Shown here: positions 1-64,000 of the stretch, in pieces
Position numbering within the stretch: position 1 is the first letter of the stretch
Layout of the letters: every line of letters begins with the position of its first letter
Assembly (NCBI RefSeq): GCF_913055165.1
Contig: NZ_CAJXJS010000011.1
Coordinates: forward strand, 1 to 64,000
Direction: 5' to 3'
Length of the DNA: 64,000 nt
From: an uncultured Devosia sp.
GTDB taxonomy: Bacteria; Pseudomonadota; Alphaproteobacteria; Rhizobiales; Devosiaceae
Translations under genes and position numbers: made by a program
The notes under the pieces: generated by a model
What the model was told of the DNA's origin: nothing
The model's input: the letters and a program-made list of their open reading frames with translations, nothing else
The model's database searches: none

Positions 1-526
1 AAATGGCGACCAGCGTCTCTTCGCCCGAAGATATGAAAAACGCGGTGAATGGGACGAGGACGCAAAGGCCCACGGCGAGAGCCGCGACGCGAACATGCAT
101 GAGGCAGAACATGCAGCCGATCGTGGTAATCCCCATGTAGAACGCAATTTGCGATCTGAGATAGGCATCTCCATAAGGGAACAGGCTGAAGCTCCAGCTT
201 GTGAATCCCAGTGCCAGCGCCGCTCCGATCCAGATCATTGCCCGCAGATTGGCACGAGCTTTCGAAGGCTGGGGAATCCTGTGGCGGGTTCGCCACCAGA
301 CTACCGTTCGCACCGCGCACAAGACGGCGAGCGCCCCTGGAACATAAAGCGTCAATTCGATCGGGGCCACGCGCATATGCGTCCAAGCCAGGATCAGGGT
401 ATTCGACACCAGCATGATGTAAAGCAGCGGTATTTGCCGGCTGAGGGCGCGCCACTGTGCGAGGACGAGTTCGGGCGTGTCGGCTGGAGCCGAGACTATC
501 CTGGAAAATCGCCTGAGCAGGGACAT
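1..526 (-). CDS. N-terminal part of a multi-TM membrane signalling protein (GGDEF/EAL-type suspected), cut by window edge
   Basis: Reading the minus strand from an ATG at 526 gives 175 uninterrupted codons that run off the left edge. The ATG has an AAGG-like ribosome site about 8 nt upstream. The product has a short cytoplasmic start and about five hydrophobic segments, near residues 32-50, 56-76, 97-116, 124-143 and 147-166. The ordering, with a first segment RQIPLLYIMLVSNTLILAW followed by VAPIELTLYVP, resembles the membrane input domain found on alphaproteobacterial diguanylate cyclase/phosphodiesterase proteins. The catalytic domains would lie outside the window, so the GGDEF/EAL assignment is an inference from memory of the family. 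The gene is divergent from the beta-mannosidase, with about 215 bp between them. Confidence 0.6.
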   Translation of the reverse strand, partial: MSLLRRFSRIVSAPADTPELVLAQWRALSRQIPLLYIMLVSNTLILAWTHMRVAPIELTLYVPGALAVLCAVRTVVWWRTRHRIPQPSKARANLRAMIWIGAALALGFTSWSFSLFPYGDAYLRSQIAFYMGITTIGCMFCLMHVRVAALAVGLCVLVPFTAFFISSGEETLVAI

Positions 527-580
527 CAAGCACGCCTTTCGTGCGGGGAGCCTATGCGGAGAAGTCCTAATTTATCCGTA

Positions 581-590
581 AAAACGTTTT
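581..590. promoter_or_regulatory. LacI-like palindrome AAAACGTTTT (upstream site)
   Basis: This is a perfect 10-bp palindrome with a central CG, the usual hallmark of LacI-family operators, and it lies between the divergent membrane-signalling gene and the beta-mannosidase. Its centre is about 94 bp (close to nine helical turns) from the second site at 673-686, which would suit a looping arrangement. Regulator identity is unknown; no LacI gene lies in the window. Confidence 0.35.
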
Positions 591-672
591 CGACAGTTCG
601 CATATGGTGGAACGTTTCCTCGGCGCCCTCCAATTGTCGTCAGTCCACCGAAGCTCGTTTGTAACGTTGCAT

Positions 673-686
673 TGAAATCGATTGCA
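673..686. promoter_or_regulatory. LacI-family-like operator TGAAATCGATTGCA
   Basis: This 14-bp imperfect palindrome is centred on CG and matches the general LacI-family form TGnAAnCGnTTnCA in nearly every position. It is about 56 bp upstream of the chosen beta-mannosidase start and is flanked by a direct repeat of TTGCATTG. Sugar-hydrolase genes are common targets of LacI-type repressors, so control of the mannosidase by a sugar-responsive repressor is the natural inference. Confidence 0.5.
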
Positions 687-741
687 TTGGCTGGTAATTG
701 GCCAACTTGCTTCGGCCCACGCCGAAATCGGAGGAACGCTC

Positions 742-3261
742 ATGCCCGTACCAACTCACAATTCTGCCCTCGGCCTGGGCGGCGAATTCACGCTGACCGC
801 AATCGGGCGTGACATTGCCACGACGATGTCCCTGCCGGGCGATGTGCATCACGCATTGCTGGCCGCCAACCTGATCCCCGATCCCTATTTCGGCGAGAAC
901 GAAAAGCAGGTGATGTGGGTCAATGAAACCGCATGGGTGGTCGAGCGCCGCTTTGTCGCGACGGAGGCTGACATCAATGGCTATCTGACCCTGACGCTGG
1001 CCGAAGTCGACTGCATCGCCACCATTTTTCTCAATGGCGAGGAGATCGCCCGCACCGACAACAGCTTCGTGCGAAACGACTTGGATGTGACCGGCAAGGT
1101 GCACGCGGGCGAGAACACCCTGCGGATCGAGTTTGGTATCGCGCCGGATGTCGCCAAGGCCCGCGCCGACGCCCATCCCTTCCCGATCCCCTTTACCAAG
1201 AACTACCAGACCAACGGGCTGAAGGGCATCCACATGAACTTCATCCGCAAGGCGGCCTGCCATGCCGGCTGGGACTGGGGCATCTGCCTGATGCCCATCG
1301 GCGTCTACGGCACCATGAGCCTCCGCAAGGCGCGCCTCGCCCGGCAGGAGAGCGTGCAGGTCGACCAGGTCCACGGGCAGAACAGCGTCGAACTCTCGAT
1401 AAAGACTCTCCTTTTCGCCTTTGCTCATGGCGAGGTTGAACTCGAACACACGATCGACGGGCAGGTCATTACCGACAAGGTGGTAGTCCAGAAGGGCGAG
1501 AATCTCTTCACCCACAATGTCACCATCCGGGACCCAAAGATCTGGTGGCCGGCAGGGCAGGGTGCCCAGCCGCTCTACGAAATGTCGACCAATCTTGAAG
1601 GCGAAGTCACGACCCGCAAGATCGGCCTCCGCCGGCTCGACTGGGTGGTCGAAAAGGACGAGATCGACCACACCTTCAAGTGCCGCATCAATGGCCGAGA
1701 CATCACCATGATGGGTGCCAACTGGATTCCGGCCGACGCCATTCCCAGCCGCGCCACGCCCGCCGTGGTGCGCGATCTGCTCGAAAGCGCCAAGGCCGCG
1801 AACATGAACATGCTGCGCATCTGGGGTGGCGGCCAGTATGAACCCGATTGGTTCTATGACCTCTGCGACGAGCTCGGCATTCTCATCTGGCACGACTTCA
1901 TGTTCGCCTGCATGAGCTATCCGTCCGACCGCACCTTCCTCAAGAGCGTTGAAACCGAAATCACCCAGCAGGTGCGGCGCCTCAGCCACCACGCCTCGAT
2001 TGCCCTATGGTGCGGGGACAACGAAGTCATCGGCTCGCTCACCTGGTATCCCGAGACCAAGGCCGACAAGGAGCGCTACATAGCAAACTACGACCGGCTG
2101 AATTCGATGCTGCATCGCATCGTCGAAGATGAAGATCCGGTCCGCCGCTTCTGGCCCTCTTCACCATCGCTGGGCTATATGGATTTCTCCGATGGCTGGC
2201 ATTCCGACACCCGTGGCGACCTGCACTATTGGGACGTCTGGCACTCGGCCAAGAGTTTCGAGGCCTATCGCACGGTCAATCCGCGCTTCGCCTCCGAATT
2301 CGGCTTCCAGTCCTTCACCTCGATGAATGTCATCGAGACATTCTCGGAGCCGAAGGATCGCAACCCGTCCTCGCCGGTGATGGAGAACCACCAGCGCAAC
2401 GCCGGCGGCAATGCGCGCATCCTTGAAACGATGACGCGCTACTTCCGCTTCCCGCGCGATTTCGATCAGATGGTGTTCCTCTCCCAGATCCAGCAAGGGC
2501 TCGCCATCAAGACGGCCATCGAATACTGGCGTTCCACCAAGCCGCGCTGCATGGGCACGCTTTACTGGCAGATCAACGATATCTGGCCGGTGGCGAGCTG
2601 GTCGAGCCTGGACTACGGCGGGCAGTGGAAGCTTATGCATTATATGGCGCGTCGCTTCTACAATCTGGTCAACGTCGTCGCTGTTCCCCAGATCACCGAG
2701 GTTGAGACCAATTCACGCGGTACGCCCGTCGAAGGCCAATTGCCCGATCAGATCGCATTGCGCGCCATCAACGATACCGGTCGCCCTGTCTCGATCAGCC
2801 TGGAGGTCATGGCGGTGAAGGTGACAGGGGAAAGCCGCACGGTTTTTTCCGGCAATTCGGCGGTGAGCGCGGACGCCGCAATCACAGTCACCGAAATTCC
2901 CTATGCTGACCTCGAAGAGGATGAATTCCTTTACTTCAGTTGGAAGGATGCTCACGGCAACCACCTGGGCAGCAACGATTATTTCCCCAAGCCCTACAAG
3001 GCCTATGAGCTGGTTGGTGCGGATATCCGCGCTGAATGGTCCGATCGCGATGGCAAGGCGGTTCTGTCATTGACGGCAGACCACCCGGCCTTCTTTGCGA
3101 CGGCCTCGGTCGACGTTCCCGGCTATTTCTCGGACAACGCGCTGACCCTGTTGCCGGGACGAACGGTAGAGCTGGTGTTCGAGCCTCGAAACGGCGCCAC
3201 CGTCTCGTCCGCAGAGCTGGCCGGGTCGCTGAAGTTGCGGCATCTGGCGGAGACCTTCTAG
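742..3261 (+). CDS. beta-mannosidase, glycoside hydrolase family 2
   Basis: This 839-residue enzyme should remove terminal beta-mannosyl residues from manno-oligosaccharides. The GH2 order is visible: an N-terminal sugar-binding/jelly-roll region, an immunoglobulin-like region, then the TIM barrel. Family signatures include RIWGGGQYEPDWFYDLCDE and WCGDNE, whose Glu428 is the expected acid/base. SEFGFQS carries Glu519, the expected nucleophile. Length fits the family (about 820-860). There is no signal peptide, so it should act in the cytoplasm on imported oligosaccharides. I chose the ATG at 742 because GGAGGAA sits 5 nt upstream; an ATG at 682 would add 20 unrelated residues and overlap the operator. 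A hairpin terminator follows at 3281. Confidence 0.92.
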   Translation: MPVPTHNSALGLGGEFTLTAIGRDIATTMSLPGDVHHALLAANLIPDPYFGENEKQVMWVNETAWVVERRFVATEADINGYLTLTLAEVDCIATIFLNGEEIARTDNSFVRNDLDVTGKVHAGENTLRIEFGIAPDVAKARADAHPFPIPFTKNYQTNGLKGIHMNFIRKAACHAGWDWGICLMPIGVYGTMSLRKARLARQESVQVDQVHGQNSVELSIKTLLFAFAHGEVELEHTIDGQVITDKVVVQKGENLFTHNVTIRDPKIWWPAGQGAQPLYEMSTNLEGEVTTRKIGLRRLDWVVEKDEIDHTFKCRINGRDITMMGANWIPADAIPSRATPAVVRDLLESAKAANMNMLRIWGGGQYEPDWFYDLCDELGILIWHDFMFACMSYPSDRTFLKSVETEITQQVRRLSHHASIALWCGDNEVIGSLTWYPETKADKERYIANYDRLNSMLHRIVEDEDPVRRFWPSSPSLGYMDFSDGWHSDTRGDLHYWDVWHSAKSFEAYRTVNPRFASEFGFQSFTSMNVIETFSEPKDRNPSSPVMENHQRNAGGNARILETMTRYFRFPRDFDQMVFLSQIQQGLAIKTAIEYWRSTKPRCMGTLYWQINDIWPVASWSSLDYGGQWKLMHYMARRFYNLVNVVAVPQITEVETNSRGTPVEGQLPDQIALRAINDTGRPVSISLEVMAVKVTGESRTVFSGNSAVSADAAITVTEIPYADLEEDEFLYFSWKDAHGNHLGSNDYFPKPYKAYELVGADIRAEWSDRDGKAVLSLTADHPAFFATASVDVPGYFSDNALTLLPGRTVELVFEPRNGATVSSAELAGSLKLRHLAETF

Positions 3262-3280
3262 CTTCCATACAAGTTTTTGA

Positions 3281-3306
3281 GCGCGCCGCATTGACTTGCG
3301 GCGCGC
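3281..3306 (+). terminator. hairpin terminator after the beta-mannosidase
   Basis: A perfect 10-bp stem (GCGCGCCGCA with its complement) closes a 6-nt loop and is followed by TTCTGTT, a weak U-run. It lies 20 bp after the mannosidase stop and before the EamA gene, so it probably separates the two transcripts. Confidence 0.65.
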
Positions 3307-3359
3307 TTCTGTTCAGCCTTTCTGGTGGCCGCCATTCTTGCCCGGCCACTGGAATAGCC

Positions 3360-4274
3360 ATGTCACAACCCTATACCCCGCCTGCCGAGAGCCGACTGCT
3401 CGGTATCGGTTTGGCGCTGCTCGCCTATTTGATGTTCACCGGCATCGATTCCTCAGCCAAATGGCTGGGTCTGGTCGGTATTTCCTTCGTGCAAATCGTC
3501 TTTTTGCGCTACGCCGTTCACCTTGTGCTTGTGGCTGTGGTTCACCTCCCGCGGCACGGGCGCGCCATGCTTCGGTCGGCCAACACCAGGCTACAGATCT
3601 TTCGCGCACTGGCGCTGCTCGGCGCGACGGGCTGCAATTTCCTGGCCGTGCAATACCTCCCGCTGACCGTGACCGGCTCGATCGCCTTCACCGTGCCGTT
3701 GCTGATCTGCGCATTGTCGGTGCCGCTCCTGGGCGAGCAGGTCGGCTGGCGCCGGTGGAGCGCAATAGCTGTTGGTTTCCTGGGTGTGCTGGTTATCGTG
3801 CGGCCGGGCACCGACGCCTTCCATCCGGCCACGCTCCTCTCCCTGACAGCGGCCCTCAGCACGGCCTTCTACATGCTGCTCACCCGCAAGGTGGCCAGCT
3901 ATGACAGCGCGGCGACCAGCCAGTTCTATGTAGGCATCTTTGCCACGGTCTTTCTGATGCCGGTCGTGCCCTTCTTCTGGTCGCTGCCGACCTCGCCGGA
4001 TGGTTGGTTCGTTTTCTTCTCGATCGGTGCCTTTGGCTTTCTGGGGCATCAACTGATCACGGTCGCATCGAGCCTGGCGCCGGCGACGGTGCTGGCGCCG
4101 TTCTCCTACTTCCAGATTTTCTTCCTGGCCGCTGCAAGTTGGCTGATCTTCAACCAGCCGCCCGATATCTGGCTCTATGTCGGTGCCCCGATTGTTATTG
4201 GCTCGGGACTGTACATCTGGCTGCGCGAGCGCACGCTTGCCCGGCCACAGACCGTCATCGGTCCGGAACGTTAG
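3360..4274 (+). CDS. EamA/DMT-family drug-metabolite exporter
   Basis: This is a 304-residue inner-membrane protein with about ten hydrophobic helices arranged as two EamA repeats. The first repeat starts at LGIGLALLAYLMFTGIDSSA, the second near residue 150 after the charged VRPGTDAFHP stretch. Length and layout are those of DMT-superfamily exporters of small metabolites; the substrate cannot be read from the sequence. The ATG at 3360 is chosen because it directly precedes the first helix, although its ribosome site is weak. Longer upstream extensions overlap the terminator and look non-coding. Its stop overlaps the convergent ndh stop by 4 bp. Confidence 0.85.
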   Translation: MSQPYTPPAESRLLGIGLALLAYLMFTGIDSSAKWLGLVGISFVQIVFLRYAVHLVLVAVVHLPRHGRAMLRSANTRLQIFRALALLGATGCNFLAVQYLPLTVTGSIAFTVPLLICALSVPLLGEQVGWRRWSAIAVGFLGVLVIVRPGTDAFHPATLLSLTAALSTAFYMLLTRKVASYDSAATSQFYVGIFATVFLMPVVPFFWSLPTSPDGWFVFFSIGAFGFLGHQLITVASSLAPATVLAPFSYFQIFFLAAASWLIFNQPPDIWLYVGAPIVIGSGLYIWLRERTLARPQTVIGPER

Positions 4275-5560
4275 TCTTCGTCCACTTCGTCCAGCGGCTT
4301 TTCGGTGGGCGCTGACCCATGGGTGATCAGCCGCGCGCTGCGCTGGCCGGTCAGGTAGATCCACAGCCAGCTCATGGTGATGAAGATGCGTGTGCGCGTC
4401 TCTACCAGGAAGTAGATGTGCGCGATGCCCCAGAGCCACCAGGCCGGCCAGCCCTTGACCTTGGTAAAGCCGAAATCGATCACCGCCGAGCTCTTGCCGA
4501 TGGTAGCCAAGTCTCCGACATGCTTGTAGGTGAATGGCTCGATGGGGCGTCCCGCAAGCTTGTTGCTGATGGCCTTTGCCACATATTTGCCTTGCTGTTT
4601 GGCGGCCGGCGCCAATCCCGGCACCGGCTTGCCGTTCTTCTGCGTTATGCTGGCAACATCGCCAATGACGTAGACATTCTCCGGGCCTGCCACCGTCAGG
4701 TCTTCTTGCACCGGCACGCGGCCTGCCTTGTCGGCCTCAATGTCGAGCCATCGGGCCACTGGCGACGCCGCAACCCCCGCTGCCCAGATGACTGTGTGTG
4801 TTTCAAGCCTCTGCTTGCCGAAGGTGACGCCTTCGGCATCGATGCCGCTGACCATCTGCCCCAACTCGACCTCGACACCCATCTCCGTCAGCGCCTCGAG
4901 CGTGTAGGCCGAGAGCACTGGATCGAAGTTGAGCAGGACGCGATCACCGCCCTCGATCAGTACGACGCGGAGGTCCTTAGGATCGAGCGTATGGAATTGG
5001 CCCTTGATACTGGTACGTGCCAGTTCGACGATTGCCCCTGCCATCTCCACACCTGTGGGGCCGGCGCCAATGATTGCAAATGTCAGAAGCGCGCGCCTGC
5101 GTTCATCATCCGGTTCACGCTCGGCCGCTTCCAGCGCCAGCAGCAGTTTCCGGCGGATCGCCGTCGCGTCCTCGATTGTCTTGAGGCCCGGAGCGAAACG
5201 CTCCCATTCATCATGGCCGAAATAGGCGTGTTGCGCACCCGTAGCCAGGATGAGGCTGTCATAGGTCTCGCGACCGCCGTCCTTCAACTGCACCTGCTTG
5301 GTCGTGATGTCGACCCCCTTCACCGTGCCCATGAGCACGCGGACATTATCCTGCCGCCGCAGCAGGTGACGGATCGGCCAGGCCACTTCCGATGGGCTCA
5401 GAGCAGCGGTGGCTACTTGGTAGAGCAGCGGTTGGAACAGGTGATGGTTGCGCCGATCGATCAGCACGACGTCGACATCAGCCTTCGCCATTGCCTTGGC
5501 CGCTGCCAGACCGCCAAATCCACCACCCACGATCACGACACGATGTCTGGTGGCAGGCAT
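4271..5560 (-). CDS. ndh: type II NADH:quinone oxidoreductase (NDH-2)
   Basis: This 429-residue single-subunit flavoprotein oxidises NADH and reduces quinone without pumping protons. The N-terminus carries the FAD dinucleotide fold VVIVGGGFGGLAAAKAM. A second Rossmann motif, AIIGAGPTGVEMAGAI, near residue 165 is for NADH. The conserved quinone-side segment YVIGDVA lies near 300, and the C-terminus has hydrophobic segments (WPAWWLWGIAHIYFLVETR) typical of membrane attachment. It is transcribed toward the EamA gene and lies downstream of the sugar kinase with a 45-bp gap, so the two may share a transcript. Related NAD(P)/FAD oxidoreductases are an alternative, but the whole layout fits NDH-2. 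Confidence 0.88.
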   Translation of the reverse strand: MPATRHRVVIVGGGFGGLAAAKAMAKADVDVVLIDRRNHHLFQPLLYQVATAALSPSEVAWPIRHLLRRQDNVRVLMGTVKGVDITTKQVQLKDGGRETYDSLILATGAQHAYFGHDEWERFAPGLKTIEDATAIRRKLLLALEAAEREPDDERRRALLTFAIIGAGPTGVEMAGAIVELARTSIKGQFHTLDPKDLRVVLIEGGDRVLLNFDPVLSAYTLEALTEMGVEVELGQMVSGIDAEGVTFGKQRLETHTVIWAAGVAASPVARWLDIEADKAGRVPVQEDLTVAGPENVYVIGDVASITQKNGKPVPGLAPAAKQQGKYVAKAISNKLAGRPIEPFTYKHVGDLATIGKSSAVIDFGFTKVKGWPAWWLWGIAHIYFLVETRTRIFITMSWLWIYLTGQRSARLITHGSAPTEKPLDEVDED

Positions 5561-5605
5561 GGACAGTCTCCTCAGCGTATTCGGGCGGCGCGGCAGGTCA
5601 CAGAT

Positions 5606-6979
5606 TCACTCTGCCGCTCGCTGTCTCCACCTCTCGACATAGGCATCCCAGCCTTCGGCTTGCAGTACCGGCAGCGCATGGCTGTCATCGCCAATGGTCA
5701 ATGCCCCACCGAACAACAGGCTGGCCCCCAGGCTTGTTCCCGTGGCATCGCCGGAGGCCATTACCGGCACGCCTGCCAGTTGCGCCAATGCCGCACCAAA
5801 CAAGCGGTTGCGCGCCAGCGGCCCCTCCAGCGTGATGCTGCGCCCCAAGCCGCAGAGCCCGAGGCAGGCCTCTGCCATTAAGGCGAGGTAGAGAGAGGCA
5901 GCTGCCGTCCTTTGCCCCGGTGTCAACGCATCGGGATCGACCGTCCAATTTCCCCGGCGTCGCCCGAAGGCCCCCACACCCGGCACAAAGCTGGGCAGCG
6001 CCTGCACATCATGGTCAATCACATGGGCCAGATCGGCCTCGGTCGGTTCGGCAATTTCGGGTACCAGCATGTCGAACTCGCGCCCGCCCATGAATCGCGC
6101 TGTCGGGACTGGCCGCCCATAGGCATCCACATTGGCCAGGCTGTCCTTGTTCGGGTCCAGGCTTCCAGTATCACCTCCCACCGTCATCAGGATTGTCCAG
6201 GTGCCGGTGGAGACGATGGTGAAGGGTGCTTCGTGACGGCCCAGATGTGACAGAAGGGAAGCATTCGAATCGTGAATACCGCAGGTCACCGGCGTTTCGG
6301 CCGGCAAGCTGGTCGCTGCCGCGAGCTCGGGCCTGAGCGTTCCCAATATAGTGGTGGCGGGCAAGACGTCCGGGAAGAGTGCACGCCAACCCAGCCCGTC
6401 GACCATGCTGGAAAATGTGCGGTGGTCAGGTGCCCAGAGGTCTGTATGGCAACCTAGCGACGTTACCTCGCTTGCGAGCTTGCCGGTCAGCCGCCAGGCC
6501 CAATATTGCGGATAGGGAACGATAGCTGTGACGCGCGCGAAAGCCTCGGGAAACTGCCGCGACTGCCAGAATAATTGTGCCCCCCAATTGAGCCCGTTTG
6601 GCAGCTTTGGCGACAGGCTCTCGGCAAACTCCGGACGCACCGATGCGTAGCTCTCGGTTACGCTTTCCGGGCCTTCGAACTCGTAGTCCAGCACCGGCAA
6701 TGCCAGCTCGTCCCCTGCCAGCAGCGCGCCTGTGGCGCCATGGGTGGTGATCGAAATGCCATCCACGCCAACTTCGGTATGCAGTGCAGACAATGCTCCA
6801 ATCATGAACTGCCAGAGCATATCTACGTCAGCGTGAGGATATGGCCCGTCCGTCCGGATGGTATTGGCAGTACTCCGCGCCCCCAACTGCTGGCCGGATT
6901 GCGTGTCTATCACGACTACCTTGGCGTTGGTCTTGCCAATATCGATAACGGCGACGCGACGCGGAGTGGTCTTGGTCAT
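5606..6979 (-). CDS. FGGY-family carbohydrate kinase
   Basis: This 457-residue ATP-dependent sugar kinase has the FGGY fold, with the phosphate-1 loop VAVIDIGKTNAKVVVID at the N-terminus, GIHDSNAS near residue 245 and an adenosine-side segment near 385. The exact sugar is not clear; ketose or deoxy-ketose substrates such as fuculose or rhamnulose are possible from the general resemblance. The start at 6979 is chosen because AAGGGAA lies just upstream; an alternative start nine codons earlier adds only MVSIRQGNV. It is the likely first gene of a minus-strand pair with ndh. The nearby beta-mannosidase suggests a loose sugar-use neighbourhood, but there is no transporter beside it. Confidence 0.82.
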   Translation of the reverse strand: MTKTTPRRVAVIDIGKTNAKVVVIDTQSGQQLGARSTANTIRTDGPYPHADVDMLWQFMIGALSALHTEVGVDGISITTHGATGALLAGDELALPVLDYEFEGPESVTESYASVRPEFAESLSPKLPNGLNWGAQLFWQSRQFPEAFARVTAIVPYPQYWAWRLTGKLASEVTSLGCHTDLWAPDHRTFSSMVDGLGWRALFPDVLPATTILGTLRPELAAATSLPAETPVTCGIHDSNASLLSHLGRHEAPFTIVSTGTWTILMTVGGDTGSLDPNKDSLANVDAYGRPVPTARFMGGREFDMLVPEIAEPTEADLAHVIDHDVQALPSFVPGVGAFGRRRGNWTVDPDALTPGQRTAAASLYLALMAEACLGLCGLGRSITLEGPLARNRLFGAALAQLAGVPVMASGDATGTSLGASLLFGGALTIGDDSHALPVLQAEGWDAYVERWRQRAAE

Positions 6980-7052
6980 GACGTTCCCTTGGCGGATGGA
7001 CACCAAGGGCTTAGACCATTTTTCGTCCGCGCTCCACCACTGACATGTTAGT

Positions 7053-7502
7053 TTATTTCACGACCAGCACCGGCAGGTCTGTATGCGCCAGCACTTCGGC
7101 CGCCTGGCTACCCAGCAGTAGTCGGCCCAGCCCCCGGCGGCCATGCGAACCCATCACGATCAGATCTGCTGAAATCTCCTTGGCGGCATGCAATAGGCCC
7201 TCGGCGGCCGGACTGTTCGCCACATGCATCACCGAGAGATGGACGCTGCCTTCGCTCGCGACCTTTTGGGCCGCGTCAAGGATGGCCTTGGCCGATTCCT
7301 CCTTTGCCTTGTCGAGATCGGCGATGATGGAGCTGGTGTCCACCATCATGATTTCGGCGCCCGGCGAGACGATTATGGAAGGCTCGGTAACAGTCACGGC
7401 CGTGACCTTGCCTCCCGTTTTTTCTGCCAATGCCAGTGCATGACGCAAGGCCTTGTGCGCAAGGTCGGAACCGTCGACACCGCAGACAATATTGGAATAC
7501 AT
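7053..7502 (-). CDS. universal stress protein, UspA family
   Basis: This is a 149-residue single-domain cytoplasmic Usp. The ATP-binding signature GSHGRRGLGRLLLGS fits the G-2x-G-9x-G-S/T pattern of nucleotide-binding Usp proteins and is followed by the usual VLVVK ending. The N-terminal strand YSNIVCGVDGSDLAHKAL is also typical. The start at 7502 has an AGGGGAG ribosome site. An FNR/FixK-like box is centred about 66 nt upstream of the start, which suggests induction under low oxygen as known for several alphaproteobacterial Usp genes. Exact stress function is not predictable. Confidence 0.9.
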   Translation of the reverse strand: MYSNIVCGVDGSDLAHKALRHALALAEKTGGKVTAVTVTEPSIIVSPGAEIMMVDTSSIIADLDKAKEESAKAILDAAQKVASEGSVHLSVMHVANSPAAEGLLHAAKEISADLIVMGSHGRRGLGRLLLGSQAAEVLAHTDLPVLVVK

Positions 7503-7561
7503 GACGAACTCCCCTGACGCTGATTGTGTTCACACACTGGAACAACGCACAGCGCTCGGCA

Positions 7562-7575
7562 TTGATCCAGATCAG
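7562..7575 (-). promoter_or_regulatory. FNR/FixK-type box for the universal stress gene
   Basis: TTGATCCAGATCAG matches the FNR/FixK/Anr consensus TTGAT-N4-ATCAA at all but the last position. Its centre is about 66 nt from the usp ATG; placing it at -41.5 gives a leader of roughly 25 nt. The divergent dusA is a less likely target. Confidence 0.55.
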
Positions 7576-7664
7576 CTTGAACATTGCACATGAAGGATTC
7601 CCGCTCTATCTGGGGCGGTAGAGGATTGCGGGCCCGGCCGCACGGATCAGTCTAATGGAGCACC

Positions 7665-8693
7665 TTGTCCTTGGCCGACGCTAAGCCAGACAACGCAATC
7701 ACGCTGGAGCGGTCCCGCCGCTTCTCTGTTGCGCCCATGATGGATTGGACGGACCGGCATTGCCGGTTTCTCCACCGCCTGCTGACCCGGCACAGCCTGC
7801 TGTTCACCGAAATGGTCAACTCAGGCGCGATCGTGCATGGGGACGCAGAGCGCCATCTACGCTTTGATCGGTGCGAATATCCAGTCGCCCTGCAACTGGG
7901 CGGCTCCAATCCAGCTGAACTGGCCGAAGCCACGCGCATCGCCCACAGTTTCGGCTATGATGAGATCAACCTCAATGTCGGCTGCCCGTCCGACCGGGTG
8001 CAGTCCGGCCGGTTCGGGGCCTGTCTGATGGCCGAGCCGGACCTGGTGGCCGATTGCGTGCTGGCCATGCGCGACGCCACAGATCGCCCGGTGACCGTCA
8101 AGTGCCGTATCGGCATTGATGACCAGGATACCGAAGAGAGTCTCGACCGCTTCGCTGATGCTATGGTCGCAGCCGGTGTCGACGCGCTTTATGTCCATGC
8201 CCGCAAAGCTTGGTTACAGGGTCTTAGTCCCAAGGAAAACCGGACGATCCCGCCGCTGGACTATCCGCGAGTACATCGGCTGGCGAAGCGCCTCCGGCCG
8301 CTGCCGACCATGATCAATGGCGGCATCGAAACCCTGGATCAGGCTGTCGAGCACCTCGATCACATGGACGGAGTGATGCTGGGCCGCGCTGCCTATCACA
8401 ATCCCATGCTGCTGGCCGAGGTCGATGCGCGGGTGTTTGGAGACCCGCGCGCGGTTCCGGATCTCCCCGCGATTATGCAGCGGATGGCAGACTATGCCGA
8501 GGGCCAGCTGCGCGAAGGCGTGCGGCTGAACAATATTGCGCGCCATATGCTGGGCCTTGCCAATGGCCGCCCCGGCGCCCGGCAGTTTCGTCAGATCATG
8601 AGTGTGGATGCCTGCCGTCCAGAGGCGGGGCCGGAAGTCTTCTTTCGCGCGCTGGCCGTGGTCGAAGACCGGGCGCTGGCGGCAGTCGGCTAA
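7665..8693 (+). CDS. dusA: tRNA-dihydrouridine synthase A
   Basis: This 342-residue FMN enzyme reduces uridines in the D-loop of tRNA (U20/U20a in the DusA class). The DusA-specific start RRFSVAPMMDWTDRHCRFLHR is present. So are LNVGCPSDRVQSGRFGACLM, which holds the catalytic Cys, KCRIGIDD, and HARKAWLQGLSPKENR. No ATG fits before the conserved N-terminus. I use the TTG at 7665, 4 nt after GGAG; a TTG at 7671 with a 10-nt spacing is equally possible. The stop overlaps the convergent aspartic-protease stop by 4 bp. Confidence 0.92.
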   Translation: MSLADAKPDNAITLERSRRFSVAPMMDWTDRHCRFLHRLLTRHSLLFTEMVNSGAIVHGDAERHLRFDRCEYPVALQLGGSNPAELAEATRIAHSFGYDEINLNVGCPSDRVQSGRFGACLMAEPDLVADCVLAMRDATDRPVTVKCRIGIDDQDTEESLDRFADAMVAAGVDALYVHARKAWLQGLSPKENRTIPPLDYPRVHRLAKRLRPLPTMINGGIETLDQAVEHLDHMDGVMLGRAAYHNPMLLAEVDARVFGDPRAVPDLPAIMQRMADYAEGQLREGVRLNNIARHMLGLANGRPGARQFRQIMSVDACRPEAGPEVFFRALAVVEDRALAAVG

Positions 8694-9403
8694 TCCACCA
8701 GTTCCAGCGAGTTCTGCGTGACGCTGTATCGGCTGAGCGTCTCGAGGAAAGTCATGCCCAAAAGGCCTGTCTCCAGCGCGCCGGCCTCCGTGACAAAGGC
8801 GGTCAGGTTTCGACGTACGATCCCGCCAACCTCGATACTGTCCAGGCGCGTTCTGGCAGCCATGCCCTGGCCATTGGCGGTCTGTACCGGCACGACATAG
8901 CGCAGGCCCTCCAGATCGACCCCGGCTGCCCGTGCGTCGGCGATGGTCAGCACCACGGCACTCGCCCCCGTGTCGAAGATCATCGGCGTCGTGTGGCCGT
9001 TGATGGTGGCATTGACCTCGAAATGACCACTCATCCCCCTTCGGAACGTCGCCGTGCCGGCGGCGCTATCCACTACGGCCATGCCGGGCTGCAGTTCACC
9101 GGCGACGCGCCCCACTACGCCCAGCAATTCGTCGCGATAGGCATAGGTCACCATGGCCACGGCAAACAGGCCAACCCAGAGCATCAGCCCCCCGACCAGC
9201 TCCGAAGCCCGATGGCGCCGCGCAAAAAGCCCGCTCGCAAACACGATGAGAAGAATCAAAAGGGGTACCAGCTGGGCCGTCTGCATCTGGTTCAGGCCGA
9301 CGATACTGCCCGCATCGGCACTGATAAGGAGGACGATCCCCGCCGCGACGATAAGTGCGATGCCGATAAAGACCATATGATTGCTGCCCTCTTGTCCGTC
9401 CAT
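8690..9403 (-). CDS. membrane-anchored retropepsin-like aspartic protease (TIGR02281 type)
   Basis: This 237-residue protein has hydrophobic segments near residues 10-28, 42-60 and 70-86, followed by a soluble domain. In that domain FDTGASAVVLT is the retroviral-type aspartic protease active site, and LLGMTFLETLSRY near the C-terminus matches the conserved tail of clan AA bacterial proteases. The single D-T-G site implies the active form is a dimer. It probably works at the periplasmic face of the inner membrane; substrates are unknown. A second possible start at 9376 removes nine residues and brings the first helix to the N-terminus. It lies downstream of cobS with a 35-bp gap. Confidence 0.85.
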   Translation of the reverse strand: MDGQEGSNHMVFIGIALIVAAGIVLLISADAGSIVGLNQMQTAQLVPLLILLIVFASGLFARRHRASELVGGLMLWVGLFAVAMVTYAYRDELLGVVGRVAGELQPGMAVVDSAAGTATFRRGMSGHFEVNATINGHTTPMIFDTGASAVVLTIADARAAGVDLEGLRYVVPVQTANGQGMAARTRLDSIEVGGIVRRNLTAFVTEAGALETGLLGMTFLETLSRYSVTQNSLELVD

Positions 9404-9438
9404 TGGATAAAGGACCCGCTGGCGGCGATTTCAAGGCG

Positions 9439-10200
9439 TCAGGCAAAGATGAGCAATACGGCAAGTGCTGCGACTTCGCCCAGACCGGCTGCGGCGCCGA
9501 TGAGGTCCCCAGTCTGTCCGCCTACCAGGCGGCGGCACAGCGTGGTCCAGCCCAGGACCACCAGCGCGACCGCCAAGGTGGCGGCGATCACGCCGAGCAG
9601 GCTCGATACCGGAGCGCCGATCACAAAGACCAGCAATAGCGCCAGGACCGTGCCAATGATGAAGCGAGAGAGGGGTAGCGCCCCGGCAGCCGCCGCGGCG
9701 CCGTCGGTCCGGGCGGGGGGCAGTTTGACCGCCAGCCAGAGGGCGCCCGATCGCCCCGCAATGTTGGCAGCCAGCCACAGGCCCGCAGCCATGAGTGGGT
9801 TGAGCGCCGCCACACTGCCGATGGCAGTGACCCGGAGCACCAGGAACAGGCACAGTGCCGCCACCCCATAGGTGCCGTGCCGGCTGTCCTTGAGTATCTC
9901 GAGACGCCTTTGGGGTGTTGTTCCCCCGAATAGACCATCGGCAGCATCGGCGAGCGAATCCTCCATCATCCCGCCACCGACCGCGACCATGGCAGCGACG
10001 CAAAGTGCAGCAGCAAAGAATGGTGGCAGGCCCAGCCAGACACCGGCCAGCAGCAGGATCGGCCCCAGCCCCATAACCACCGAGGCGAGGGGCAGGGCCA
10101 TGGCGATCCGTCCCAGGTCGGGCCGCTCATGCGGCGCATCACCTGTTGGCAGGCGCGAGAAGAACCGGAGGGCCATCACTACGTCCGCCTTCAAGCCCAT
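9439..10200 (-). CDS. cobS: adenosylcobinamide-GDP ribazoletransferase (cobalamin-5'-phosphate synthase)
   Basis: This 253-residue inner-membrane enzyme joins adenosylcobinamide-GDP with alpha-ribazole to complete cobalamin. Conserved features are the N-terminal ALRFFSRLPTG, the DSLADAADGLFGG segment near residue 80 with its acidic cluster, the following RRLEILKDSRHGTYG, and RSGALW in the middle. Several hydrophobic helices fill the rest. The start at 10200 has AAGGAG 5 nt upstream; the much longer open frame continues only as antisense of cobT. It is divergent from cobT, which makes the other substrate precursor. No clear B12 riboswitch was found in the 154-bp divergent region. Confidence 0.93.
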   Translation of the reverse strand: MGLKADVVMALRFFSRLPTGDAPHERPDLGRIAMALPLASVVMGLGPILLLAGVWLGLPPFFAAALCVAAMVAVGGGMMEDSLADAADGLFGGTTPQRRLEILKDSRHGTYGVAALCLFLVLRVTAIGSVAALNPLMAAGLWLAANIAGRSGALWLAVKLPPARTDGAAAAAGALPLSRFIIGTVLALLLVFVIGAPVSSLLGVIAATLAVALVVLGWTTLCRRLVGGQTGDLIGAAAGLGEVAALAVLLIFA

Positions 10201-10354
10201 TCCGCTCCTTGGCGCATTGGGCCGATAGGCATCGCGACTGGCATTGTCGATGCGGTCGGCGGCGCCGGCTGCGGACCCTTCCTCGCTCAATTGCTTTTCG
10301 CTCCGTAATGGGCAACAAGACCCCGCCTTCCTAACACATCGCGCCGGACCTGCC

Positions 10355-11374
10355 ATGCCACTCAACCCTGCCTTCGCCGACATCGTCGAATTGCTCGTGG
10401 CTGTGCCTGATGGTGATGAACAGGCGGTCGCTGCCGTGCGGCAGCGCGATGCACAATTGACCAAGCCGCCGGGATCGTTGGGGCAGCTCGAACTGCTGGT
10501 CGAATTCCTGGCCCGTTGGCAGCATCGGTCCCAGCCGCGTCTCGACAACCCCATGGTGACGATCTTTGCCGGCAATCATGGCGTCACCGAACAGGGTGTC
10601 TCCGCCTTTCCGCGCGAGGTTACGGCCCAGATGGTCGCCAATTTCACCAATGGCGGCGCTGCCATTTCCCAGATTTGCGGTCTGCATGAGATCAATCTGC
10701 GTGTGTTCGAGCTGGCCCTGGAACTCCCCACCGGCGATATCACCCAGGAACCGGCACTCGATGATCAGATGTGTGCGGCGACCATCGCCTATGGCATGGA
10801 AGCGGTAGCGGGCAAGCCCGACCTGATCTGCCTGGGCGAGATGGGAATCGGCAATACCACCATCGCCGCTGCCCTCTATGCCGCGCTTTATGGCGGCACC
10901 GGCGCCGATTGGGTCGGTCGCGGCACCGGCGTCGATGATGCGGGTCTCGCACGCAAGGCAGACGTCGTCGATCGTGCGCTCGCCCTGCATCGCGCCGAGC
11001 TTGACCATCCACTGGCCATTCTCGCCCGTCTGGGCGGTCGCGAGATTTGTGCCATGCTCGGCGCCCTGATCGCAGCACGCCACCAGAAGGTGCCGGTCAT
11101 CATTGATGGTTATGTGGCTACCGCCGCAGCGGCCATCGCCCATGCCGTCAATCCTGCGGCCATCAATCATTGTCTGTTTGCCCATGTCTCGGCCGAAGGT
11201 GCGCATGCCCAGGTGCTGGAGAAATTGGGTCAGACCGGGCTGCTCGATCTGGGCATGCGGCTAGGTGAGGGGAGCGGCGCAGCGCTTGCCGCCGTCATGA
11301 CCAAGACGGCACTGCACTTGCACAACAATATGGCGACCTTCGACAGCGCCGCCGTCAGCGGCAAATCCGGCTAG
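10355..11374 (+). CDS. cobT: nicotinate-nucleotide--dimethylbenzimidazole phosphoribosyltransferase
   Basis: This 339-residue cytoplasmic enzyme makes alpha-ribazole phosphate from nicotinate mononucleotide and 5,6-dimethylbenzimidazole, the lower ligand of B12. Typical segments are LTKPPGSLGQLE, the NHGVTEQGVSAFP stretch, LGEMGIGNTT, and the glycine-rich GMRLGEGSGAALA near the C-terminus, which holds the expected catalytic Glu. The ATG at 10355 begins the family-like N-terminus; the longer frame upstream lies in the divergent promoter. It faces away from cobS, which uses its product after dephosphorylation. Confidence 0.95.
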   Translation: MPLNPAFADIVELLVAVPDGDEQAVAAVRQRDAQLTKPPGSLGQLELLVEFLARWQHRSQPRLDNPMVTIFAGNHGVTEQGVSAFPREVTAQMVANFTNGGAAISQICGLHEINLRVFELALELPTGDITQEPALDDQMCAATIAYGMEAVAGKPDLICLGEMGIGNTTIAAALYAALYGGTGADWVGRGTGVDDAGLARKADVVDRALALHRAELDHPLAILARLGGREICAMLGALIAARHQKVPVIIDGYVATAAAAIAHAVNPAAINHCLFAHVSAEGAHAQVLEKLGQTGLLDLGMRLGEGSGAALAAVMTKTALHLHNNMATFDSAAVSGKSG

Positions 11375-11444
11375 AACTGTTCGGGCAAGCGCACCGCTTT
11401 TTGCTGTTCGCGCCAAGTCAAAGAGATAGATCGTCCGTTCTCGT

Positions 11445-12113
11445 TCAGTCGGAAGGAGTGTTATGGTCTTCCTTCGTGCGGGCGACAAAGCCTTCCGGCC
11501 CGGGCACCACCGAGAGCAGGTCCACCTTCATTTGTGATCGGAAGCGGGCTGTCGCTGCGGTCCCCAGGCGGGTCAGAGCGGCAACGTCCTGCTGTTCGAG
11601 CGCCGCGTTGAGCGCGGCGTGTTCGAGCAGAAAGTTCAGGATATAGCCCTCGGCCATTTCCTGCCGTTGCTGGTCGCTGAGCGTGTGGAAGGTCGTGTCC
11701 TGGGCGAAGGCTGCGCGCAGCTGGCGCTGTATCGGCCGGCTGTCGATCTCCAGCGAATAGGCTCCGTTGGCCGCTACCCAGTTGAGCACCCAATAGGCGG
11801 TCAGGGCGTCCACAACATTGTTGGTTGTAAGGCCATCGGGTTCCACCAGTTCCTGCCAGATCTCGCTGGGCGATCGCTCGGCGAAGGCCGCAGCCAGGCT
11901 GTCGCGCGCCGCAACGCCGGCGGACCAGCGGATGCGGGTGAGAAATTCGCGCTGCAGCCGCGCCGAAACACTGGGCGACGGCCGGTAGCTGGCGTCGAAC
12001 GCGATCTCGGCGGATGTTGCTGCTACTTCCCCAGATGCCCCGCTTTCCTGGGCCAGCGCGCCGACAGGCATGGCGCCGAGCAGCAAGACTATCAAGATCG
12101 TGCGTAGGGTCAT
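11445..12113 (-). CDS. secreted protein of unknown function (DUF6683-like)
   Basis: This 222-residue protein starts with a clear signal peptide, MTLRTILIVLLLGAMPVGALAQ, so the mature form should be periplasmic or secreted. The middle contains NVVDALTAYWVLNWVAANG and a helical region with EMAEGYILNFLLEHAALNAA, which recall DUF6683 proteins; I am not certain of that family. No catalytic residues stand out. GGAGG is 4 nt upstream of the start at 12113, which is better supported than an ATG 20 codons upstream. It follows the histidine kinase on the same strand after 74 bp; whether they share a transcript is unclear. Confidence 0.72.
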   Translation of the reverse strand: MTLRTILIVLLLGAMPVGALAQESGASGEVAATSAEIAFDASYRPSPSVSARLQREFLTRIRWSAGVAARDSLAAAFAERSPSEIWQELVEPDGLTTNNVVDALTAYWVLNWVAANGAYSLEIDSRPIQRQLRAAFAQDTTFHTLSDQQRQEMAEGYILNFLLEHAALNAALEQQDVAALTRLGTAATARFRSQMKVDLLSVVPGPEGFVARTKEDHNTPSD

Positions 12114-12187
12114 CTGGCCTCCGAACGACCGATCCTCTTTGCGATCACGGCGAAAATGCGACCGCTGCGACACTGAGCAGCGCTTCG

Positions 12188-13705
12188 TCAGCCGGCTTCG
12201 GAATAGATTTCGAGCTTGTTGCGCTTCTCGACGACGGGTGCCAGCGCATCCATGACGCGGGCCCGCGGGAAGGTGGCGATGACTTCCGTGCCAAAGCGCA
12301 GCTTGGAGAAAAGATCGAACCGCCCCTGGTGCAGGTCCATGATTTTCTGGACGATCGGCAGTCCGAGGCCGGCACCCTGTTCCGCGGTCTTTTGCGCCAG
12401 CGATCCCTGACCGAAAGACGAGAGAACCGTCTCGATTTCGTTCTCAGGAATACCCGGGCCATTGTCCTTGACCGAGATGAGTTGCCCGCCATCGCCGCTG
12501 CGCTGCACCACCAGCACGATCTTGCCCTGCTGCGGGGTGAACTTGATGGCGTTCGACAACAGGTTGAGCACCACCTGGCGCACGGCGCGCTCGTCGCCCC
12601 ACAGCTTGGGCAAATTGTCACCCACGCTGAACACCAGTTCGATATTCTTGGACTTGGCCCGCAATTCCATCATGCGCCGGCAATCATCTGCGATGTCGAC
12701 CAGCGATATGACCTCTTCATTGAGTTCATACTTGCCGGCTTCAATCCGGCTCAGATCAAGTAGCTCATTGATGAGATTGAGCAGGTGCTGCCCGCTGGCG
12801 TGGATGTCTCCGGCATATTCCTTATATTGCGGCACCTGATGCGGTCCCAGCAATTCCGACTTGAGCACTTCGGAGAAGCCGATAATGGCGTTGAGCGGCG
12901 TCCGCAATTCGTGGCTCATCGTGGCCAGGAACTGGCTCTTGGCGATATTGGCCTGCTCCGCGTGGCGTCGCGCCTCGTCCGACATGTTGCGCGCCTCTTC
13001 CAGCTCGTAGATCAGCGCGTCCTTCTCGGCCTGGTGCGTGATGGTCTCAAGCTCGGAATTGTGCAATTGCCGGGCCAGGTAGACGAAGAAAACCTCGCCG
13101 CAAATGGCCACCGCGGCCAGCGTATAATTCAGTGTGCCGCCCAGAGCGATCAGCGAGGTGGATACTGTTGCCGTCACCGGCAGCGTGCTCATCAGCGTCG
13201 CAGGCGGCAGGGTATGAGTGGCTATGGCGTTGCTGGCGATGCTGACCAGCACCATGGCGAACATCACCGGCGCCAGTGCCTCAGGGTCGGTCACCAGCGT
13301 GAACAATGCCAGCAACGAAAGTGCCAACCCGCCCAGGCTCTCTGCCGCCACAAAGCTCGTGGTCCAGCGGGCAGCATTGAATTTGGCGGGCTCGGTGCCT
13401 TTGAAGCGGCGGGCCGTGACCACTACGACCAGCAGGCTGGTAATGACCAGTCCCGCCCAGATGGCCGTCACCATCACAGGGACCCAAAAGCTTGCCACTA
13501 TGGCCAGGATGCAGACGATTGCCGCCATCGGCAGCGCAGCGCCAATGCGGGAGTCCGCATAGTCATGCATGAGTTCGAAGTCGAAATCGGCCCGGGTGCC
13601 CGAGCTCGATGTCAGCCGCTGGCGGGCTTCGCGCACGGCCTTCTGTGCTGTTCGCTTGCCGTCGCGTGCGGAACCTGCGCGGACACTGGCGTCGTGGACC
13701 GACAT
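12188..13705 (-). CDS. membrane sensor histidine kinase, PleC/DivJ-like H-box
   Basis: This is a 505-residue inner-membrane kinase. Residues 56-212 form about six hydrophobic helices with no large periplasmic loop, so it probably senses something in or near the membrane. A linking coiled coil (about 214-258) leads to the dimerisation H-box FLATMSHELRTPLNAIIGFS with His265. The ATPase domain has N (NLLSNAIKF), G1 (DNGPGIP), F (FGQGS) and G2 (GAGLGLPI) boxes. The H-box is the type found in PleC, DivJ and PdhS, which act on DivK/PleD in alphaproteobacterial cell-cycle control. No response regulator is adjacent, so it is an orphan. The partner assignment is inference. Confidence 0.88.
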   Translation of the reverse strand: MSVHDASVRAGSARDGKRTAQKAVREARQRLTSSSGTRADFDFELMHDYADSRIGAALPMAAIVCILAIVASFWVPVMVTAIWAGLVITSLLVVVVTARRFKGTEPAKFNAARWTTSFVAAESLGGLALSLLALFTLVTDPEALAPVMFAMVLVSIASNAIATHTLPPATLMSTLPVTATVSTSLIALGGTLNYTLAAVAICGEVFFVYLARQLHNSELETITHQAEKDALIYELEEARNMSDEARRHAEQANIAKSQFLATMSHELRTPLNAIIGFSEVLKSELLGPHQVPQYKEYAGDIHASGQHLLNLINELLDLSRIEAGKYELNEEVISLVDIADDCRRMMELRAKSKNIELVFSVGDNLPKLWGDERAVRQVVLNLLSNAIKFTPQQGKIVLVVQRSGDGGQLISVKDNGPGIPENEIETVLSSFGQGSLAQKTAEQGAGLGLPIVQKIMDLHQGRFDLFSKLRFGTEVIATFPRARVMDALAPVVEKRNKLEIYSEAG

Positions 13706-14027
13706 GAAAGACTTACTCGTTACTCAATGCTGCGAACAAAAAACGCGCTCGCGACGCTCCTGGTCCAACCTTAGAGGTGCCGTGGTTAACGGGGCGTGAA
13801 ATCGGCCCCGGTCACCCATTGGTCTGCATTGCCAGAAAGCCGCACCCAAAGCCGCACCCGAAGAATGCACTGGCGAGCCGCACCACAACAGGGTTAAGGT
13901 CACCTTGCGGCTTCAGATCAATTGCGATGAGCAATATTATTGCGTAGGACCTGCTGATATGGCAGTGATGTTGTCGCTCGTCGGCGGAAACTGCTTGCGA
14001 CGTGAAAACTGATTTCAAGAGAGCAAG
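13706..14027. other. intergenic region between the sensor kinase and the Lrp regulator
   Basis: These 322 bp contain no convincing gene. They hold the divergent promoters of the kinase (minus) and the Lrp-type regulator (plus), a repeated AAAGCCGCACCC/GAGCCGCACC stretch near 13846-13880, and the palindrome at 13931-13943. An open minus-strand frame starting inside the Lrp gene is antisense shadow. Confidence 0.6.
13931..13943. promoter_or_regulatory. AT-centred palindrome GCAATATTATTGC, candidate Lrp-family site
   Basis: This perfect odd-length palindrome has an AT-rich centre and lies about 85 bp upstream of an Lrp/AsnC-type regulator. Lrp-family proteins bind AT-centred palindromes of about this length and usually control their own gene, so self-regulation is a reasonable inference. 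Confidence 0.45.
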
Positions 14028-14513
14028 ATGGCCCTGGACAAGATCGACCGGAAGATCCTGACGCTCCTGCAGAAGGACGCGACCATGCCTGTGGCCGAAA
14101 TCGGCCGAAAGGTTGGTCTGTCCACAACGCCCTGCTGGCGCCGCATCCAGAAGATGGAAGAAGACGGCATCATCCAGCGCCGCGTGGCCGTGCTTGATCC
14201 GGTCAAGGTCAATGTCGGAGTTACGGTCTTCGTCTCGGTTAAGACCAACGAGCACAACGACGCCTGGATGCGCAAGTTCTCAGGCGTGATCGATGAATTT
14301 CCCGAAGTGGTGGAGTTCTATCGCATGAGCGGCGATGTCGACTATCTGATGAGGGTGGTTGTTCCCGATATCGGCGCCTACGATGCCTTCTACAAACGCC
14401 TGATCAGCAAGATCAATCTGACCGATGTCAGTTCGGCTTTCGCCATGGGCCAGATCAAGTACACCACCGCCTTGCCCCTGGATTTTGCGATCATCAGCGA
14501 CGACGACAAATAG
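14028..14513 (+). CDS. Lrp/AsnC-family transcriptional regulator
   Basis: This 161-residue DNA-binding protein starts with the winged helix-turn-helix LDKIDRKILTLLQKDATMP...IGRKVGLSTTPCWRRIQKME. It continues into the RAM ligand-binding domain (residues about 70-150, with VVEFYRMSGDVDYLMRVVV). These are the two standard domains of feast/famine regulators, which usually respond to amino acids. The ending IKYTTALPLDF is shared by many alphaproteobacterial Lrp proteins. The ligand cannot be predicted. The VOC gene starts 9 nt after its stop, so both are probably co-transcribed. Confidence 0.92.
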   Translation: MALDKIDRKILTLLQKDATMPVAEIGRKVGLSTTPCWRRIQKMEEDGIIQRRVAVLDPVKVNVGVTVFVSVKTNEHNDAWMRKFSGVIDEFPEVVEFYRMSGDVDYLMRVVVPDIGAYDAFYKRLISKINLTDVSSAFAMGQIKYTTALPLDFAIISDDDK

Positions 14514-14522
14514 GTCCCCGAA

Positions 14523-14924
14523 ATGTTGCTCGGCTTTGAACATGTCGGGATGACGGTCAGCAACATGGAACGGGCCATTGACTTCTATTGCGGCCTGCTC
14601 GGGCTTCGAATGAAGTTTCGCCGGACCACCGCAGGTGGCGAAGCCGCTTTTCTCGATGCCGGAGGTGGCATGCTGGAGATTGAGGCTCCGGCCCGCGAGG
14701 TCGGGCCGTTTCGCGATGTGCCGCTGTCCGAGGCAGGTTTCCGGCACATCACCCTGGCCTATGACAATATAGATACCATGGTGGAAAGGCTCGAAGAGGC
14801 TGGTGTCCCCATTGTTGAGGGACCGCGCGTCGCCTTTAACAGCGAGATGTTCAAGCGAGTGGTCTTTGTCCGGGACCCCGATGGCATTCTGGTCGAACTG
14901 GTCGAACGCGCCGCCGGACGCTAG
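14523..14924 (+). CDS. VOC-family (glyoxalase/dioxygenase superfamily) protein
   Basis: This 133-residue single-domain protein has two beta-alpha-beta-beta-beta modules. The first is [24 protein letters not shown], with a metal-type His at residue 7. The second includes [20 protein letters not shown] and ends [11 protein letters not shown] with an acidic ligand position. Such proteins can be lyases, isomerases, dioxygenases or resistance proteins; the reaction is not clear here. It follows the Lrp-type regulator by 9 nt, so a link with amino-acid metabolism is possible. The stop overlaps the convergent moaA stop by 4 bp. Confidence 0.85.
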
Positions 14925-15934
14925 CCCCCCGTCACGCTCATATGCCGCGCGACGGCTGGTTCCTTCCGGCTGCGGTCCAACACAAAGTCATGCCCCTTGG
15001 GCTTGATGATCATCGCATGGTCGAGAGCAGCGTTGAGCGCTTCGGCTCCGCCAGTGCGCCAGGCGTCGCGCAGGTTGACCTGATCATCCTGCCCCAGGCA
15101 CAAAAACAGTTGTCCGGTGGCGGTCAGCCTCACGCGGTTGCAGCTCTCACAGAAATTGTGGCTCATCGGCGTGATAAAGCCCAGCGTGCCGCCGGTTTCG
15201 GCCACGTGGACATAGCGGGCCGGCCCACCCGTGCTCTTGTCCAGCTTGGTGAAGCTGTAGCGTTGCGAGAGCCTTTCATACAGTTCGCGTAGCGGCAGAT
15301 ATGTGTCCACTCTGTCGATGCCGACTTCACCCAGCGGCATGCCCTCGATCAAGGTCAAGCCCATGCCGCCGCCATGGGCCCATTCCATCATGGTCTCGAT
15401 CTCGTCGTCATTGACGCCGCGCATCGCCACCATGTTGATCTTTATGGCGAGCCCTGCGGCCTGGGCCTCACCGATCCCGGCAAGCACGTCCTTCAGGCGG
15501 CCTCGCCGGGTGATGTCCGCGAAGCGCGCTTCATCCAGCGTGTCCAGCGAAACATTGATGCGCCGGACCCCCGCCGCAAACAGCCCCTCGGCATGCTTTT
15601 GCAACTGGCTGCCATTGGTGGTGATGGTCAATTCGTCCAGGCCATTGCCGATCTGTCCGCCGAGCCTACGCACCAGCGCCATGATATCCCGGCGCACCAA
15701 CGGCTCGCCGCCAGTGAGGCGTATCTTGGTCGTGCCGCGGGATATGAAGGCGCTGGCGATTGCCTCCACCTCCTCAAAGCTCAGGACTTCCTTCTTGGGC
15801 AGGAAAGTCATGTCCTCGGCCATGCAATAGACACAGCGGAAATCACAGCGATCCGTCACCGAGATGCGCAGATAGGAAATGCGTCGGCCGAAGCTGTCGA
15901 TCAGGGGGCGGTGCGTTGGGGACGATCCTGTCAT
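14921..15934 (-). CDS. moaA: GTP 3',8-cyclase (molybdenum cofactor biosynthesis)
   Basis: This 337-residue radical-SAM enzyme starts molybdopterin synthesis by converting GTP to 3',8-cyclo-dihydro-GTP. The N-terminal 4Fe-4S motif is Cys30-x3-Cys34-x2-Cys37 in [10 protein letters not shown]. The second, C-terminal cluster uses [11 protein letters not shown] and a further Cys in QLFLCLG, giving the C-x2-C-x13-C pattern. RISVTDRC and the GGEPLVRRD motif are also standard. The family's C-terminal GG end is visible as VTGG. No other moa genes are adjacent. Start at 15934 is the only ATG before the conserved N-terminus. Confidence 0.96.
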
Positions 15935-15973
15935 GCAGCCAGTTTATCTCCCCGTTTCGCTGGAGCAAAGCGC

Positions 15974-16007
15974 GCAAAAGAAAAGAGCCGCCAAATCGGC
16001 GGCTCTT
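15974..16007 (-). terminator. intrinsic terminator of the L,D-transpeptidase gene
   Basis: AAGAGCCGCC (15983-15992) pairs perfectly with GGCGGCTCTT (15998-16007) around a 5-nt loop. On the minus strand it is followed by TTCTTTTG, giving a good rho-independent terminator 19 bp after the transpeptidase stop. Confidence 0.8.
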
Positions 16008-16025
16008 CCCGAATTCTTGTGCCGG

Positions 16026-16619
16026 TCAGTGCCGGACAACGATCAGGGCGCCGACCTTCACGCGATCATAGAGATCGGTTACGTCCTCATTGGTGAGGCG
16101 GATGCAGCCCGAGGATACGGCTTGGCCGATAGACCAGGGCTCAGAGGTTCCATGCACGCGGTACAGGGTCGATCCGATATAGAGCGCGCGGGCACCGAGC
16201 GGATTGTCTGGACCACCGGGCATGTAGGCCGGCAGATCGGGAACGCGCTTGCGCATGGCCGGGGGAGGGGTCCAGCCGGGCCACTCTGCCTTGCGGGTGA
16301 TGCGGTGCGTACCGGACCAACGGAAGCCATCGCGACCGACGCCAATGCCGTATTTCATGGCCTTGCCGTCTTCGAGCACCAGATACAACCGGCGTTCCCC
16401 GGTTTCGATGACAATCGTGCCCGGCTTGTAGTCAGTATCGTAGTCGACAATCTGTTTGCGAATTGGGCTGCCACCACGACTTCCACTGGCACTGGCCGCA
16501 CGATCCTCGAACTTGTTGGTGTCGGGGTTGTACCACAGAGCCGCACTTGACGGCAGAACGGTGCTGACTGCCAGCAACACTGCCATGGCGAATGCCAATG
16601 CAATTCTGACGATGCTCAT
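16026..16619 (-). CDS. L,D-transpeptidase, YkuD family
   Basis: This 197-residue exported enzyme cross-links or modifies peptidoglycan, or attaches proteins to it. A signal peptide covers about residues 1-27, MSIVRIALAFAMAVLLAVST followed by VLPSSA. The YkuD domain follows (about 68-197), ending with the catalytic motif YRVHGTSEPWSIG...SSGCIRL, where Cys172 is the nucleophile and His the partner. IETGERRLYLVLEDGKAMKY is the usual first strand pair. Several such enzymes are normal in this group, which uses 3-3 cross-links heavily. It has its own terminator and appears monocistronic. Confidence 0.93.
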   Translation of the reverse strand: MSIVRIALAFAMAVLLAVSTVLPSSAALWYNPDTNKFEDRAASASGSRGGSPIRKQIVDYDTDYKPGTIVIETGERRLYLVLEDGKAMKYGIGVGRDGFRWSGTHRITRKAEWPGWTPPPAMRKRVPDLPAYMPGGPDNPLGARALYIGSTLYRVHGTSEPWSIGQAVSSGCIRLTNEDVTDLYDRVKVGALIVVRH

Positions 16620-16867
16620 GCTTTCACTTGGCCTCTCAAATACGCTGCCGTGATTCGGATCAGCGACTATTTGCGCTACTTACTCGGTCTCGATCGCGGC
16701 CGGAAGGGACGTGCCCAGTTTCTGCCACATATGGGGTATCATCGCCTTATTGTGTTGCTAGTCGGTTACACTCGCGAGTCACCAATCCGTGAATGCCATA
16801 CTTTCGGACGCTTGACAGGGGCCGCCGGCCCGGCCACACCCCGGCAAACGCGCGAAAGGATCGACCG

Positions 16868-17566
16868 ATGAGTGAAGCGCTCAAGCGTGAGGCGGCCGCC
16901 CGCGCTGTCGCAGAAATCAGCTCAGGCATGAAGCTGGGCCTTGGGACCGGCTCGACTGCCCGGCACTTTGTTGAATTGCTGGGCGAGCGCGTGGCGGAGG
17001 GGCTCGACATTGTCGGCGTGCCGACATCGGAAGCGACCGCACGGCAAGCGCAGGAATGCGGTATTCCACTTTCCGATCTTGATACGCTTGATCGTCTTGA
17101 CCTGACCGTTGATGGCGCGGACGAAATCGACCCATCGCTCAATCTCATCAAAGGGGGCGGGGGCGCGCTTTTGCGCGAGAAGATCGTCGCTGCCGCCTCA
17201 GATGCCATGATCGTCATCGCCGATAGCTCGAAGATCGTTGATGCCCTGGGGCGGTTTCCACTCCCCATCGAAGTCAACCGTTTTGGCCTGGGAGCGACCC
17301 GTCGTGCCGTTGCCGATATCATGCGGCGCCACAACGCTCAGGGTGAACTCAAGCTGCGCGGTCCCAGCGCCGAGGCCCCCTTTGTCACCGACGGTGGACA
17401 CCTCATTCTCGATGCTTTTTTTGGCCGCATTTCGCAGCCAGAAGCGCTCTCAAGCGAGCTTCTGGACATTCCGGGCGTAGTCCAGCATGGACTGTTCCTC
17501 AAAATGTGCCGCAAGGCTTATGTGGCAACGCCGAATGGCGTAGAAACACTTCTCAAGGGCAATTGA
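16868..17566 (+). CDS. rpiA: ribose-5-phosphate isomerase A
   Basis: This 232-residue cytosolic enzyme interconverts ribose-5-phosphate and ribulose-5-phosphate in the pentose phosphate pathway. Signature stretches are [16 protein letters not shown] (phosphate loop), [27 protein letters not shown] with the catalytic Asp/Glu/Lys residues, and PIEVNRFG. An AAAGGA ribosome site precedes the ATG at 16868; an upstream extension of 25 codons has no family similarity. The DUF2059 gene starts 20 nt after its stop, so they form an operon. A TTGACA-like element at 16812 may be its -35, but the matching -10 is weak. Confidence 0.96.
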
Positions 17567-17586
17567 CCAGCGTGGGACGAGACAAG

Positions 17587-18114
17587 ATGGCATTCTGGAA
17601 TATTCAAAACTGGGCACGTGGCGTCCGTCTCATGATGGCGGCTGCGCTGGTCGTTGGCGCAGCAGGCGTTTCGCTCCCGGCCTTGGCGCAGGAAGTTCCG
17701 CCCGAGGAACTGGCAATGGCGCGCAAATATATCGATCTGACTGATCGCGGGGCGGTTTTCGAGACCACCGTCGTCGAAGTCGGCATCGACACCATGCGCC
17801 AGATCATCACCCAGAACCCCGAGATCCAGCAGCAGACCAGCGACGCAATCGGCGAGGTGATCAAGGAATATAATGGCCGCAAGGGCGAGCTGCTTGACCA
17901 GTTTGCGCGCGTTTACGCCATCAATTTCACTCTCGAAGAACTGACCGAGATCGTGGCCTTCTATGAATCTCCGGTTGGTCAGAAGCTGGCGACAGCCAAT
18001 TCCCAGCTCAACGAGGACATCCGCCGCGTGCTTCAGGTTTACACCAATAATCTGCGCACCGAGTTCTTTGCCAAAGTGCGCTCCCAGTTGCGCGACCAGG
18101 GCATTGAGCTCTGA
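17587..18114 (+). CDS. DUF2059-containing secreted protein
   Basis: This 175-residue protein has a signal peptide (about residues 1-35, ending SLPALAQ), so it is exported. The mature part matches DUF2059: ELTEIVAFYESPVGQKLATANSQL is the family's most recognisable stretch, in an all-helical domain. Function is unknown. It sits between rpiA and gor, an arrangement I recall from other Hyphomicrobiales, which suggests a link to redox or envelope housekeeping without proving one. The ATG at 17587 immediately precedes the signal peptide. A strong terminator follows at 18137. Confidence 0.85.
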   Translation: MAFWNIQNWARGVRLMMAAALVVGAAGVSLPALAQEVPPEELAMARKYIDLTDRGAVFETTVVEVGIDTMRQIITQNPEIQQQTSDAIGEVIKEYNGRKGELLDQFARVYAINFTLEELTEIVAFYESPVGQKLATANSQLNEDIRRVLQVYTNNLRTEFFAKVRSQLRDQGIEL

Positions 18115-18136
18115 GGCCACGAGCGCATCTGACATT

Positions 18137-18164
18137 GACCCCGCCTTGTGCGGGGTCTTTTTTT
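18137..18164 (+). terminator. rho-independent terminator after the rpiA-DUF2059 operon
   Basis: GACCCCGC pairs with GCGGGGTC around a CTTGT loop and is followed by seven T. It lies 22 bp after the DUF2059 stop and ends this transcript before gor. Confidence 0.9.
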
Positions 18165-18244
18165 GTGCGATGCCCGACCGTATTCATCGTCACTAGACGA
18201 TGAAGCCAAATGGGCAAGAACTGGCAATCACGCAGGGGGCCGGA

Positions 18245-19618
18245 ATGGACTTTGACTATGATCTGATCGTCATCGGTGCCGGCTCGGGCGGTGTGCGCGC
18301 CGCGCGCATGGCGGCCACCTATGGCGCCAGGGTGGCGATCATCGAGGAGTTCAGGGTTGGCGGTACCTGTGTGATCCGCGGCTGCGTCCCCAAAAAGCTC
18401 TACGTTTACGCCGCCCGCTTCCGGGATCAGTTCGATATCGCGGAAAGTTTCGGTTGGCAGGTCGATGCCAGCTTTGATTGGCCGACCCTGGTTGCCGCCA
18501 AGGAAAAGGAAATTACCCGGCTCGAGCACGCCTATGCGAGTAACCTCGAGAAGCCAGGCGTCGAAATCATCCGCGACCGGGCTGTGATCACCGGACCCAA
18601 CGGCGTTCGGTTGGTTCGCGACGGGCGCGAGCTGAGCGCGAAGTACCTGCTCATTGCCACCGGCGCGCGGCCCTTCGTGCCCGACATACCCGGCGCCGAG
18701 CTGGGCATTACCTCTAACGAGGCCTTTGATCTGCCTGCATTGCCCCATTCCATCCTAATCGAAGGTGGCGGCTATATCGCGGTCGAATTCGCGACCATTT
18801 TTGCCGGCCTGGGCGTCAACACCACAATCATCTATCGCGGTGATTGCATCCTGCGCGGCTTCGACGAAGACATGCGCCGCGGCCTCGAAGCGGGGTTAAT
18901 CGAGCGCGGTATCCGGATCATCTATCAGACCACCATCCGATCCCTGGCCAAAACCGGTGACGGCATTACCGCCACATTCAGCGATGGCGTCTCCGCGCCA
19001 TACGGCGCCGTGATGTTTGCCACCGGACGCCGCCCGAACGTTGAGGAGCTGGGGCTAGAAACCGCCGGTGTGGCCCTGACTGAGCATGGCTCGGTGGTTG
19101 TCGACGAATACTCGAAGACCTCAGTCTCCTCGGTATATGCAGTTGGCGACGTCACCGGTCGGGCGCAGCTCACGCCGGTCGCCATCCGCGAAGGCTGGTA
19201 TTTCGCCGAAACGGTGTTCAACAACAATCCGCTCAAGGTGGACCACTCCCTCATCCCCACGGCCGTCTTTGCCGAGCCGGAGATCGGCACAGTCGGTCTG
19301 ACAGAGGCCGAGGCCGCCACGCATGGCGACATCGAGGTCTATATCTCCCGGTTCAGGCCCATGCAGAACACGCTTTCGGATCGTACCGAGCGCATGGTCA
19401 TCAAGCTGATCACCGAAAAAGATGGCGGCAAGGTGCTGGGGGTCCATATTCTGGGACCAGGAGCGGCCGAAATGATCCAGTTGGTCGGCGTCGCTGTCAG
19501 CATGGGCGCCACAAAAGCCGATCTCGACCGCACCATCGCCCTCCACCCGTCGGCCGCCGAAGAGCTGGTAACCTTCAAGTCTCCGTCCTATGTCTATCGC
19601 GACTGCAAGCGCGTCTGA
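18245..19618 (+). CDS. gor: glutathione-disulfide reductase
   Basis: This 457-residue FAD enzyme reduces glutathione disulfide with NADPH in the cytoplasm. The FAD loop is LIVIGAGSGGVRAARMAA, and the redox-active disulfide is Cys42/Cys47 in GGTCVIRGCVPKKL. The NADPH domain starts at LIEGGGYIAVEFATIFAGLG. The C-terminal dimerisation domain ends in HPSAAEELVTF, supplying the His-x4-Glu of the active site. The ATG at 18245 has GGGGCCGGA just upstream; a 15-codon extension has no fit. It follows the terminator, so it probably has its own promoter. Related mercuric or trypanothione reductases are less likely. Confidence 0.94.
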   Translation: MDFDYDLIVIGAGSGGVRAARMAATYGARVAIIEEFRVGGTCVIRGCVPKKLYVYAARFRDQFDIAESFGWQVDASFDWPTLVAAKEKEITRLEHAYASNLEKPGVEIIRDRAVITGPNGVRLVRDGRELSAKYLLIATGARPFVPDIPGAELGITSNEAFDLPALPHSILIEGGGYIAVEFATIFAGLGVNTTIIYRGDCILRGFDEDMRRGLEAGLIERGIRIIYQTTIRSLAKTGDGITATFSDGVSAPYGAVMFATGRRPNVEELGLETAGVALTEHGSVVVDEYSKTSVSSVYAVGDVTGRAQLTPVAIREGWYFAETVFNNNPLKVDHSLIPTAVFAEPEIGTVGLTEAEAATHGDIEVYISRFRPMQNTLSDRTERMVIKLITEKDGGKVLGVHILGPGAAEMIQLVGVAVSMGATKADLDRTIALHPSAAEELVTFKSPSYVYRDCKRV

Positions 19619-19696
19619 CCCTTTCCTGCTTGGCACGGGCGCTCTGGCTTGCTAGATCGCCCGCACCCCTTCAAGCCGGCATAGACGAGACCGATC

Positions 19697-21073
19697 ATGA
19701 CAACCTGGACCCCCAGCTCCTGGCGCGACAAGCCGATCAAGCAGGTCCCCGCCTATCCCGATCCGGTCGCACTTGCCGAAGCGGAGCGCCAGCTCTCGAC
19801 TTTCCCGCCGCTGGTTTTTGCCGGCGAGGCGCGCGAACTGAAAGCCCGCTTGGCTGCCGTTGCCCGTGGCGAGGCGTTCCTGCTCCAGGGCGGCGACTGT
19901 GCCGAGAGCTTCGCCGAACACGGCGCTGACCATATCCGCGACTTCTTCCGCGTCTTCCTGCAGATGGCAGTGGTGCTGACCCACGGCGCAAGCAAACCCG
20001 TGGTCAAGGTCGGCCGCGTGGCGGGCCAGTTCGCCAAGCCGCGCTCGGCCGATACCGAAACGATCGACGGCGTCGAGCTGCCATCCTATCGCGGCGATAT
20101 CATCAACGACATCGCCTTTACCGAGGCCGCCCGCGTTCCGGATCCGAACCGCCTGCTGATGGCCTATCGTCAGTCGGCGGCCACGCTCAACCTGCTGCGC
20201 GCCTTCTCCATGGGCGGCTACGCCGAGCTCACCCGCATCCACGAATGGACCATGGGCTTCATGAAGGGCTCAAGCTGGGACGCTCGCTTCGAGGAAGTGG
20301 CCCGTCGCATCGACGACGCCATCACCTTCATGTCGGCACTTGGCATCACGCCCGAAAATACGCCGGCGCTCAAGCAGACCAGCTTCTACACCAGCCACGA
20401 GGCGCTCCTGCTGGGCTACGAGGAAGCGCTGACCCGCAGGGACTCGATCACCAATAACTGGTACGCAACCTCAGGCCACATGCTTTGGATCGGCGATCGC
20501 ACCCGGGACCCCGACGAGGCGCATGTCGAGTATTTCGCGGGCATCCACAACCCGATCGGCATCAAATGTGGCCCCAGCCTGTCCAATGACGACCTGCTGC
20601 GCCTGCTTGATCGCCTCAATCCTACTGACGAAGCGGGCCGCATCACGCTGATCTCGCGCTTCGGCGCCGAAAAGGTGCAGGATCACCTGCCGCGGCTGGT
20701 CGAAACCGTGCAGAAGGCCGGACGGACAGTCGTGTGGTGCTGTGATCCGATGCATGGCAACACCATAAAGGCCTCGACCGGCTTCAAGACCCGGCCATTC
20801 GACCGCGTCCTGGCCGAGGTGAAGAGCTTCTTCGACGTACACCGCGAAATGGGCACCTATGCCGGTGGTGTGCATATCGAGATGACCGGCGATGACGTGA
20901 CTGAATGCGTGGGTGGCGTTTCAGCGGTGACCGAAGCAACCCTCTCGGACCGCTACAACACCTATTGCGACCCGCGTCTCAACGCCAGTCAGGCCCTGGA
21001 ACTGGCCTTCCTCGTCGCCGAGGAAGTGCATGCGCAAAAGCCGCCGCGCAAGCTGGTTGCCGCTGGCGAATAG
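19697..21073 (+). CDS. 3-deoxy-7-phosphoheptulonate synthase, class II
   Basis: This 458-residue enzyme condenses phosphoenolpyruvate with erythrose-4-phosphate, the first step of aromatic amino-acid synthesis. It is the plant/Mycobacterium-like class II type: [15 protein letters not shown] near residue 55, [17 protein letters not shown], the KCGPS stretch, [10 protein letters not shown] and GGVHIEMTG carry the metal and substrate residues. Length fits class II (about 450-480), not the 350-residue AroG/F/H class. It stands between gor and nadE on the same strand, with a hairpin at 21103 downstream. Regulation cannot be read from the sequence. Confidence 0.94.
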
Positions 21074-21102
21074 CGACAGGCTCGCCTGTTCACCCGGTCT
21101 GT

Positions 21103-21130
21103 GCCGCTTGCCCTCATCAAGGCGAGCGGC
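21103..21130 (+). terminator. candidate hairpin terminator after DAHP synthase
   Basis: GCCGCTTGCC pairs with GGCGAGCGGC (one G-U) around an 8-nt loop, about 30 bp after the DAHP synthase stop. There is no real U-run, so termination would be partial or factor-dependent. Confidence 0.4.
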
Positions 21131-21196
21131 TAATCCTTGCGCCGCCTCCGGCCAAGCGTCGGAAACATCTTCTTCCTGCACTCAGGCCAGTTTCTC

Positions 21197-22864
21197 GTGA
21201 CCGATCAGCTCCGCATCGCGCTCGCCCAGCTCAACCCCAAGGTCGGCGACCTGACTGGCAACCTGGCCCTGGCGCGCCAGGCCCTGACGGATGCGTGGTC
21301 GGCCAAGGCCGATATCCTGATGCTCTCCGAGTTGTTCCTGACCGGCTATTTTCCGGACGACCTGCTGTTCAAGCCGCAGTTTATCGATGACGTCATGGAG
21401 ACGGCGCGGGGTTTCGTGGCTGAAACCAGTGGCACGGACGTTGTTCTGATCCTTCCCACCATCTGGTGGGACGCAGGTGGCCTCCACAATGCCGTCCTCG
21501 TCGCCGAAAAGGGCGAAATCACCGCCATCCGCTACAAGCGTGAATTGCCAAACGACGACGTCTTCTACGAAAAGCGCTACTTTGCCGCCGGGCCGCTGCC
21601 GCTGCCGGTCACCATCAAGGGTGTCGAGGTGGGCATCCCCATCTGCGAGGATATCTGGCACCCCGCGGTCTGCGAGCACCTGGCCATGCGTGGCGCCGAG
21701 ATCATGCTCTGCCCCAATGGCTCGCCCTACTGGACCAACAAGCAGCATATCCGCAAGGACCTGGTCCGCGCCCGCGTCGCCGAGGATGGCGTGCCCATGC
21801 TCTACCTCAACCAGGTCGGCGGCCAGGACGAACTGGTCTTCGACGGCGCCTCCTTTGCCATGGAGCCGGGCAACAAGCTGGTCCTGCAGGGCAAGAGCTT
21901 CGAGACCGACTTCATCGTTTCGGACTGGGTGCGCGGCGAGGACGGCTGGACCTGCACCAATGGCCGCGTCGAGGAATTGACCTCGATCGAGGAGGCCCCC
22001 TGGCGCGCCTGCGTGCTCGGCTTGCGGGACTATGTGCACAAGAACGGTTTCTCCCATGTCGTGCTGGGCCTGTCCGGCGGCATCGACAGCGCCGTGGTTG
22101 CCGCCATGGCCGCCGATGCCTTCGGCCCGGAAAAAGTCCACGCCATCATGCTTCCCTATCGCTACACCTCCGAGGCGAGCCTGCGCGATGCCAAGGATTG
22201 CGCCGAGCGGCTCGGGGTGCGCTATGACGTGGTGGCGATCGGCGATCCCGTGGATGGCGCGCTCAATGAACTGCAGCCCATCTTCGGCAATCGCCCCGTG
22301 GACACCGCCGAGGAAAACATCCAGTCGCGCATGCGCGGCACCATCCTCATGGCGGTCTCCAACAAGCTCGGCTCCATGCTGCTGACCACCGGCAACAAGT
22401 CCGAAATGGGCGTGGGCTATGCCACCATCTATGGCGACATGAATGGCGGCTACAATCCGCTCAAGGACATGTTCAAGATGGACGTCTATAGGCTCGCCGA
22501 CTGGCGGAACAAGCACATGCCGGGCGATTGCCTCGGCCGGGCAGGGGAGGTCATCCCCCAGTCGATCATTGACAAGGCGCCCTCCGCCGAACTCCGCCCC
22601 GACCAGACCGACCAGGATAGCCTCCCGCCCTATCCGGTGCTTGACGATATCCTCACCTGCATTGTGGAAGAGGAAATGGCGCTTGGTGATATCGTCGCGC
22701 GCGGCCATGATGCGGCTCTGGTCAAACGTATCGAGCGTCTGCTCAACATCGCCGAATACAAGCGTCGCCAGTCCGCGCCCGGTCCCAAGCTCACGCCGCG
22801 CGCCTTCGGTCTGGGTCGTAAATATCCCATCACCAATGGCTACAAGGATCCGACAGTCGGATGA
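21197..22864 (+). CDS. nadE: glutamine-dependent NAD+ synthetase
   Basis: This enzyme of about 555 residues amidates nicotinate adenine dinucleotide to NAD+, using glutamine. The first half is a nitrilase-type amidase: the Glu in LSELFLTGYFPDDLL, the Lys in YKRELPNDDVFYEKRYF, and the Cys in GIPICEDIWHP. The second half is the synthetase with the PP-loop LGLSGGIDSAVVAAMAADA, followed by GNKSEMGVGYATIYGD. I place the start at the GTG 21197 because the family N-terminus begins there (TDQLRIALAQLNPKVGDL); a TTG at 21137 would add 20 unlikely residues. The stop overlaps the gltX start by 4 bp, so both are translated from one message. nadC, which makes the upstream NAD precursor, is elsewhere in this window. 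Confidence 0.95.
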   Translation: MTDQLRIALAQLNPKVGDLTGNLALARQALTDAWSAKADILMLSELFLTGYFPDDLLFKPQFIDDVMETARGFVAETSGTDVVLILPTIWWDAGGLHNAVLVAEKGEITAIRYKRELPNDDVFYEKRYFAAGPLPLPVTIKGVEVGIPICEDIWHPAVCEHLAMRGAEIMLCPNGSPYWTNKQHIRKDLVRARVAEDGVPMLYLNQVGGQDELVFDGASFAMEPGNKLVLQGKSFETDFIVSDWVRGEDGWTCTNGRVEELTSIEEAPWRACVLGLRDYVHKNGFSHVVLGLSGGIDSAVVAAMAADAFGPEKVHAIMLPYRYTSEASLRDAKDCAERLGVRYDVVAIGDPVDGALNELQPIFGNRPVDTAEENIQSRMRGTILMAVSNKLGSMLLTTGNKSEMGVGYATIYGDMNGGYNPLKDMFKMDVYRLADWRNKHMPGDCLGRAGEVIPQSIIDKAPSAELRPDQTDQDSLPPYPVLDDILTCIVEEEMALGDIVARGHDAALVKRIERLLNIAEYKRRQSAPGPKLTPRAFGLGRKYPITNGYKDPTVG

Positions 22865-24189
22865 GCGTCACCGTTCGCTGGGCCCCGTCTCCTACGGGTC
22901 GTATTCATCTGGGTAATGCCCGCCCGGCACTGCTCAACTGGTTTTTCGCCCGGCGCCACGGCGGCCGCTACGTCCTGCGCATGGACGATACCGATCTTGC
23001 GCGCTCGACCCGCGAATTTGCCGACGGCATCGAGACCGATCTGGCCTGGCTGGGTGTCATGCCCGACCTCCTGGTCCGTCAATCCGAGCGCACCGCGCTC
23101 TATGACGCGGCCCGCGACAAGCTGATCGCCGCCGGGCGGCTCTATCCCTGCTACGAGACCGAAGATGAGCTTGACCGCAAGCGCGCCCGTGCCCGTCTCC
23201 TCGGCAAGCCGCCGATCTACGACCGCGCGGCACTCAATCTCACCGCGGAAGACCGCGCCCGTCTTGAAGCTGAGGGCCGCCAGCCACATTGGCGCTTCAA
23301 GCTGGACGGCCGTCCGGTCCACTTCGATGACCTCATCAAGGGCTCGCAGACGGTCAACACCGCCTCCATGTCCGACCCGGTGCTGATCCGGGCCGACGGC
23401 ACCTATCTCTATACTTTGCCCTCGGTCGTCGACGACATCGACCTGGGTATCACCCATGTCATTCGCGGCGAGGACCACGTTTCCAATACCGGCACGCAGA
23501 TCGAGATTTTCGAGGCGCTGGGCGGCGCGGTGCCGGTCTTCGGCCACCATAACCTTCTCACCGACGCGCAGGGGCAGGGCTTCTCGAAGCGCATGGGCAG
23601 TCAGTCCATCGCTGATTTCCGGGCTGAGGGCTATGAACCCCTCGCGATTGCCATCGTCGCCACCCTTACCGGAACCAGCCTTTCCGTCGAACCCTACGAA
23701 AGCCTGGATGCCATTGCCGAGAAACTCGATTTCACGATGATTTCGCATGGCTCAGCGCGCTTCGATCCGGCAGAGCTCAACACGCTCAATGCGCGCTTGC
23801 TGCACACCATGCCCTATGAGGAAGCCGCTTCCCGCCTTTCCGCCCTTGGGCTTGAAGGCGAGGCCATGTGGCTGCTGCTGCGCGAAAACCTGGTTCGTTT
23901 CCCAGACATCGTGGAGTGGTCGAAGCTGCTGACCGGGCCGGTCGAACCTGTCGTGGCCGAAGAGGATCGCGAATTCCTGGCTCTTGCCAAGGCGCTCTTG
24001 CCCCCTGAACCCTGGGACGAAACCACCTGGGCACACTGGACCAACGCGCTCAAGTCCAGTACCGGGCGAAAAGGCAAGGCGCTTTTCCTGCCCCTGCGGC
24101 TGGCTCTCACCGGACGCCCCGACGGGCCCGAGCTTAAGTCCCTGCTTGTCCTGCTTGGGCGTACGGCGTGTCTGGACCGACTACCCTGA
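22861..24189 (+). CDS. gltX: glutamyl-tRNA synthetase, short second type
   Basis: This 442-residue class I synthetase charges tRNA with glutamate. The HIGH-type motif is PSPTGRIHLGNARPAL (His16) and the KMSKS-type loop reads GFSKRMGS. VIRGEDHVSNT and HHNLL are also family-typical. It resembles the shorter GltX of alphaproteobacteria, many of which carry two GltX enzymes with different tRNA preference, so it may be GltX2; only one copy is in this window. It starts inside the nadE stop (ATGA). Its last 56 bp overlap the convergent DUF2865 gene on the other strand. Confidence 0.93.
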   Translation: MSVTVRWAPSPTGRIHLGNARPALLNWFFARRHGGRYVLRMDDTDLARSTREFADGIETDLAWLGVMPDLLVRQSERTALYDAARDKLIAAGRLYPCYETEDELDRKRARARLLGKPPIYDRAALNLTAEDRARLEAEGRQPHWRFKLDGRPVHFDDLIKGSQTVNTASMSDPVLIRADGTYLYTLPSVVDDIDLGITHVIRGEDHVSNTGTQIEIFEALGGAVPVFGHHNLLTDAQGQGFSKRMGSQSIADFRAEGYEPLAIAIVATLTGTSLSVEPYESLDAIAEKLDFTMISHGSARFDPAELNTLNARLLHTMPYEEAASRLSALGLEGEAMWLLLRENLVRFPDIVEWSKLLTGPVEPVVAEEDREFLALAKALLPPEPWDETTWAHWTNALKSSTGRKGKALFLPLRLALTGRPDGPELKSLLVLLGRTACLDRLP

Positions 24190-25273
24190 CAGTCTTGCCG
24201 CCCAGCTCAATGATGCGCAGTTCCGGTTCGGCCGGCGTCGTGGGTTGACGCGCAACCTCGCCCGGCCCGGCAGGACGCGGGCGGGGCAGAGGAACATCGA
24301 CGAGAGCGACCGCCGCAACGGGCTCGATCGCGGCAACCTGTACCGGCGCAACACCGCGCGGATCGCGCAGCGGCATTGGAATGCGCTGGCCATTGATGTC
24401 GAGCATCGCCCGGCTGCTGCCATCGGCCATGTTGGTGAGGGTCACAGTGCCATCTGCAGTTGGTGTCACCGTGCAACTGGCAGACTTGTCAAAGTCATTG
24501 CGGTAGGCAAACGCCGTCGCCAGAGACGTGTAGGGCACGCCATTGATGCTGCGCATCTGCTCGGGCTCTTCGCCCGGATTGTTGTAATAGTAGAGTTCCA
24601 CAGCTGTGTTGGGGCACATCTGCTGGCAGCTGATGGCATCGTTGCTGATATATTCAGGCAGCGTCGCATAGCTGATTGGCCAGAAATACCCATCACTCAG
24701 GCGCACACAGACCGTACGGACCGTGTTGTAGCCCTGATAGCCCCAGTAATCCCCACCATCGACGAAGTCCCCATTGGTGAAGTCGCCTTCGGAGGTGGTT
24801 CCGAAGATGCGGTCGAAAATGTTCTGGCGCTCTCTGGTAAACGTGGCCGTCGAGCCTGCATTGCACCCGAACCGCGCCATTTCTTGAAGGATCGCCTCGC
24901 GCTGCTGGGCAACGGCATTGGCGGTTTCTACCGACTGGCTGACACGCGCATAGTCATCGCGCAGGCTCAAGACGTCTCGGGCGATCAGCTGGCAACTGCG
25001 GCTGAGCACGCGGCCGGCGCGTGCGTCGTCATTGCAGCCTTCGCGAATATAGCGGCTTTCGGCTTGCTGCACCTGGCGCTGCAACTGCCGCGCGGCGTTG
25101 GAGTTGCTGCCGAGCTGGCGGAATTCGCTATTGCGGTCGAACTGCGCCAGCGCTGCCTGCAATTGGGCGCACTGCGCCGCCTGGGCGTGCGCCGCTTCAA
25201 TATCCAGAGCCAGCATGATGGTCGCAAGGACCAGCAGTATAAGGGGCCTGAGCCCGCTTGAAGAGATATTCAC
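24134..25273 (-). CDS. DUF2865-containing exported protein
   Basis: This 379-residue protein starts at a GTG (25273) with GGGA about 8 nt upstream. An N-terminal hydrophobic signal (about residues 10-30, LILLVLATIMLALDIEAAHA) leads to export. It continues with a Gln-rich helical part and then the DUF2865 core RTVCVRLSDGYFWPISYATL...CQQMCP...ELYYYN, with four conserved Cys that could form disulfides in the periplasm. The tail is Pro/Arg rich (PLPRPRPAGPGE). Function is unknown. It overlaps the gltX 3' end by 56 bp in antisense, and its 5' end faces the FAH-family gene. Confidence 0.83.
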   Translation of the reverse strand: MNISSSGLRPLILLVLATIMLALDIEAAHAQAAQCAQLQAALAQFDRNSEFRQLGSNSNAARQLQRQVQQAESRYIREGCNDDARAGRVLSRSCQLIARDVLSLRDDYARVSQSVETANAVAQQREAILQEMARFGCNAGSTATFTRERQNIFDRIFGTTSEGDFTNGDFVDGGDYWGYQGYNTVRTVCVRLSDGYFWPISYATLPEYISNDAISCQQMCPNTAVELYYYNNPGEEPEQMRSINGVPYTSLATAFAYRNDFDKSASCTVTPTADGTVTLTNMADGSSRAMLDINGQRIPMPLRDPRGVAPVQVAAIEPVAAVALVDVPLPRPRPAGPGEVARQPTTPAEPELRIIELGGKTVRVVGPDTPYAQAGQAGT

Positions 25274-25435
25274 GCCATATTCCCGATTTGGGCCGCAACC
25301 GCCTTCGACCCTTCAAGCATCCATTCCGATTCTCTGTCCGTGGAGAATGCTTTAACGTCCGTGCCAACATTATAGCCATGTGATTTGCGCCGCGGTAGCG
25401 CGTCCGGGCAACACCAAGACCAAGGAGAGACCGCC

Positions 25436-26443
25436 ATGAGACTCGCCACCCTGCGGAACGGCCGCCCCGATGGCCAACTCGTGGTCGTTTCCAGCGATCT
25501 GTCGCGCTGCGTATCCGCAGGTCGTGTCGCTTCCGATCTGCAGGCTGCACTTGATGATTGGGAGCGGGCTGAGCCGGCCCTGGCCGATATCTCCCGGCAG
25601 CTTGATGCCAGTGAAATCGCTGGCCAGCCATTTGACCCGAAAGTGGCCGAGGCGCCTCTGCCGCGCGCCTATCAATGGATAGACGGCTCGGCCTATATGA
25701 GCCATCTCGAGCGGGTGCGCTCGCTCAAGGGCAGCAAGGACGAGGAACTGCAATCGATCCGCCCGCTGCTTTACCAGGGTGCCTCCGATTCGCTCTCGGC
25801 CGCCTCGGCGCCGATTGTCGTCCCGGCCGATGACCTCGCATTGGATTTCGAGGCCGAGGTCGGTGTGATCATCGGTCCAGTCCCGATGGGTGCAACGCGG
25901 GATGAAGCCAGCGCCGCCATCCGATTGGTCACCATTCTAAACGACGTTTCCCTGCGCAGGCTGGTGGTGGATGACCTCAAGAACGGCTTTGGCTTCTTCC
26001 ATTCCAAGCCCTCGACGGCCTTTGCGCCCGTGGTGATTGCGCCGGCCAGCCTGGGCGGGAATTGGGGTGACAATCGACTGCACCTGCCCATCCGCATTGA
26101 GGTCAATGGCAAGCTCTATGGTCGTCCCAATGCCGGCGTCGGCATGCACTTCGATTTCGCTGACCTGATTGTCGAGGCTGCGCGCACCCGCAATCTGGCG
26201 GCTGGGACGATTGTCGGCGGTGGCACGGTGTCTAACCCCCACGACCAGACCTTGCCGCTCAAGACAGACGGGATCGGCTTTGCCTGCATCGCCGAGGCGC
26301 GCACGGCGGAAAAGGCCAAATATGGTCGCGCCCGCACGCCATTCCTGCAGGCCGGAGATACGGTGCGGATCGGAGCCCAAAATGCCGATGGCAAATCGAT
26401 CTTTGGGGACATTGACCAGTCCGTCGTGTTGCGATCCCGATAA
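25436..26443 (+). CDS. fumarylacetoacetate hydrolase-family protein
   Basis: This 335-residue hydrolase has the FAH fold. The core runs from about residue 100 to 330 and includes LDFEAEVGVIIGPVPMG and TILNDVSLRRL. It also has GFGFFHSKPSTAFAPVV and VGMHFDFADLIVEAAR. TIVGGGTVSNPH is the usual glycine-rich loop. Metal ligands in this fold are Glu/Glu/Asp, present in the EAEVG and neighbouring positions. It could act on acylpyruvates or fumarylacetoacetate from aromatic catabolism. No other aromatic genes are near, so the substrate is open. The ATG at 25436 has an AAGGAGA ribosome site; the longer frame upstream is not supported. Confidence 0.85.
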   Translation: MRLATLRNGRPDGQLVVVSSDLSRCVSAGRVASDLQAALDDWERAEPALADISRQLDASEIAGQPFDPKVAEAPLPRAYQWIDGSAYMSHLERVRSLKGSKDEELQSIRPLLYQGASDSLSAASAPIVVPADDLALDFEAEVGVIIGPVPMGATRDEASAAIRLVTILNDVSLRRLVVDDLKNGFGFFHSKPSTAFAPVVIAPASLGGNWGDNRLHLPIRIEVNGKLYGRPNAGVGMHFDFADLIVEAARTRNLAAGTIVGGGTVSNPHDQTLPLKTDGIGFACIAEARTAEKAKYGRARTPFLQAGDTVRIGAQNADGKSIFGDIDQSVVLRSR

Positions 26444-26552
26444 TCGATAACTTTCCTGTGTTCCCGTTGGGCCGGTCACAGAGCCATGCAATCGTGCCGG
26501 CAGCGGGAAGAGGGGCCCGTATCCGGCGTATCAAATTGAGGGAAAACAACGA

Positions 26553-27002
26553 ATGCTCAAACCTAAGGCTCCTGGTTTAGCCATTGCGGCCTTTCTGGCC
26601 ATCGGCGTCGTGGCCGTAACGGCACAGGACGGCTTCACGCCGCCCGCAACGCCCGAAGAAGCCGTGGCAATGCGCCAGGCCCTGATGCGCGAAGATGGCG
26701 GAATTCTTCGCAGCGCCGGCAATCTTTCCGGGGCCGAAGCCGTGGCTGCCATGACAACCCTGCGCGACAATTACAGTCACATCCCCGATCTGTTCCCGGA
26801 AGGGTCGATTGTGGGGGACACCAAGGCCCTCCCGGCAATCTGGGAAAACTGGGAGGCTTTCGTGGCTATCGCCGCGACGGGCCAGGCCGCAGCCGAGGCC
26901 GGTTTGGCCGCCGCCGAAGCTGGAGATGCGGCTGGCTATGGCGCGGCTCTGCAGACCCTTATGGGTACCTGCGGGCAGTGCCACCAGCAGTTCCGCTCCT
27001 GA
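26553..27002 (+). CDS. cytochrome c', class II c-type cytochrome
   Basis: This 149-residue periplasmic haem protein has a signal peptide (about residues 1-25, ending VAVTAQ) and a four-helix bundle. The haem site CGQCH (Cys140, Cys143, His144) lies close to the C-terminus, as is diagnostic of class II. Cytochromes c' bind nitric oxide and CO and may buffer NO; others act in electron transfer. The helix-1 stretch EAVAMRQALMREDGGILRSAGNL and the C-terminal GTCGQCHQQFR are typical. It appears monocistronic and ends in a UUCG-type hairpin terminator. No reductase is adjacent. Confidence 0.9.
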   Translation: MLKPKAPGLAIAAFLAIGVVAVTAQDGFTPPATPEEAVAMRQALMREDGGILRSAGNLSGAEAVAAMTTLRDNYSHIPDLFPEGSIVGDTKALPAIWENWEAFVAIAATGQAAAEAGLAAAEAGDAAGYGAALQTLMGTCGQCHQQFRS

Positions 27003-27043
27003 CACGACCAGCACTGTCAGAATTATCGCCTCCAAAGCGATTG

Positions 27044-27070
27044 GGCGGCCTTCGGGTCGCCCTCTTTTGT
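27044..27070 (+). terminator. UUCG-loop terminator after cytochrome c'
   Basis: GGGCGGCC pairs with GGTCGCCC (one G-U) around a TTCG tetraloop, followed by TCTTTTG. It ends the cytochrome c' transcript. Confidence 0.75.
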
Positions 27071-27143
27071 CTCGTCTCTAGTTTTGGACTTGATTTCCTT
27101 TCTTAGCGCGGCCAATCTCCGCGCCATGAAGATCACGTGCACC

Positions 27144-27168
27144 ATTACCTGCTGCATTATTACCTGCT
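27144..27168. repeat. direct repeat of ATTACCTGCT
   Basis: Two identical copies of ATTACCTGCT start 15 bp apart (27144 and 27159). They lie in non-coding DNA between the cytochrome c' terminator and the palindromic element; role unknown. Confidence 0.55.
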
Positions 27169-27235
27169 AACCCAAGCGTTGGCGGAGCGGTCTTCTTCAT
27201 CCTGAAATTGCGCAACGGATAGAGGCTCCCCGCCA

Positions 27236-27292
27236 GCGGAGCGTTCTCAGGAAAAGTGGGTGCCACTTTTCCGGTTCGAGAGCGCGACCACG
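27236..27292. repeat. palindromic element with GGAAAAGTGG core, rhizobial-type intergenic repeat
   Basis: The core at 27250-27272 is a perfect 10-bp inverted repeat, GGAAAAGTGG and CCACTTTTCC around GTG. The outer GAGCGTTCTC/GAGAGCGC arms are imperfectly inverted. Very similar GGAAAAGTGG-type palindromes are abundant between genes in Hyphomicrobiales, from my memory of such genomes. It lies about 60 bp upstream of the cysS start and would fold as a hairpin in the leader if transcribed. Confidence 0.6.
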
Positions 27293-27333
27293 AACGACCG
27301 AGAACCGAACGTGTCTGGCAACAGGACCTCTTT

Positions 27334-28713
27334 ATGACCACGGCAACGCCGCAGCTTTCTCTCTACAACACGCTCACCCGTACCAAGGCGCCCTTTGTGC
27401 CGATGGACGAGAAAAACGTGCGTCTCTATGCCTGCGGCCCGACGGTCTATGACTTCGCCCATATCGGCAATGGCCGCGCCGCCATCGTCTTCGATCTGCT
27501 CTTCCGCGTCCTGCGCCATGTCTATGGGCCGGACCACGTCACCTATGTGCGCAACATCACGGACGTCGACGACAAGATCAACGCCCGCGCCCTGCGTGAT
27601 CACCCCGATCTGCCGCTCAACGAAGCCATTCGTAGGGTCACCGAAACCACGGCCGCGCAATACCAGAAGGACGTTGCCGCGCTGGGCTGCCTCGAACCGA
27701 CTATGCAGCCCCGCGCCACCGAGAACATTGCCGAGATGCAGGCGATGATCCAGCGCCTGCTCGACAAGGGCCACGCCTATCAGGCGGGCGGCGAAGTGCT
27801 TTTCGCCGTCGATTCCATGCCCGAATATGGCCGGCTCTCGGGACGCAATCTCGAGGACAATCTGGCCGGCGCCCGCGTCGCGGTGGACACGCACAAACGC
27901 AACCCGGCCGATTTCGTACTCTGGAAGCTGTCTTCGGCCGAAGAACCCGGCTGGGATAGCCCCTGGGGCCGCGGTCGCCCCGGCTGGCATATTGAATGCT
28001 CGGCCATGTCTGAGCGCTATCTGGGTGAAACCTTCGACATCCATGGCGGCGGGCTCGATCTCATCTTCCCGCACCACGAAAACGAAATCGCCCAGTCCCG
28101 CTGCGCCCATGGCTCACACGCCATGGCCAATGTCTGGATGCACAACGGCTTCCTGCAGGTGGAAGGCCAGAAGATGTCCAAGTCCCTGGGCAACTTCTTC
28201 ACCATCCACGACCTCCTCGAAACCGAAGCCTTCGGTGGTCGAGCGTGGCCAGGGGAAGTCCTGCGGCTGGCCATGCTGATGACGCATTACCGCGAGCCAA
28301 TCGACTTTTCGCAGCGGCGGCTGGAAGAGGCCGTCAATTTACTCGAGAAATGGGAACGCGCGGTCGGAGATGCTGAGCCGTCCGTTCACCTGCCGGCCGA
28401 ATACTTTGATCGTCTCGCCGACGATCTCGACACTCCGGCTGCCATCGCGCGCATCCATGCTCTTGTCATGGATGAGGGGAAGGCTGCCGAGGGGCTAGCT
28501 CTGGCCGACCTGATGGGGCTGCGCATCAAACGTGACGTCGAGGTTGATACGGCCGTGCCCAGTCTGGTCGCCGCCCGCCTCGCCGCCCTCAACGCCAAAG
28601 ACTTCGCCGAAGCCGATCGCATTCGTGCCGAGCTCGCTGAACAGGGTATCGCCCTGATGGATTACAAGGACGAAGCGGGTCAGCGCGCCACCAAATGGGA
28701 GGTCAAGCGGTGA
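27334..28713 (+). CDS. cysS: cysteinyl-tRNA synthetase
   Basis: This 459-residue class I synthetase charges tRNA-Cys. The N-terminal stretch is [19 protein letters not shown] (HIGH motif and one zinc Cys). Zinc-binding residues continue in WHIECSAMS and [11 protein letters not shown], and the KMSKS loop is [11 protein letters not shown]. Length matches the family (about 460). The ATG at 27334 starts the family-like N-terminus; the reading frame is open further upstream only through the palindromic element. The following VOC/GFA genes run on the same strand, but the 66-bp gap leaves co-transcription open. Confidence 0.96.
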
Positions 28714-28779
28714 CCCTCCTGCCATTCCCTGTCAGCGGAATCGCTGCAGATCGCCACTCCACACACCGGAGATGCAATC

Positions 28780-29163
28780 ATGCTTGATCACGTTGGAATT
28801 CTCGTCGCAGACTGGAACAAGGCCAAGGCTTTTTACGATGCCGCCTTCGCCCCGCTGGGCATCACGCTTCTCAACCTCGTGCCCGAACAGTTCACTGGCG
28901 GCGTCAAGGTCGGTGGCTATGGCCGCACCAAGCCAGACTATTGGCTGACCCAAAGCACCGAAACCGGCCCTGGTCGTCACTATGCTTTCTCCGCCAATAG
29001 CCGCGCCGAAGTTGACGCCTTTCATGCGGCGGCCGTGGCGGCTGGTGGCAAGGACAATGGGGCCCCTGGGCCGCGCCCGCATTACCACGAGAACTATTAC
29101 GGTGCCTTTGTCATCGATCCCGATGGCAACAACATAGAGGCGGTGTGTCATGCCCCAGGCTGA
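28780..29163 (+). CDS. VOC-family (glyoxalase-like) protein
   Basis: This 127-residue single-domain VOC protein starts MLDHVGILVADWNKAKAFYD, with a metal-type His at residue 4. It ends with HENYYGAFVIDPDGNNIEAVCH, carrying a His and a Glu at the other expected metal positions. This 'LDHVGILVADWNKAKAFYDAA' type is common in proteobacteria, but its reaction is not established. It overlaps the following GFA-family gene by 14 bp, so translation is coupled. A thiol-adduct role alongside the GFA proteins is only a guess. Confidence 0.87.
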   Translation: MLDHVGILVADWNKAKAFYDAAFAPLGITLLNLVPEQFTGGVKVGGYGRTKPDYWLTQSTETGPGRHYAFSANSRAEVDAFHAAAVAAGGKDNGAPGPRPHYHENYYGAFVIDPDGNNIEAVCHAPG

Positions 29164-29629
29164 GGCCCTTGCCGGCGGCTGCCAGTGTGGCGCGGTTCGT
29201 TTCCGCGTCACCCGGCTCGGTCGCCCATCCATCTGTCATTGCCGTATGTGCCAGAAGGCCTTTGGTAGCTTCTTTGGCCCTCTGGTCACGGCGCATAATG
29301 CTACCTGGACCCGCGGGGAGCCGAAATGGTTCCAGAGCTCCAACGCCGCCCGCCGCGCCTTTTGCGGAGATTGTGGCACGCCGCTGGCCTATGAGACCCG
29401 CTATGGGCTGGAACTGGCCATTGGCGCCTTTGACGATCCCACCGCAGCGGCCCCGGTTATCCAGGTCAACCTGAATGACCGGCTGCCCTTCTTTGCCGGC
29501 CTCAGCACCTTGCCCGAGCGTACCGAAGTCAGCGACGAATGGCGCGACTTCATGGCCGGTATTCATTCCCACCAGCATCCCGACCACGACACGACTGATT
29601 GGCCCCCTCAGGGAGGTCGCGATGTCTGA
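29150..29629 (+). CDS. GFA-family (glutathione-dependent formaldehyde-activating-like) protein, copy 1
   Basis: This 159-residue zinc protein has the GFA/CENP-V fold. Cysteines are ordered as in the family: GGCQCGAVRF near residue 10, CHCRMCQKAFG near 30, and FCGDCGTPL near 80, giving two zinc sites. Family members include the formaldehyde-glutathione adduct enzyme Gfa, but most are uncharacterised. It overlaps the VOC gene by 14 bp and the second GFA gene by 8 bp. It is about half identical by eye to copy 2 and shares its end motif HQHPDHDT, so the pair looks like a tandem duplication. Confidence 0.88.
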   Translation: MPQAEALAGGCQCGAVRFRVTRLGRPSICHCRMCQKAFGSFFGPLVTAHNATWTRGEPKWFQSSNAARRAFCGDCGTPLAYETRYGLELAIGAFDDPTAAAPVIQVNLNDRLPFFAGLSTLPERTEVSDEWRDFMAGIHSHQHPDHDTTDWPPQGGRDV

Positions 29630-30104
29630 ACACTGGTCCGGCGGCTGCCAATGTGGTGCCGTCCGCTATCGCTTCAGCCAGCGTCCGAAAGGCGCCCATA
29701 TCTGCCACTGTCGCATGTGCCAGAAGGCCTTCGGGGCGTTCTACGCTCCCCTGGTGGGTGGGCCATTGCCCACATTCGAGGTCACGCGTGGCGAGATTGC
29801 TCTATTCCGCTCGTCGGATCAGGTCGACCGTGGATTCTGCCGCCGCTGCGGCACGCCCTTGACCTTTGCCTATGTCGACGGGGACTGGATAAGCGTATCC
29901 ATTGGGTCTCTGGACGACCCGTCGGCCTTTCCGCCCAAAGATCAGCATGGCATCGAGAGCCGCCTGTCGTGGGCGAACGGCCTGGGCCAATTGCCTGACC
30001 GCCCCACCACTGAGCAACAGGCACCCGACGTCGCCGCCTTCATCAAGTCCACCAATCACCAGCACCCCGACCACGACACTGATGTCTGGCCCCCCAAGCA
30101 GTAA
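29622..30104 (+). CDS. GFA-family protein, copy 2
   Basis: This is a 160-residue paralogue of the preceding gene. It has GGCQCGAVRYRF, HICHCRMCQKAFGAF and GFCRRCGTPL, with the same zinc-binding cysteines, and ends NHQHPDHDTDVWPPKQ like copy 1. The ATG at 29622 has GGGAGG about 6 nt upstream and lies inside the end of copy 1; the longer open frame before it is copy 1 read in another frame. Retention of both copies with diverged surface segments suggests partner or substrate specialisation. Confidence 0.88.
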   Translation: MSEHWSGGCQCGAVRYRFSQRPKGAHICHCRMCQKAFGAFYAPLVGGPLPTFEVTRGEIALFRSSDQVDRGFCRRCGTPLTFAYVDGDWISVSIGSLDDPSAFPPKDQHGIESRLSWANGLGQLPDRPTTEQQAPDVAAFIKSTNHQHPDHDTDVWPPKQ

Positions 30105-30123
30105 TCCGAGTTAGGCCCAATTC

Positions 30124-31767
30124 ATGTCCCGCACCCGCCTCTATCTCTTCGACACAACCTTGCGCGATGGCGCGCAAACGGCCGGTATCGAATTCTCGCT
30201 GGAAGACAAGATTGCCATTGCCGGCATGCTTGAGGAACTGGGTGTCGACTATATCGAGGGCGGCTATCCTGGCGCCAATCCCGTCGATACCGAATTCTTC
30301 GACAAGAAACGGACCAAGAGGGCGGTCTTCACCGCCTTCGGCATGACCAAGCGGGCAGGGCGCTCTGCCGACAACGATCCAGGCGTGATGGGCCTGGTCA
30401 ATTCGGCGGCCGAGGCCACTTGTTTTGTCGCCAAGGCCTGGGACTATCAGGTCGAGCTGGCCTTGGGCTGCTCGACCGACGATCACCTGGAAGGCATCAG
30501 TGACTCGGTGCGCACGGCCGCGTCAGCAGGCAAGGAAGTGCTGGTCGATCTCGAGCACTTTTTCGACGGCTACAAGGCCAATCGGGCCTACGCCCTCGAC
30601 TGTGTGAAGACGGCGCTTGAGGCAGGCGCCCGCTGGGTGGTTCTTTGCGACACCAATGGCGGCACCATGCCTGCTGAAGTCCGTGAGATCGTGACGGACG
30701 TGATGAGCATCGCTCCTGGCGATCGACTGGGCATCCATCCTCACGACGATACCGGACAGGCCGTCGCCAACGCCCTTGCTGCCGTTGAAGCTGGAGTCTG
30801 CCAGATTCAGGGGACCCTGAATGGCCTGGGTGAACGCTGTGGCAATGCCAATCTGGTCACGCTTATCGCCACCCTGGCGCTGAAGCCCTATTACTCCGAC
30901 CGCTTCGTGACCGGGGTGACCGCAAATCAACTCGAAAACCTGACCCATATCTCCCGGGCCTTCGACGATCGCCTGAACCGCGCCCCGGCGCGGCAGGCGC
31001 CTTATGTCGGCGCCTCCGCCTTTGCGACCAAGGCCGGTATTCACGCCTCCGCCCTGCTCAAGGACTTTTCGACCTATGAGCATGTGCGGCCCGAGAGTGT
31101 CGGCAATGAGCGGGCCATCATGGTCAGCCAGCAGGCCGGAAAGTCCAACCTGCTGACCGCCCTGGCACGTCACGACATCAGGCTCGAAAAGGACGATCCG
31201 CGCCTAGAAAGGCTCCTTGCGACCGTTAAGGAACGGGAATCGCGCGGATACTCCTATGATGGCGCCGACGCCTCATTCGCCATCCTTGCGCGACGGGTGC
31301 TCGGCACTTTGCCGGACTTCTTCGATGTCGAAAACTATCGGGCCATGGTCGAGCGGCGCCACAATGCCATGGGCGACGAGGTGACTGTCACCGAGGCGGT
31401 CGTCAAGATCAGGGTCGACGGCGAGTTGCTGATGTCGGTGGCCGAGGGTAATGGCCCGGTCAACGCACTCGACCAGGCGTTGCGCAAGGATTTGGGAAAG
31501 TATTCTGCCCGAATCGAGGACCTCGAACTGGTCGACTTCAAGGTGCGTATCCTGGACGGCGGCACGGGCGCGGTCACCCGTGTACTGGTCGAAAGCCGTG
31601 ATGGTAGCGGCGAGCGCTGGGTAACGATCGGCGTCTCGCCCAATATCATTGATGCCTCGTTTGAAGCTCTGTATGAATCAATCACATACAAGCTGTTGAA
31701 GACTGAAGCGGCGCAGGACTCAACACTGGGGGCAAATGCCAGCCCCGCGAGAGCAAGCGCGGGCTGA
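30124..31767 (+). CDS. cimA: citramalate synthase
   Basis: This 547-residue enzyme makes (R)-citramalate from pyruvate and acetyl-CoA, feeding 2-oxobutanoate for isoleucine synthesis without threonine. The catalytic barrel starts LYLFDTTLRDGAQTAGIEFS (Asp10, Arg14), with VLCDTNGG and the metal site GIHPHDDTGQAVAN. The C-terminal regulatory dimer domain (about residues 400-520) is the LeuA type that binds a branched-chain feedback inhibitor, probably isoleucine. Length fits CimA more than homocitrate synthase (about 380), and the TFAMGV-free, GYPGANPVD-rich active site fits CimA. It follows the GFA pair after 19 bp and precedes the LysM gene by 23 bp. Confidence 0.9.
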   Translation: MSRTRLYLFDTTLRDGAQTAGIEFSLEDKIAIAGMLEELGVDYIEGGYPGANPVDTEFFDKKRTKRAVFTAFGMTKRAGRSADNDPGVMGLVNSAAEATCFVAKAWDYQVELALGCSTDDHLEGISDSVRTAASAGKEVLVDLEHFFDGYKANRAYALDCVKTALEAGARWVVLCDTNGGTMPAEVREIVTDVMSIAPGDRLGIHPHDDTGQAVANALAAVEAGVCQIQGTLNGLGERCGNANLVTLIATLALKPYYSDRFVTGVTANQLENLTHISRAFDDRLNRAPARQAPYVGASAFATKAGIHASALLKDFSTYEHVRPESVGNERAIMVSQQAGKSNLLTALARHDIRLEKDDPRLERLLATVKERESRGYSYDGADASFAILARRVLGTLPDFFDVENYRAMVERRHNAMGDEVTVTEAVVKIRVDGELLMSVAEGNGPVNALDQALRKDLGKYSARIEDLELVDFKVRILDGGTGAVTRVLVESRDGSGERWVTIGVSPNIIDASFEALYESITYKLLKTEAAQDSTLGANASPARASAG

Positions 31768-31790
31768 TTGAAAATTACCGGGAGGGCAAA

Positions 31791-33842
31791 CTGGCCGAAT
31801 CCGCTCCGAAACGACCTCTGGCTCTGACTATCGGGGCAGCGGCAGTCACTCTACTCGTTGTTCTAGGCGTTCTGTCCGGTCCATCGATTGTCTCCTGTTT
31901 CAACAGCCCCGATGGCATGGGGCAGTGTCTGCGCGGCAAAATGGCGGAGGTTGGTCTCATCCCGGCCGCGCCCGCGCCTGCTGTCGCCGATGCGGAAGCA
32001 CCTGCCGAAGAAACAATCGCTGCGGTAGAAGAGGGGACCGTCCCCGCTGAACCCGCCATGGACGTCACACCGCCTGTCGAGACCGCGGACATGACAGCCG
32101 AAGTCGACCAACTGGTCGCTGCAACCTTTGGTCTCCTGCGCGCAGAACCGGATGGCTCGGTTGTCATTGCGGGTAGCGGCACACCCGGCAGCCGGGTCGA
32201 GGTTTTCGCCAATGGCGAACTGCTCGGCACGGTTGAGGTCGAGTCGAGTGGCGACTGGGTGTTCGTGCCCGATACACCGCTGCCACCCGGCGGTCTTGAA
32301 ATCACGCTCGGAGAAGAAGGCAAGGACGGCACGGCCGAGGATTCCTTCATTGTCGTGATCAATGAGGACAAGACCAGCCAGCCGCTGGTCGTCGCCAGCA
32401 AGCCGGGAGAGGCGAGCGAAGTCCTCCAGGGCCTGACGCCAGCCCAGGTGGCGGCCGCCCCGGCAGCCGAAACATCGGCAGCGCCACTGGATCCGGCAGC
32501 ACCCACATCCGAAGAATCCCTGTCCCCGGCGGCACCCGCCGCCGAACCCGCAGAAGTGACGGAAACCGAAGTCGCTGAGGCTACTGCTGAGCCCGCCGAA
32601 GCGCCAGCGGTGACCGAGCCAGCTGCAACCACCGAAGCCGAAGCTGTCGAGGGTCAGGCCGCGAGCGAATCCACCATGCAGGTGGCTGCATTGCCCGAGG
32701 CCCCGGAGACCGAACCGGAAGCCGAACCCACCTCGGCCGTGGCCGCGCCAGTGGAGTCGACAGAAGCAGAACCGGCTGCTGCTCCGGAAACCGGCGCCGA
32801 GCCTGAAGCTGCCCAACCCGCGGACGAGGCTGAACAGACTTCCCAGCCAGAGAGCCAGGCCGGTGCAGTGGCCGCAACCGCAGTAGCACAGGATACCCCT
32901 GCCTCCACCGCGGATGAGCCGCAGGAGACGGCCGACGCCATCATTACCGAAGCGCCCGTAGTCGAGCCGGTACCGGTTCAACCGGCCGCCGTGCCGCCGA
33001 CCATCGACGCCATCGAGATCGAGAACGACCGGACCTTTTTCGCCGGTGCCGGTCCTGATGGTGGCGTCATCCGCCTTTATGTCGACGACGCATTCGTGGC
33101 TGATGCCACTGTCGAAGCCGGCCGCTGGCTGGTCGAAGCGGGGCCGGTTCTTGATGCGCCCAGCCAGCGAGTACGTGTCGACCTGCTGGAACCTGGTTCC
33201 GCTGACGTCGTCGCGCGCGCCGAAGTGGATTTTGTGGTCGACGTCCCGGCAGTCGAAGAACCGGTGGCAGTGGCAGAAGCACCCACTCCTGCAACCCCAG
33301 TGACCCCGGCCCCCGAAACGCCTGCGGATGTGACAGCTCCCGAGGATGCCTCGGCTGACGCCGCTACCACGCAGCCCGAAACGGATGTGTCGGCGCTGAC
33401 CGAGCAGCCGGCTGCTGCGAACCCTCCCACGAGTGCGGAAGATACTGCCGCCAACCAGGCACCGGTGACGGCCGAAACCGCCCAGACCACCGAACCGGCC
33501 ACCGAGCCTGCGTCGACCCCCGAACCGGCGTCTGCGGTTCAACCGGCACCGGAACCCGCCGAGGAAACGCCTGTTGTAGCAGAACCGGCCGCCGAGCCGG
33601 ACGAACCGGCAGTGCCGACCATGGTGGCGGTGTCCTTGGGTGATCCCGAGGCGCAGCGCTTTGCCTCGGGCAAGGCGATCATCCGTCGGGGAGACAATTT
33701 GTGGACCATTGCCCGCCGCGTCTATGGCGAGGGGCTCAAATACACCACCATCTATCAGGCCAATACCGGGCAGATTCGCGATCCTGATCGCATCTATCCC
33801 GGTCAGGTGTTCAACCTGCCAGAGGACATCGAGCCTCAATAA
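31791..33842 (+). CDS. large membrane-anchored LysM protein with an acidic Ala/Pro/Glu-rich linker
   Basis: This protein of about 683 residues appears to start at CTG 31791, 4 nt after GGGAGGG. The first ATG (31917) would cut off the anchor ALTIGAAAVTLLVVLGVLSG and the SCFNSPDGMGQCLR stretch that similar alphaproteobacterial LysM proteins carry. After the anchor come a small beta module with GSGTPGSRVEVFANGE (about residue 125-165), a long Ala/Pro/Glu-rich linker, a second module at IENDRTFFAGAGPDGGVIRLYVDD (about 410-480), and another linker. It ends in a LysM at IIRRGDNLWTIARRVYGEG...YPGQVFNLP. It should be tethered to the inner membrane with the LysM reaching peptidoglycan. Confidence 0.8.
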   Translation: MAESAPKRPLALTIGAAAVTLLVVLGVLSGPSIVSCFNSPDGMGQCLRGKMAEVGLIPAAPAPAVADAEAPAEETIAAVEEGTVPAEPAMDVTPPVETADMTAEVDQLVAATFGLLRAEPDGSVVIAGSGTPGSRVEVFANGELLGTVEVESSGDWVFVPDTPLPPGGLEITLGEEGKDGTAEDSFIVVINEDKTSQPLVVASKPGEASEVLQGLTPAQVAAAPAAETSAAPLDPAAPTSEESLSPAAPAAEPAEVTETEVAEATAEPAEAPAVTEPAATTEAEAVEGQAASESTMQVAALPEAPETEPEAEPTSAVAAPVESTEAEPAAAPETGAEPEAAQPADEAEQTSQPESQAGAVAATAVAQDTPASTADEPQETADAIITEAPVVEPVPVQPAAVPPTIDAIEIENDRTFFAGAGPDGGVIRLYVDDAFVADATVEAGRWLVEAGPVLDAPSQRVRVDLLEPGSADVVARAEVDFVVDVPAVEEPVAVAEAPTPATPVTPAPETPADVTAPEDASADAATTQPETDVSALTEQPAAANPPTSAEDTAANQAPVTAETAQTTEPATEPASTPEPASAVQPAPEPAEETPVVAEPAAEPDEPAVPTMVAVSLGDPEAQRFASGKAIIRRGDNLWTIARRVYGEGLKYTTIYQANTGQIRDPDRIYPGQVFNLPEDIEPQ

Positions 33843-33851
33843 TCCACATCG

Positions 33852-33877
33852 AAACGGCGCCGAAGGGCGCCGTTTTT
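33852..33877 (+). terminator. rho-independent terminator after the LysM gene
   Basis: ACGGCGCC pairs with GGCGCCGT around GAAG, extended by AA/TT pairs and followed by a T-run. It lies 10 bp after the LysM stop and should end the cimA-LysM transcript. Confidence 0.88.
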
Positions 33878-33978
33878 GCATGCCTATTGATTTTCGGGCC
33901 AACTGCCCCCATCTTTCATCGCAATTCACCGATTGATCGGATCGCACTTCGCGGTCGCCACCTGCCGAGCCCTGCGCC

Positions 33979-34299
33979 ATGCATGACGATGACATTGCCA
34001 ATATCATGCGCGCTCTTGGTCACCCTGTCCGGCTGGAAATTCTGCGCATCCTGGCCACCCAGCAGCAGGGTCAGTGTTGCTGCGCCGATGTCACCGACAG
34101 CCTCACCCTGGCGCAGTCCACAGTATCCCAGCATATCAAGGTCCTGCTCGACGCCGGCCTGATCGAGCGCAAGCCGCACGGCACGCGCAACCGCTATTGC
34201 ATCCGCCATGACAGACTGGCCGATTTGAACTCGGCCTTTGGCGGTCTCCTCAAGGGGCTGGCGCCCGTCGCCGCCAACAAGGAAACGGAACAGGCCTGA
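33979..34299 (+). CDS. ArsR/SmtB-family regulator of the adjacent exporter
   Basis: This 106-residue winged helix-turn-helix repressor starts IANIMRALGHPVRLEILRILA. A run of three cysteines, GQCCCADV (Cys33-35), precedes the recognition helix LAQSTVSQHIKVLLDAGLIE, where ArsR-type metal or arsenite sensors often place ligands. It could bind soft metals or thiol stressors and release DNA. The exporter start overlaps its stop by 1 base, so they form one operon. Regulation of the transporter by a metal is an inference from the Cys run and the neighbour. Confidence 0.88.
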   Translation: MHDDDIANIMRALGHPVRLEILRILATQQQGQCCCADVTDSLTLAQSTVSQHIKVLLDAGLIERKPHGTRNRYCIRHDRLADLNSAFGGLLKGLAPVAANKETEQA

Positions 34300-36194
34300 T
34301 GGCTATAGACAGCACCGGTAAAAAGCCGTCCGTCAGCGCGGACGAGGGCTCGGTATTCTCGACCATTCGCAACCTCTGGTCCTATATGTGGCCGGACAAC
34401 CGACCCGATCTCAAAATGCGGGTGGTCATGGCATTGGCGGCACTGCTGGCGAGCAAGGTGGCCACCACGCTTGTTCCCTTCGCCTATAAAGGCATCATCG
34501 ACAGCCTCGATGGCACCAGTCCCGACCGGGCACTAGTCCTTGGTTTGGCGGTGCCGCTCGTGCTCGTCATCGCCTATGTGCTGGGCAACATCGTGGATGC
34601 CGGCTTCCAGCAACTGCGCGATGTGTGGTTTGCCAGCGTCGGTCAGCACGCGGTGCGCAAGCTGGCCCTGCAGACCTTCCATCACATGCACCGCCTGTCA
34701 CTGCGCTTCCATCTGCAGCGCCGCACAGGCGGGCTCAGCCGTGTCATCGAGCGCGGCACGAAAGGCATCGAGACGGTTGTCCGTTTCGCCATGCTCAATA
34801 TCGCTCCCACCCTGGTTGAATTCGTGGTGGTGGCGGTCATTTTTGTCTGGCTCTTCGGGATCAGCTATCTCGGCGTACTGGTCGTGATGATCTGGGCCTA
34901 CCTCTATTTCACCATCAAGGCTTCCAACTGGCGCATTTCCATCCGGCGCGCCATGAATGACAGCGATACGGACGCCAATGGCAAGGCGATCGACAGCCTG
35001 CTCAATTTCGAGACGGTGAAGTATTTCGCCAACGAGGATATGGAGGCCCGGCGGTTCGACAAGGCCATGGAGGGATATGAGCGCTCCGCCATCCGCATCT
35101 GGAGTTCGCTCGGTTTCCTCAACTTCGGCCAGGCGGTCATTTTCTATGGCGGTTTTCTTGTCATCTCCATCATGTCCATTCAGGGGGTCATGGATGGAAG
35201 GCTGACATTGGGCGACTTCGTTCTGCTCAACACCTTCCTGATGCAGATCTACCGGCCGCTCAATTTCATCGGTTTCGTCTATCGCGAATTGCGCCAGGGC
35301 CTCACCGACATCGAGGAAATGTTCAAGCTGCTCGATCAGAATCCCGAAATCGAGGACCGGCCGGGTGCCAAGCCGCTTGCCGTCTCCGGACCGGTTATCC
35401 GCTTCGAGGACGTCAGCTTCCACTACGACCCCGACAGGCCGATCCTCAAGGGCGTGAGCTTCGAGGTTCCCGCTGGCAAGACGGTTGCCATTGTCGGGCC
35501 GACCGGGGCGGGCAAATCCACCATTTCCCGGCTCCTGTTCCGCTTTTACGATGTCACTGGCGGTCGCATCACCATTGATGGTCAGGACCTGCGCGACGTC
35601 ACCCAGGAAAGCCTGCGTTCTGCTATCGGCATGGTGCCGCAGGATACCGTGCTGTTTAACGACACCATTGGCTACAACATCGAATACGGCCGTCCCGGTG
35701 CGACCGACGCCGAAGTCCAGGACGCGGCGCGCATGGCCCAGGTTGCCGGTTTCATCGAAACCCTGCCCAAGGGCTACGACACGCCCGTCGGCGAACGCGG
35801 ACTGAAACTCTCCGGCGGTGAGAAGCAGCGCGTTGCCATTGCGCGCACCATTCTCAAGTCACCCTCGATCCTCATCCTTGATGAAGCGACCTCGGCGCTC
35901 GATACCAAGACCGAGCGCGACATCCAGGCAGAACTCGAGGAAGTCTCTCGCGATCGTACCACGGTTGTCATCGCCCACCGGCTCTCCACGGTCGTCAATG
36001 CCGATGAAATCCTAGTGTTGAGGGACGGCCAGATTGCCGAGCGCGGCAACCACTTCGACCTCCTTGCACAGGAGGGGCTCTACGCCCAGATGTGGAACCG
36101 TCAGCGCGAGGCGAGCGAAGCTGCCGAGCTTCTGGCCCGCACCCAGGACGATCCGGATGGTTTTGTCAGGCGCGGCGTTCCGGCGGCCGAGTAG
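34299..36194 (+). CDS. ABC transporter, fused permease/ATPase, Atm1/heavy-metal type
   Basis: This 631-residue half-transporter should form a homodimer in the inner membrane. Residues about 30-340 form six helices (ABC transmembrane type 1), with FVVVAVIFVWLFGISYLGVL and the cytosolic NDSDTDANGKAIDSLLNFETVKYF motif that marks the Atm1/HMT1 group. The ATPase has Walker A GPTGAGKST (about 400), signature LSGGEKQRV (about 504), Walker B LILDEATSALD and the H-loop. Atm1 relatives export glutathione conjugates or metal-thiol complexes. The upstream ArsR-type gene with its Cys run suggests induction by metals; the ligand is not certain. Confidence 0.9.
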   Translation: MAIDSTGKKPSVSADEGSVFSTIRNLWSYMWPDNRPDLKMRVVMALAALLASKVATTLVPFAYKGIIDSLDGTSPDRALVLGLAVPLVLVIAYVLGNIVDAGFQQLRDVWFASVGQHAVRKLALQTFHHMHRLSLRFHLQRRTGGLSRVIERGTKGIETVVRFAMLNIAPTLVEFVVVAVIFVWLFGISYLGVLVVMIWAYLYFTIKASNWRISIRRAMNDSDTDANGKAIDSLLNFETVKYFANEDMEARRFDKAMEGYERSAIRIWSSLGFLNFGQAVIFYGGFLVISIMSIQGVMDGRLTLGDFVLLNTFLMQIYRPLNFIGFVYRELRQGLTDIEEMFKLLDQNPEIEDRPGAKPLAVSGPVIRFEDVSFHYDPDRPILKGVSFEVPAGKTVAIVGPTGAGKSTISRLLFRFYDVTGGRITIDGQDLRDVTQESLRSAIGMVPQDTVLFNDTIGYNIEYGRPGATDAEVQDAARMAQVAGFIETLPKGYDTPVGERGLKLSGGEKQRVAIARTILKSPSILILDEATSALDTKTERDIQAELEEVSRDRTTVVIAHRLSTVVNADEILVLRDGQIAERGNHFDLLAQEGLYAQMWNRQREASEAAELLARTQDDPDGFVRRGVPAAE

Positions 36195-36228
36195 CGTCGC
36201 CGCCGGATGGTTATCCCCGCAAGGTGTC

Positions 36229-36636
36229 TCAACGCAGCCCCATGAGCATGGCCAGACCCGCTTGCGCCGTGAGCACGGCGATGCTCCCCATGCCGACGCC
36301 CCAGAACAGTGAGCGCAACTTGCTGATCCCCGCCCAGTAACTCAGGGTGAAGCCGATCCGGGCCGCTGCATAGACAAGGGCAGCTCCAGTCACCAGCGCA
36401 TTGCTCACGCCGAGAACGGCGAGGATGGTTGCGGCCGGAACCACCATCCCTGCCGATTCAAGATTGTTCTGCAGGGTGCGCGCGGCCCGTCCAGCAAACC
36501 CCTCCCGACTGAGCGGCGCCGCCCGGTCGGTGAATATGAACGCCAGGCCCTTCGAGCCGACTGTGTTGAGATGTTGCACCGCGGCCGATACGAAGACGAG
36601 AAGGCCGGCGGCAAACAGGGCGGCAAAGGCATGCAT
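36229..36636 (-). CDS. MAPEG-family membrane protein
   Basis: This 135-residue protein has four hydrophobic helices, typical of the eicosanoid/glutathione metabolism (MAPEG) family. RAARTLQNNLESAG between helices 1 and 2 is the family's glutathione-site signature region, and YAAARIGFTLSYWAG in the third helix is also conserved. Bacterial members may conjugate hydrophobic molecules to glutathione, but roles are mostly unknown. It lies next to the Atm1-type exporter, whose relatives move glutathione adducts, so a shared detoxification theme is possible. It is divergent from the LysR-type gene. Confidence 0.82.
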   Translation of the reverse strand: MHAFAALFAAGLLVFVSAAVQHLNTVGSKGLAFIFTDRAAPLSREGFAGRAARTLQNNLESAGMVVPAATILAVLGVSNALVTGAALVYAAARIGFTLSYWAGISKLRSLFWGVGMGSIAVLTAQAGLAMLMGLR

Positions 36637-36716
36637 GGGTCGATATCCTCACTGGTCATGCCCGCAATATTCTGGTTCACTCATGCACCGTCAACGCGCA
36701 CATTGGCGCTTCAAGT

Positions 36717-37568
36717 GTGCAGGAATGTTCAGTGCAACCGACCGACCTCAGCATCATTGCCGCGCTGGAAAGCGCCGGGACTTTCACCGGCGCCGCCCGG
36801 GTTCTGGGCGTTGCGCATACCACCGTGTCCCGCAAACTGAAGGATCTGGAGGCCCATTTCGGCGCGCTTCTCGCCGAGCGCCGCGATGATGGTGTGGTCT
36901 TGACCCCCGAGGGTGAACGGCTCTTGGAAAGTGCCCGCCGCATCGAAGCTGAGTTGGCGGGGCTCGAGCGCGACATTGCCGGGCGCGACCACCGGCTGAC
37001 CGGACACATCAAGCTGACCACAGTCGACGCGCTGGCCTGGCTCTACCTCCCGGTCCTCACACGATTTCGCGCCCGCCATCCGCAGATCGAAGTCGCAGTG
37101 GAAGTGGGGTCTGAACTGCGCAGCCTGTCGCGCCGGGAAGCCGAGGTGGCGCTGCGTGCCACCAATAGTCCGGACGATCATCTGTTCGGTCGCCAACTGG
37201 GCAGTCTGGACTTCTATCCCTATGCCCATGCCGAACTGGCCTCCAGCCCGGACGCCATGCCCTGGTTGGAATATGGCAATCGCGATTGCAGTCAGCCGGC
37301 ATCCCGCTGGTTGCGCCGCACCCACCCCACGGTGCGTCCGCAGGCCAGTGTCCCCACCCCGCTCATGATGTTTCGTGCGGTAGACACGGGCCTGGGTGCG
37401 GGGCTGGTCCCTTCCGCACTGGCGGATGCATCTCCGGCTTTGGTGCGTCTGGCCGACGAGCCGGCCTTTTCCATCGCCATCTGGCTGCTGACCCCGATGG
37501 AACTTCGGCAGACCGCCCGCATCAGGGCGTTGTTCGATGCGTTCCAGGATAGGCGGACACATGCCTGA
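36717..37568 (+). CDS. LysR-family transcriptional regulator
   Basis: This 283-residue regulator begins with a winged helix-turn-helix (LSIIAALESAGTFTGAARVLGVAHTTVSRKLKDLE) in the LysR arrangement. The effector domain follows from about residue 90. Start is GTG at 36717; a second GTG at 36732 is possible, and the family N-terminus fits either. It is divergent from the MAPEG gene, with about 80 bp between them that would carry the shared operator; I could not pick out a T-N11-A site with confidence. The GNAT gene overlaps its end by 8 bp, so those two are co-transcribed. Confidence 0.87.
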   Translation: MQECSVQPTDLSIIAALESAGTFTGAARVLGVAHTTVSRKLKDLEAHFGALLAERRDDGVVLTPEGERLLESARRIEAELAGLERDIAGRDHRLTGHIKLTTVDALAWLYLPVLTRFRARHPQIEVAVEVGSELRSLSRREAEVALRATNSPDDHLFGRQLGSLDFYPYAHAELASSPDAMPWLEYGNRDCSQPASRWLRRTHPTVRPQASVPTPLMMFRAVDTGLGAGLVPSALADASPALVRLADEPAFSIAIWLLTPMELRQTARIRALFDAFQDRRTHA

Positions 37569-38037
37569 AATTGCTCTTCGCGCCGCGACGCTGGCCGACA
37601 GGCCGCTTATCGCAAATCTCGTTCAGCTCTACCTCTATGACATGACCGAGTTCATGCCGTTTCCAGTCGGTCCGGATGGACATTTCGAATATGGTTTCCT
37701 GGATCGGTTCTGGCGGCATCCCTACACTATCATGAGCGGTGACGAGATCGCCGGCTTTGCGCTGGTCGTGGACGAGTGCCCGCTAACGGGCAGGGCGCCA
37801 TGTTGGTTCATGGCCGAATTCTTCGTACTCAGGGCCTACCGGAAACGAGGTGTCGGCAAGGCGGCTCTAGATCTTGCATTCGCGGCTCATCCCGGCCCCT
37901 GGCACATCGCGGTTCCCCAAGCCAACCGCGCTGCCCAGGCCTTCTGGAGCAAGGTGCTTGTGGAGAGGGCAGGGATCCTAAGCGACATCCATTTCGACGG
38001 CGATGACTGGAGCCTCCACGCGTTCACCACCGGATGA
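37561..38037 (+). CDS. GNAT-family acetyltransferase
   Basis: This 158-residue protein has the GNAT fold, with ADRPLIANLVQLYLYDMTEF at the N-terminus and the acetyl-CoA loop AEFFVLRAYRKRGVGKAALD (about residues 88-107, R-x-x-R-G-V-G-K/A). The late IAVPQANRAAQAFWSKV helix is the typical last motif. Substrate is unknown. The ATG at 37561 is the natural start and overlaps the LysR stop. A bidirectional terminator follows. Confidence 0.87.
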   Translation: MPEIALRAATLADRPLIANLVQLYLYDMTEFMPFPVGPDGHFEYGFLDRFWRHPYTIMSGDEIAGFALVVDECPLTGRAPCWFMAEFFVLRAYRKRGVGKAALDLAFAAHPGPWHIAVPQANRAAQAFWSKVLVERAGILSDIHFDGDDWSLHAFTTG

Positions 38038-38039
38038 GA

Positions 38040-38067
38040 AAAAGGCCCGTCTCGGGACGGGCCTTTT
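38040..38067. terminator. bidirectional terminator between the GNAT and RND genes
   Basis: A 12-bp perfect stem (AAAAGGCCCGTC with its complement) around TCGG carries A on its 5' side and T on its 3' side, so it gives a U-run on both strands. It separates the convergent GNAT (plus) and RND (minus) transcripts. Confidence 0.92.
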
Positions 38068-38091
38068 CGAAGTTCGCAATAACGCGGCGGT

Positions 38092-41000
38092 CTACTCTGC
38101 CGCATCTCTCCGGCTCACCACCGTGACGCCATTGGCTTCCTTTTCCGTCAGCCCGGCATCTTTGGACACGATATAGCGCTTGGCGCTGTCCGCATCTTCC
38201 GGAATTTCCACGGCCATGCCGTCGAAGCCGGCGGGCGCAGCGACCTCCTTGCTGCGGAAGGGGCTGGCAATCCATGCCCCCAGTGCCGCAAGCATCGTGC
38301 CCAGCCACTTGATCTGGCTCCACATCACGGTCGGCGCAGTGATCATCACCGGCACCATGACCAGGGTCAGGGCTGTCGAGAAGAACAGGCCCGACACAAG
38401 GGAGGCCGAGAGGTGGATAAACCAGGAGCCGGCAATGCCGCCCACCACGATTTCGCGGCGGATGAAGTCGAACTCGACATTGGCCCACATCGGGATCACG
38501 CCCAACGCGGTCAGGAACGCGGTCAGCAGCACCGGCCGCACACGCTGGCTCACGGTCAGCAGCATGGCCTTCACGGCTTCCACATTCTGGTGCCGGTGGT
38601 AGTCATTATAGGTGTCGATCAGCACGATGCCGTTCTTCACCACAATGCCCGCCAGCGCCACAATGCCCAGCCCGGTCATGATGGCCGAGAAGGTCATCCC
38701 GGTCATCAGCATGCCCAGAAGCACCCCAGCCACCGACATGAACACGGTCGTGAGCGTCACCAGCACCTGATAGAAGCTGTTGTACTCCAATAGCAGCACG
38801 AAGAAGATGATGGCCATGGCCATGACGAAGGCCTGACCGATAAAGGCGTTTGCATCGCCCATCTGCTCCTCGGCACCACCGAACTCCACCGACACACGGT
38901 CAGGGAAATTCTGCTCGGCGATCCAGGCCTGCAACTCTTCCACCTTGTCGGCGACATAGACACCTTCGGGTAGATTGGTGAGACCCGCCGCCACGTTCAT
39001 CGTATAGACCTGGTTGCGCCGCTGGATGTTGGCCACCTTGGGCACGGCCTGGCGTTCGATGAAGTTGGAGACCGGCACAAGGCCCTGAGCGGTCGCGATG
39101 CGCATGGAATCCAGGGCATCGAATGTCCGCTCGTCTTCGGGCAGCCGAACACGGATATCGAGTTCATCGCCCGTGATTGCATCCCGGTAGGTGCCCAGCT
39201 TCACGCCCGACGTCACCAGCTGCACATAGGGCGCCAGCTCTCGGACACCGATGCCATACTTGCCGGCTTCGGCGCGGTCGATGGTGATCTGCCAGTCAAT
39301 GCCAGGTGAGGGGCGACCGTCTTCCAGGTCGACTACTTCCGGCCAGCTGGCCAGTTCGTCGTGAATGGCAGCAACCACGGGCACCAGGTCATCATAATTG
39401 GTGCTCTCCACCCGCATATTGATGTCCTTGCCCGCCGGTGGCCCGCTTTCGGCGGCCAGCAACTGGATGTCGAGCCCGGCAAAGTCCTTCACCCGCTCGC
39501 GGATGTCGGCAAAGATCTGCTCTGCCGGCAGGCGCTCGCTCCATTTGGTCAATTGCAGCTGGAAATTGCCAATCGTATCGGGCGGCATGGTGCCGAAGGC
39601 GCCAGTCGTGCCGAACTGCATGATCACGTCCTGGATGCCCTGGACCTGAATGAGTTCGTTCTCGATCTCCACCAGCATGTCGCGGATTTCTTCGGGCGAG
39701 TAATTACCACGGCCGACCACGGCCACAGTCGCAAACTCGGGTTCGGAAGCCGGGAAAGCCTCCGAGCCGGTCGGGTTCATCGCATAGGACACGAAGATGG
39801 TCGCAATTACGCCGAAGCCGACTGCAAGCGTGGGCAGCGGCCAATGCAACAGCTTTTCCATCACCCGCACATAGATACCGGTCAGCCCCCCCACCTTCTT
39901 GGAGTCGAACTTGTCCGGATACATGACGATGTCGGCCTTGGCCTTCTCCTTCTCGTCCACATGGGTCGAGGCGATCAGCGAACCGATGACCGGCATGAAG
40001 ATAAGCGCCGAGATGAAGGAAGCGACCATGACGATGATCACGATGGTCGGCAGGTAGCTCATGAACTTGCCGATGATGCCCGGCCAGAACAGCAGCGGGA
40101 TGAAGGCGCCCAGCGTGGTCGCGGTCGCACCCACGACGGGCACGAACATCTTGCGCATGGCCATGATGAAGGCTTCCTTTTTGGGAATGCCTTCTTGCAG
40201 CTTGCGTTCGGCATATTCGACCACCACCACCGGGTCATCCACCAGCACGCCCACGGCGATGACGAGGCCGAACATCACCATCATGTTGATGGTCATGCCC
40301 AGGCCCTGGGCAACCAGGAAGGCCATCATGAACGAGAGGGGGATGGACATGCCGATCATGATGGCCGGGCGAACGCCTAGCGTGGCCACACAGGTGATCA
40401 GCACCAGGGCCACGGCGGTGAGCACGGCAGCCTCGAGCGAACGGAACAATGCGGTGGTCGTCTCGGCCTGGTCCAGGAAGAACGAGTAGGTCACCCCGCT
40501 GGGCCAGTCCTTGGCGACCTCGGCAGTCACTGCCCGCACGGTGTCGGATACGTCGATGATGTTGGTGCCGAGCTTTTTCGAAATGCCCATGATCAGGGCA
40601 GGGGAGCCGTTCACATGAGTATATTCGGTCGCATCGGCCAGGGTGCGGGTGATCGTCGCCACGTCGCCAAACGTCACCACCGTATTGCCATCGGTCTTCA
40701 GCGGCAGGCTGAACACATCCTCCGCGGTGGTGATCAGGCCCGGCACTTCAACATTGAAGGAGCCTTGCCCAGTATTGAGCGTCCCACCCGCGACAACCAT
40801 GTTGTTACGCGACAGGGCGTCGAACAGCTGATTGGCTGTCAGGCCATAGGCCTCCAGGCGAAGCAGGTCCACGCGGACTTCAAGCTGTTCCTTGCGCGCG
40901 CCGGAAAGCTTGGCCTCACGCACTTCAGGAATGGCTTCCAGAGCATCCTGCAATTGCTCGGCGCGCCGGACCAGCTCTTTCTCAGGCGCCGAGCCGTAGA

Positions 41001-41427
41001 CGGCCACCGACATGATCGGGCCGATGAAGTCGATTTCCGAGACCGTCGGATCGTTGGCATCGTCGGGCAGCTTAGCCTTGACCGCGTCCATCTTGGCGCG
41101 GGTATCCTGCAGCGCCTGATCCTTGTCGGTATTGATGTCGAACTCGAGGAAGATCGAGGCGTGACCGGTCGTCGATGTCGAGGTGATATTGTTCAATCCC
41201 GGCAGGTTGGACAGCTCTTCTTCGGCAGGCTTGGCCAGGAGGTTCTCGGCGTCGCGCGGGGAGACACCTGATTGGCTGATCGAGACGTAGAGATAGGGAA
41301 CGTCAATGGCCGGGAAGCTTTCCTTGGGCATCGACATATACGCGCTGGCGCCAGCGGCCAGCACGATGACCATGATCGTCAGGACAACGCGCGGCATCCT
41401 GAGGACTTTTTCGATGAAGTCGAGCAT
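38092..41427 (-). CDS. RND-family efflux pump, inner-membrane permease
   Basis: This 1111-residue protein is a proton-driven drug/lipid exporter of the HAE/AcrB superfamily. Two repeats each have a large periplasmic loop and six helices. The first helix is LTIMVIVLAAGASAYMSMP; the proton-relay helix carries GVLVDDPVVVVEYAERK (double Asp). The second half has FFVLLLEYNSF and GIVVKNGIVLIDTYNDY. It is the last gene of a PadR-adaptor-permease operon, 11 bp after the adaptor. No outer-membrane TolC-type gene is adjacent, so the pump would borrow one from elsewhere. Substrate unknown. A C-terminal tail of about 60 charged residues is longer than AcrB's. Confidence 0.93.
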   Translation of the reverse strand: MLDFIEKVLRMPRVVLTIMVIVLAAGASAYMSMPKESFPAIDVPYLYVSISQSGVSPRDAENLLAKPAEEELSNLPGLNNITSTSTTGHASIFLEFDINTDKDQALQDTRAKMDAVKAKLPDDANDPTVSEIDFIGPIMSVAVYGSAPEKELVRRAEQLQDALEAIPEVREAKLSGARKEQLEVRVDLLRLEAYGLTANQLFDALSRNNMVVAGGTLNTGQGSFNVEVPGLITTAEDVFSLPLKTDGNTVVTFGDVATITRTLADATEYTHVNGSPALIMGISKKLGTNIIDVSDTVRAVTAEVAKDWPSGVTYSFFLDQAETTTALFRSLEAAVLTAVALVLITCVATLGVRPAIMIGMSIPLSFMMAFLVAQGLGMTINMMVMFGLVIAVGVLVDDPVVVVEYAERKLQEGIPKKEAFIMAMRKMFVPVVGATATTLGAFIPLLFWPGIIGKFMSYLPTIVIIVMVASFISALIFMPVIGSLIASTHVDEKEKAKADIVMYPDKFDSKKVGGLTGIYVRVMEKLLHWPLPTLAVGFGVIATIFVSYAMNPTGSEAFPASEPEFATVAVVGRGNYSPEEIRDMLVEIENELIQVQGIQDVIMQFGTTGAFGTMPPDTIGNFQLQLTKWSERLPAEQIFADIRERVKDFAGLDIQLLAAESGPPAGKDINMRVESTNYDDLVPVVAAIHDELASWPEVVDLEDGRPSPGIDWQITIDRAEAGKYGIGVRELAPYVQLVTSGVKLGTYRDAITGDELDIRVRLPEDERTFDALDSMRIATAQGLVPVSNFIERQAVPKVANIQRRNQVYTMNVAAGLTNLPEGVYVADKVEELQAWIAEQNFPDRVSVEFGGAEEQMGDANAFIGQAFVMAMAIIFFVLLLEYNSFYQVLVTLTTVFMSVAGVLLGMLMTGMTFSAIMTGLGIVALAGIVVKNGIVLIDTYNDYHRHQNVEAVKAMLLTVSQRVRPVLLTAFLTALGVIPMWANVEFDFIRREIVVGGIAGSWFIHLSASLVSGLFFSTALTLVMVPVMITAPTVMWSQIKWLGTMLAALGAWIASPFRSKEVAAPAGFDGMAVEIPEDADSAKRYIVSKDAGLTEKEANGVTVVSRRDAAE

Positions 41428-41438
41428 GCTCTGCGTCC

Positions 41439-42704
41439 CTAGCTGGCGGTGGCTTCAGTGGTGGCCGAAACCGGGCTGGCGTCTACAGCCTGTCCGGCAT
41501 TCACGTTCTCCTGACCGACCGTGATGACATCGGCAGCCAGTGGCAGGCCCGTGACCCACACGCCTTCCCGCGTGTCGCTCACGATAGTGATCGGGTAAAA
41601 GGCGACCACACCATTCTCGACGGTGCGAACACCCAGTACGCCTTCATCGTCCAGAGTCAGGACAGATTGCGGCAGCAGATGCCCGGGCGCAGTGCCAATA
41701 TCCACGATGGCCTCGGCAGTTACGCCGTCACGAATGGCAAAATCTTCGTTGGGAATCTCGATTTCGGCTGGGAAGGCGCGCGTGGCGTTGTCGGCGACGG
41801 CGGACACATAGGTCACCTTGCCGGTCACGCTTTGTCCGGTCACCGTCTTGATTGTGGCTTCAAGCCCGGTCTTGGCGAGACCGATATGGGCTTCCGGCAC
41901 CATGCTGGTGAAAACGATGGGGTTGAGCTGCACGATCGTGGCACAGGGCGCGCCAGGATTGAGCATGGCGCCCTCCACGGCAATCGGGTCCTGCACCAGG
42001 CCAGCAACCTTCGCCACGATTTCAGTGCGCTCCAGCTCTGCCTCGGCATTGTCGAGTCCGGCTTCCGCCTGGCTGACACCAGCCTTGGCCTGTGCAAGGG
42101 CAACTTCGACCGCATTGGCGGTATTTGCCGCAGCCAAACCGCGTTCGCGCAGGTCGGCATTGGTGTCGTAGTTCAACTGAGCTTGGGCCAGGGCCGCCTG
42201 GGCCTGCGCCAAACCGGCTTCGGCCTGCGCCACGGCCGCAGCCCGGGTACCCTGATCCAGCGTGCACAGGGCATCGCCTACATTGACCCGTTCGCCCTTG
42301 GTGACATGAACCACGTCCACGGCGCCTGAGGTTTCCGCTACGGCCGTCACTGTGGCCTTGGCCTGGGTGCGGCCGCGCAACGGCACCTCGATCGGCATCG
42401 GCTGGGCGGTAAAAGTCTGGGTGCGGACGCTCTGCAGCGGCGCGCTGGCGCCCGTGGTGGTCTCGTTGCGCTGCGCGATCGTCAGGGCTGGGTCGACTTC
42501 CGGTTCGTGATGCTCGGCAAGGACGCCGGCCTCGCCCAGAGCTGTCGCGATCGGACCATGCTCCTCACCCTCAATGACCGAGATGATCGGCTTCTCGCCA
42601 TTGCCTGGCCCCTGGCCACCCTGAACCAGTGTCCCGGTTGCCAGCCAGCCGCCCGCCAGAAGCAGGATTGTGAAGGCCAAGCCATAGGAAAACAGTGCAC
42701 GCAT
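41439..42704 (-). CDS. RND efflux periplasmic adaptor (membrane fusion protein)
   Basis: This 421-residue protein has one N-terminal anchor (about residues 4-24). A beta-barrel/lipoyl domain follows with TSGAVDVVHVTKGERVNVGDALC (the lipoyl loop). A long Ala/Gln coiled-coil hairpin covers about residues 155-235 (QAEAGLAQAQAALAQAQLNY...). The second half returns to the lipoyl and barrel parts. This is the normal layout of HlyD/AcrA adaptors that bridge the permease to an outer-membrane channel. It lies between the PadR gene (15 bp upstream) and the RND permease. The extra Glu-rich stretch at 45-75 is not typical. Confidence 0.92.
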   Translation of the reverse strand: MRALFSYGLAFTILLLAGGWLATGTLVQGGQGPGNGEKPIISVIEGEEHGPIATALGEAGVLAEHHEPEVDPALTIAQRNETTTGASAPLQSVRTQTFTAQPMPIEVPLRGRTQAKATVTAVAETSGAVDVVHVTKGERVNVGDALCTLDQGTRAAAVAQAEAGLAQAQAALAQAQLNYDTNADLRERGLAAANTANAVEVALAQAKAGVSQAEAGLDNAEAELERTEIVAKVAGLVQDPIAVEGAMLNPGAPCATIVQLNPIVFTSMVPEAHIGLAKTGLEATIKTVTGQSVTGKVTYVSAVADNATRAFPAEIEIPNEDFAIRDGVTAEAIVDIGTAPGHLLPQSVLTLDDEGVLGVRTVENGVVAFYPITIVSDTREGVWVTGLPLAADVITVGQENVNAGQAVDASPVSATTEATAS

Positions 42705-42719
42705 AGTTGAATTTGCCCC

Positions 42720-43268
42720 TTATTCAGCCGCGTCTTTTCGTGGCTCGGCTCGCGCCATTGTGATCAGTTCGTGCATATGGGTGCGGAAATGTTGTTCCGC
42801 AACCTCCAATACTGCACGTCCGTAATTGATGACCCACATGTCTGCTGCATTGCAGCAATGCTCCTTGGGTGCATCATCGAGTTTCTTGCGGTCGGCGACA
42901 GTTCGCGCCAGAAATTCGTTGCACCGCTGTTCCACCAGGTCGCGCGGCAGAATGTGCGCAAATCGTGCAAACAGCAGGAACGGGCTGCGGAACATGTCTT
43001 CGCCCAGTGGCTCGGCCAGTTCTGCGGCGAAGGCCGTCTTGCCCGCTTCGGTAATGGAATAGACCTTGCGAGCCGGTTTTCCGGGCTGTTGCTCGGTACG
43101 GCTTGCCACCAGCCCGTCGTCCTCCAGGCGCGCTAGCGCAGGATAGATCGAGCCATAGCTGGCCTCCACAAAGTAGGCGAAATTGCCTTCCGTGCACATC
43201 CGGCGAATGTCGTATCCACTGGCCTCGCCGTCATAGAGAATGGAGAGACAGAGCGTTCTGACGTTCAT
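42720..43268 (-). CDS. PadR-family transcriptional repressor of the efflux operon
   Basis: This 182-residue protein begins with the PadR winged helix (LCLSILYDGEASGYDIRRMC...GSIYPALARLEDDGLV). A helical dimerisation domain covers about residues 100-175. Members bind drugs or phenolics and release an efflux gene. I start at the ATG 43268 because the family N-terminus begins there; the frame is open for 24 more codons but runs through the promoter. It is the first gene of the operon with the adaptor and pump. The AT-rich inverted repeat at 43300-43318 in its own promoter is its likely operator. Confidence 0.9.
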   Translation of the reverse strand: MNVRTLCLSILYDGEASGYDIRRMCTEGNFAYFVEASYGSIYPALARLEDDGLVASRTEQQPGKPARKVYSITEAGKTAFAAELAEPLGEDMFRSPFLLFARFAHILPRDLVEQRCNEFLARTVADRKKLDDAPKEHCCNAADMWVINYGRAVLEVAEQHFRTHMHELITMARAEPRKDAAE

Positions 43269-43299
43269 GCAAATGATCCCGTAACCATATTCCGGTCCG

Positions 43300-43328
43300 A
43301 TATATGCTCGGCGTATATATGGTGTCAC
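43300..43328 (-). promoter_or_regulatory. promoter of the padR-efflux operon overlapping an inverted repeat
   Basis: On the minus strand GTGACA (43323-43328) and ATATAT (43300-43305) are spaced 17 nt apart like -35/-10 elements. The repeat ATATATGC/GCGTATAT (43300-43307 and 43311-43318, one mismatch) fills the spacer, where a bound repressor would block RNA polymerase. PadR proteins favour such AT-rich inverted repeats. It is about 32 bp from the start codon. Confidence 0.5.
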
Positions 43329-43454
43329 TGTTCGCTTCAAGCTTAACGAAGGGAAACAATGCGCAGATCAGTTAAGCAGTCATTGCATATCGCTCAGCGG
43401 ACCGCCCGCGATGCAAGTCTGCATCGTCCTCGCCCGTCTGCTCGCGATCCTGGA

Positions 43455-44279
43455 CTATGAGGGGATCAGGCGCTGCATCAGTTCTGCGGCGGTCAGCGCC
43501 AGTTCTTCACTGGCGGCCGCCACGAAATAGGGATTGAGGTATTTCAATTCGCCCTTGCCGTAGCGTAGTGGCGCGCCATCCAGTGTCAGCAGCGCCCCCC
43601 CCGCAGCTTCAAGCACGGCCTGTCCGGCGGCGGTATCCCATTCGCAAGTGGGGGTGAATCGCGGGTAAAGCTGGGCATCACCTCGGGCCACCAGGCAGAA
43701 TTTGAGCGAAGAGCCGATGGACACGTCGCTCTCCACGCCCATGATTTCGCGCAATTGCGCCAGCGCCGCATGACCATGGCTTCGACTGGCCACGATATGG
43801 GGCCCTGCAGACGGCGCGACCTTGATGGGACGGCGATCCACGACCTTGCCGGCAACGACCTTTCCGCTCCACGCGCCGTTGACATCCCCCACGAATAGGT
43901 CGCCCGTGGCCGGCGCCAGGACGACACCCATGATGGACCGTCCGTTCTCGACAAGCGCGATGTTGACCGTGAACTCGCCATTGCGCTTGATGAATTCCTT
44001 GGTGCCATCAAGCGGGTCGACCACGAAATAGCGCTCGCCCAGCACCGGAATGACACCGGCCGCGACGCTCTCCTCGCCTAGCGTGGGCAGCCCGGTGACC
44101 TCCAGGTGCTTGATGATGACGGCCTCGGCGGCCGCATCGGCCTCGGTTACCGGTGAGCCGTCCTCCTTGGTGACCACGTGAATGGGTCGGTCATAGACCG
44201 CGCAGATGACATCGGCGGCGGCGATTGCAGTCTCAATGGCAATCTCGGTGATGGATGAGGCGGCTGCCATCGGCATCAT
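43455..44279 (-). CDS. cysQ: 3'(2'),5'-bisphosphate nucleotidase
   Basis: This 274-residue Mg-dependent phosphatase hydrolyses PAP (a by-product of sulfate activation) to AMP. It has the inositol-phosphatase fold: GEESVAAG..., the metal motif DPLDGTKEFIKRNGEFTVN, and CEWDTAAGQAVLEAAGG near residue 205. The ending LKYLNPYFVAA is typical of CysQ. The start ATG overlaps the nadC stop by 4 bp, so the two are translated together; an ATG one codon later is also possible. Inositol monophosphatase is an alternative, but the CysQ signatures fit better. Confidence 0.92.
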   Translation of the reverse strand: MMPMAAASSITEIAIETAIAAADVICAVYDRPIHVVTKEDGSPVTEADAAAEAVIIKHLEVTGLPTLGEESVAAGVIPVLGERYFVVDPLDGTKEFIKRNGEFTVNIALVENGRSIMGVVLAPATGDLFVGDVNGAWSGKVVAGKVVDRRPIKVAPSAGPHIVASRSHGHAALAQLREIMGVESDVSIGSSLKFCLVARGDAQLYPRFTPTCEWDTAAGQAVLEAAGGALLTLDGAPLRYGKGELKYLNPYFVAAASEELALTAAELMQRLIPS

Positions 44280-45151
44280 GCTGTCTTGCCGTCCCGAATG
44301 ACGACGTCGAGCCCGAGGTCGAGCGGCGCCGCTCCCATGGTGATCTGGCTGGTGGAGATGAAGTCGACACCGGTTTCCGCAATCGAGCGGACGCGATCCA
44401 GCTTCACGCCGCCAGAAGCCTCCAGTCGCGCCCGCCCGGCATTGATGGCGACGGCCTGCTTGAGGATTTCATTGTCCATATTGTCGAGCATGATGACACG
44501 CGCGCCCGCCGACAAGGCCTCCTCCAGCTCCTGCAGGGTGGTGACCTCTATCTCAATGGCAACCAGATGCCCGGCGAAGCGCTCGGCCGCCTTGTAGGCG
44601 GCAGTGACGCTACCGGCGACCGCGATGTGATTGTCCTTGATCAGGATCGCGTCATTCAGGGCAAAGCGATGATTGGCGCCGCCACCGCAGCGGACAGCAT
44701 ATTTCTCGAACGGCCTGAGCCCGGGTGTGGTCTTGCGGGTGTCGCAAATGCGGGCTCCCGTGCCCTCAATGGCATCAGCGAAGCGGCGCGTCATGGTGGC
44801 AATGCCGCTCAGATGGTTGAGGAAGTTCAGCGCCACCCGCTCACCCGACATCACCAGCCGCGCCGGCCCCGATATCTCGGCCACCATGCCACTCGCCTCA
44901 ATGCGAGCCCCATCGGCAATCTTGGCTCTGAATTGCACGCCATCTCCCACCAGGCGAAAGGCTGCGGCTGCCAGGTCCAATCCGGCGATGACCCCCGCCT
45001 CGCGGGCCGAGAGGGTCGCGACCGCCTCCGCATCGGGCGACAGCGTCGCCTGGCTGGTCAGGTCCCCCGCCAGTCCCAAATCCTCTTCGAGCGCCGCGGA
45101 TACGGCGCGCTCTACCAGTAGGCGCGGCAATTGGGCGGGCAGGGCGGTCAT
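44276..45151 (-). CDS. nadC: nicotinate-nucleotide pyrophosphorylase (quinolinate phosphoribosyltransferase)
   Basis: This 291-residue enzyme converts quinolinate and PRPP to nicotinate mononucleotide in de novo NAD synthesis. Conserved segments include the N-terminal ALEEDLGLAGDLTSQATL and SGERVALNFLNHLSGIAT. CDTRKTTPGLRPFEKYAVRCGG holds the Arg/Lys that bind quinolinate and PRPP. HRFALNDAILIKDNHI and EASGGV follow. Its start at 45151 gives the family N-terminus. It overlaps cysQ downstream by 4 bp. nadE, which completes the pathway, is 22 kb away in this window. No nadA/nadB lies next to it. Confidence 0.96.
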   Translation of the reverse strand: MTALPAQLPRLLVERAVSAALEEDLGLAGDLTSQATLSPDAEAVATLSAREAGVIAGLDLAAAAFRLVGDGVQFRAKIADGARIEASGMVAEISGPARLVMSGERVALNFLNHLSGIATMTRRFADAIEGTGARICDTRKTTPGLRPFEKYAVRCGGGANHRFALNDAILIKDNHIAVAGSVTAAYKAAERFAGHLVAIEIEVTTLQELEEALSAGARVIMLDNMDNEILKQAVAINAGRARLEASGGVKLDRVRSIAETGVDFISTSQITMGAAPLDLGLDVVIRDGKTA

Positions 45152-45233
45152 GTCGGTTCACCGGAAGTATCGATTGCCCGTGCTTTACGACGCGCACTCC
45201 CGCCTGACAACCGCCACGGGTCTCCCGGGCCGT

Positions 45234-46019
45234 CTAGCGCAGCAATCCTTGTCCGCCGTCGATCCAGACCGGGCTCCCTGTCACGTGCCGCGCGCCATCG
45301 GAAACCAGGAAGGCGATGACGTCGGCGACATCCGCCGCCTTGCCGCTCGCACCACCGGTTAATGGGATGTCGCCCTCGGGGAAATGCACCGGTATGGCGG
45401 CCTCCTCACTGGCGCGCCGGTTGGTATTCTCCTCGATATTGCTTTCAATGGCGCCCGGACAAACCGCGTTGATGCGGATCTTCTTCTTGCCAAGCTCCAA
45501 CGCCAGTTGCTGGACCATGGCCAATTGTCCCGCCTTGGTTGCCGAATAGGCGCTGGCACCTGGCGTAGAAAAGGTGCGGGTGCCGTTGATCGAAGAAACC
45601 ACCACAATTGCGCCTCCGCCGGCCTTCTCCAGGGCCGGAACCGTGTGGTGGATGGTGAGATATGTGCCCCTGAGGTTGACCGCGATGGTCTTGTCCCATT
45701 CCTCAGGCCTCAGCTTCGCGATGGGCGCCCACATACCGTTGATCCCGGCATTGGCCACCACAATGTCCAGGCGACCGAAGGTGTCGATCGTGCGCGCCAC
45801 CAGGTCGCGCATGCCAGCGTCGTCGGTGACATCGCAAACCCCTGGCATGGATTGTCCACCGGCTGAACGGATTTCCTCTGCGGTGGCCTCGACCTCCTCG
45901 CGGGTCCTGCTCATGGCCACGACCGCGGCCCCTTCGCGCGCCAGCTTCAACGCCGTCGCCTTGCCTATTCCCGATCCCGCACCAGTCACCAGCGCGACCT
46001 TACCCTCAAGACTAGCCAT
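45234..46019 (-). CDS. short-chain dehydrogenase/reductase
   Basis: This is a 261-residue classical SDR. The NAD(P) motif is VTGAGSGIGKATALK (residues 11-25), and the catalytic Tyr-x3-Lys lies in YSATKAGQ with Ser in VVSSINGTRTF. VANAGINGM and INAVCPGAIESN are also typical. The residues after the second strand (MSRTREEVE) hint at NADP preference. The substrate is unknown; sugar acids and alcohols are common for such enzymes. It lies between nadC and the AGE-family isomerase on the same strand, with 71-82 bp gaps. Confidence 0.9.
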   Translation of the reverse strand: MASLEGKVALVTGAGSGIGKATALKLAREGAAVVAMSRTREEVEATAEEIRSAGGQSMPGVCDVTDDAGMRDLVARTIDTFGRLDIVVANAGINGMWAPIAKLRPEEWDKTIAVNLRGTYLTIHHTVPALEKAGGGAIVVVSSINGTRTFSTPGASAYSATKAGQLAMVQQLALELGKKKIRINAVCPGAIESNIEENTNRRASEEAAIPVHFPEGDIPLTGGASGKAADVADVIAFLVSDGARHVTGSPVWIDGGQGLLR

Positions 46020-46090
46020 TCCATCCTCCGTGCTGCAGCAAACCCAACGCGGCAGGACGGTAATGGTTGTCTCGAAGGGGCTGTCTTGCC

Positions 46091-47356
46091 TCAGAGCCGC
46101 TTGGGGTGGTCGGCCTCAATAATGCCGTGCGTCAGGCTCCCCGTTACTGGATAGAGCGGGATCAGGCAGGCCTGCAGCGCATGATACAGGTCCGGCTTGC
46201 CCACAAACAGGCGAGACGTCGGCACCAGCTGTTCAGTCAATTCGCTGTGCCAGCCGCCGCGTTCATGGTCGATGACGTGGTTCTCTGCGAAGTCCCAGAG
46301 TTTTCGGTACCAGAGCTGGTAGAAGTCGTCATGGTCGTAGGCGCCGATAAACGCCGCCGCGCCGATCGCCTCTGCAATCGGCCACCACAGTTTCTCGCGC
46401 ATGATCGGCTGGTTGTTCCAGTCCAGGGTGTAGAAGAACCCGCCATGCACCTTGTCCCATCCCAGCGCGATGGCCTGGCGGAACAGGCCGCGCGCGGATT
46501 CGGTCATCCAGCTATGCTCCTTGCGGCACAGCACGAACAGCTGGAACAACAGCCGCGACCATTCCAGCGCATGTCCGGGCGTGGTGCCGGACGGACGGAA
46601 CATCTCCGAGCCCAGATAGTCCTTGTCCAGGCTCCAGTCCTCGTGGAAATGCTCGGCCACGCGATAGTCGAGCCTGGCCGCATTGCGGTTGATGATGAGG
46701 TCGGCGATCCTGGTCGCCTTCTTGAGATATTCGGTCTCGCCGGTAGCCTCATAGGCCGCCATCAAGGCTTCAGTCAGGTGCATGTTCGAATTCTGGCCGC
46801 GATAGGTGCTGATCTGCCGCCAGTCATTGCCGAACTCTTCGCGGACAGCGCCCACCTTCTTGTCCCAGAAGCGGTTCTCGATCACCTCGGTGACATCGGC
46901 GATCACCTTGTCTGCGAGCGGATGACCCACCAGCTTGGCGCTCGAGCCGGCCAGCAGCACAAAGGCATGGCCATAGGCCTGCTTGCTGTCATCGGCATAA
47001 CCCTCGTCATCGAGGGACCAGACATAGCCGCCGTGGCGCAGGTCGCGGTGCTTCTCCCACAGATACTGCATGCCATGGTCGACGATTTCGTCCGAGCCCG
47101 GGCGGCCGATAAGACTGCCGATTACCGCGCAATGGACCATGCGGGTGGTCACGTGGATCTGCCGGATGGCATTTTCCGGCGAGAGCGGGTGTCCGTCATC
47201 GGACAATTCGTAAAAGCCACCCCGGGGATTGAGTGAGGCCGCCTCGAAGAAATCAAACAACCGGCTTGCCTGCGTCATCAGATATTGCCGATGAAACGGC
47301 CGACGCTGCCACGCGCCCCAATTGGTTTCCGGCAATGTTTTGGCGATGGTGTCCAA
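46091..47356 (-). CDS. AGE-family sugar isomerase/epimerase (mannose-isomerase-like)
   Basis: This is a 421-residue (alpha/alpha)6-barrel enzyme of the N-acylglucosamine 2-epimerase superfamily. Segments include the His residues in QIHVTTRMVHC, STYRGQNSNMHLTEALMAAYEATGE, and PGHALEWSRLLFQLF with the catalytic His. These resemble D-mannose isomerase/YihS more than true AGE. Mannose isomerase would turn mannose into fructose, which pairs logically with the beta-mannosidase at 742 and the adjacent fbp. I start at TTG 47356, with GGGAG 6 nt upstream; a TTG at 47416 would add 20 poorly supported residues. Sulfoquinovose isomerase is an alternative. Confidence 0.82.
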   Translation of the reverse strand: MDTIAKTLPETNWGAWQRRPFHRQYLMTQASRLFDFFEAASLNPRGGFYELSDDGHPLSPENAIRQIHVTTRMVHCAVIGSLIGRPGSDEIVDHGMQYLWEKHRDLRHGGYVWSLDDEGYADDSKQAYGHAFVLLAGSSAKLVGHPLADKVIADVTEVIENRFWDKKVGAVREEFGNDWRQISTYRGQNSNMHLTEALMAAYEATGETEYLKKATRIADLIINRNAARLDYRVAEHFHEDWSLDKDYLGSEMFRPSGTTPGHALEWSRLLFQLFVLCRKEHSWMTESARGLFRQAIALGWDKVHGGFFYTLDWNNQPIMREKLWWPIAEAIGAAAFIGAYDHDDFYQLWYRKLWDFAENHVIDHERGGWHSELTEQLVPTSRLFVGKPDLYHALQACLIPLYPVTGSLTHGIIEADHPKRL

Positions 47357-47460
47357 GGCTTTCTCCCTACCGGCAGTTTCGGTCGACCGGTCCAATTGGG
47401 CACGGGTTCTAGCCAATCAATGAGAACGTTGCAAATCCTGACTGTGTGCCTTGCTCCGCG

Positions 47461-48408
47461 TCACCCCCGTCCATACCAATCCTCTACCCGTTTGACCTCT
47501 TCTGCCGAACCCAGGATCACCGGGACCCGCTGGTGAATATCCGAAGGCTCTACGTCCAGAATGCGCATCGTCCCCGTTGTCGACCGCCCGCCTGCGCCCT
47601 CAATCAGCCAGGCCATGGGATTGGCTTCATAGAGCAGCCGCAGCCGCCCGCCCCTGCTGATGGTCTCGCTATCGAGTGGGTAAAGAAAGATACCGCCACG
47701 CATCAGAATGCGATGGACGTCGGCCACCATCGAGCCCACCCAACGCATATTGTAGCGCTTGCCCAGAGCTCCGGTCTCGCCGGCCACGCTCTCTTTCACA
47801 TAGCCGGTTGTGGCTGCATCCCAGAAGCGTTCGCGCGCCGTATTGATCGCAAATTCACCGCTGGCCTCGGGCACGCGCGCCGCCGCGACCGTCTGCACCC
47901 ATGTGCCCTGTGCGTCGAGCGTGAACACGCTCGTTTCCCCCTTGATCCGCACCACAAGACTGGTCGCGGGTCCATAGGCCACATATCCCGCAGCCAATTG
48001 TTCCGTGCCCCTCTGCAACAGGCCGCCTTTGGCTGGGAGAACGGAAAAAATCGTGCCTACGGTGACATTTACGTCGAGATTTGAAGACCCATCCAACGGA
48101 TCGGTGGCAACAATGAACTGCCCCTGACTCGACATATTAACGGCTTCATCCAGCTCTTCCGAGATCAGAATCGAAATGGCCGGATTTTCGCGCAAGTGAT
48201 TCAAAACAATATCGTTTGAGATCACATCGAGCGCCTTCTGCGCCTCGCCCTGCACATTGTCGGATCCCGCCAGCCCCGTCTGCCCAGCGATGGGCGCCTC
48301 CCGCAGAACCCGCGCAATCTCGGCGCCGGCTGCTGCCATCGACTCGATGGCGCCGCCAAGGGCTTCGTCGGTCGTTTGGGCGCTGAGCCACTCTTTCAGA
48401 TCGGTCAT
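47461..48408 (-). CDS. fbp: fructose-1,6-bisphosphatase, class I
   Basis: This 315-residue gluconeogenic enzyme removes the 1-phosphate of fructose-1,6-bisphosphate. Class I signatures are ISEELDEAV, the metal motif DPLDGSSNLDVNVTVGTIF, LRLLYEANPMAWL near the C-terminus, and QRVPVILGSAEEV. The ATG at 48408 has AAGGAG 6 nt upstream; a 15-codon longer frame has no SD. It lies 105 bp upstream of the AGE-type gene on the same strand and may feed the same sugar pathway. The upstream 339 bp hold the divergent sigma-54 promoter of the amino-acid importer. Confidence 0.94.
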   Translation of the reverse strand: MTDLKEWLSAQTTDEALGGAIESMAAAGAEIARVLREAPIAGQTGLAGSDNVQGEAQKALDVISNDIVLNHLRENPAISILISEELDEAVNMSSQGQFIVATDPLDGSSNLDVNVTVGTIFSVLPAKGGLLQRGTEQLAAGYVAYGPATSLVVRIKGETSVFTLDAQGTWVQTVAAARVPEASGEFAINTARERFWDAATTGYVKESVAGETGALGKRYNMRWVGSMVADVHRILMRGGIFLYPLDSETISRGGRLRLLYEANPMAWLIEGAGGRSTTGTMRILDVEPSDIHQRVPVILGSAEEVKRVEDWYGRG

Positions 48409-48747
48409 GTGGGTCTCCTTGTTGCCCTCACTGTCCAGAATGGCTTTGTCCATACAAGGTGGACTTTCGACCTAGGCGGCGGCAACGCGCGAGCCCGGGT
48501 TCCTCAGGGGCTGCAACCGCACCCATCGTCCCTCGGGCTGCATTGTGCTATCGAATTAAGCGCTGCCCAATACTTGAGCATAATTAAGACCCTCAGGCGG
48601 CAAACATAGCAAGTTGATCGCCATGCAGATGCAGGAGATGGGGCATGTCAGTGCTTTAGGTGCTGGCACGGCAATTGCAGAACCCTGGTGCAAGCAGCGG
48701 TCTCCTCGCCTCTGCCAATCGCATCGAAACAAGACAGGGACAACTCA
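48409..48747. other. intergenic region between fbp and the amino-acid importer
   Basis: These 339 bp contain no convincing gene. They hold the fbp promoter (minus) and, at 48664-48679, the sigma-54 promoter of the importer. I looked for NtrC-type enhancer sites and an IHF site upstream of the promoter and saw none that I would defend. Confidence 0.65.
48664..48679 (+). promoter_or_regulatory. sigma-54 (RpoN) promoter of the amino-acid ABC importer
   Basis: TGGCACG-GCAA-TTGCA matches the RpoN consensus TGGCACG-N4-TTGCA exactly, with the -24 GG at 48665-48666, the -12 GC at 48677-48678 and 10 bp between them. A C precedes and GAA follows, also matching the consensus. Transcription should begin near 48690, about 58 bp before the start codon. 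Confidence 0.85.
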
Positions 48748-49530
48748 ATGCTACGCCGCACATTCATCGCATGCCTTGTAACTGGCCTCGCTGCCGCTAC
48801 CACTGTTCCGGTTCACGCCGACGCTCTGGAGGACATTAAGGCCCGGGGCACAATTCGCGTCGCTGTGCCGCAAGATTTTCCGCCCTTTGGCAGCGTCGAT
48901 CTCAGCATGGAGTCGGTGGGCTACGACATCGACATGGCAAAGGCCATTGCCGAACGGCTGGGTGTTGGCGTCGAGCTGGTGCCGGTCACCAGCGCCAATC
49001 GGATTCCCTATCTGCAAACCGACCGGGTTGATCTCGTCATTTCCAGCCTGGGCAAGAACGCCGAGCGCGAAGCGGTGATCGATTTCACTGATGCCTACGC
49101 ACCCTTTTACAACGGTGTCTTTGGAGAGGCCGACCTCACCCTGGCGGGCCCGGAGGACCTCGCCGGCGTCAGTGTCGGCGTCACACGCGGCTCCGTCGAA
49201 GATCTGACGCTGACCGAATTGGTCCCCGAGGCCGTCGAGATCAGCCGCTACGAGGACAACAATGGCACCATCTCGGCCTTCCTGTCTGGCCAGGTGGACG
49301 TCATCGCCACCGGCAATGTCGTTGCTGCGGCAATCCTGGAACGCAACCCGCAGCGACGCCCCGAGCTCAAGTTCCTGGTCAAGAACTCGCCTTGCTATGT
49401 CGGCCTGAACAAGGACGAGCCAGCGCTGCTCGATGCGGTCAACACCATCATTGCTGAGATGAAGGCCGACGGATCGCTCAACACCATCTCGCAGGCCTGG
49501 CTGAAGGCTGACCTGCCCGCCGACCTCTAA
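48748..49530 (+). CDS. polar amino-acid ABC transporter, substrate-binding protein
   Basis: This 260-residue periplasmic protein has a signal peptide ending near residue 24 (VPVHA-DALED) and a class II solute-binding fold. The opening is RGTIRVAVPQDFPPFGSVD. The two-lobe boundary segments are VDLVISSLGKNAEREAVIDFTDAYAPF and GVTRGSVEDLTL. Family 3 (HisJ/GlnH-like) members bind amino acids such as glutamate, glutamine, or their polyamine-like relatives. The start at 48748 directly precedes the signal peptide, and AGGGA is upstream. It is the first gene of a four-gene operon under a sigma-54 promoter. Confidence 0.93.
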   Translation: MLRRTFIACLVTGLAAATTVPVHADALEDIKARGTIRVAVPQDFPPFGSVDLSMESVGYDIDMAKAIAERLGVGVELVPVTSANRIPYLQTDRVDLVISSLGKNAEREAVIDFTDAYAPFYNGVFGEADLTLAGPEDLAGVSVGVTRGSVEDLTLTELVPEAVEISRYEDNNGTISAFLSGQVDVIATGNVVAAAILERNPQRRPELKFLVKNSPCYVGLNKDEPALLDAVNTIIAEMKADGSLNTISQAWLKADLPADL

Positions 49531-49541
49531 TGTCGTCCCAG

Positions 49542-49565
49542 GCCGCCCGGCCCAGACCGGGCGGC
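49542..49565 (+). other. intercistronic hairpin between binding protein and permease genes
   Basis: GCCGCCCGG pairs perfectly with CCGGGCGGC around a 6-nt loop, 12 bp after the binding-protein stop. There is no U-run. Similar hairpins protect the upstream message so that the binding protein is made in excess; that role is an inference here. Confidence 0.6.
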
Positions 49566-49599
49566 ATTCCTGCAGGCGTTTCCGGGTCGGACGGGGTCA

Positions 49600-50268
49600 A
49601 TGCAATATCAATGGAATTTTGACTGGCTGGCGAACTACATGCCGGTCTTCGTCAATGGTGTCGCCATCACCATTGAACTCATCCTGGTCGGGGCCGTGCT
49701 CGGCGTATGCCTTGGCATTGTCTGTGCGTGGGTGAGAGCGCTCGGTCCGGTCTGGCTCAAGCCCTTCGTCGCCGCCTATGTGGAACTGATCCGCAATACG
49801 CCCTTCCTGATCCAGCTCTTCTTTATCTTCTTTGGCCTGCCCTCGCTCGGCATGAAGCTGACTGCCTTGCAGGCCGCCAACATTGCCATGGTCGTCAACC
49901 TGGGTGCCTATAGCTGCGAGATTATCCGGGCAGGCATACAGGCAACGCCGCGCGGCCAGTTCGAAGCTGGTGCAAGCCTTGCCATGACGCCGTTGCAGAC
50001 ATTCCGCCATGTCGTCCTCGTGCCGGCGCTACAACGCATATGGCCGGCTCTGGCGTCCCAGATCGTCATCGTCATGCTCGGGTCCTCGGTTGTTTCCCAG
50101 ATCGCTGTCGAGGACCTGACCTTTGCCTCCAACTTCGTCCAGTCGCGCAACTTCCGCGCCTTTGAGACCTATCTGGTCGCCACGCTGACCTATCTGGCGC
50201 TGGCCATCGCGCTCCGGAAGGTCCTTGACGGTGTCGGCTGGGTGATCTTCCCGCGGAGGAAGGTGTGA
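49600..50268 (+). CDS. polar amino-acid ABC transporter, permease 1
   Basis: This 222-residue inner-membrane protein of the HisM/GlnP type has about five helices. The cytoplasmic ATPase-coupling (EAA) loop is GAYSCEIIRAGIQATPRGQFEAGASLAM (about residues 105-132). The helix-1 start FVNGVAITIELILVGAVLGV and IRNTPFLIQLFFIFFGL are also family-typical. It forms a heterodimer with the next gene, whose start overlaps its stop. Confidence 0.93.
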   Translation: MQYQWNFDWLANYMPVFVNGVAITIELILVGAVLGVCLGIVCAWVRALGPVWLKPFVAAYVELIRNTPFLIQLFFIFFGLPSLGMKLTALQAANIAMVVNLGAYSCEIIRAGIQATPRGQFEAGASLAMTPLQTFRHVVLVPALQRIWPALASQIVIVMLGSSVVSQIAVEDLTFASNFVQSRNFRAFETYLVATLTYLALAIALRKVLDGVGWVIFPRRKV

Positions 50269-50927
50269 TGGCCCAGTTCACCGTTTTCGATATCCTGCGC
50301 AATCTTCTCCTGGCCACCCAGTGGACCGTTGTCCTGTCCATCGTGTCATTTATTGGCGGCGGGCTCGTGGGCATGCTTGTTCTGTTTGCCCGTATCTCCA
50401 ATCGAGGCTGGTTGCGTCTCCTGGGGCGGGGCTATGTCGAACTTTTCCAGGGCACGCCGCTACTCATGCAGCTCTTCCTGGCCTTTTTCGGCCTGGCGCT
50501 GTTCGGCATCAGCGTGCCCGCCTGGCTCGCCGCGGGGCTGGCACTGATCCTGTGGACGGCGGCCTTTCTCGGCGAGATCTGGCGTGGCTGCGTGCAGGCC
50601 GTGGCAAAGGGTCAATGGGAAGCGTCGGCGAGCCTGGGCATGGGCTATTTCCAGCAGATGCAACATGTGATCCTGCCCCAGGCTCTGCGCGTCGCCATTC
50701 CGCCCACCGTCGGCTTTTCTGTGCAGGTGGTGAAGGGTACCGCGCTCACATCCATCATCGGATTTATCGAACTCACCCGCGCCGGGACGGTGGTCACCAA
50801 TGCCACCTATCAGCCCTTCCTGGTCTACGGCCTGGTCGCGCTCATCTATTTCTGCCTCTGTTGGCCGCTTTCCAGGGCCAGCCAGATTCTGGAGAGAAAG
50901 CTCAATGTCGCTCATAGCCATCACTGA
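50268..50927 (+). CDS. polar amino-acid ABC transporter, permease 2
   Basis: This 219-residue permease starts at the ATG overlapping the stop of permease 1 by one base; a GTG one codon before is an alternative. It has about five helices and the EAA loop TAAFLGEIWRGCVQAVAKGQWEASASLGMGY. It also has the typical LFQGTPLLMQLFLAFFGL segment. It pairs with permease 1. The ATPase gene begins 23 bp before its stop, so translation is coupled. Confidence 0.93.
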   Translation: MAQFTVFDILRNLLLATQWTVVLSIVSFIGGGLVGMLVLFARISNRGWLRLLGRGYVELFQGTPLLMQLFLAFFGLALFGISVPAWLAAGLALILWTAAFLGEIWRGCVQAVAKGQWEASASLGMGYFQQMQHVILPQALRVAIPPTVGFSVQVVKGTALTSIIGFIELTRAGTVVTNATYQPFLVYGLVALIYFCLCWPLSRASQILERKLNVAHSHH

Positions 50928-51639
50928 CGTCCGCAAGAGTTTCGGCTCAAACGAAGTGCTCAAGGGCATCGATATCGATATTGCGCGGGGCGAGGTGATC
51001 GCGATCATCGGTAAGTCCGGTTCCGGAAAATCCACCTTGCTGCGCTGCATCAATGGTCTGGAGACCATTGATTCCGGGTCGATTTCGGTCGAGGGCGCCC
51101 AACTGCTGACGGAAGCCAGGGCGCTGCGCGAGCTGCGCCTGAAGGTCGGCATGATCTTTCAGCAGTTCAACCTGTTTCCCCATCTGACGGCTGGGCGCAA
51201 CGTCATGCTCTCCCAGATGGTGGTCAAAAAGACACCAAAGGACGAAGCGGCCGAGATCGCCCGCAACATGCTGCAGCGCGTTGGCCTCGGTGAGAAGTTC
51301 GATGCCTACCCCGATCAATTGTCCGGTGGCCAGCAACAGCGGGTCGCCATCGCGCGCGCCCTGGCCATGCAACCCATCGCCTTGCTCTGCGACGAGATCA
51401 CCTCGGCGCTCGATCCCGAACTGGTCGCCGAGGTTCTGGCTGTCGTCAAGGAGCTGGCAGCCGAGGGCATGACGCTGGTCATGGTGACCCATGAAATGCG
51501 CTTTGCCCGCGACGTCTGCTCGCGCGTGGTGTTCATGCATCAGGGGCGGGTCCACGAAATCGGTCCCCCCGAAGACGTGTTCACTAACCCCAGAACGCCT
51601 GAGTTGCAGCAGTTCCTGGGGATGAGTCAGGCGGCCTGA
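50905..51639 (+). CDS. polar amino-acid ABC transporter, ATP-binding protein
   Basis: This 244-residue ATPase powers the importer. Walker A is IIGKSGSGKSTLLRCINGLE, the Q-loop VGMIFQQFNLFPHLT, the signature QLSGGQQQRVAIARAL, Walker B LLCDEITSALDPE, and the switch His in MVTHEMRFARD. These are typical of the GlnQ/HisP group. GGAGAGAAAG precedes the ATG at 50905. It overlaps permease 2 by 23 bp and ends 12 bp before the convergent glutamate dehydrogenase stop. Confidence 0.95.
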   Translation: MSLIAITDVRKSFGSNEVLKGIDIDIARGEVIAIIGKSGSGKSTLLRCINGLETIDSGSISVEGAQLLTEARALRELRLKVGMIFQQFNLFPHLTAGRNVMLSQMVVKKTPKDEAAEIARNMLQRVGLGEKFDAYPDQLSGGQQQRVAIARALAMQPIALLCDEITSALDPELVAEVLAVVKELAAEGMTLVMVTHEMRFARDVCSRVVFMHQGRVHEIGPPEDVFTNPRTPELQQFLGMSQAA

Positions 51640-51651
51640 TCGCGGTCGCCC

Positions 51652-54600
51652 TCAGCTCTCCCGCGCCAGATCCGCCAGAAGACCGGCCGCCACGCTGAGC
51701 CGCGACACTGTGATGCCCCCTTCCGTCAGCTCCTTGACCGCGGCGACGGTACGCGCCACCGCCACAGGCCTGTTGGCCGCATAGTCAGCCACTGATCCGG
51801 AGGAGATCACATCTGCGGTCAGGTCGCGCAGGGCACGCATCAGGTTGGCGAGCGCCCGGTCCAGTGCCATGCGATCGAACCGGTCGCCCAGAATGATCGC
51901 GCGGCCATCCTCAATGATACGGAACAGGTCGAACAGCCCGGCCAGACCAAAATAGGCCTTGGCCGCGGTCACCACATCGACGCCGCACCGTTCGGCTACA
52001 AGCACGATGTCGCTGGCATGGCTGAGAAAGGGCAGGGCGCCGATACGATAGGCGAGATCTTCCGGCACACCATGAGCCGTCAGGCCGCTGATCCGCACAT
52101 CGAGCGCGTGACGCTGGTCTTCGGGCAGCAAGCCCTCGGTCTCAATCAACCGATCGACCCCGTTCCGATGCCGCTCCACCAGACTTGCCAGGCCTTCGGT
52201 TACCGAGCCATTGCGTAGGAACCACAGGGCTTCCTGCCGCAACAGGGCCTCGACTTGAGCATATAGAGCCAGTTGCACCGAGCCGGGAAGGGCGCCGTCC
52301 AGGGCATCGATCTCAGCGTTCAGCCTCGTCAGCCCATAGGCGTCCCGCACCGCCGCATAGGCCAACGCGACCTCTCCGGCGCTGGCGCTGGTAGCAGCCG
52401 TCAGCTCCGATACGAAGGCCGGCCCGCCGCGATTGATCATCGCATTGGCGAGCACGGTCGCGACCACTTCCCGCTTGAGCCGGTGGGTTTCGACCTGCTC
52501 GGGATAGGTCTGGTGCAGTGTTTCCGGGAAGTAGCGGAACAACTCACCGGCCAGGTACGGATCGTCGATGGCGGTGCCCTTCAGCAGATCGTCGAACAGG
52601 GTCAGCTTCGCATAGGCCAGGATCACCGCCAGTTCCGGGCGCACAAGGCCCTTGCCCTCGGCCGCCCGGCTGTCCAGCGTTGCATCGCTGGGCAGAAACT
52701 CCACGGTCCTGTTGAGGAGTCCCCGCTCCTCCAGGCCCTCGATGAGGACCCGATGATCCGGCAGTTCCGCCAGCCCGGCCCGCTCGGCCAGCGATATGGC
52801 GAGGGTCTGAAGGTAGTTGTTGCGCAGGCAAAGCGCGGCGACCTCTTCGGTCATCGAGGCGAGGAAGGCGTTGCGCTCCTCCATCTCAAGCTGCCCCGAC
52901 GCCACGACCGACGACAGGGCAATCTTGATGTTGACCTCAAGGTCAGAGGAATTGACGCCGGCCGAGTTGTCGATGGCGTCCGAATTGATCCGCCCGCCAT
53001 TGAGCGCATAAGCGATGCGCCCTCGCTGGGTCACGCCCAGATTGGCGCCTTCGCCCACCACCTTGGCGCGCACTTCTCCCGCCGTGACCCGTATGGCGTC
53101 GTTGGCGCGATCGCCGACGCGTGCATCATCCTCATCGGCGGCCTTGATGTAAGTGCCGATGCCGCCGAACCAAAGCAGATCGACCTGTGCCACAAGAATG
53201 GCGCGCATGATTTCGGCAGGCGTCGCTGCGTCCTGGTCGAGGCCGAGCAGCGTCCGCATCTGCGGGCTGAGCGGGATGGATTTGAGCGAACGCGAAAACA
53301 CCCCGCCGCCCTCGGAAATCAGGCCCTTTTCATAATCCTGCCAACTGGAGCGCGGCAGCTTGAACAGGCGCTCGCGCTCCGCATAGCTGACCGCCGCATC
53401 CGGATCGGGATCGATGAAGATGTCGCGATGGTCGAAGGCAGCAACCAGCCGAATCTCGCGGCTGAGCAGCATGCCATTGCCGAAGACGTCGCCGCTCATG
53501 TCGCCGACGCCCGCCACGGTGAATGGCTCCTTCTGGATGTCGCGGTCCATTTCGCGGAAATGGCGTTTCACCGCCTCCCAGCCACCGCGTGCCGTTATGC
53601 CCATTTTCTTGTGGTCATAGCCGGCCGAACCGCCCGAGGCGAAGGCATCGCCCAGCCAGAAGCCGCGTCCGGAGGCAATGGCATTGGCGGTATCGGAGAA
53701 GCTGGCCGTGCCCTTGTCGGCCGCAACCACGAGGTATGGGTCATCGCCATCGCGCCGCACCGTATCGGCGGGAGGGACCACGACCCCCTCGACCAGATTG
53801 TCGGTCACATCGAGCAGTGCGCCGATGAACACCTTGTAGCTTTCGGTCCCCTCGGCCAGCCACGCATCTCGCGCCATGCCTGCGCTCAGCCGCTTCGGGA
53901 CAAACCCGCCCTTTGCGCCAACCGGCACGATCACCGCGTTCTTGACCTGCTGTGCCTTGACCAGTCCCAGCACTTCGGTGCGGAAGTCCTCGGGCCGGTC
54001 CGACCACCGCAGCCCGCCACGGGCAATGGCACCAAACCGCAGATGCACGCCCTCCACGCGCGGAGAATAGACTGAAATTTCCCGGTAGGGCCGGGGTGCC
54101 GCCATACCCTCGACCTGGTGGCTGTCGAATTTGATGGCGAGCGCCGGGCGCCGGTGACCATCCTTGTCGCGCTGCCAGGCATTTGTCCGCATCGAGGCTT
54201 CAATCAGGTTCTGGAACCGGCGCACAATGGTGTCTTCGTCGAGCGACGTGATCTGGTCCAGCGCTGCAGCAATGTCCGCCCGCGCCACGGCGGCGGCCTC
54301 GTCATGGTCCGCCAGTTGGGGATTGTGCAGGGCAGCAAACAGCGAGACCAGAGCGCGCGCTGCCGCCTTTTGCGTCACCATGGCCTGGGCGATATAGCGC
54401 TGGGAATGCGAGGTGCCGACCTGCCGCAGATATCGTGACAGCGCCCGCAGCAGCGCCGCTTCGCTCCAATCCAGGCCGGCCAGCGTTACCAGGGAGTTGA
54501 GCTGGTCGCTTTCTGCCTCGCCCATCCACACCGCCAGGAGACCTGCCTCCACCGCCTCGGCCCGCGCCATCACATCGACGTCGGCGCCCTCGGGCAGTTC

Positions 54601-56325
54601 CAGCACCATGTCGTGCAGATAGCGTTCGACCCCGTCGCGCGGCACGATTGTATAGGTGCGCTCGTCGATCACCCGGAATCCGAAATGCTCCAGCATCGGC
54701 ACGCGGTCCGACAGCGGAATGGCCGTGCCTTCATGGTAGAACTTCAGGCTCAGCGCGCCGTCCGTCCCGGTACGCGTGGTCAGGCGAATGGCAATGCCGT
54801 CGTCGCCCAGCCCCTCGAACACCGCAATGTCGCGCAGGGCGTCACCGGCATCATTGCGGCTCTGATAGGCCCCCGAAAACGCCTGCTTCCAGTTGCTCAC
54901 CGCCTCCGGATTTGTGGCTGCCGCCATCAGCATGTCGGAGAAGTCATGGGTCAGTGCTTCGACCCCGGTCTCCAGCGCCCGCCGGTCCGGTACCGGCGTT
55001 GGCCCGCCATTCCGCCCGATGATGACATGCAGGCGGACCAGGTCCCCCTCTGGAAAATGCGGGTAGAATGCTGAAACACGGCCATCATAGAGCGCGCTCA
55101 GATAGCGGGTGATCCTGGCTCTGACATTGCCGTCATAACGGTCGCGCGGCACATAGACGAGGATGGACACGAAATTGTCGAACCGGTCGATCCGCGGCAG
55201 CACGCGCACGCGGGGACGGTCGTAAAGTCCGGCAATCGCGCCGGCAAATTCGGCGAGTTGCCGCGTGTCGATCTGGAACAATTCATCCCGCGGGTAGCTG
55301 TCCAGCGCACCGAGCAGCGTCCGGCCCGCATGGCCGAGCGGGTCGACGCCGGACTGCCGCATGACCTCGGCAATCTTGCGCCGGATGATTGGTACCTCGG
55401 TATGCGGCGTCGCCAAGGCCTGGGCCGTGTAATGTCCGACAACGCGCAATTCCCCGCTGACCTGACCCGCCGCATCGAACAGCTTGATGCCTACATAGTC
55501 CATATGGGTGCGCCGGTGTACGCGAGCGCGCACATTGGCCTTGGTCACCAGCAAGGGTTCGGGGCCCTGCACGAAATCGACAAGCTGAGGTGTGCTTTCC
55601 ACATAATGCGGGCCGCTGCGCAGCACTTTCAGACTCTCGTCGCGGAGTATGCCCAGCCCCGTGTCGGTAACAGGGCGCAATTCGTCCGCCTCGATCCGAT
55701 ACTCGCGTGTGCCGAGGAAAGTGAAATTATGCTCGATGAGCCACTCAATGAAGCGTTCGGCCTCGTCTCGCTGTGCTGGGGGGAGCCTGGCCAAGCCCGC
55801 AGATGCGCGCCGTACCCGGTCCAGCATCGGCTGCCAGTCCGATACAGCCCGCGCCACATCTGTGAGCGTGGCGCGCAATTCGGCCAGCAATTCGTCGACA
55901 TCAGCAACCGCATCGCTCTGGATATGCAGCATGCTGACCCGGTTGCCCCCAGTTGCAACCACGCTTCCATTGGCAACGTGCAAGACCGGGTGGGCAAACA
56001 TCCGGATCGTCCCGCCCATGGCCCTTAGGCCGGCGAGCGCACTGTCGACGATGAACGGCATGTCCGGAGAGATGATATCGAGAAGGAGCGGGTCAGTCGG
56101 CCCTTGCGGCCGCGTGACTTCGATTCGGGTCGCCCCAGGTGATGTCGTGGTCAGACGCGCGTGGCTTGCGGTGAGGGCACTGATCAGCGCCTCTGGGTTC
56201 TGCCTTTCCAGGTCATCCGGATCGGCGGCGGAAATCGCCGCAACAAGCAGCCGCTCTAGACTTTCGTCTCCCGCCGCCCTTGTTTTGGCCAGCTCCAATA
56301 CGCGCGTTTCCACCCTGTTCGTCAT
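51652..56325 (-). CDS. NAD-specific glutamate dehydrogenase, large (GDH-180 type)
   Basis: This 1557-residue enzyme oxidises glutamate to 2-oxoglutarate and ammonia, mainly for catabolism. The central catalytic third carries the glutamate-dehydrogenase core with LRFGAIARGGLRWSDRPEDFRTEV, the active-site Lys in VPVGAKGGFVPKRL, and GDMSGDVFGNGML. The long N- and C-terminal parts (ACT-like sensors among them) are typical of the 180-kDa class. Length is near the family's usual 1600. It is convergent with the amino-acid importer, whose sigma-54 promoter suggests nitrogen control, so uptake and degradation of glutamate or related compounds may work together. It appears monocistronic. Confidence 0.95.
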   Translation of the reverse strand: MTNRVETRVLELAKTRAAGDESLERLLVAAISAADPDDLERQNPEALISALTASHARLTTTSPGATRIEVTRPQGPTDPLLLDIISPDMPFIVDSALAGLRAMGGTIRMFAHPVLHVANGSVVATGGNRVSMLHIQSDAVADVDELLAELRATLTDVARAVSDWQPMLDRVRRASAGLARLPPAQRDEAERFIEWLIEHNFTFLGTREYRIEADELRPVTDTGLGILRDESLKVLRSGPHYVESTPQLVDFVQGPEPLLVTKANVRARVHRRTHMDYVGIKLFDAAGQVSGELRVVGHYTAQALATPHTEVPIIRRKIAEVMRQSGVDPLGHAGRTLLGALDSYPRDELFQIDTRQLAEFAGAIAGLYDRPRVRVLPRIDRFDNFVSILVYVPRDRYDGNVRARITRYLSALYDGRVSAFYPHFPEGDLVRLHVIIGRNGGPTPVPDRRALETGVEALTHDFSDMLMAAATNPEAVSNWKQAFSGAYQSRNDAGDALRDIAVFEGLGDDGIAIRLTTRTGTDGALSLKFYHEGTAIPLSDRVPMLEHFGFRVIDERTYTIVPRDGVERYLHDMVLELPEGADVDVMARAEAVEAGLLAVWMGEAESDQLNSLVTLAGLDWSEAALLRALSRYLRQVGTSHSQRYIAQAMVTQKAAARALVSLFAALHNPQLADHDEAAAVARADIAAALDQITSLDEDTIVRRFQNLIEASMRTNAWQRDKDGHRRPALAIKFDSHQVEGMAAPRPYREISVYSPRVEGVHLRFGAIARGGLRWSDRPEDFRTEVLGLVKAQQVKNAVIVPVGAKGGFVPKRLSAGMARDAWLAEGTESYKVFIGALLDVTDNLVEGVVVPPADTVRRDGDDPYLVVAADKGTASFSDTANAIASGRGFWLGDAFASGGSAGYDHKKMGITARGGWEAVKRHFREMDRDIQKEPFTVAGVGDMSGDVFGNGMLLSREIRLVAAFDHRDIFIDPDPDAAVSYAERERLFKLPRSSWQDYEKGLISEGGGVFSRSLKSIPLSPQMRTLLGLDQDAATPAEIMRAILVAQVDLLWFGGIGTYIKAADEDDARVGDRANDAIRVTAGEVRAKVVGEGANLGVTQRGRIAYALNGGRINSDAIDNSAGVNSSDLEVNIKIALSSVVASGQLEMEERNAFLASMTEEVAALCLRNNYLQTLAISLAERAGLAELPDHRVLIEGLEERGLLNRTVEFLPSDATLDSRAAEGKGLVRPELAVILAYAKLTLFDDLLKGTAIDDPYLAGELFRYFPETLHQTYPEQVETHRLKREVVATVLANAMINRGGPAFVSELTAATSASAGEVALAYAAVRDAYGLTRLNAEIDALDGALPGSVQLALYAQVEALLRQEALWFLRNGSVTEGLASLVERHRNGVDRLIETEGLLPEDQRHALDVRISGLTAHGVPEDLAYRIGALPFLSHASDIVLVAERCGVDVVTAAKAYFGLAGLFDLFRIIEDGRAIILGDRFDRMALDRALANLMRALRDLTADVISSGSVADYAANRPVAVARTVAAVKELTEGGITVSRLSVAAGLLADLARES

Positions 56326-56560
56326 GCCCTGCTCCCCGTGACTCGCCGAGCCACCTTAGGCACCTGCGACGACACTGTCTCTACCTCGTTGGTAGTGATA
56401 GCAGCCACCATCCGGTGGCGTGGTGCCGAGCAAGTCATTTCATGGAAACGTAACAACTCGGCAAAGCGTTTTCTCACCCGGCATGGGCCGGGGTCGTTTA
56501 CCCCTTGTTAAACTCTATCAATCTGGTAGTCTTTGGGTTACATCAAGAGCAGGACGTTCC

Positions 56561-56656
56561 ATGCCCAAACTGTCCCAATATGTTTCCTATGCCGGCCTCG
56601 TCGCGGCGCTGGTCTTCGGCTTCTTCGTGACCGTTCATGCCGGAATGGTCTTCTAG
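56561..56656 (+). CDS. 31-residue single-helix membrane peptide
   Basis: A short frame begins at ATG 56561 with AGGA 6 nt upstream. It encodes a basic start (MPKLSQ), one hydrophobic helix, YVSYAGLVAALVFGFFVTVH, and a short AGMVF end. It is followed by a strong hairpin with a T-rich tail, and a long intergenic region precedes it. These features look like a real small-protein gene, not chance. Function is unknown; peptides like this sometimes sit as accessory subunits of membrane complexes. I recall similar small peptides in Hyphomicrobiales but cannot name one. Confidence 0.55.
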   Translation: MPKLSQYVSYAGLVAALVFGFFVTVHAGMVF

Positions 56657-56687
56657 GCCGCGCAGAACCATCTAACAGACTATATGC

Positions 56688-56712
56688 GGCGACCCCTAGG
56701 GGTCGCCTTGCT
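56688..56712 (+). terminator. hairpin terminator after the 31-residue peptide gene
   Basis: GGCGACCCC and GGGGTCGCC form a 9-bp inverted repeat around TA, followed by TTGCTTTTG. It lies 31 bp after the peptide stop. It may also serve the convergent DUF6894 gene on the minus strand. Confidence 0.7.
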
Positions 56713-56730
56713 TTTGGGGCTTCGGAAAAA

Positions 56731-57009
56731 CTAATGCACGGTGGCCGGTTCAATCGGCGTCGCTGGTCCGCTGCCGACCTTCGGGCCAGCCCAGAAAACG
56801 ACATAGAGCAGGTCCTGACCCGCGGCGTCCTGAATCTCGATTGAGCGAGGCGCGTCCATTGCGCCCCCTTCACCCGCCACCTTTTCGATGATGGCTCGAC
56901 CCATTTCGGCAGCCGATTTCTCGGCGGCTTCGAGATTGGCGTGTTCGCTGCCGGACTCGTCCCGGATCAGCCTGTCTTCGGTGCGGTAGTGAAAGTAATA
57001 TCGCGGCAC
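56731..57009 (-). CDS. small DUF6894-like protein
   Basis: This 92-residue protein begins MPRYYFHYRTEDRLIRDESG and continues EHANLEAAEKSAAEMGRAII, the pattern of DUF6894 small cytosolic proteins common in Hyphomicrobiales. The C-terminal half has the short strand SIEIQDAAGQDLLYVVFW. Function is unknown. No signal peptide or membrane helix is present. It converges with the 31-residue peptide gene. Confidence 0.75.
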   Translation of the reverse strand: MPRYYFHYRTEDRLIRDESGSEHANLEAAEKSAAEMGRAIIEKVAGEGGAMDAPRSIEIQDAAGQDLLYVVFWAGPKVGSGPATPIEPATVH

Positions 57010-57097
57010 GATCTATTCCCGTTTCCCGGGTTAAACGTCCGGCGGCGGCATGGGTTGCCAAGGCCAAATCAATGTCAGTGTGGCACCAGTAGCCGCG

Positions 57098-57649
57098 TCA
57101 GTCGACCCCGCGCAGAGCGCGGTAGCCATGCCGGTGCCACAGGAGAGGGCTGGCCCCTGTTCGCGTCTCCGCATCGACAATTGCTCCGGCGAAAAGGACA
57201 TGAGTGCCGGTTTCCATGGCCCCGATCACCTCGCAGTCCAGCGCTGAGACGGCCCCCTGCAGCAAAGGTTGCCCGGAGGGCCAGGCGTCCCAGTTCCCAA
57301 CGTCGAAACGTTTTGCTGGCTCGACCTGGCCCGCAAAGGCGTTGGCGACGTCCTCCTGGCCTGTAGCCAACATGGCCATGGAGAAGCTTCCCGTCTTGGC
57401 GATGAGATCAGCCAGACGGCTGACGATGTCGATCGAGACCAGAATGGCGGGTGGCTGCGCGGACAGGGAAAGCACTGATGTCGCCGTGCGGCCGACGCGC
57501 TCATCTCCGCGCCGTGCGGCCACTACATGCACACCCGATGCCATGCCTGACATTGCGGAACGGAATTCGGCGTCATTTACGGCCGGGCGGCGCAGCGGCC
57601 TCAGGGCCATGGTATCGGGCAGATCGAAATCGGGCATAGGGATAGTCAT
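57098..57649 (-). CDS. flavin reductase-like (FMN-binding split-barrel) protein
   Basis: This 183-residue protein has the flavin reductase fold with FRSAMSGMASGVHVVAARRG, GRTATSVLSLSAQPPAILVSID, and the substrate/flavin segment FSMAMLATGQEDVANAFAG. HVLFAGAIVDAETRTGASPLLWHRHGYR is the typical C-terminal motif. Such enzymes reduce FMN/FAD with NAD(P)H for monooxygenases, but no oxygenase is adjacent. I use ATG 57649; a TTG eight codons earlier is possible. It lies about 130 bp downstream of sodB on the same strand, beyond a terminator. Confidence 0.85.
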   Translation of the reverse strand: MTIPMPDFDLPDTMALRPLRRPAVNDAEFRSAMSGMASGVHVVAARRGDERVGRTATSVLSLSAQPPAILVSIDIVSRLADLIAKTGSFSMAMLATGQEDVANAFAGQVEPAKRFDVGNWDAWPSGQPLLQGAVSALDCEVIGAMETGTHVLFAGAIVDAETRTGASPLLWHRHGYRALRGVD

Positions 57650-57730
57650 GGTGGAAAGTCTGCCTGGGTGCAATGCGGTCTGTGGGCCTGCGGTGCCGCC
57701 ACTTGGGCCGCCGATCCAACTTCGGGCAAA

Positions 57731-57766
57731 TGGAAAACGGGATACATGGAGGGTATGTATCCCGTT
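57731..57766 (-). terminator. terminator of sodB
   Basis: AACGGGATACAT (57736-57747) and ATGTATCCCGTT (57755-57766) form a perfect 12-bp stem. On the minus strand it is followed by TTCC, giving a short U-run 13 bp after the sodB stop. Confidence 0.75.
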
Positions 57767-57778
57767 GAACTGCGGTCC

Positions 57779-58381
57779 TTAACCCAGATTGGCCTCAGCG
57801 AACTCGTAATTGGCAAGCTTGTCGAGGAAATTGCTCACATAATCGGGCCTGCGGTTGCGAAAATCGACATAATAGGCATGTTCCCAGACATCCAGGCCCA
57901 GCAGTGCCTTGCCTTCACCTGTCGCCAGTGGATTTGAGCCATTAGGCGTCTTGGTGGTCCGGAGCTTTCCATCCGAACCCAGGATGAGCCAGGCCCAGCC
58001 CGAACCAAACTGGGTGGTTGCCGCCGTCTTGAAACTATCCTTGAAGGCGTCGACCGAACCGAAGTCCTCGGCGATCTTGGCTTCAAGCCGACCGGGCAGC
58101 TTGCCGCCATTCGGGTTCAGCGCCTGCCAGAAGTGGATGTGGTTCCAGTGCTGTCCGGCATTGTTGAACACGGGTGCCAGATCCGGCTTGTCCTTGGCGA
58201 ACAGCACGATCTCGTCCAGCGACTTGCCTGCCAGCTCGGGCATCTTCTCCACGAAACCATTGAGTGCAGTCACATAGGCCTGGTGGTGCTTACCGTGATG
58301 AAGTTCCAGGGTTTCCTGGCTCATTCCGCCAGCGGCGAGGGCGTTTGCCGAGTAGGGCAGGGCTGGTAGCGAGAAAGTCAT
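57779..58381 (-). CDS. sodB: superoxide dismutase, Fe-type
   Basis: This 200-residue cytoplasmic enzyme removes superoxide. Metal ligands are His28 (LELHHGKHHQAY), His81 (QHWNHIHFW), and Asp164/His168 (DVWEHAYYVDF). Gln77, four residues before His81, is the position that usually marks iron-type enzymes; manganese types mostly have Gly there. The start at 58381 follows AAAGGA. It is divergent from the SufR-like regulator gene, with an 18-bp near-palindrome (58404-58421) only about 30 bp from the sodB start, so direct control by that regulator is likely. There is no signal peptide. Confidence 0.95.
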   Translation of the reverse strand: MTFSLPALPYSANALAAGGMSQETLELHHGKHHQAYVTALNGFVEKMPELAGKSLDEIVLFAKDKPDLAPVFNNAGQHWNHIHFWQALNPNGGKLPGRLEAKIAEDFGSVDAFKDSFKTAATTQFGSGWAWLILGSDGKLRTTKTPNGSNPLATGEGKALLGLDVWEHAYYVDFRNRRPDYVSNFLDKLANYEFAEANLG

Positions 58382-58403
58382 GATCGCATCCTTTCGCAAT
58401 CGA

Positions 58404-58421
58404 CTTGCATGATCAGGCAAG
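58404..58421. promoter_or_regulatory. 18-bp near-perfect palindrome between sodB and the SufR-like gene
   Basis: CTTGCATGATCAGGCAAG is its own reverse complement except for one position pair, with a GATC-centred core. It lies 23-40 bp upstream of the sodB start and 47-64 bp upstream of the regulator start, where a regulator could control both genes. It does not resemble Fur, Irr or SoxR boxes that I know. Confidence 0.6.
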
Positions 58422-58467
58422 CCGGGCTAATTTCCAAGCAATGGCTTTGAAAACCCTTTCGAGAGAT

Positions 58468-59142
58468 ATGTCAAGCTCGGCCTTGGAAAATACGGCATGG
58501 TCGCCGCGCAGCCCATCCGAACGCATCCTCATGGCACTCAAGATGCATGGCGCGCTGTCGGCGGCCGCTCTGGGCGAGATGTTGGGCATTACCAGCGAGG
58601 CAGTGCGTCAGCAGCTCCTGCGTCTCGCTGATGAGAACCTGGTCGAAGCCCGGAGCGCCTCCGGTGGCGTAGGGCGACCGACCCAGCTCTGGAGCCTGGC
58701 GCCTGCCGCGCAGGCCCGCTTTCCCGACACCCACGCTGCACTGACTGTCCAGCTCCTCGACATCGTGCGCACGCGTCTCGGTGAGGACACGCTCAATGCC
58801 ATCATCGCGGCCCGCGAGAGCGATACGCGTGAAGCCTATATGGCCGCCATGGAGCCTGCCGACGACCTCAGGGCGCGGGTTGCGGCCCTCGCCGACCAGC
58901 GCAGCAGGGAGGGCTACATGGCCGCCTGGACCGAACAGCCGGACGGCTCGGTGCTGCTGGTCGAGAACCATTGCCCCATCTGCGCCGCGGCGACGGCATG
59001 CCAGGGGTTCTGCCGCGCCGAGCTGGACGTGTTCCGCTCGGTTCTGGGGCCGGACGTCTCCGTCGAGAGACTGGAGCATATCGTGTCGGGTGGGCGGCGC
59101 TGCACCTATTCCATAAGGAGCCTGGCCGATGCATCCGCCTGA
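58468..59142 (+). CDS. SufR-like winged-helix regulator with C-terminal Fe-S cysteines
   Basis: This 224-residue DeoR/ArsR-like protein has an N-terminal winged helix (SERILMALKMHGALSAAALGE, recognition helix ITSEAVRQQLLRL). The C-terminal cysteine set is NHCPICAAATACQGFC (Cys169, 172, 178, 182) plus Cys212 in GGRRCTYSI, as in SufR-type sensors that bind a labile Fe-S cluster. Cluster loss under oxidative or nitrosative stress or iron lack would change DNA binding. I start at ATG 58468, where the family N-terminus begins; an ATG at 58441 is possible. It overlaps the truncated haemoglobin gene by 14 bp. No suf genes are adjacent. Confidence 0.85.
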   Translation: MSSSALENTAWSPRSPSERILMALKMHGALSAAALGEMLGITSEAVRQQLLRLADENLVEARSASGGVGRPTQLWSLAPAAQARFPDTHAALTVQLLDIVRTRLGEDTLNAIIAARESDTREAYMAAMEPADDLRARVAALADQRSREGYMAAWTEQPDGSVLLVENHCPICAAATACQGFCRAELDVFRSVLGPDVSVERLEHIVSGGRRCTYSIRSLADASA

Positions 59143-59620
59143 TCGCCCGCCCGTGGGCACCCAATTGCACCGCATCGGCTGGGAGACACCGGAGGGTTTG
59201 GACGAAGCTCTGATCCGTGCCGTGGTCGTCGAATTCTACGCCCGCGCCCGCCGGGACGATGTTATCGGCCCGGTCTTCAATCGCATTATTCCGGATGCCG
59301 ATTGGCCGGCGCATCTCGACAAGATTGCCGATTTCTGGAGCTCCATGCTCCTCGGGTCCGGCCGGTACAATGGCCGCCCCATGCCAAAGCATATGGCTAT
59401 TCCCGAGCTTGCCGACGCCCACTTCATGCGCTGGCTGCGCCTCTTCCGCGAGACCGTCGAGGAAATCTGCCCGCCGGACATCGCCGCGCTCTTCGTCGAG
59501 CGCTCCGAGCGCATCGGCAATTCCTTCCGTATGAACATCTCCATGCGTCGGGGTGACGACATCACCCGTCTCGGCCCGCTGCCGCGGGAAGCCGCGCCCA
59601 TCTGGAAGCCCGACCCCTAG
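59129..59620 (+). CDS. group III truncated haemoglobin
   Basis: This 163-residue haem protein has the short 2-on-2 globin fold of group III: EALIRAVVVEFYARARRDDVIGPVF at the start, DWPAHLDKIADFWSSMLLGSGRY in the middle, and AHFMRWLRLFRETVEE with the likely proximal His98. The C-terminus is about 30 residues longer than minimal members. Roles in this group are linked to oxygen or nitric-oxide chemistry. It is translated from the same message as the SufR-like regulator (14-bp overlap), pointing to a shared NO/redox response. Confidence 0.88.
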   Translation: MHPPDRPPVGTQLHRIGWETPEGLDEALIRAVVVEFYARARRDDVIGPVFNRIIPDADWPAHLDKIADFWSSMLLGSGRYNGRPMPKHMAIPELADAHFMRWLRLFRETVEEICPPDIAALFVERSERIGNSFRMNISMRRGDDITRLGPLPREAAPIWKPDP

Positions 59621-59697
59621 GCCCGGCGCCGCCTCACCGTCAGCAATGGAACTTTCCGCGCCTCTGCCGCTTGCCAGAAGAGGGAAGGAGAACTGAC

Positions 59698-59904
59698 ATG
59701 GCCACAATGGTGAGACTGACCGAGGAGCAGATCGTCCGGCTTCTCGAGGAAGCTGACAGCATGGAGACTGCCCTCAAGGACCTGCATCAGGAACTGGTCG
59801 ATCTGGGCACGCCCAAGGAGACCATGACGCGCTTCTCACGCGTGCATGACCGCTTTACCGAGATTCTCGCATTCCTCCGGCGCCAGCGCGAACTGGGAAC
59901 CTAG
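59698..59904 (+). CDS. 68-residue helical protein of unknown function
   Basis: This short protein starts MATMVRLTEEQIVRLLEEAD and is predicted all-helical and charged (METALKDLHQELVDLG, FTEILAFLRRQREL), with heptad-like hydrophobic spacing that suggests a small coiled-coil dimer. AAGGAG precedes the ATG at 59698. I do not recognise a family. It follows the truncated haemoglobin gene by 77 bp and overlaps the end of the convergent glycosidase gene by 4 bp. Confidence 0.65.
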   Translation: MATMVRLTEEQIVRLLEEADSMETALKDLHQELVDLGTPKETMTRFSRVHDRFTEILAFLRRQRELGT

Positions 59905-60844
59905 GCGCCCGCAAGCAGCGCCAGGTCCGCAGGCACGTCGCGTTCGAACACCAGCCTGCCGTCTACCACGCTCAACCGCGCCTGATGGATCGCCGTGCGC
60001 CGCGCGGCAACATCGGGCGGCCCATCCGTCTGGCTGCGTTCTTCCCACTCCGGATGGGTGAAATAATACATGGCGGCGTGGTCGCCATTGACCACCACAT
60101 CCGCGTGGCGTGCATAACGCCGGTCCATCGGATCGGCCCCGGGCTCACCACCGACAATGCCTTGCCGGGTCCAGCCCAGCGTGTCGTCAGACCGATAGAC
60201 CGCCTGGCCGCGCCACTCATCCACGATCAGCCAGTAATACCCGCCCAGCGCGAACACGTTTGGCCCTTCATGCGGCGGGGCGTCCGGTGACCCGGGCAGC
60301 ACCAGCCCCTCGAGGGTCCAGGTCATCATGTCCGGGCTGGTCGCGCTCCAGGTGCTCGAGCCCTGGCCCTCATCCTTGTACCACATCCGCCACAACCCGT
60401 CGGGACTGCGGAACACGCAGGCATCAATGCAATTGCTGCTCGACAGCCTGAGCGGACCCACACGGGTCCAGTTCTCCAAATCCGGACTGGTGAAATGGGT
60501 AATGGTGCGCGGCACCTTCCAATGCGTCGGCACCCCGGTGATGTAGCTAAGGAACATGTGGTATTGCCCCCCGGCGAAGATCACCTCCGGCGCCCAATGC
60601 GTATTGAGCCCGGTGTCCCCCGGTGCATCCAGGCCCTTCACCGTGCCCCGATAGTGCCAGTTGCCGCCGCCATCGGTCGAAACGGCAATGCCGATGGGTG
60701 AGCCGTGGATCCAGCCAAATCCCGGTTCGTCCGCACTGGCCCGGCGATTGGTGTAGAACATCCACCACTCATCCGTGCCTTCTCGTTTCACCACGACCGG
60801 ATCGGCCGCCCCATCCTCGATCGGATCGCGATAGATCGGCGCGC

Positions 60845-60848
<4 letters not shown>
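59901..60848 (-). CDS. GH43-like five-bladed beta-propeller glycosidase
   Basis: This 315-residue protein has the repeat layout of GH43/32-type five-bladed propellers, with WWMFYTNR, YHMFLSYITG, LWRMWYKDE and YYWLIVDEWRG strands. Catalytic-type acids stand in the expected order: an early Asp in DGAADPVVV, a middle Asp in CIDACVFR, and the Glu in HEGPNVF as acid. There is no signal peptide, so it should act on imported oligosaccharides. It overlaps the downstream-transported ABC ATPase gene by 4 bp, in one operon with the importer. Substrate could be arabino/xylo- or manno-oligosaccharides; I cannot choose. Confidence 0.75.
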
Positions 60849-61755
<907 letters not shown>

Positions 61756-61759
<4 letters not shown>

Positions 61760-62796
61760 GCCATTTCTCCCGAAGGCGCGCTGACATTGACCAGCGGCTC
61801 CACATCTTTCCAGCGCCAGCAGGCGGTGCGGTGGTCCGGACCGATGGTTTCGAGCGGCGGCACCTCCTTGCGGCACTTGTCCACGGCCAGCGGGCAGCGT
61901 GGATGGAACCGGCATCCCTGCGGCGGGTCCGCCAGGTTCGGCGGCCGGCCTTCGAGGGCCGGGCGCTGCTGCCTGTCGCCGATGCGCGGCAGGCTGGCCA
62001 CCAGATGGGCGGTATAGGGATGCTTGGGCGCAAAGAACATGTCCCGTGTGGGCCCTTCTTCCACCAATCGCCCGGCATAGATGATGCCCACCCGGTCGGC
62101 CACATTGGCGTGCACGCTCATGTCGTGGGTGACGAACACCACCGAGGCGCCCATTTCCTTCTGGATGTCGCGGATGAGGCTCAGCACCTCTTTCTGCACC
62201 ACCACATCCAGCGCCGTTGTCGGCTCGTCGGCGATGATGAATTCGGGATGGCACACGGTTGCCAGGCCAATGGTCACGCGCTGCCGCATGCCGCCGGACA
62301 GTTCATGCGGATAGGCTCTGAGCACGTCCGGCGACAGGTTCAGCCGCGCCAGATGATTGACCACCCGGCTTTCGAATTCCGCGCCCTTCAGGCCCAGTGG
62401 ACGCTGGGCAAAATCCTGAAAGGTCTTGCCGATCCGGCGCACCGGATTGAGCACGCTCATCGAGCCCTGCATGATGTAGGACAGGTGCTTCCAGCGCACC
62501 GCCTCGATCTCCTCCGGCGTGGCATGCGCCACATCGATGGGGCCACTGGCAAAATTGTATTTGGCCGTTCCGGCGACCACGCGCAGGGGCGGGCGAATGG
62601 CCGCCGCCAGCACCTTGATGAAACTGGTCTTGCCCGAGGAACTCTCGCCGGCGATGCCATAGACCTCGTTCTTGCGCATGGTCACGGTGATGTCGTCGAC
62701 GGCGCGCACCTCCCGCTCCACGCCGAAATAGTTCATCTGGTAATAGGCCTTGAGGCCTTCGACCTTGAGGATTTCGGCGTTGTTGTTCTGGGTCAT
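61756..62796 (-). CDS. oligopeptide/oligosaccharide-type ABC transporter, ATPase 1 (DppD/OppD-like)
   Basis: This 346-residue ATPase has Walker A GIAGESSSGKTSFIKVLA, the Q-loop (SYIMQGSMSVLNP), signature LSGGMRQRVTIGLA, and Walker B FIIADEPTTALD. It also carries the Opp/Dpp C-terminal extension RPALEGRPPNLADPPQGCRFHPRCP with conserved cysteines. It starts 4 nt after the DppC-type gene stop and overlaps ATPase 2 by 4 bp, so translation is coupled across the operon. Confidence 0.93.
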
Positions 62797-62799
62797 GGC

Positions 62800-63657
62800 T
62801 TAGGCTCCCATGCGGCGCAACCGGCTGCGCGGGTCGATATATTCGTTCATGCTCATGGCCAGCAGGAACAGGCCGATAAAGGTCATCACCATCAGGATCA
62901 CCGGGATGACGATCCACCACCAGACGCCCACCACCATGGCCGAGTGCGAATTGGCCCAGTAGAGTGCCGTGCCGATGGTGGGATTGTTGATATTGGTGAA
63001 GCCCAGCACCGCCAGCGTCACCTCAAGCCCGATAGACCACAGCATGTTGTTCATGAAGGTCGAGAACACGATGGGCATCACATAGGGCAGGTGCTCTTCG
63101 AGCAGCACCTTGCGCGTGCTCATGCCGGCAAACACGGCATGGCGGGTGAATTCCCGGTGTTTCAGGCCCAACGCCACCGAGCGGATCAGGCGGGCGTCGA
63201 ACGGCCAGCCGAAGCAGGCCATGATCAGCGCCAGGGTCAGGCTGTCCATATTGTTGCGCAGCACAAAGTAGAACAGCACCAGGACCGGGAAGATCGGCAC
63301 GGCAACGAAGATGTCGTTGATGAACATCAGCACCCGGTCGACCCAGCCGCCGAGATAACCCGCGGTCAATCCCACCGCGATGGAGATGATGCGGCTCAGA
63401 ACCGCCACGGTGAAGCCGAATACGAGGCTGTTCCGGAACGCAGCGGAGAGCTGCCAGAACATGTCCTGGCCACGCGAATTCGTGCCGAACCAGAATTGCG
63501 CGCTGGGCGGCTGGTCGGGGATGGTCGTGTAGATCAGGCTCGGATCGACCGGCGAGAAGAACGACAGGCAGGCAAAGATCACCACGATGCCGACCAGGAC
63601 GAGGCCGATGGCGAATTCGATATTGTAGCGAATGAGATCGCGAAAGACGGCAAACAT
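62800..63657 (-). CDS. Opp-type ABC transporter permease 2 (DppC-like)
   Basis: This 285-residue membrane protein has an N-terminal helix (YNIEFAIGLVLVGIVVIFACL), the DppC-type FWFGTNSRGQDMFWQLSAAFRNSLVFG segment, and about five further helices. The coupling loop includes KHREFTRHAVFAGMSTRKVLLEEHLPYV. It starts 4 bp after the DppB-type gene. It pairs with that permease to form the channel. Confidence 0.92.
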   Translation of the reverse strand: MFAVFRDLIRYNIEFAIGLVLVGIVVIFACLSFFSPVDPSLIYTTIPDQPPSAQFWFGTNSRGQDMFWQLSAAFRNSLVFGFTVAVLSRIISIAVGLTAGYLGGWVDRVLMFINDIFVAVPIFPVLVLFYFVLRNNMDSLTLALIMACFGWPFDARLIRSVALGLKHREFTRHAVFAGMSTRKVLLEEHLPYVMPIVFSTFMNNMLWSIGLEVTLAVLGFTNINNPTIGTALYWANSHSAMVVGVWWWIVIPVILMVMTFIGLFLLAMSMNEYIDPRSRLRRMGA

Positions 63658-63661
63658 TGGA

Positions 63662-64000
63662 CTACTCCGCCCGTACGCGTGGATCGAGGATGGGATAGAG
63701 CAGGTCCACGATGAAGATGGCAGTGGCCACCGCGGTCACCGAAACGCTCGAAACCGCCAGCACCAGCGAGTAGTCGCCCGCATTGACCGCGTCGATCAGC
63801 AGCGAACCCAGGCCGGGATAGTTGAAGACCTGTTCGGTGATGACCGTGCCCGAGAAAACGCCACCCAGTGCCATGGCCAGCGCCGTCAATTGCGGCACCA
63901 GCGCATTGCGCATCACATAGCTGCCGACAATAGTGGTGCGCTTGACGCCCGCCAGCTCGGCATAGGTCACATAGTCCTCGGTGACCACATTGGACACCAG
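63662..64000 (-). CDS. Opp-type ABC transporter permease 1 (DppB-like), C-terminal part
   Basis: The visible 113 codons are the end of a DppB-type permease that continues beyond the window. The EAA-type coupling region is near the top, YVTYAELAGVKRTTIVGSYVMRNALVP. It is followed by LGGVFSGTVITEQVFNYPGLG and the last helix ending in PILDPRVRAE. The internal ATG near 63997 is not the start, since the frame runs open to the edge. The solute-binding protein is probably just outside. Confidence 0.9.
   Translation of the reverse strand: MVSNVVTEDYVTYAELAGVKRTTIVGSYVMRNALVPQLTALAMALGGVFSGTVITEQVFNYPGLGSLLIDAVNAGDYSLVLAVSSVSVTAVATAIFIVDLLYPILDPRVRAE

Follow-up and report, generated by a model that had tools for sequence, protein, structure and literature searches.

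In a genome of an uncultured Devosia sp., a SufR-like and probably Fe-S-based regulator (hereafter REG) appears to be wired to the superoxide dismutase gene sodB and to a truncated haemoglobin gene, a link that is well supported by gene order, by the cysteines of the regulator, and by two conserved inverted repeats that are predicted to be its operators. The genes lie in a stretch of 64,000 nucleotides (the window). We favour the reading, at a probability of roughly 0.65, that REG is an Fe-S repressor which controls sodB as well as its own REG-globin operon and which would be released by cluster damage. An earlier, sequence-only reading of this DNA had proposed an Fe-S switch for superoxide and nitric oxide (NO) defence. 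Gene order, cysteines, and operators argue for such a switch; the 18-bp palindrome that it had named as the central element does not.

The Locus and Its Genes

The features of the locus are listed in table 1.

Table 1. Genes, predicted operators, and inferred promoter elements around sodB and REG (positions in the window).
Feature	Position	Strand	Remarks
FLV, flavin reductase family gene	57098..57649	-	Pfam Flavin_Reduct, E 2.7e-38; 3' of sodB
Terminator-like hairpin, 12-bp stem	57736..57766	-	Between sodB and FLV
sodB, Fe-type superoxide dismutase	57779..58381	-	Sod_Fe_N/Sod_Fe_C; ATG 58381-58379
18-bp palindrome CTTGCATGATCAGGCAAG	58404..58421	.	Only CTTGC conserved
REG -35 box (inferred) TTGCAT	58405..58410	+	Conserved CTTGC; 17 nt before TAATTT
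REG -10 box (inferred) TAATTT	58428..58433	+	17 nt past TTGCAT
Operator 1 (predicted)	58431..58453	.	TTTCCAAG-CAATGG-CTTTGAAAA
sodB -10 box (inferred) TTCAAA	58446..58451	-	Inside operator 1; 17 nt from TTGACA; weak consensus match
Operator 2 (predicted)	58468..58490	.	ATGTCAAG-CTCGGC-CTTGGAAAA; overlaps first REG codons
REG, SufR-like winged-helix regulator	58468..59142	+	C-x2-C-x5-C-x3-C plus late Cys; start moved from 58441
sodB -35 box (inferred) TTGACA	58469..58474	-	Inside operator 2; conserved ATGTCAAG
Group III truncated haemoglobin gene	59129..59620	+	Overlaps REG 3' end by 14 nt
Small ORF	59698..59904	+	No family over cut-off; relative near REG in 6 of the best 80 loci

The sequence-only reading had identified and placed most of these genes correctly: sodB, the divergent regulator gene with its CPIC-x5-C-x3-C motif and late Cys, the overlapping group III truncated haemoglobin gene, and the small ORF behind it, which matched no family over any cut-off. 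It had omitted FLV, which lies beyond sodB and also belongs to the conserved cluster. Judged from its best solved relatives and from its scores with the Fe model (204 bits) and the Mn model (180 bits), both of which are below the respective cut-offs, SodB is of the Fe rather than the Mn type. The group III membership of the globin comes from one solved relative, 2ig3, with which its residues 27-135 align over the globin core (109 residues, E 4.2e-22); no NCBIfam match was found for it. The hairpin between sodB and FLV has a predicted RNA fold of -19.2 kcal/mol (z -4.47), and two terminator-like sites were found in the stretch scanned, where 2.0 are expected by chance.

There are three start candidates for REG: ATG 58468, ATG 58441, and TTG 58405. 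Because ATG 58441 sits inside the first repeat and is absent from a number of relatives, the start is better set at ATG 58468; residue numbers are counted from ATG 58441. No suf genes adjoin REG, as had been noticed before, and sodB and the globin gene are found there instead; sufB of the same genome is on a different contig. The genome has a second Fe/Mn-type SOD gene (L195, G000:C9:69237-69533), perhaps that of a housekeeping enzyme, which leaves room for an inducible one at the REG locus.

The Regulator and Its Cysteines

Proteins like REG are labelled "metalloregulator ArsR/SmtB family" by annotation. Against the cyanobacterial SufR model TIGR02702 REG scored 107 bits, below the cut-off of 178.8 bits. 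Two suf-linked actinobacterial SufR also remained below it (66 and 79 bits), so the cut-off seems to be made for cyanobacteria. In a profile search of solved structures REG was matched only over residues 5-121 of 225, which are winged-helix parts shared with MarR/ArsR-type proteins, and the cysteine region found no match there. The Rrf2 model (PF02082) gave 12.6 bits (E 0.16) against a gathering cut-off of 30, and the SoxR model TIGR01950 was not among the matches of REG.

The five cysteines C178, C181, C187, C191, and C221 were present in 135, 130, 132, 135, and 136 of 136 distinct sequences, respectively, two of these sequences being suf-linked SufR. C178, C191, and C221 are spaced C-x12-C-x29-C, which we counted as agreeing with the SufR pattern C-x12-C-x27/28-C, and they align with cysteines of the suf-linked SufR from Nonomuraea and Tsukamurella (L157 and L158). 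C181 and C187 are nearly invariant among the relatives of REG and absent from these two SufR. According to the available part of a study of mycobacterial SufR, C203, C216, and C244 are required in that protein, and their spacing resembles that of the three in REG (PMC6034842). By analogy with SufR, a [4Fe-4S] cluster is the natural guess for REG, in which C181 and C187 could tune or replace cluster ligands.

Two Conserved Inverted Repeats

The palindrome of the sequence-only reading is indeed present in the shared promoter, where it is the sole exact copy in the genome assembly (94% complete). The window has 18 palindromic 18-mers when a single mismatched pair is allowed (at least 8 of 9). It is not a conserved element. 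Among 58 aligned sodB-linked loci, pairing reached 8/9 in three and 7/9 in one, and in one of the three (L045) the self-complementary piece is placed differently. Relatives retain its CTTGC, which is probably the -35 box of REG, and lose its right arm. The palindrome was rejected as an operator on these grounds, two other inverted repeats being strongly conserved. Its absence from relatives that keep the gene order tells against the palindrome and not against the switch as a whole.

The repeats that stand out in the aligned sodB-linked loci are CCAAG-N6-CTTTGAAAA and TCAAG-N6-CTTGGAAAA, which begin 10 and 47 bp past the palindrome, 37 bp apart. From their conservation, the inverted repeats CAAG-N6-CTTTGAAAA and CAAG-N6-CTTGGAAAA are likely to be operators. 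The alignment comprised 58 loci (44 after near-copy removal), L043, L085, L106, and L107 having been dropped from the 62 sodB-linked ones. A strict CAAG-N6-CTT core was found in 57 of the 58 loci for operator 1 and in 50 for operator 2, leaving 8 without the latter. In loci where two sites were found, the spacing of the first pair is 37 bp for 46 of 56 sodB-linked loci, and 9 of 11 MFS-linked loci have a spacing of 42-46 bp.

A looser pattern, [CA]AAG-N6-CTT[GT], was searched in the 260 nt preceding codon 31. Loci with at least one site numbered 59 among 61 sodB-linked ones, 17 among the 19 remaining named ones, and 22 among the 42 from class-level genomes and plasmids, the expectation from single-base shuffling being 0.62, 0.18, and 0.30, respectively; the named loci and those of the drawn genomes are not independent sets, as L035 and similar cases are genomes occurring in both. 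Of 79 named loci, 75 had a site upstream, whereas two stretches of equal length inside the gene had one in 0 and 4 loci. No site was found in the other 20 class-level and plasmid loci or in either Phenylobacterium locus, and L085 and the Bacteroidota locus L107 have none, judged by poor scores. The motif follows REG also where the neighbour is an efflux pump and sodB is missing.

Across 41 Devosia genomes the pattern matched 96 times, of which 73 were at the REG locus and 23 elsewhere (hand count); some of the 73 are one palindrome read on both strands, and the matches in G061-G063, three genomes outside the REG search, were assigned to the locus solely from the 37-bp site pair. The reversed control pattern matched 21 times. 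As the off-locus count is close to that of the control, we claim no wider REG regulon in Devosia, and REG looks like a local switch there. Control of suf by REG was rejected as well, the cysteine desulfurase gene of the genome's own suf operon having no upstream site of either kind. A half-matching site, TTAAAAAGCCATAGCTTGGAAAA, recurs in three genomes (L123 at about 1501-1523, G008:C9:67866, and G010:C1:1757224); in L123, the one genome of the three that was inspected, it adjoins an apparent [2Fe-2S] ferredoxin gene.

In relation to the inferred promoters, operator 1 overlaps the -10 box and the start of the REG promoter, and operators 1 and 2 jointly cover the best sodB promoter candidate. 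A consensus scan of positions 57000-60000 reported no promoter, neither the REG nor the sodB boxes, and the sodB -10 box (TTCAAA) is thus the weakest link.

Distribution and Gene Neighbours

Of 37 Devosia genomes, 35 have REG, as do 2 of 24 genomes from the same order but different families; in a class-wide draw of 385 genomes it turned up in 45 (E 1e-20). The genome studied here is included in the first and last of these counts. Named bacterial and archaeal genomes yielded 111 relatives, and neighbourhoods were counted in the best 80 of these 111. Within 5 kb of REG, a SOD gene on the opposite strand was present in 61 of these 80 loci, a flavin reductase relative in 49, and a globin relative in 48. 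The divergent sodB-REG arrangement is retained in Devosia as well as in further families of Alphaproteobacteria, SOD also stands beside REG in one Bacteroidota, and the sodB side of some loci carries the ferredoxin gene fdxA and DoxX genes as well. The SOD of L085 is 1.6 kb away from REG and only 46% alike.

In the remaining 19 of the best 80 loci no SOD match was found within 5 kb. Eight of them have a divergent MFS transporter gene (Yersinia, Pseudomonas, and Phenylobacterium) and three an RND pump (L065, L079, and L082, from Sphingobium and Novosphingobium). In two (L072 and L078) REG stands between a flavin reductase and a glyoxalase-fold protein with an esterase, which is MhqD-like in L072 (127 bits, below the cut-off of 325); this gene set is suggestive of quinone handling. 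Two others have flavin reductase and globin, one has globin and the small ORF (L037, a contig that ends just upstream of REG), and three have none of the queried genes.

Thirteen plasmid records were opened, four of which (Sinorhizobium, Aeromonas, Caballeronia, and Nonomuraea) are unannotated in the stretch concerned. On a Sulfitobacter plasmid, SOD, fdxA, flavin reductase, and DoxX genes face REG and a "group III truncated hemoglobin"; REG is accompanied by SOD, DoxX, and RND on an Ancylobacter plasmid, by MFS on a Klebsiella plasmid, and by azoreductase and MFS genes on a Trichormus plasmid. We also observed this type of regulator with the repeat beside MFS genes in Yersinia and Pseudomonas (L095, L097, L101, L103, L105, and L108), and with an MFS transporter gene on conjugative enterobacterial plasmids of E. 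coli (L156) and Klebsiella (L147), the regulator of L156 being shortened and next to an IS30-like transposase gene. More distant relatives of REG in alphaproteobacteria (L167, L170, L173, L178, L179, L181, L186, and L187) have as their neighbour a protein of some 460 amino acids with a Rieske domain.

For the tree, L043, L048, L106, and L156 were dropped, and 97 of 119 rows were kept after near-copy removal. On this quick tree, parts of which are poorly supported (44 of 94 inner branches are drawn open), the SOD label changes 9 times, compared with 32.9 times in shuffles, so the partnership of SOD and REG has been inherited as well as swapped. The two suf-linked actinobacterial SufR are parted from REG by a long branch (100% SH-aLRT).

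Comparison with Known Regulators

SufR (cyanobacterial Sll0088, actinobacterial Rv1460, and others) resembles REG in its winged-helix N-terminus, in its C-terminal C-x12-C...C, in a palindromic site with an N6 spacer, and in being a likely autoregulator. In the available part of a 2021 review, SufR is described as limited to suf genes and, among organisms, to cyanobacteria and part of the actinobacteria, and holo-SufR is a repressor that binds CAAC-N6-GTTG (PMC8593673). In contrast, REG stands beside sodB and globin genes, has CAAG-N6-CTT(G/T) sites, and carries two extra cysteines. REG is probably SufR-like in action and a distant relative of SufR, and by its neighbours not a suf regulator.

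SoxR is an Fe-S sensor of the MerR type. REG resembles it in outline, being a supposed Fe-S sensor beside genes for SOD, flavin reductase, ferredoxin, and efflux pumps, but has a winged helix in place of the MerR fold, a different operator, and a supposed repressor function. No SoxR over the TIGR01950 cut-off was found in the genome studied here. SoxR is present in 10 of 41 Devosia genomes, and REG (45 genomes) and SoxR (30 genomes) occur together in 5 of the 385 class genomes where 3.5 are expected, so there is no mutual exclusion; REG as a substitute for SoxR was rejected. NsrR and IscR, of the Rrf2 family, are Fe-S regulators whose action is lifted by NO or by oxidants. The same is stated for RisR in the available part of its description (PMC9973013). 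The Rrf2 match of REG, with its E of 0.16, sets it apart from this family. MhqR, a quinone repressor, belongs to the MarR family; the glyoxalase-fold protein and esterase of L072 and L078 make a likeness to regulators of that type. A literature search by title and abstract start, with most subscription journals outside its coverage, found no paper on REG and no binding, expression, or cluster data for it.

Proposed Mechanism and Alternatives

The DNA itself shows the gene order, the cysteines, and the conserved repeats, with their spacing and, in Devosia, their confinement to the locus; from these we infer how the switch may operate. REG would bind an Fe-S cluster through C178, C191, and C221, and C181 and C187 would serve as further ligands or as reactive thiols. 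Dimers bearing the cluster would occupy operators 1 and 2. Both promoters would then be closed, that of REG by operator 1 over its -10 box and start, and that of sodB by the operator pair over its -35 and -10 boxes. Superoxide, a redox-cycling compound, or NO would damage or oxidize the cluster, and REG would leave the DNA. SodB, REG, and globin would be produced, the stress would be removed, and REG would close its own promoter again. Among the conceivable signals (superoxide, a redox-cycling compound, NO, or iron), NO is suggested by the globin gene only.

NO could be the main signal and globin the main product, with SodB guarding against peroxynitrite, in an NsrR-like unit. The overlap of the globin gene with the end of REG, its recurrence in 48 of the best 80 loci, and the 109 residues over which its product aligns with a group III globin of solved structure are in keeping with this, but SOD is the commoner partner (61 loci), and some SOD-linked loci have no globin match, although diverged globins may escape tblastn and some contigs break off early; we regard this reading as unlikely. 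It is also rather unlikely that REG senses iron or Fe-S supply as SufR does, so that iron shortage would lead to cluster loss and more SodB without any sensing of oxidants. All three SufR cysteines are kept in REG, and SufR responds to iron starvation as well as to redox and oxidative stress according to the available part of the review (PMC8593673). Yet SodB, itself an iron enzyme, would be a strange target when iron is scarce. The suf cysteine desulfurase gene has no site upstream, and among the other partners of REG are efflux pumps, a flavin reductase, a protein with a Rieske domain, and a glyoxalase-esterase pair.

The cysteine motif could also suit zinc or thiol chemistry, and REG might bind zinc or form a thiol switch and carry no Fe-S cluster at all. 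Two of its five cysteines are missing from both suf-linked SufR compared, and the annotation as a metalloregulator points the same way; however, the other three align with suf-linked SufR and resemble the set that is necessary in mycobacterial SufR, as given in the available part of that study (PMC6034842), and we think this reading improbable. Finally, the repeats might be conserved for coding or for the translation start and not as operators, since operator 2 overlaps the first REG codons and operator 1 the older start annotation. The codon choices make this very hard to believe. Of the 58 loci, 54 have an ATGTCA in frame and were used here (codon 2, TCA, was fixed by this selection and not counted as evidence); in these, REG codon 6 was TTG in all 53 cases of Leu, compared with 10% in the rest of the gene, and codon 7 was GAA in 54 of 54, compared with 40% elsewhere in the gene. 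Such fixed synonymous choices indicate a constraint on DNA and not on protein at operator 2. Moreover, operator 1 persists where ATG 58441 is lost, and Yersinia loci have both repeats upstream of the conserved start.

Significance

A broader role is conceivable. REG may belong to a large, horizontally spread subfamily of CPIC-type SufR-like regulators that are general Fe-S sensors for redox-cycling compounds, quinones among them. This would be a function like that of SoxR which arose independently on the SufR fold, and the CAAG-N6-CTT operator would have moved along from sodB to MFS and RND pumps, Rieske proteins, and quinone-handling genes. This proposal is drawn from the neighbouring genes alone, and we offer it tentatively, as possible though short of even odds.

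The SufR type of regulator is known; what is new here is its position at sodB and not at cluster-assembly genes. A SufR-like regulator with a recognizable site accompanies SOD in several families of Alphaproteobacteria, and in other places, enterobacterial plasmids among them, it accompanies efflux pumps. If the cluster is confirmed, REG would represent another Fe-S route to superoxide defence, and its conserved site would offer a direct means of predicting REG targets across many genomes.
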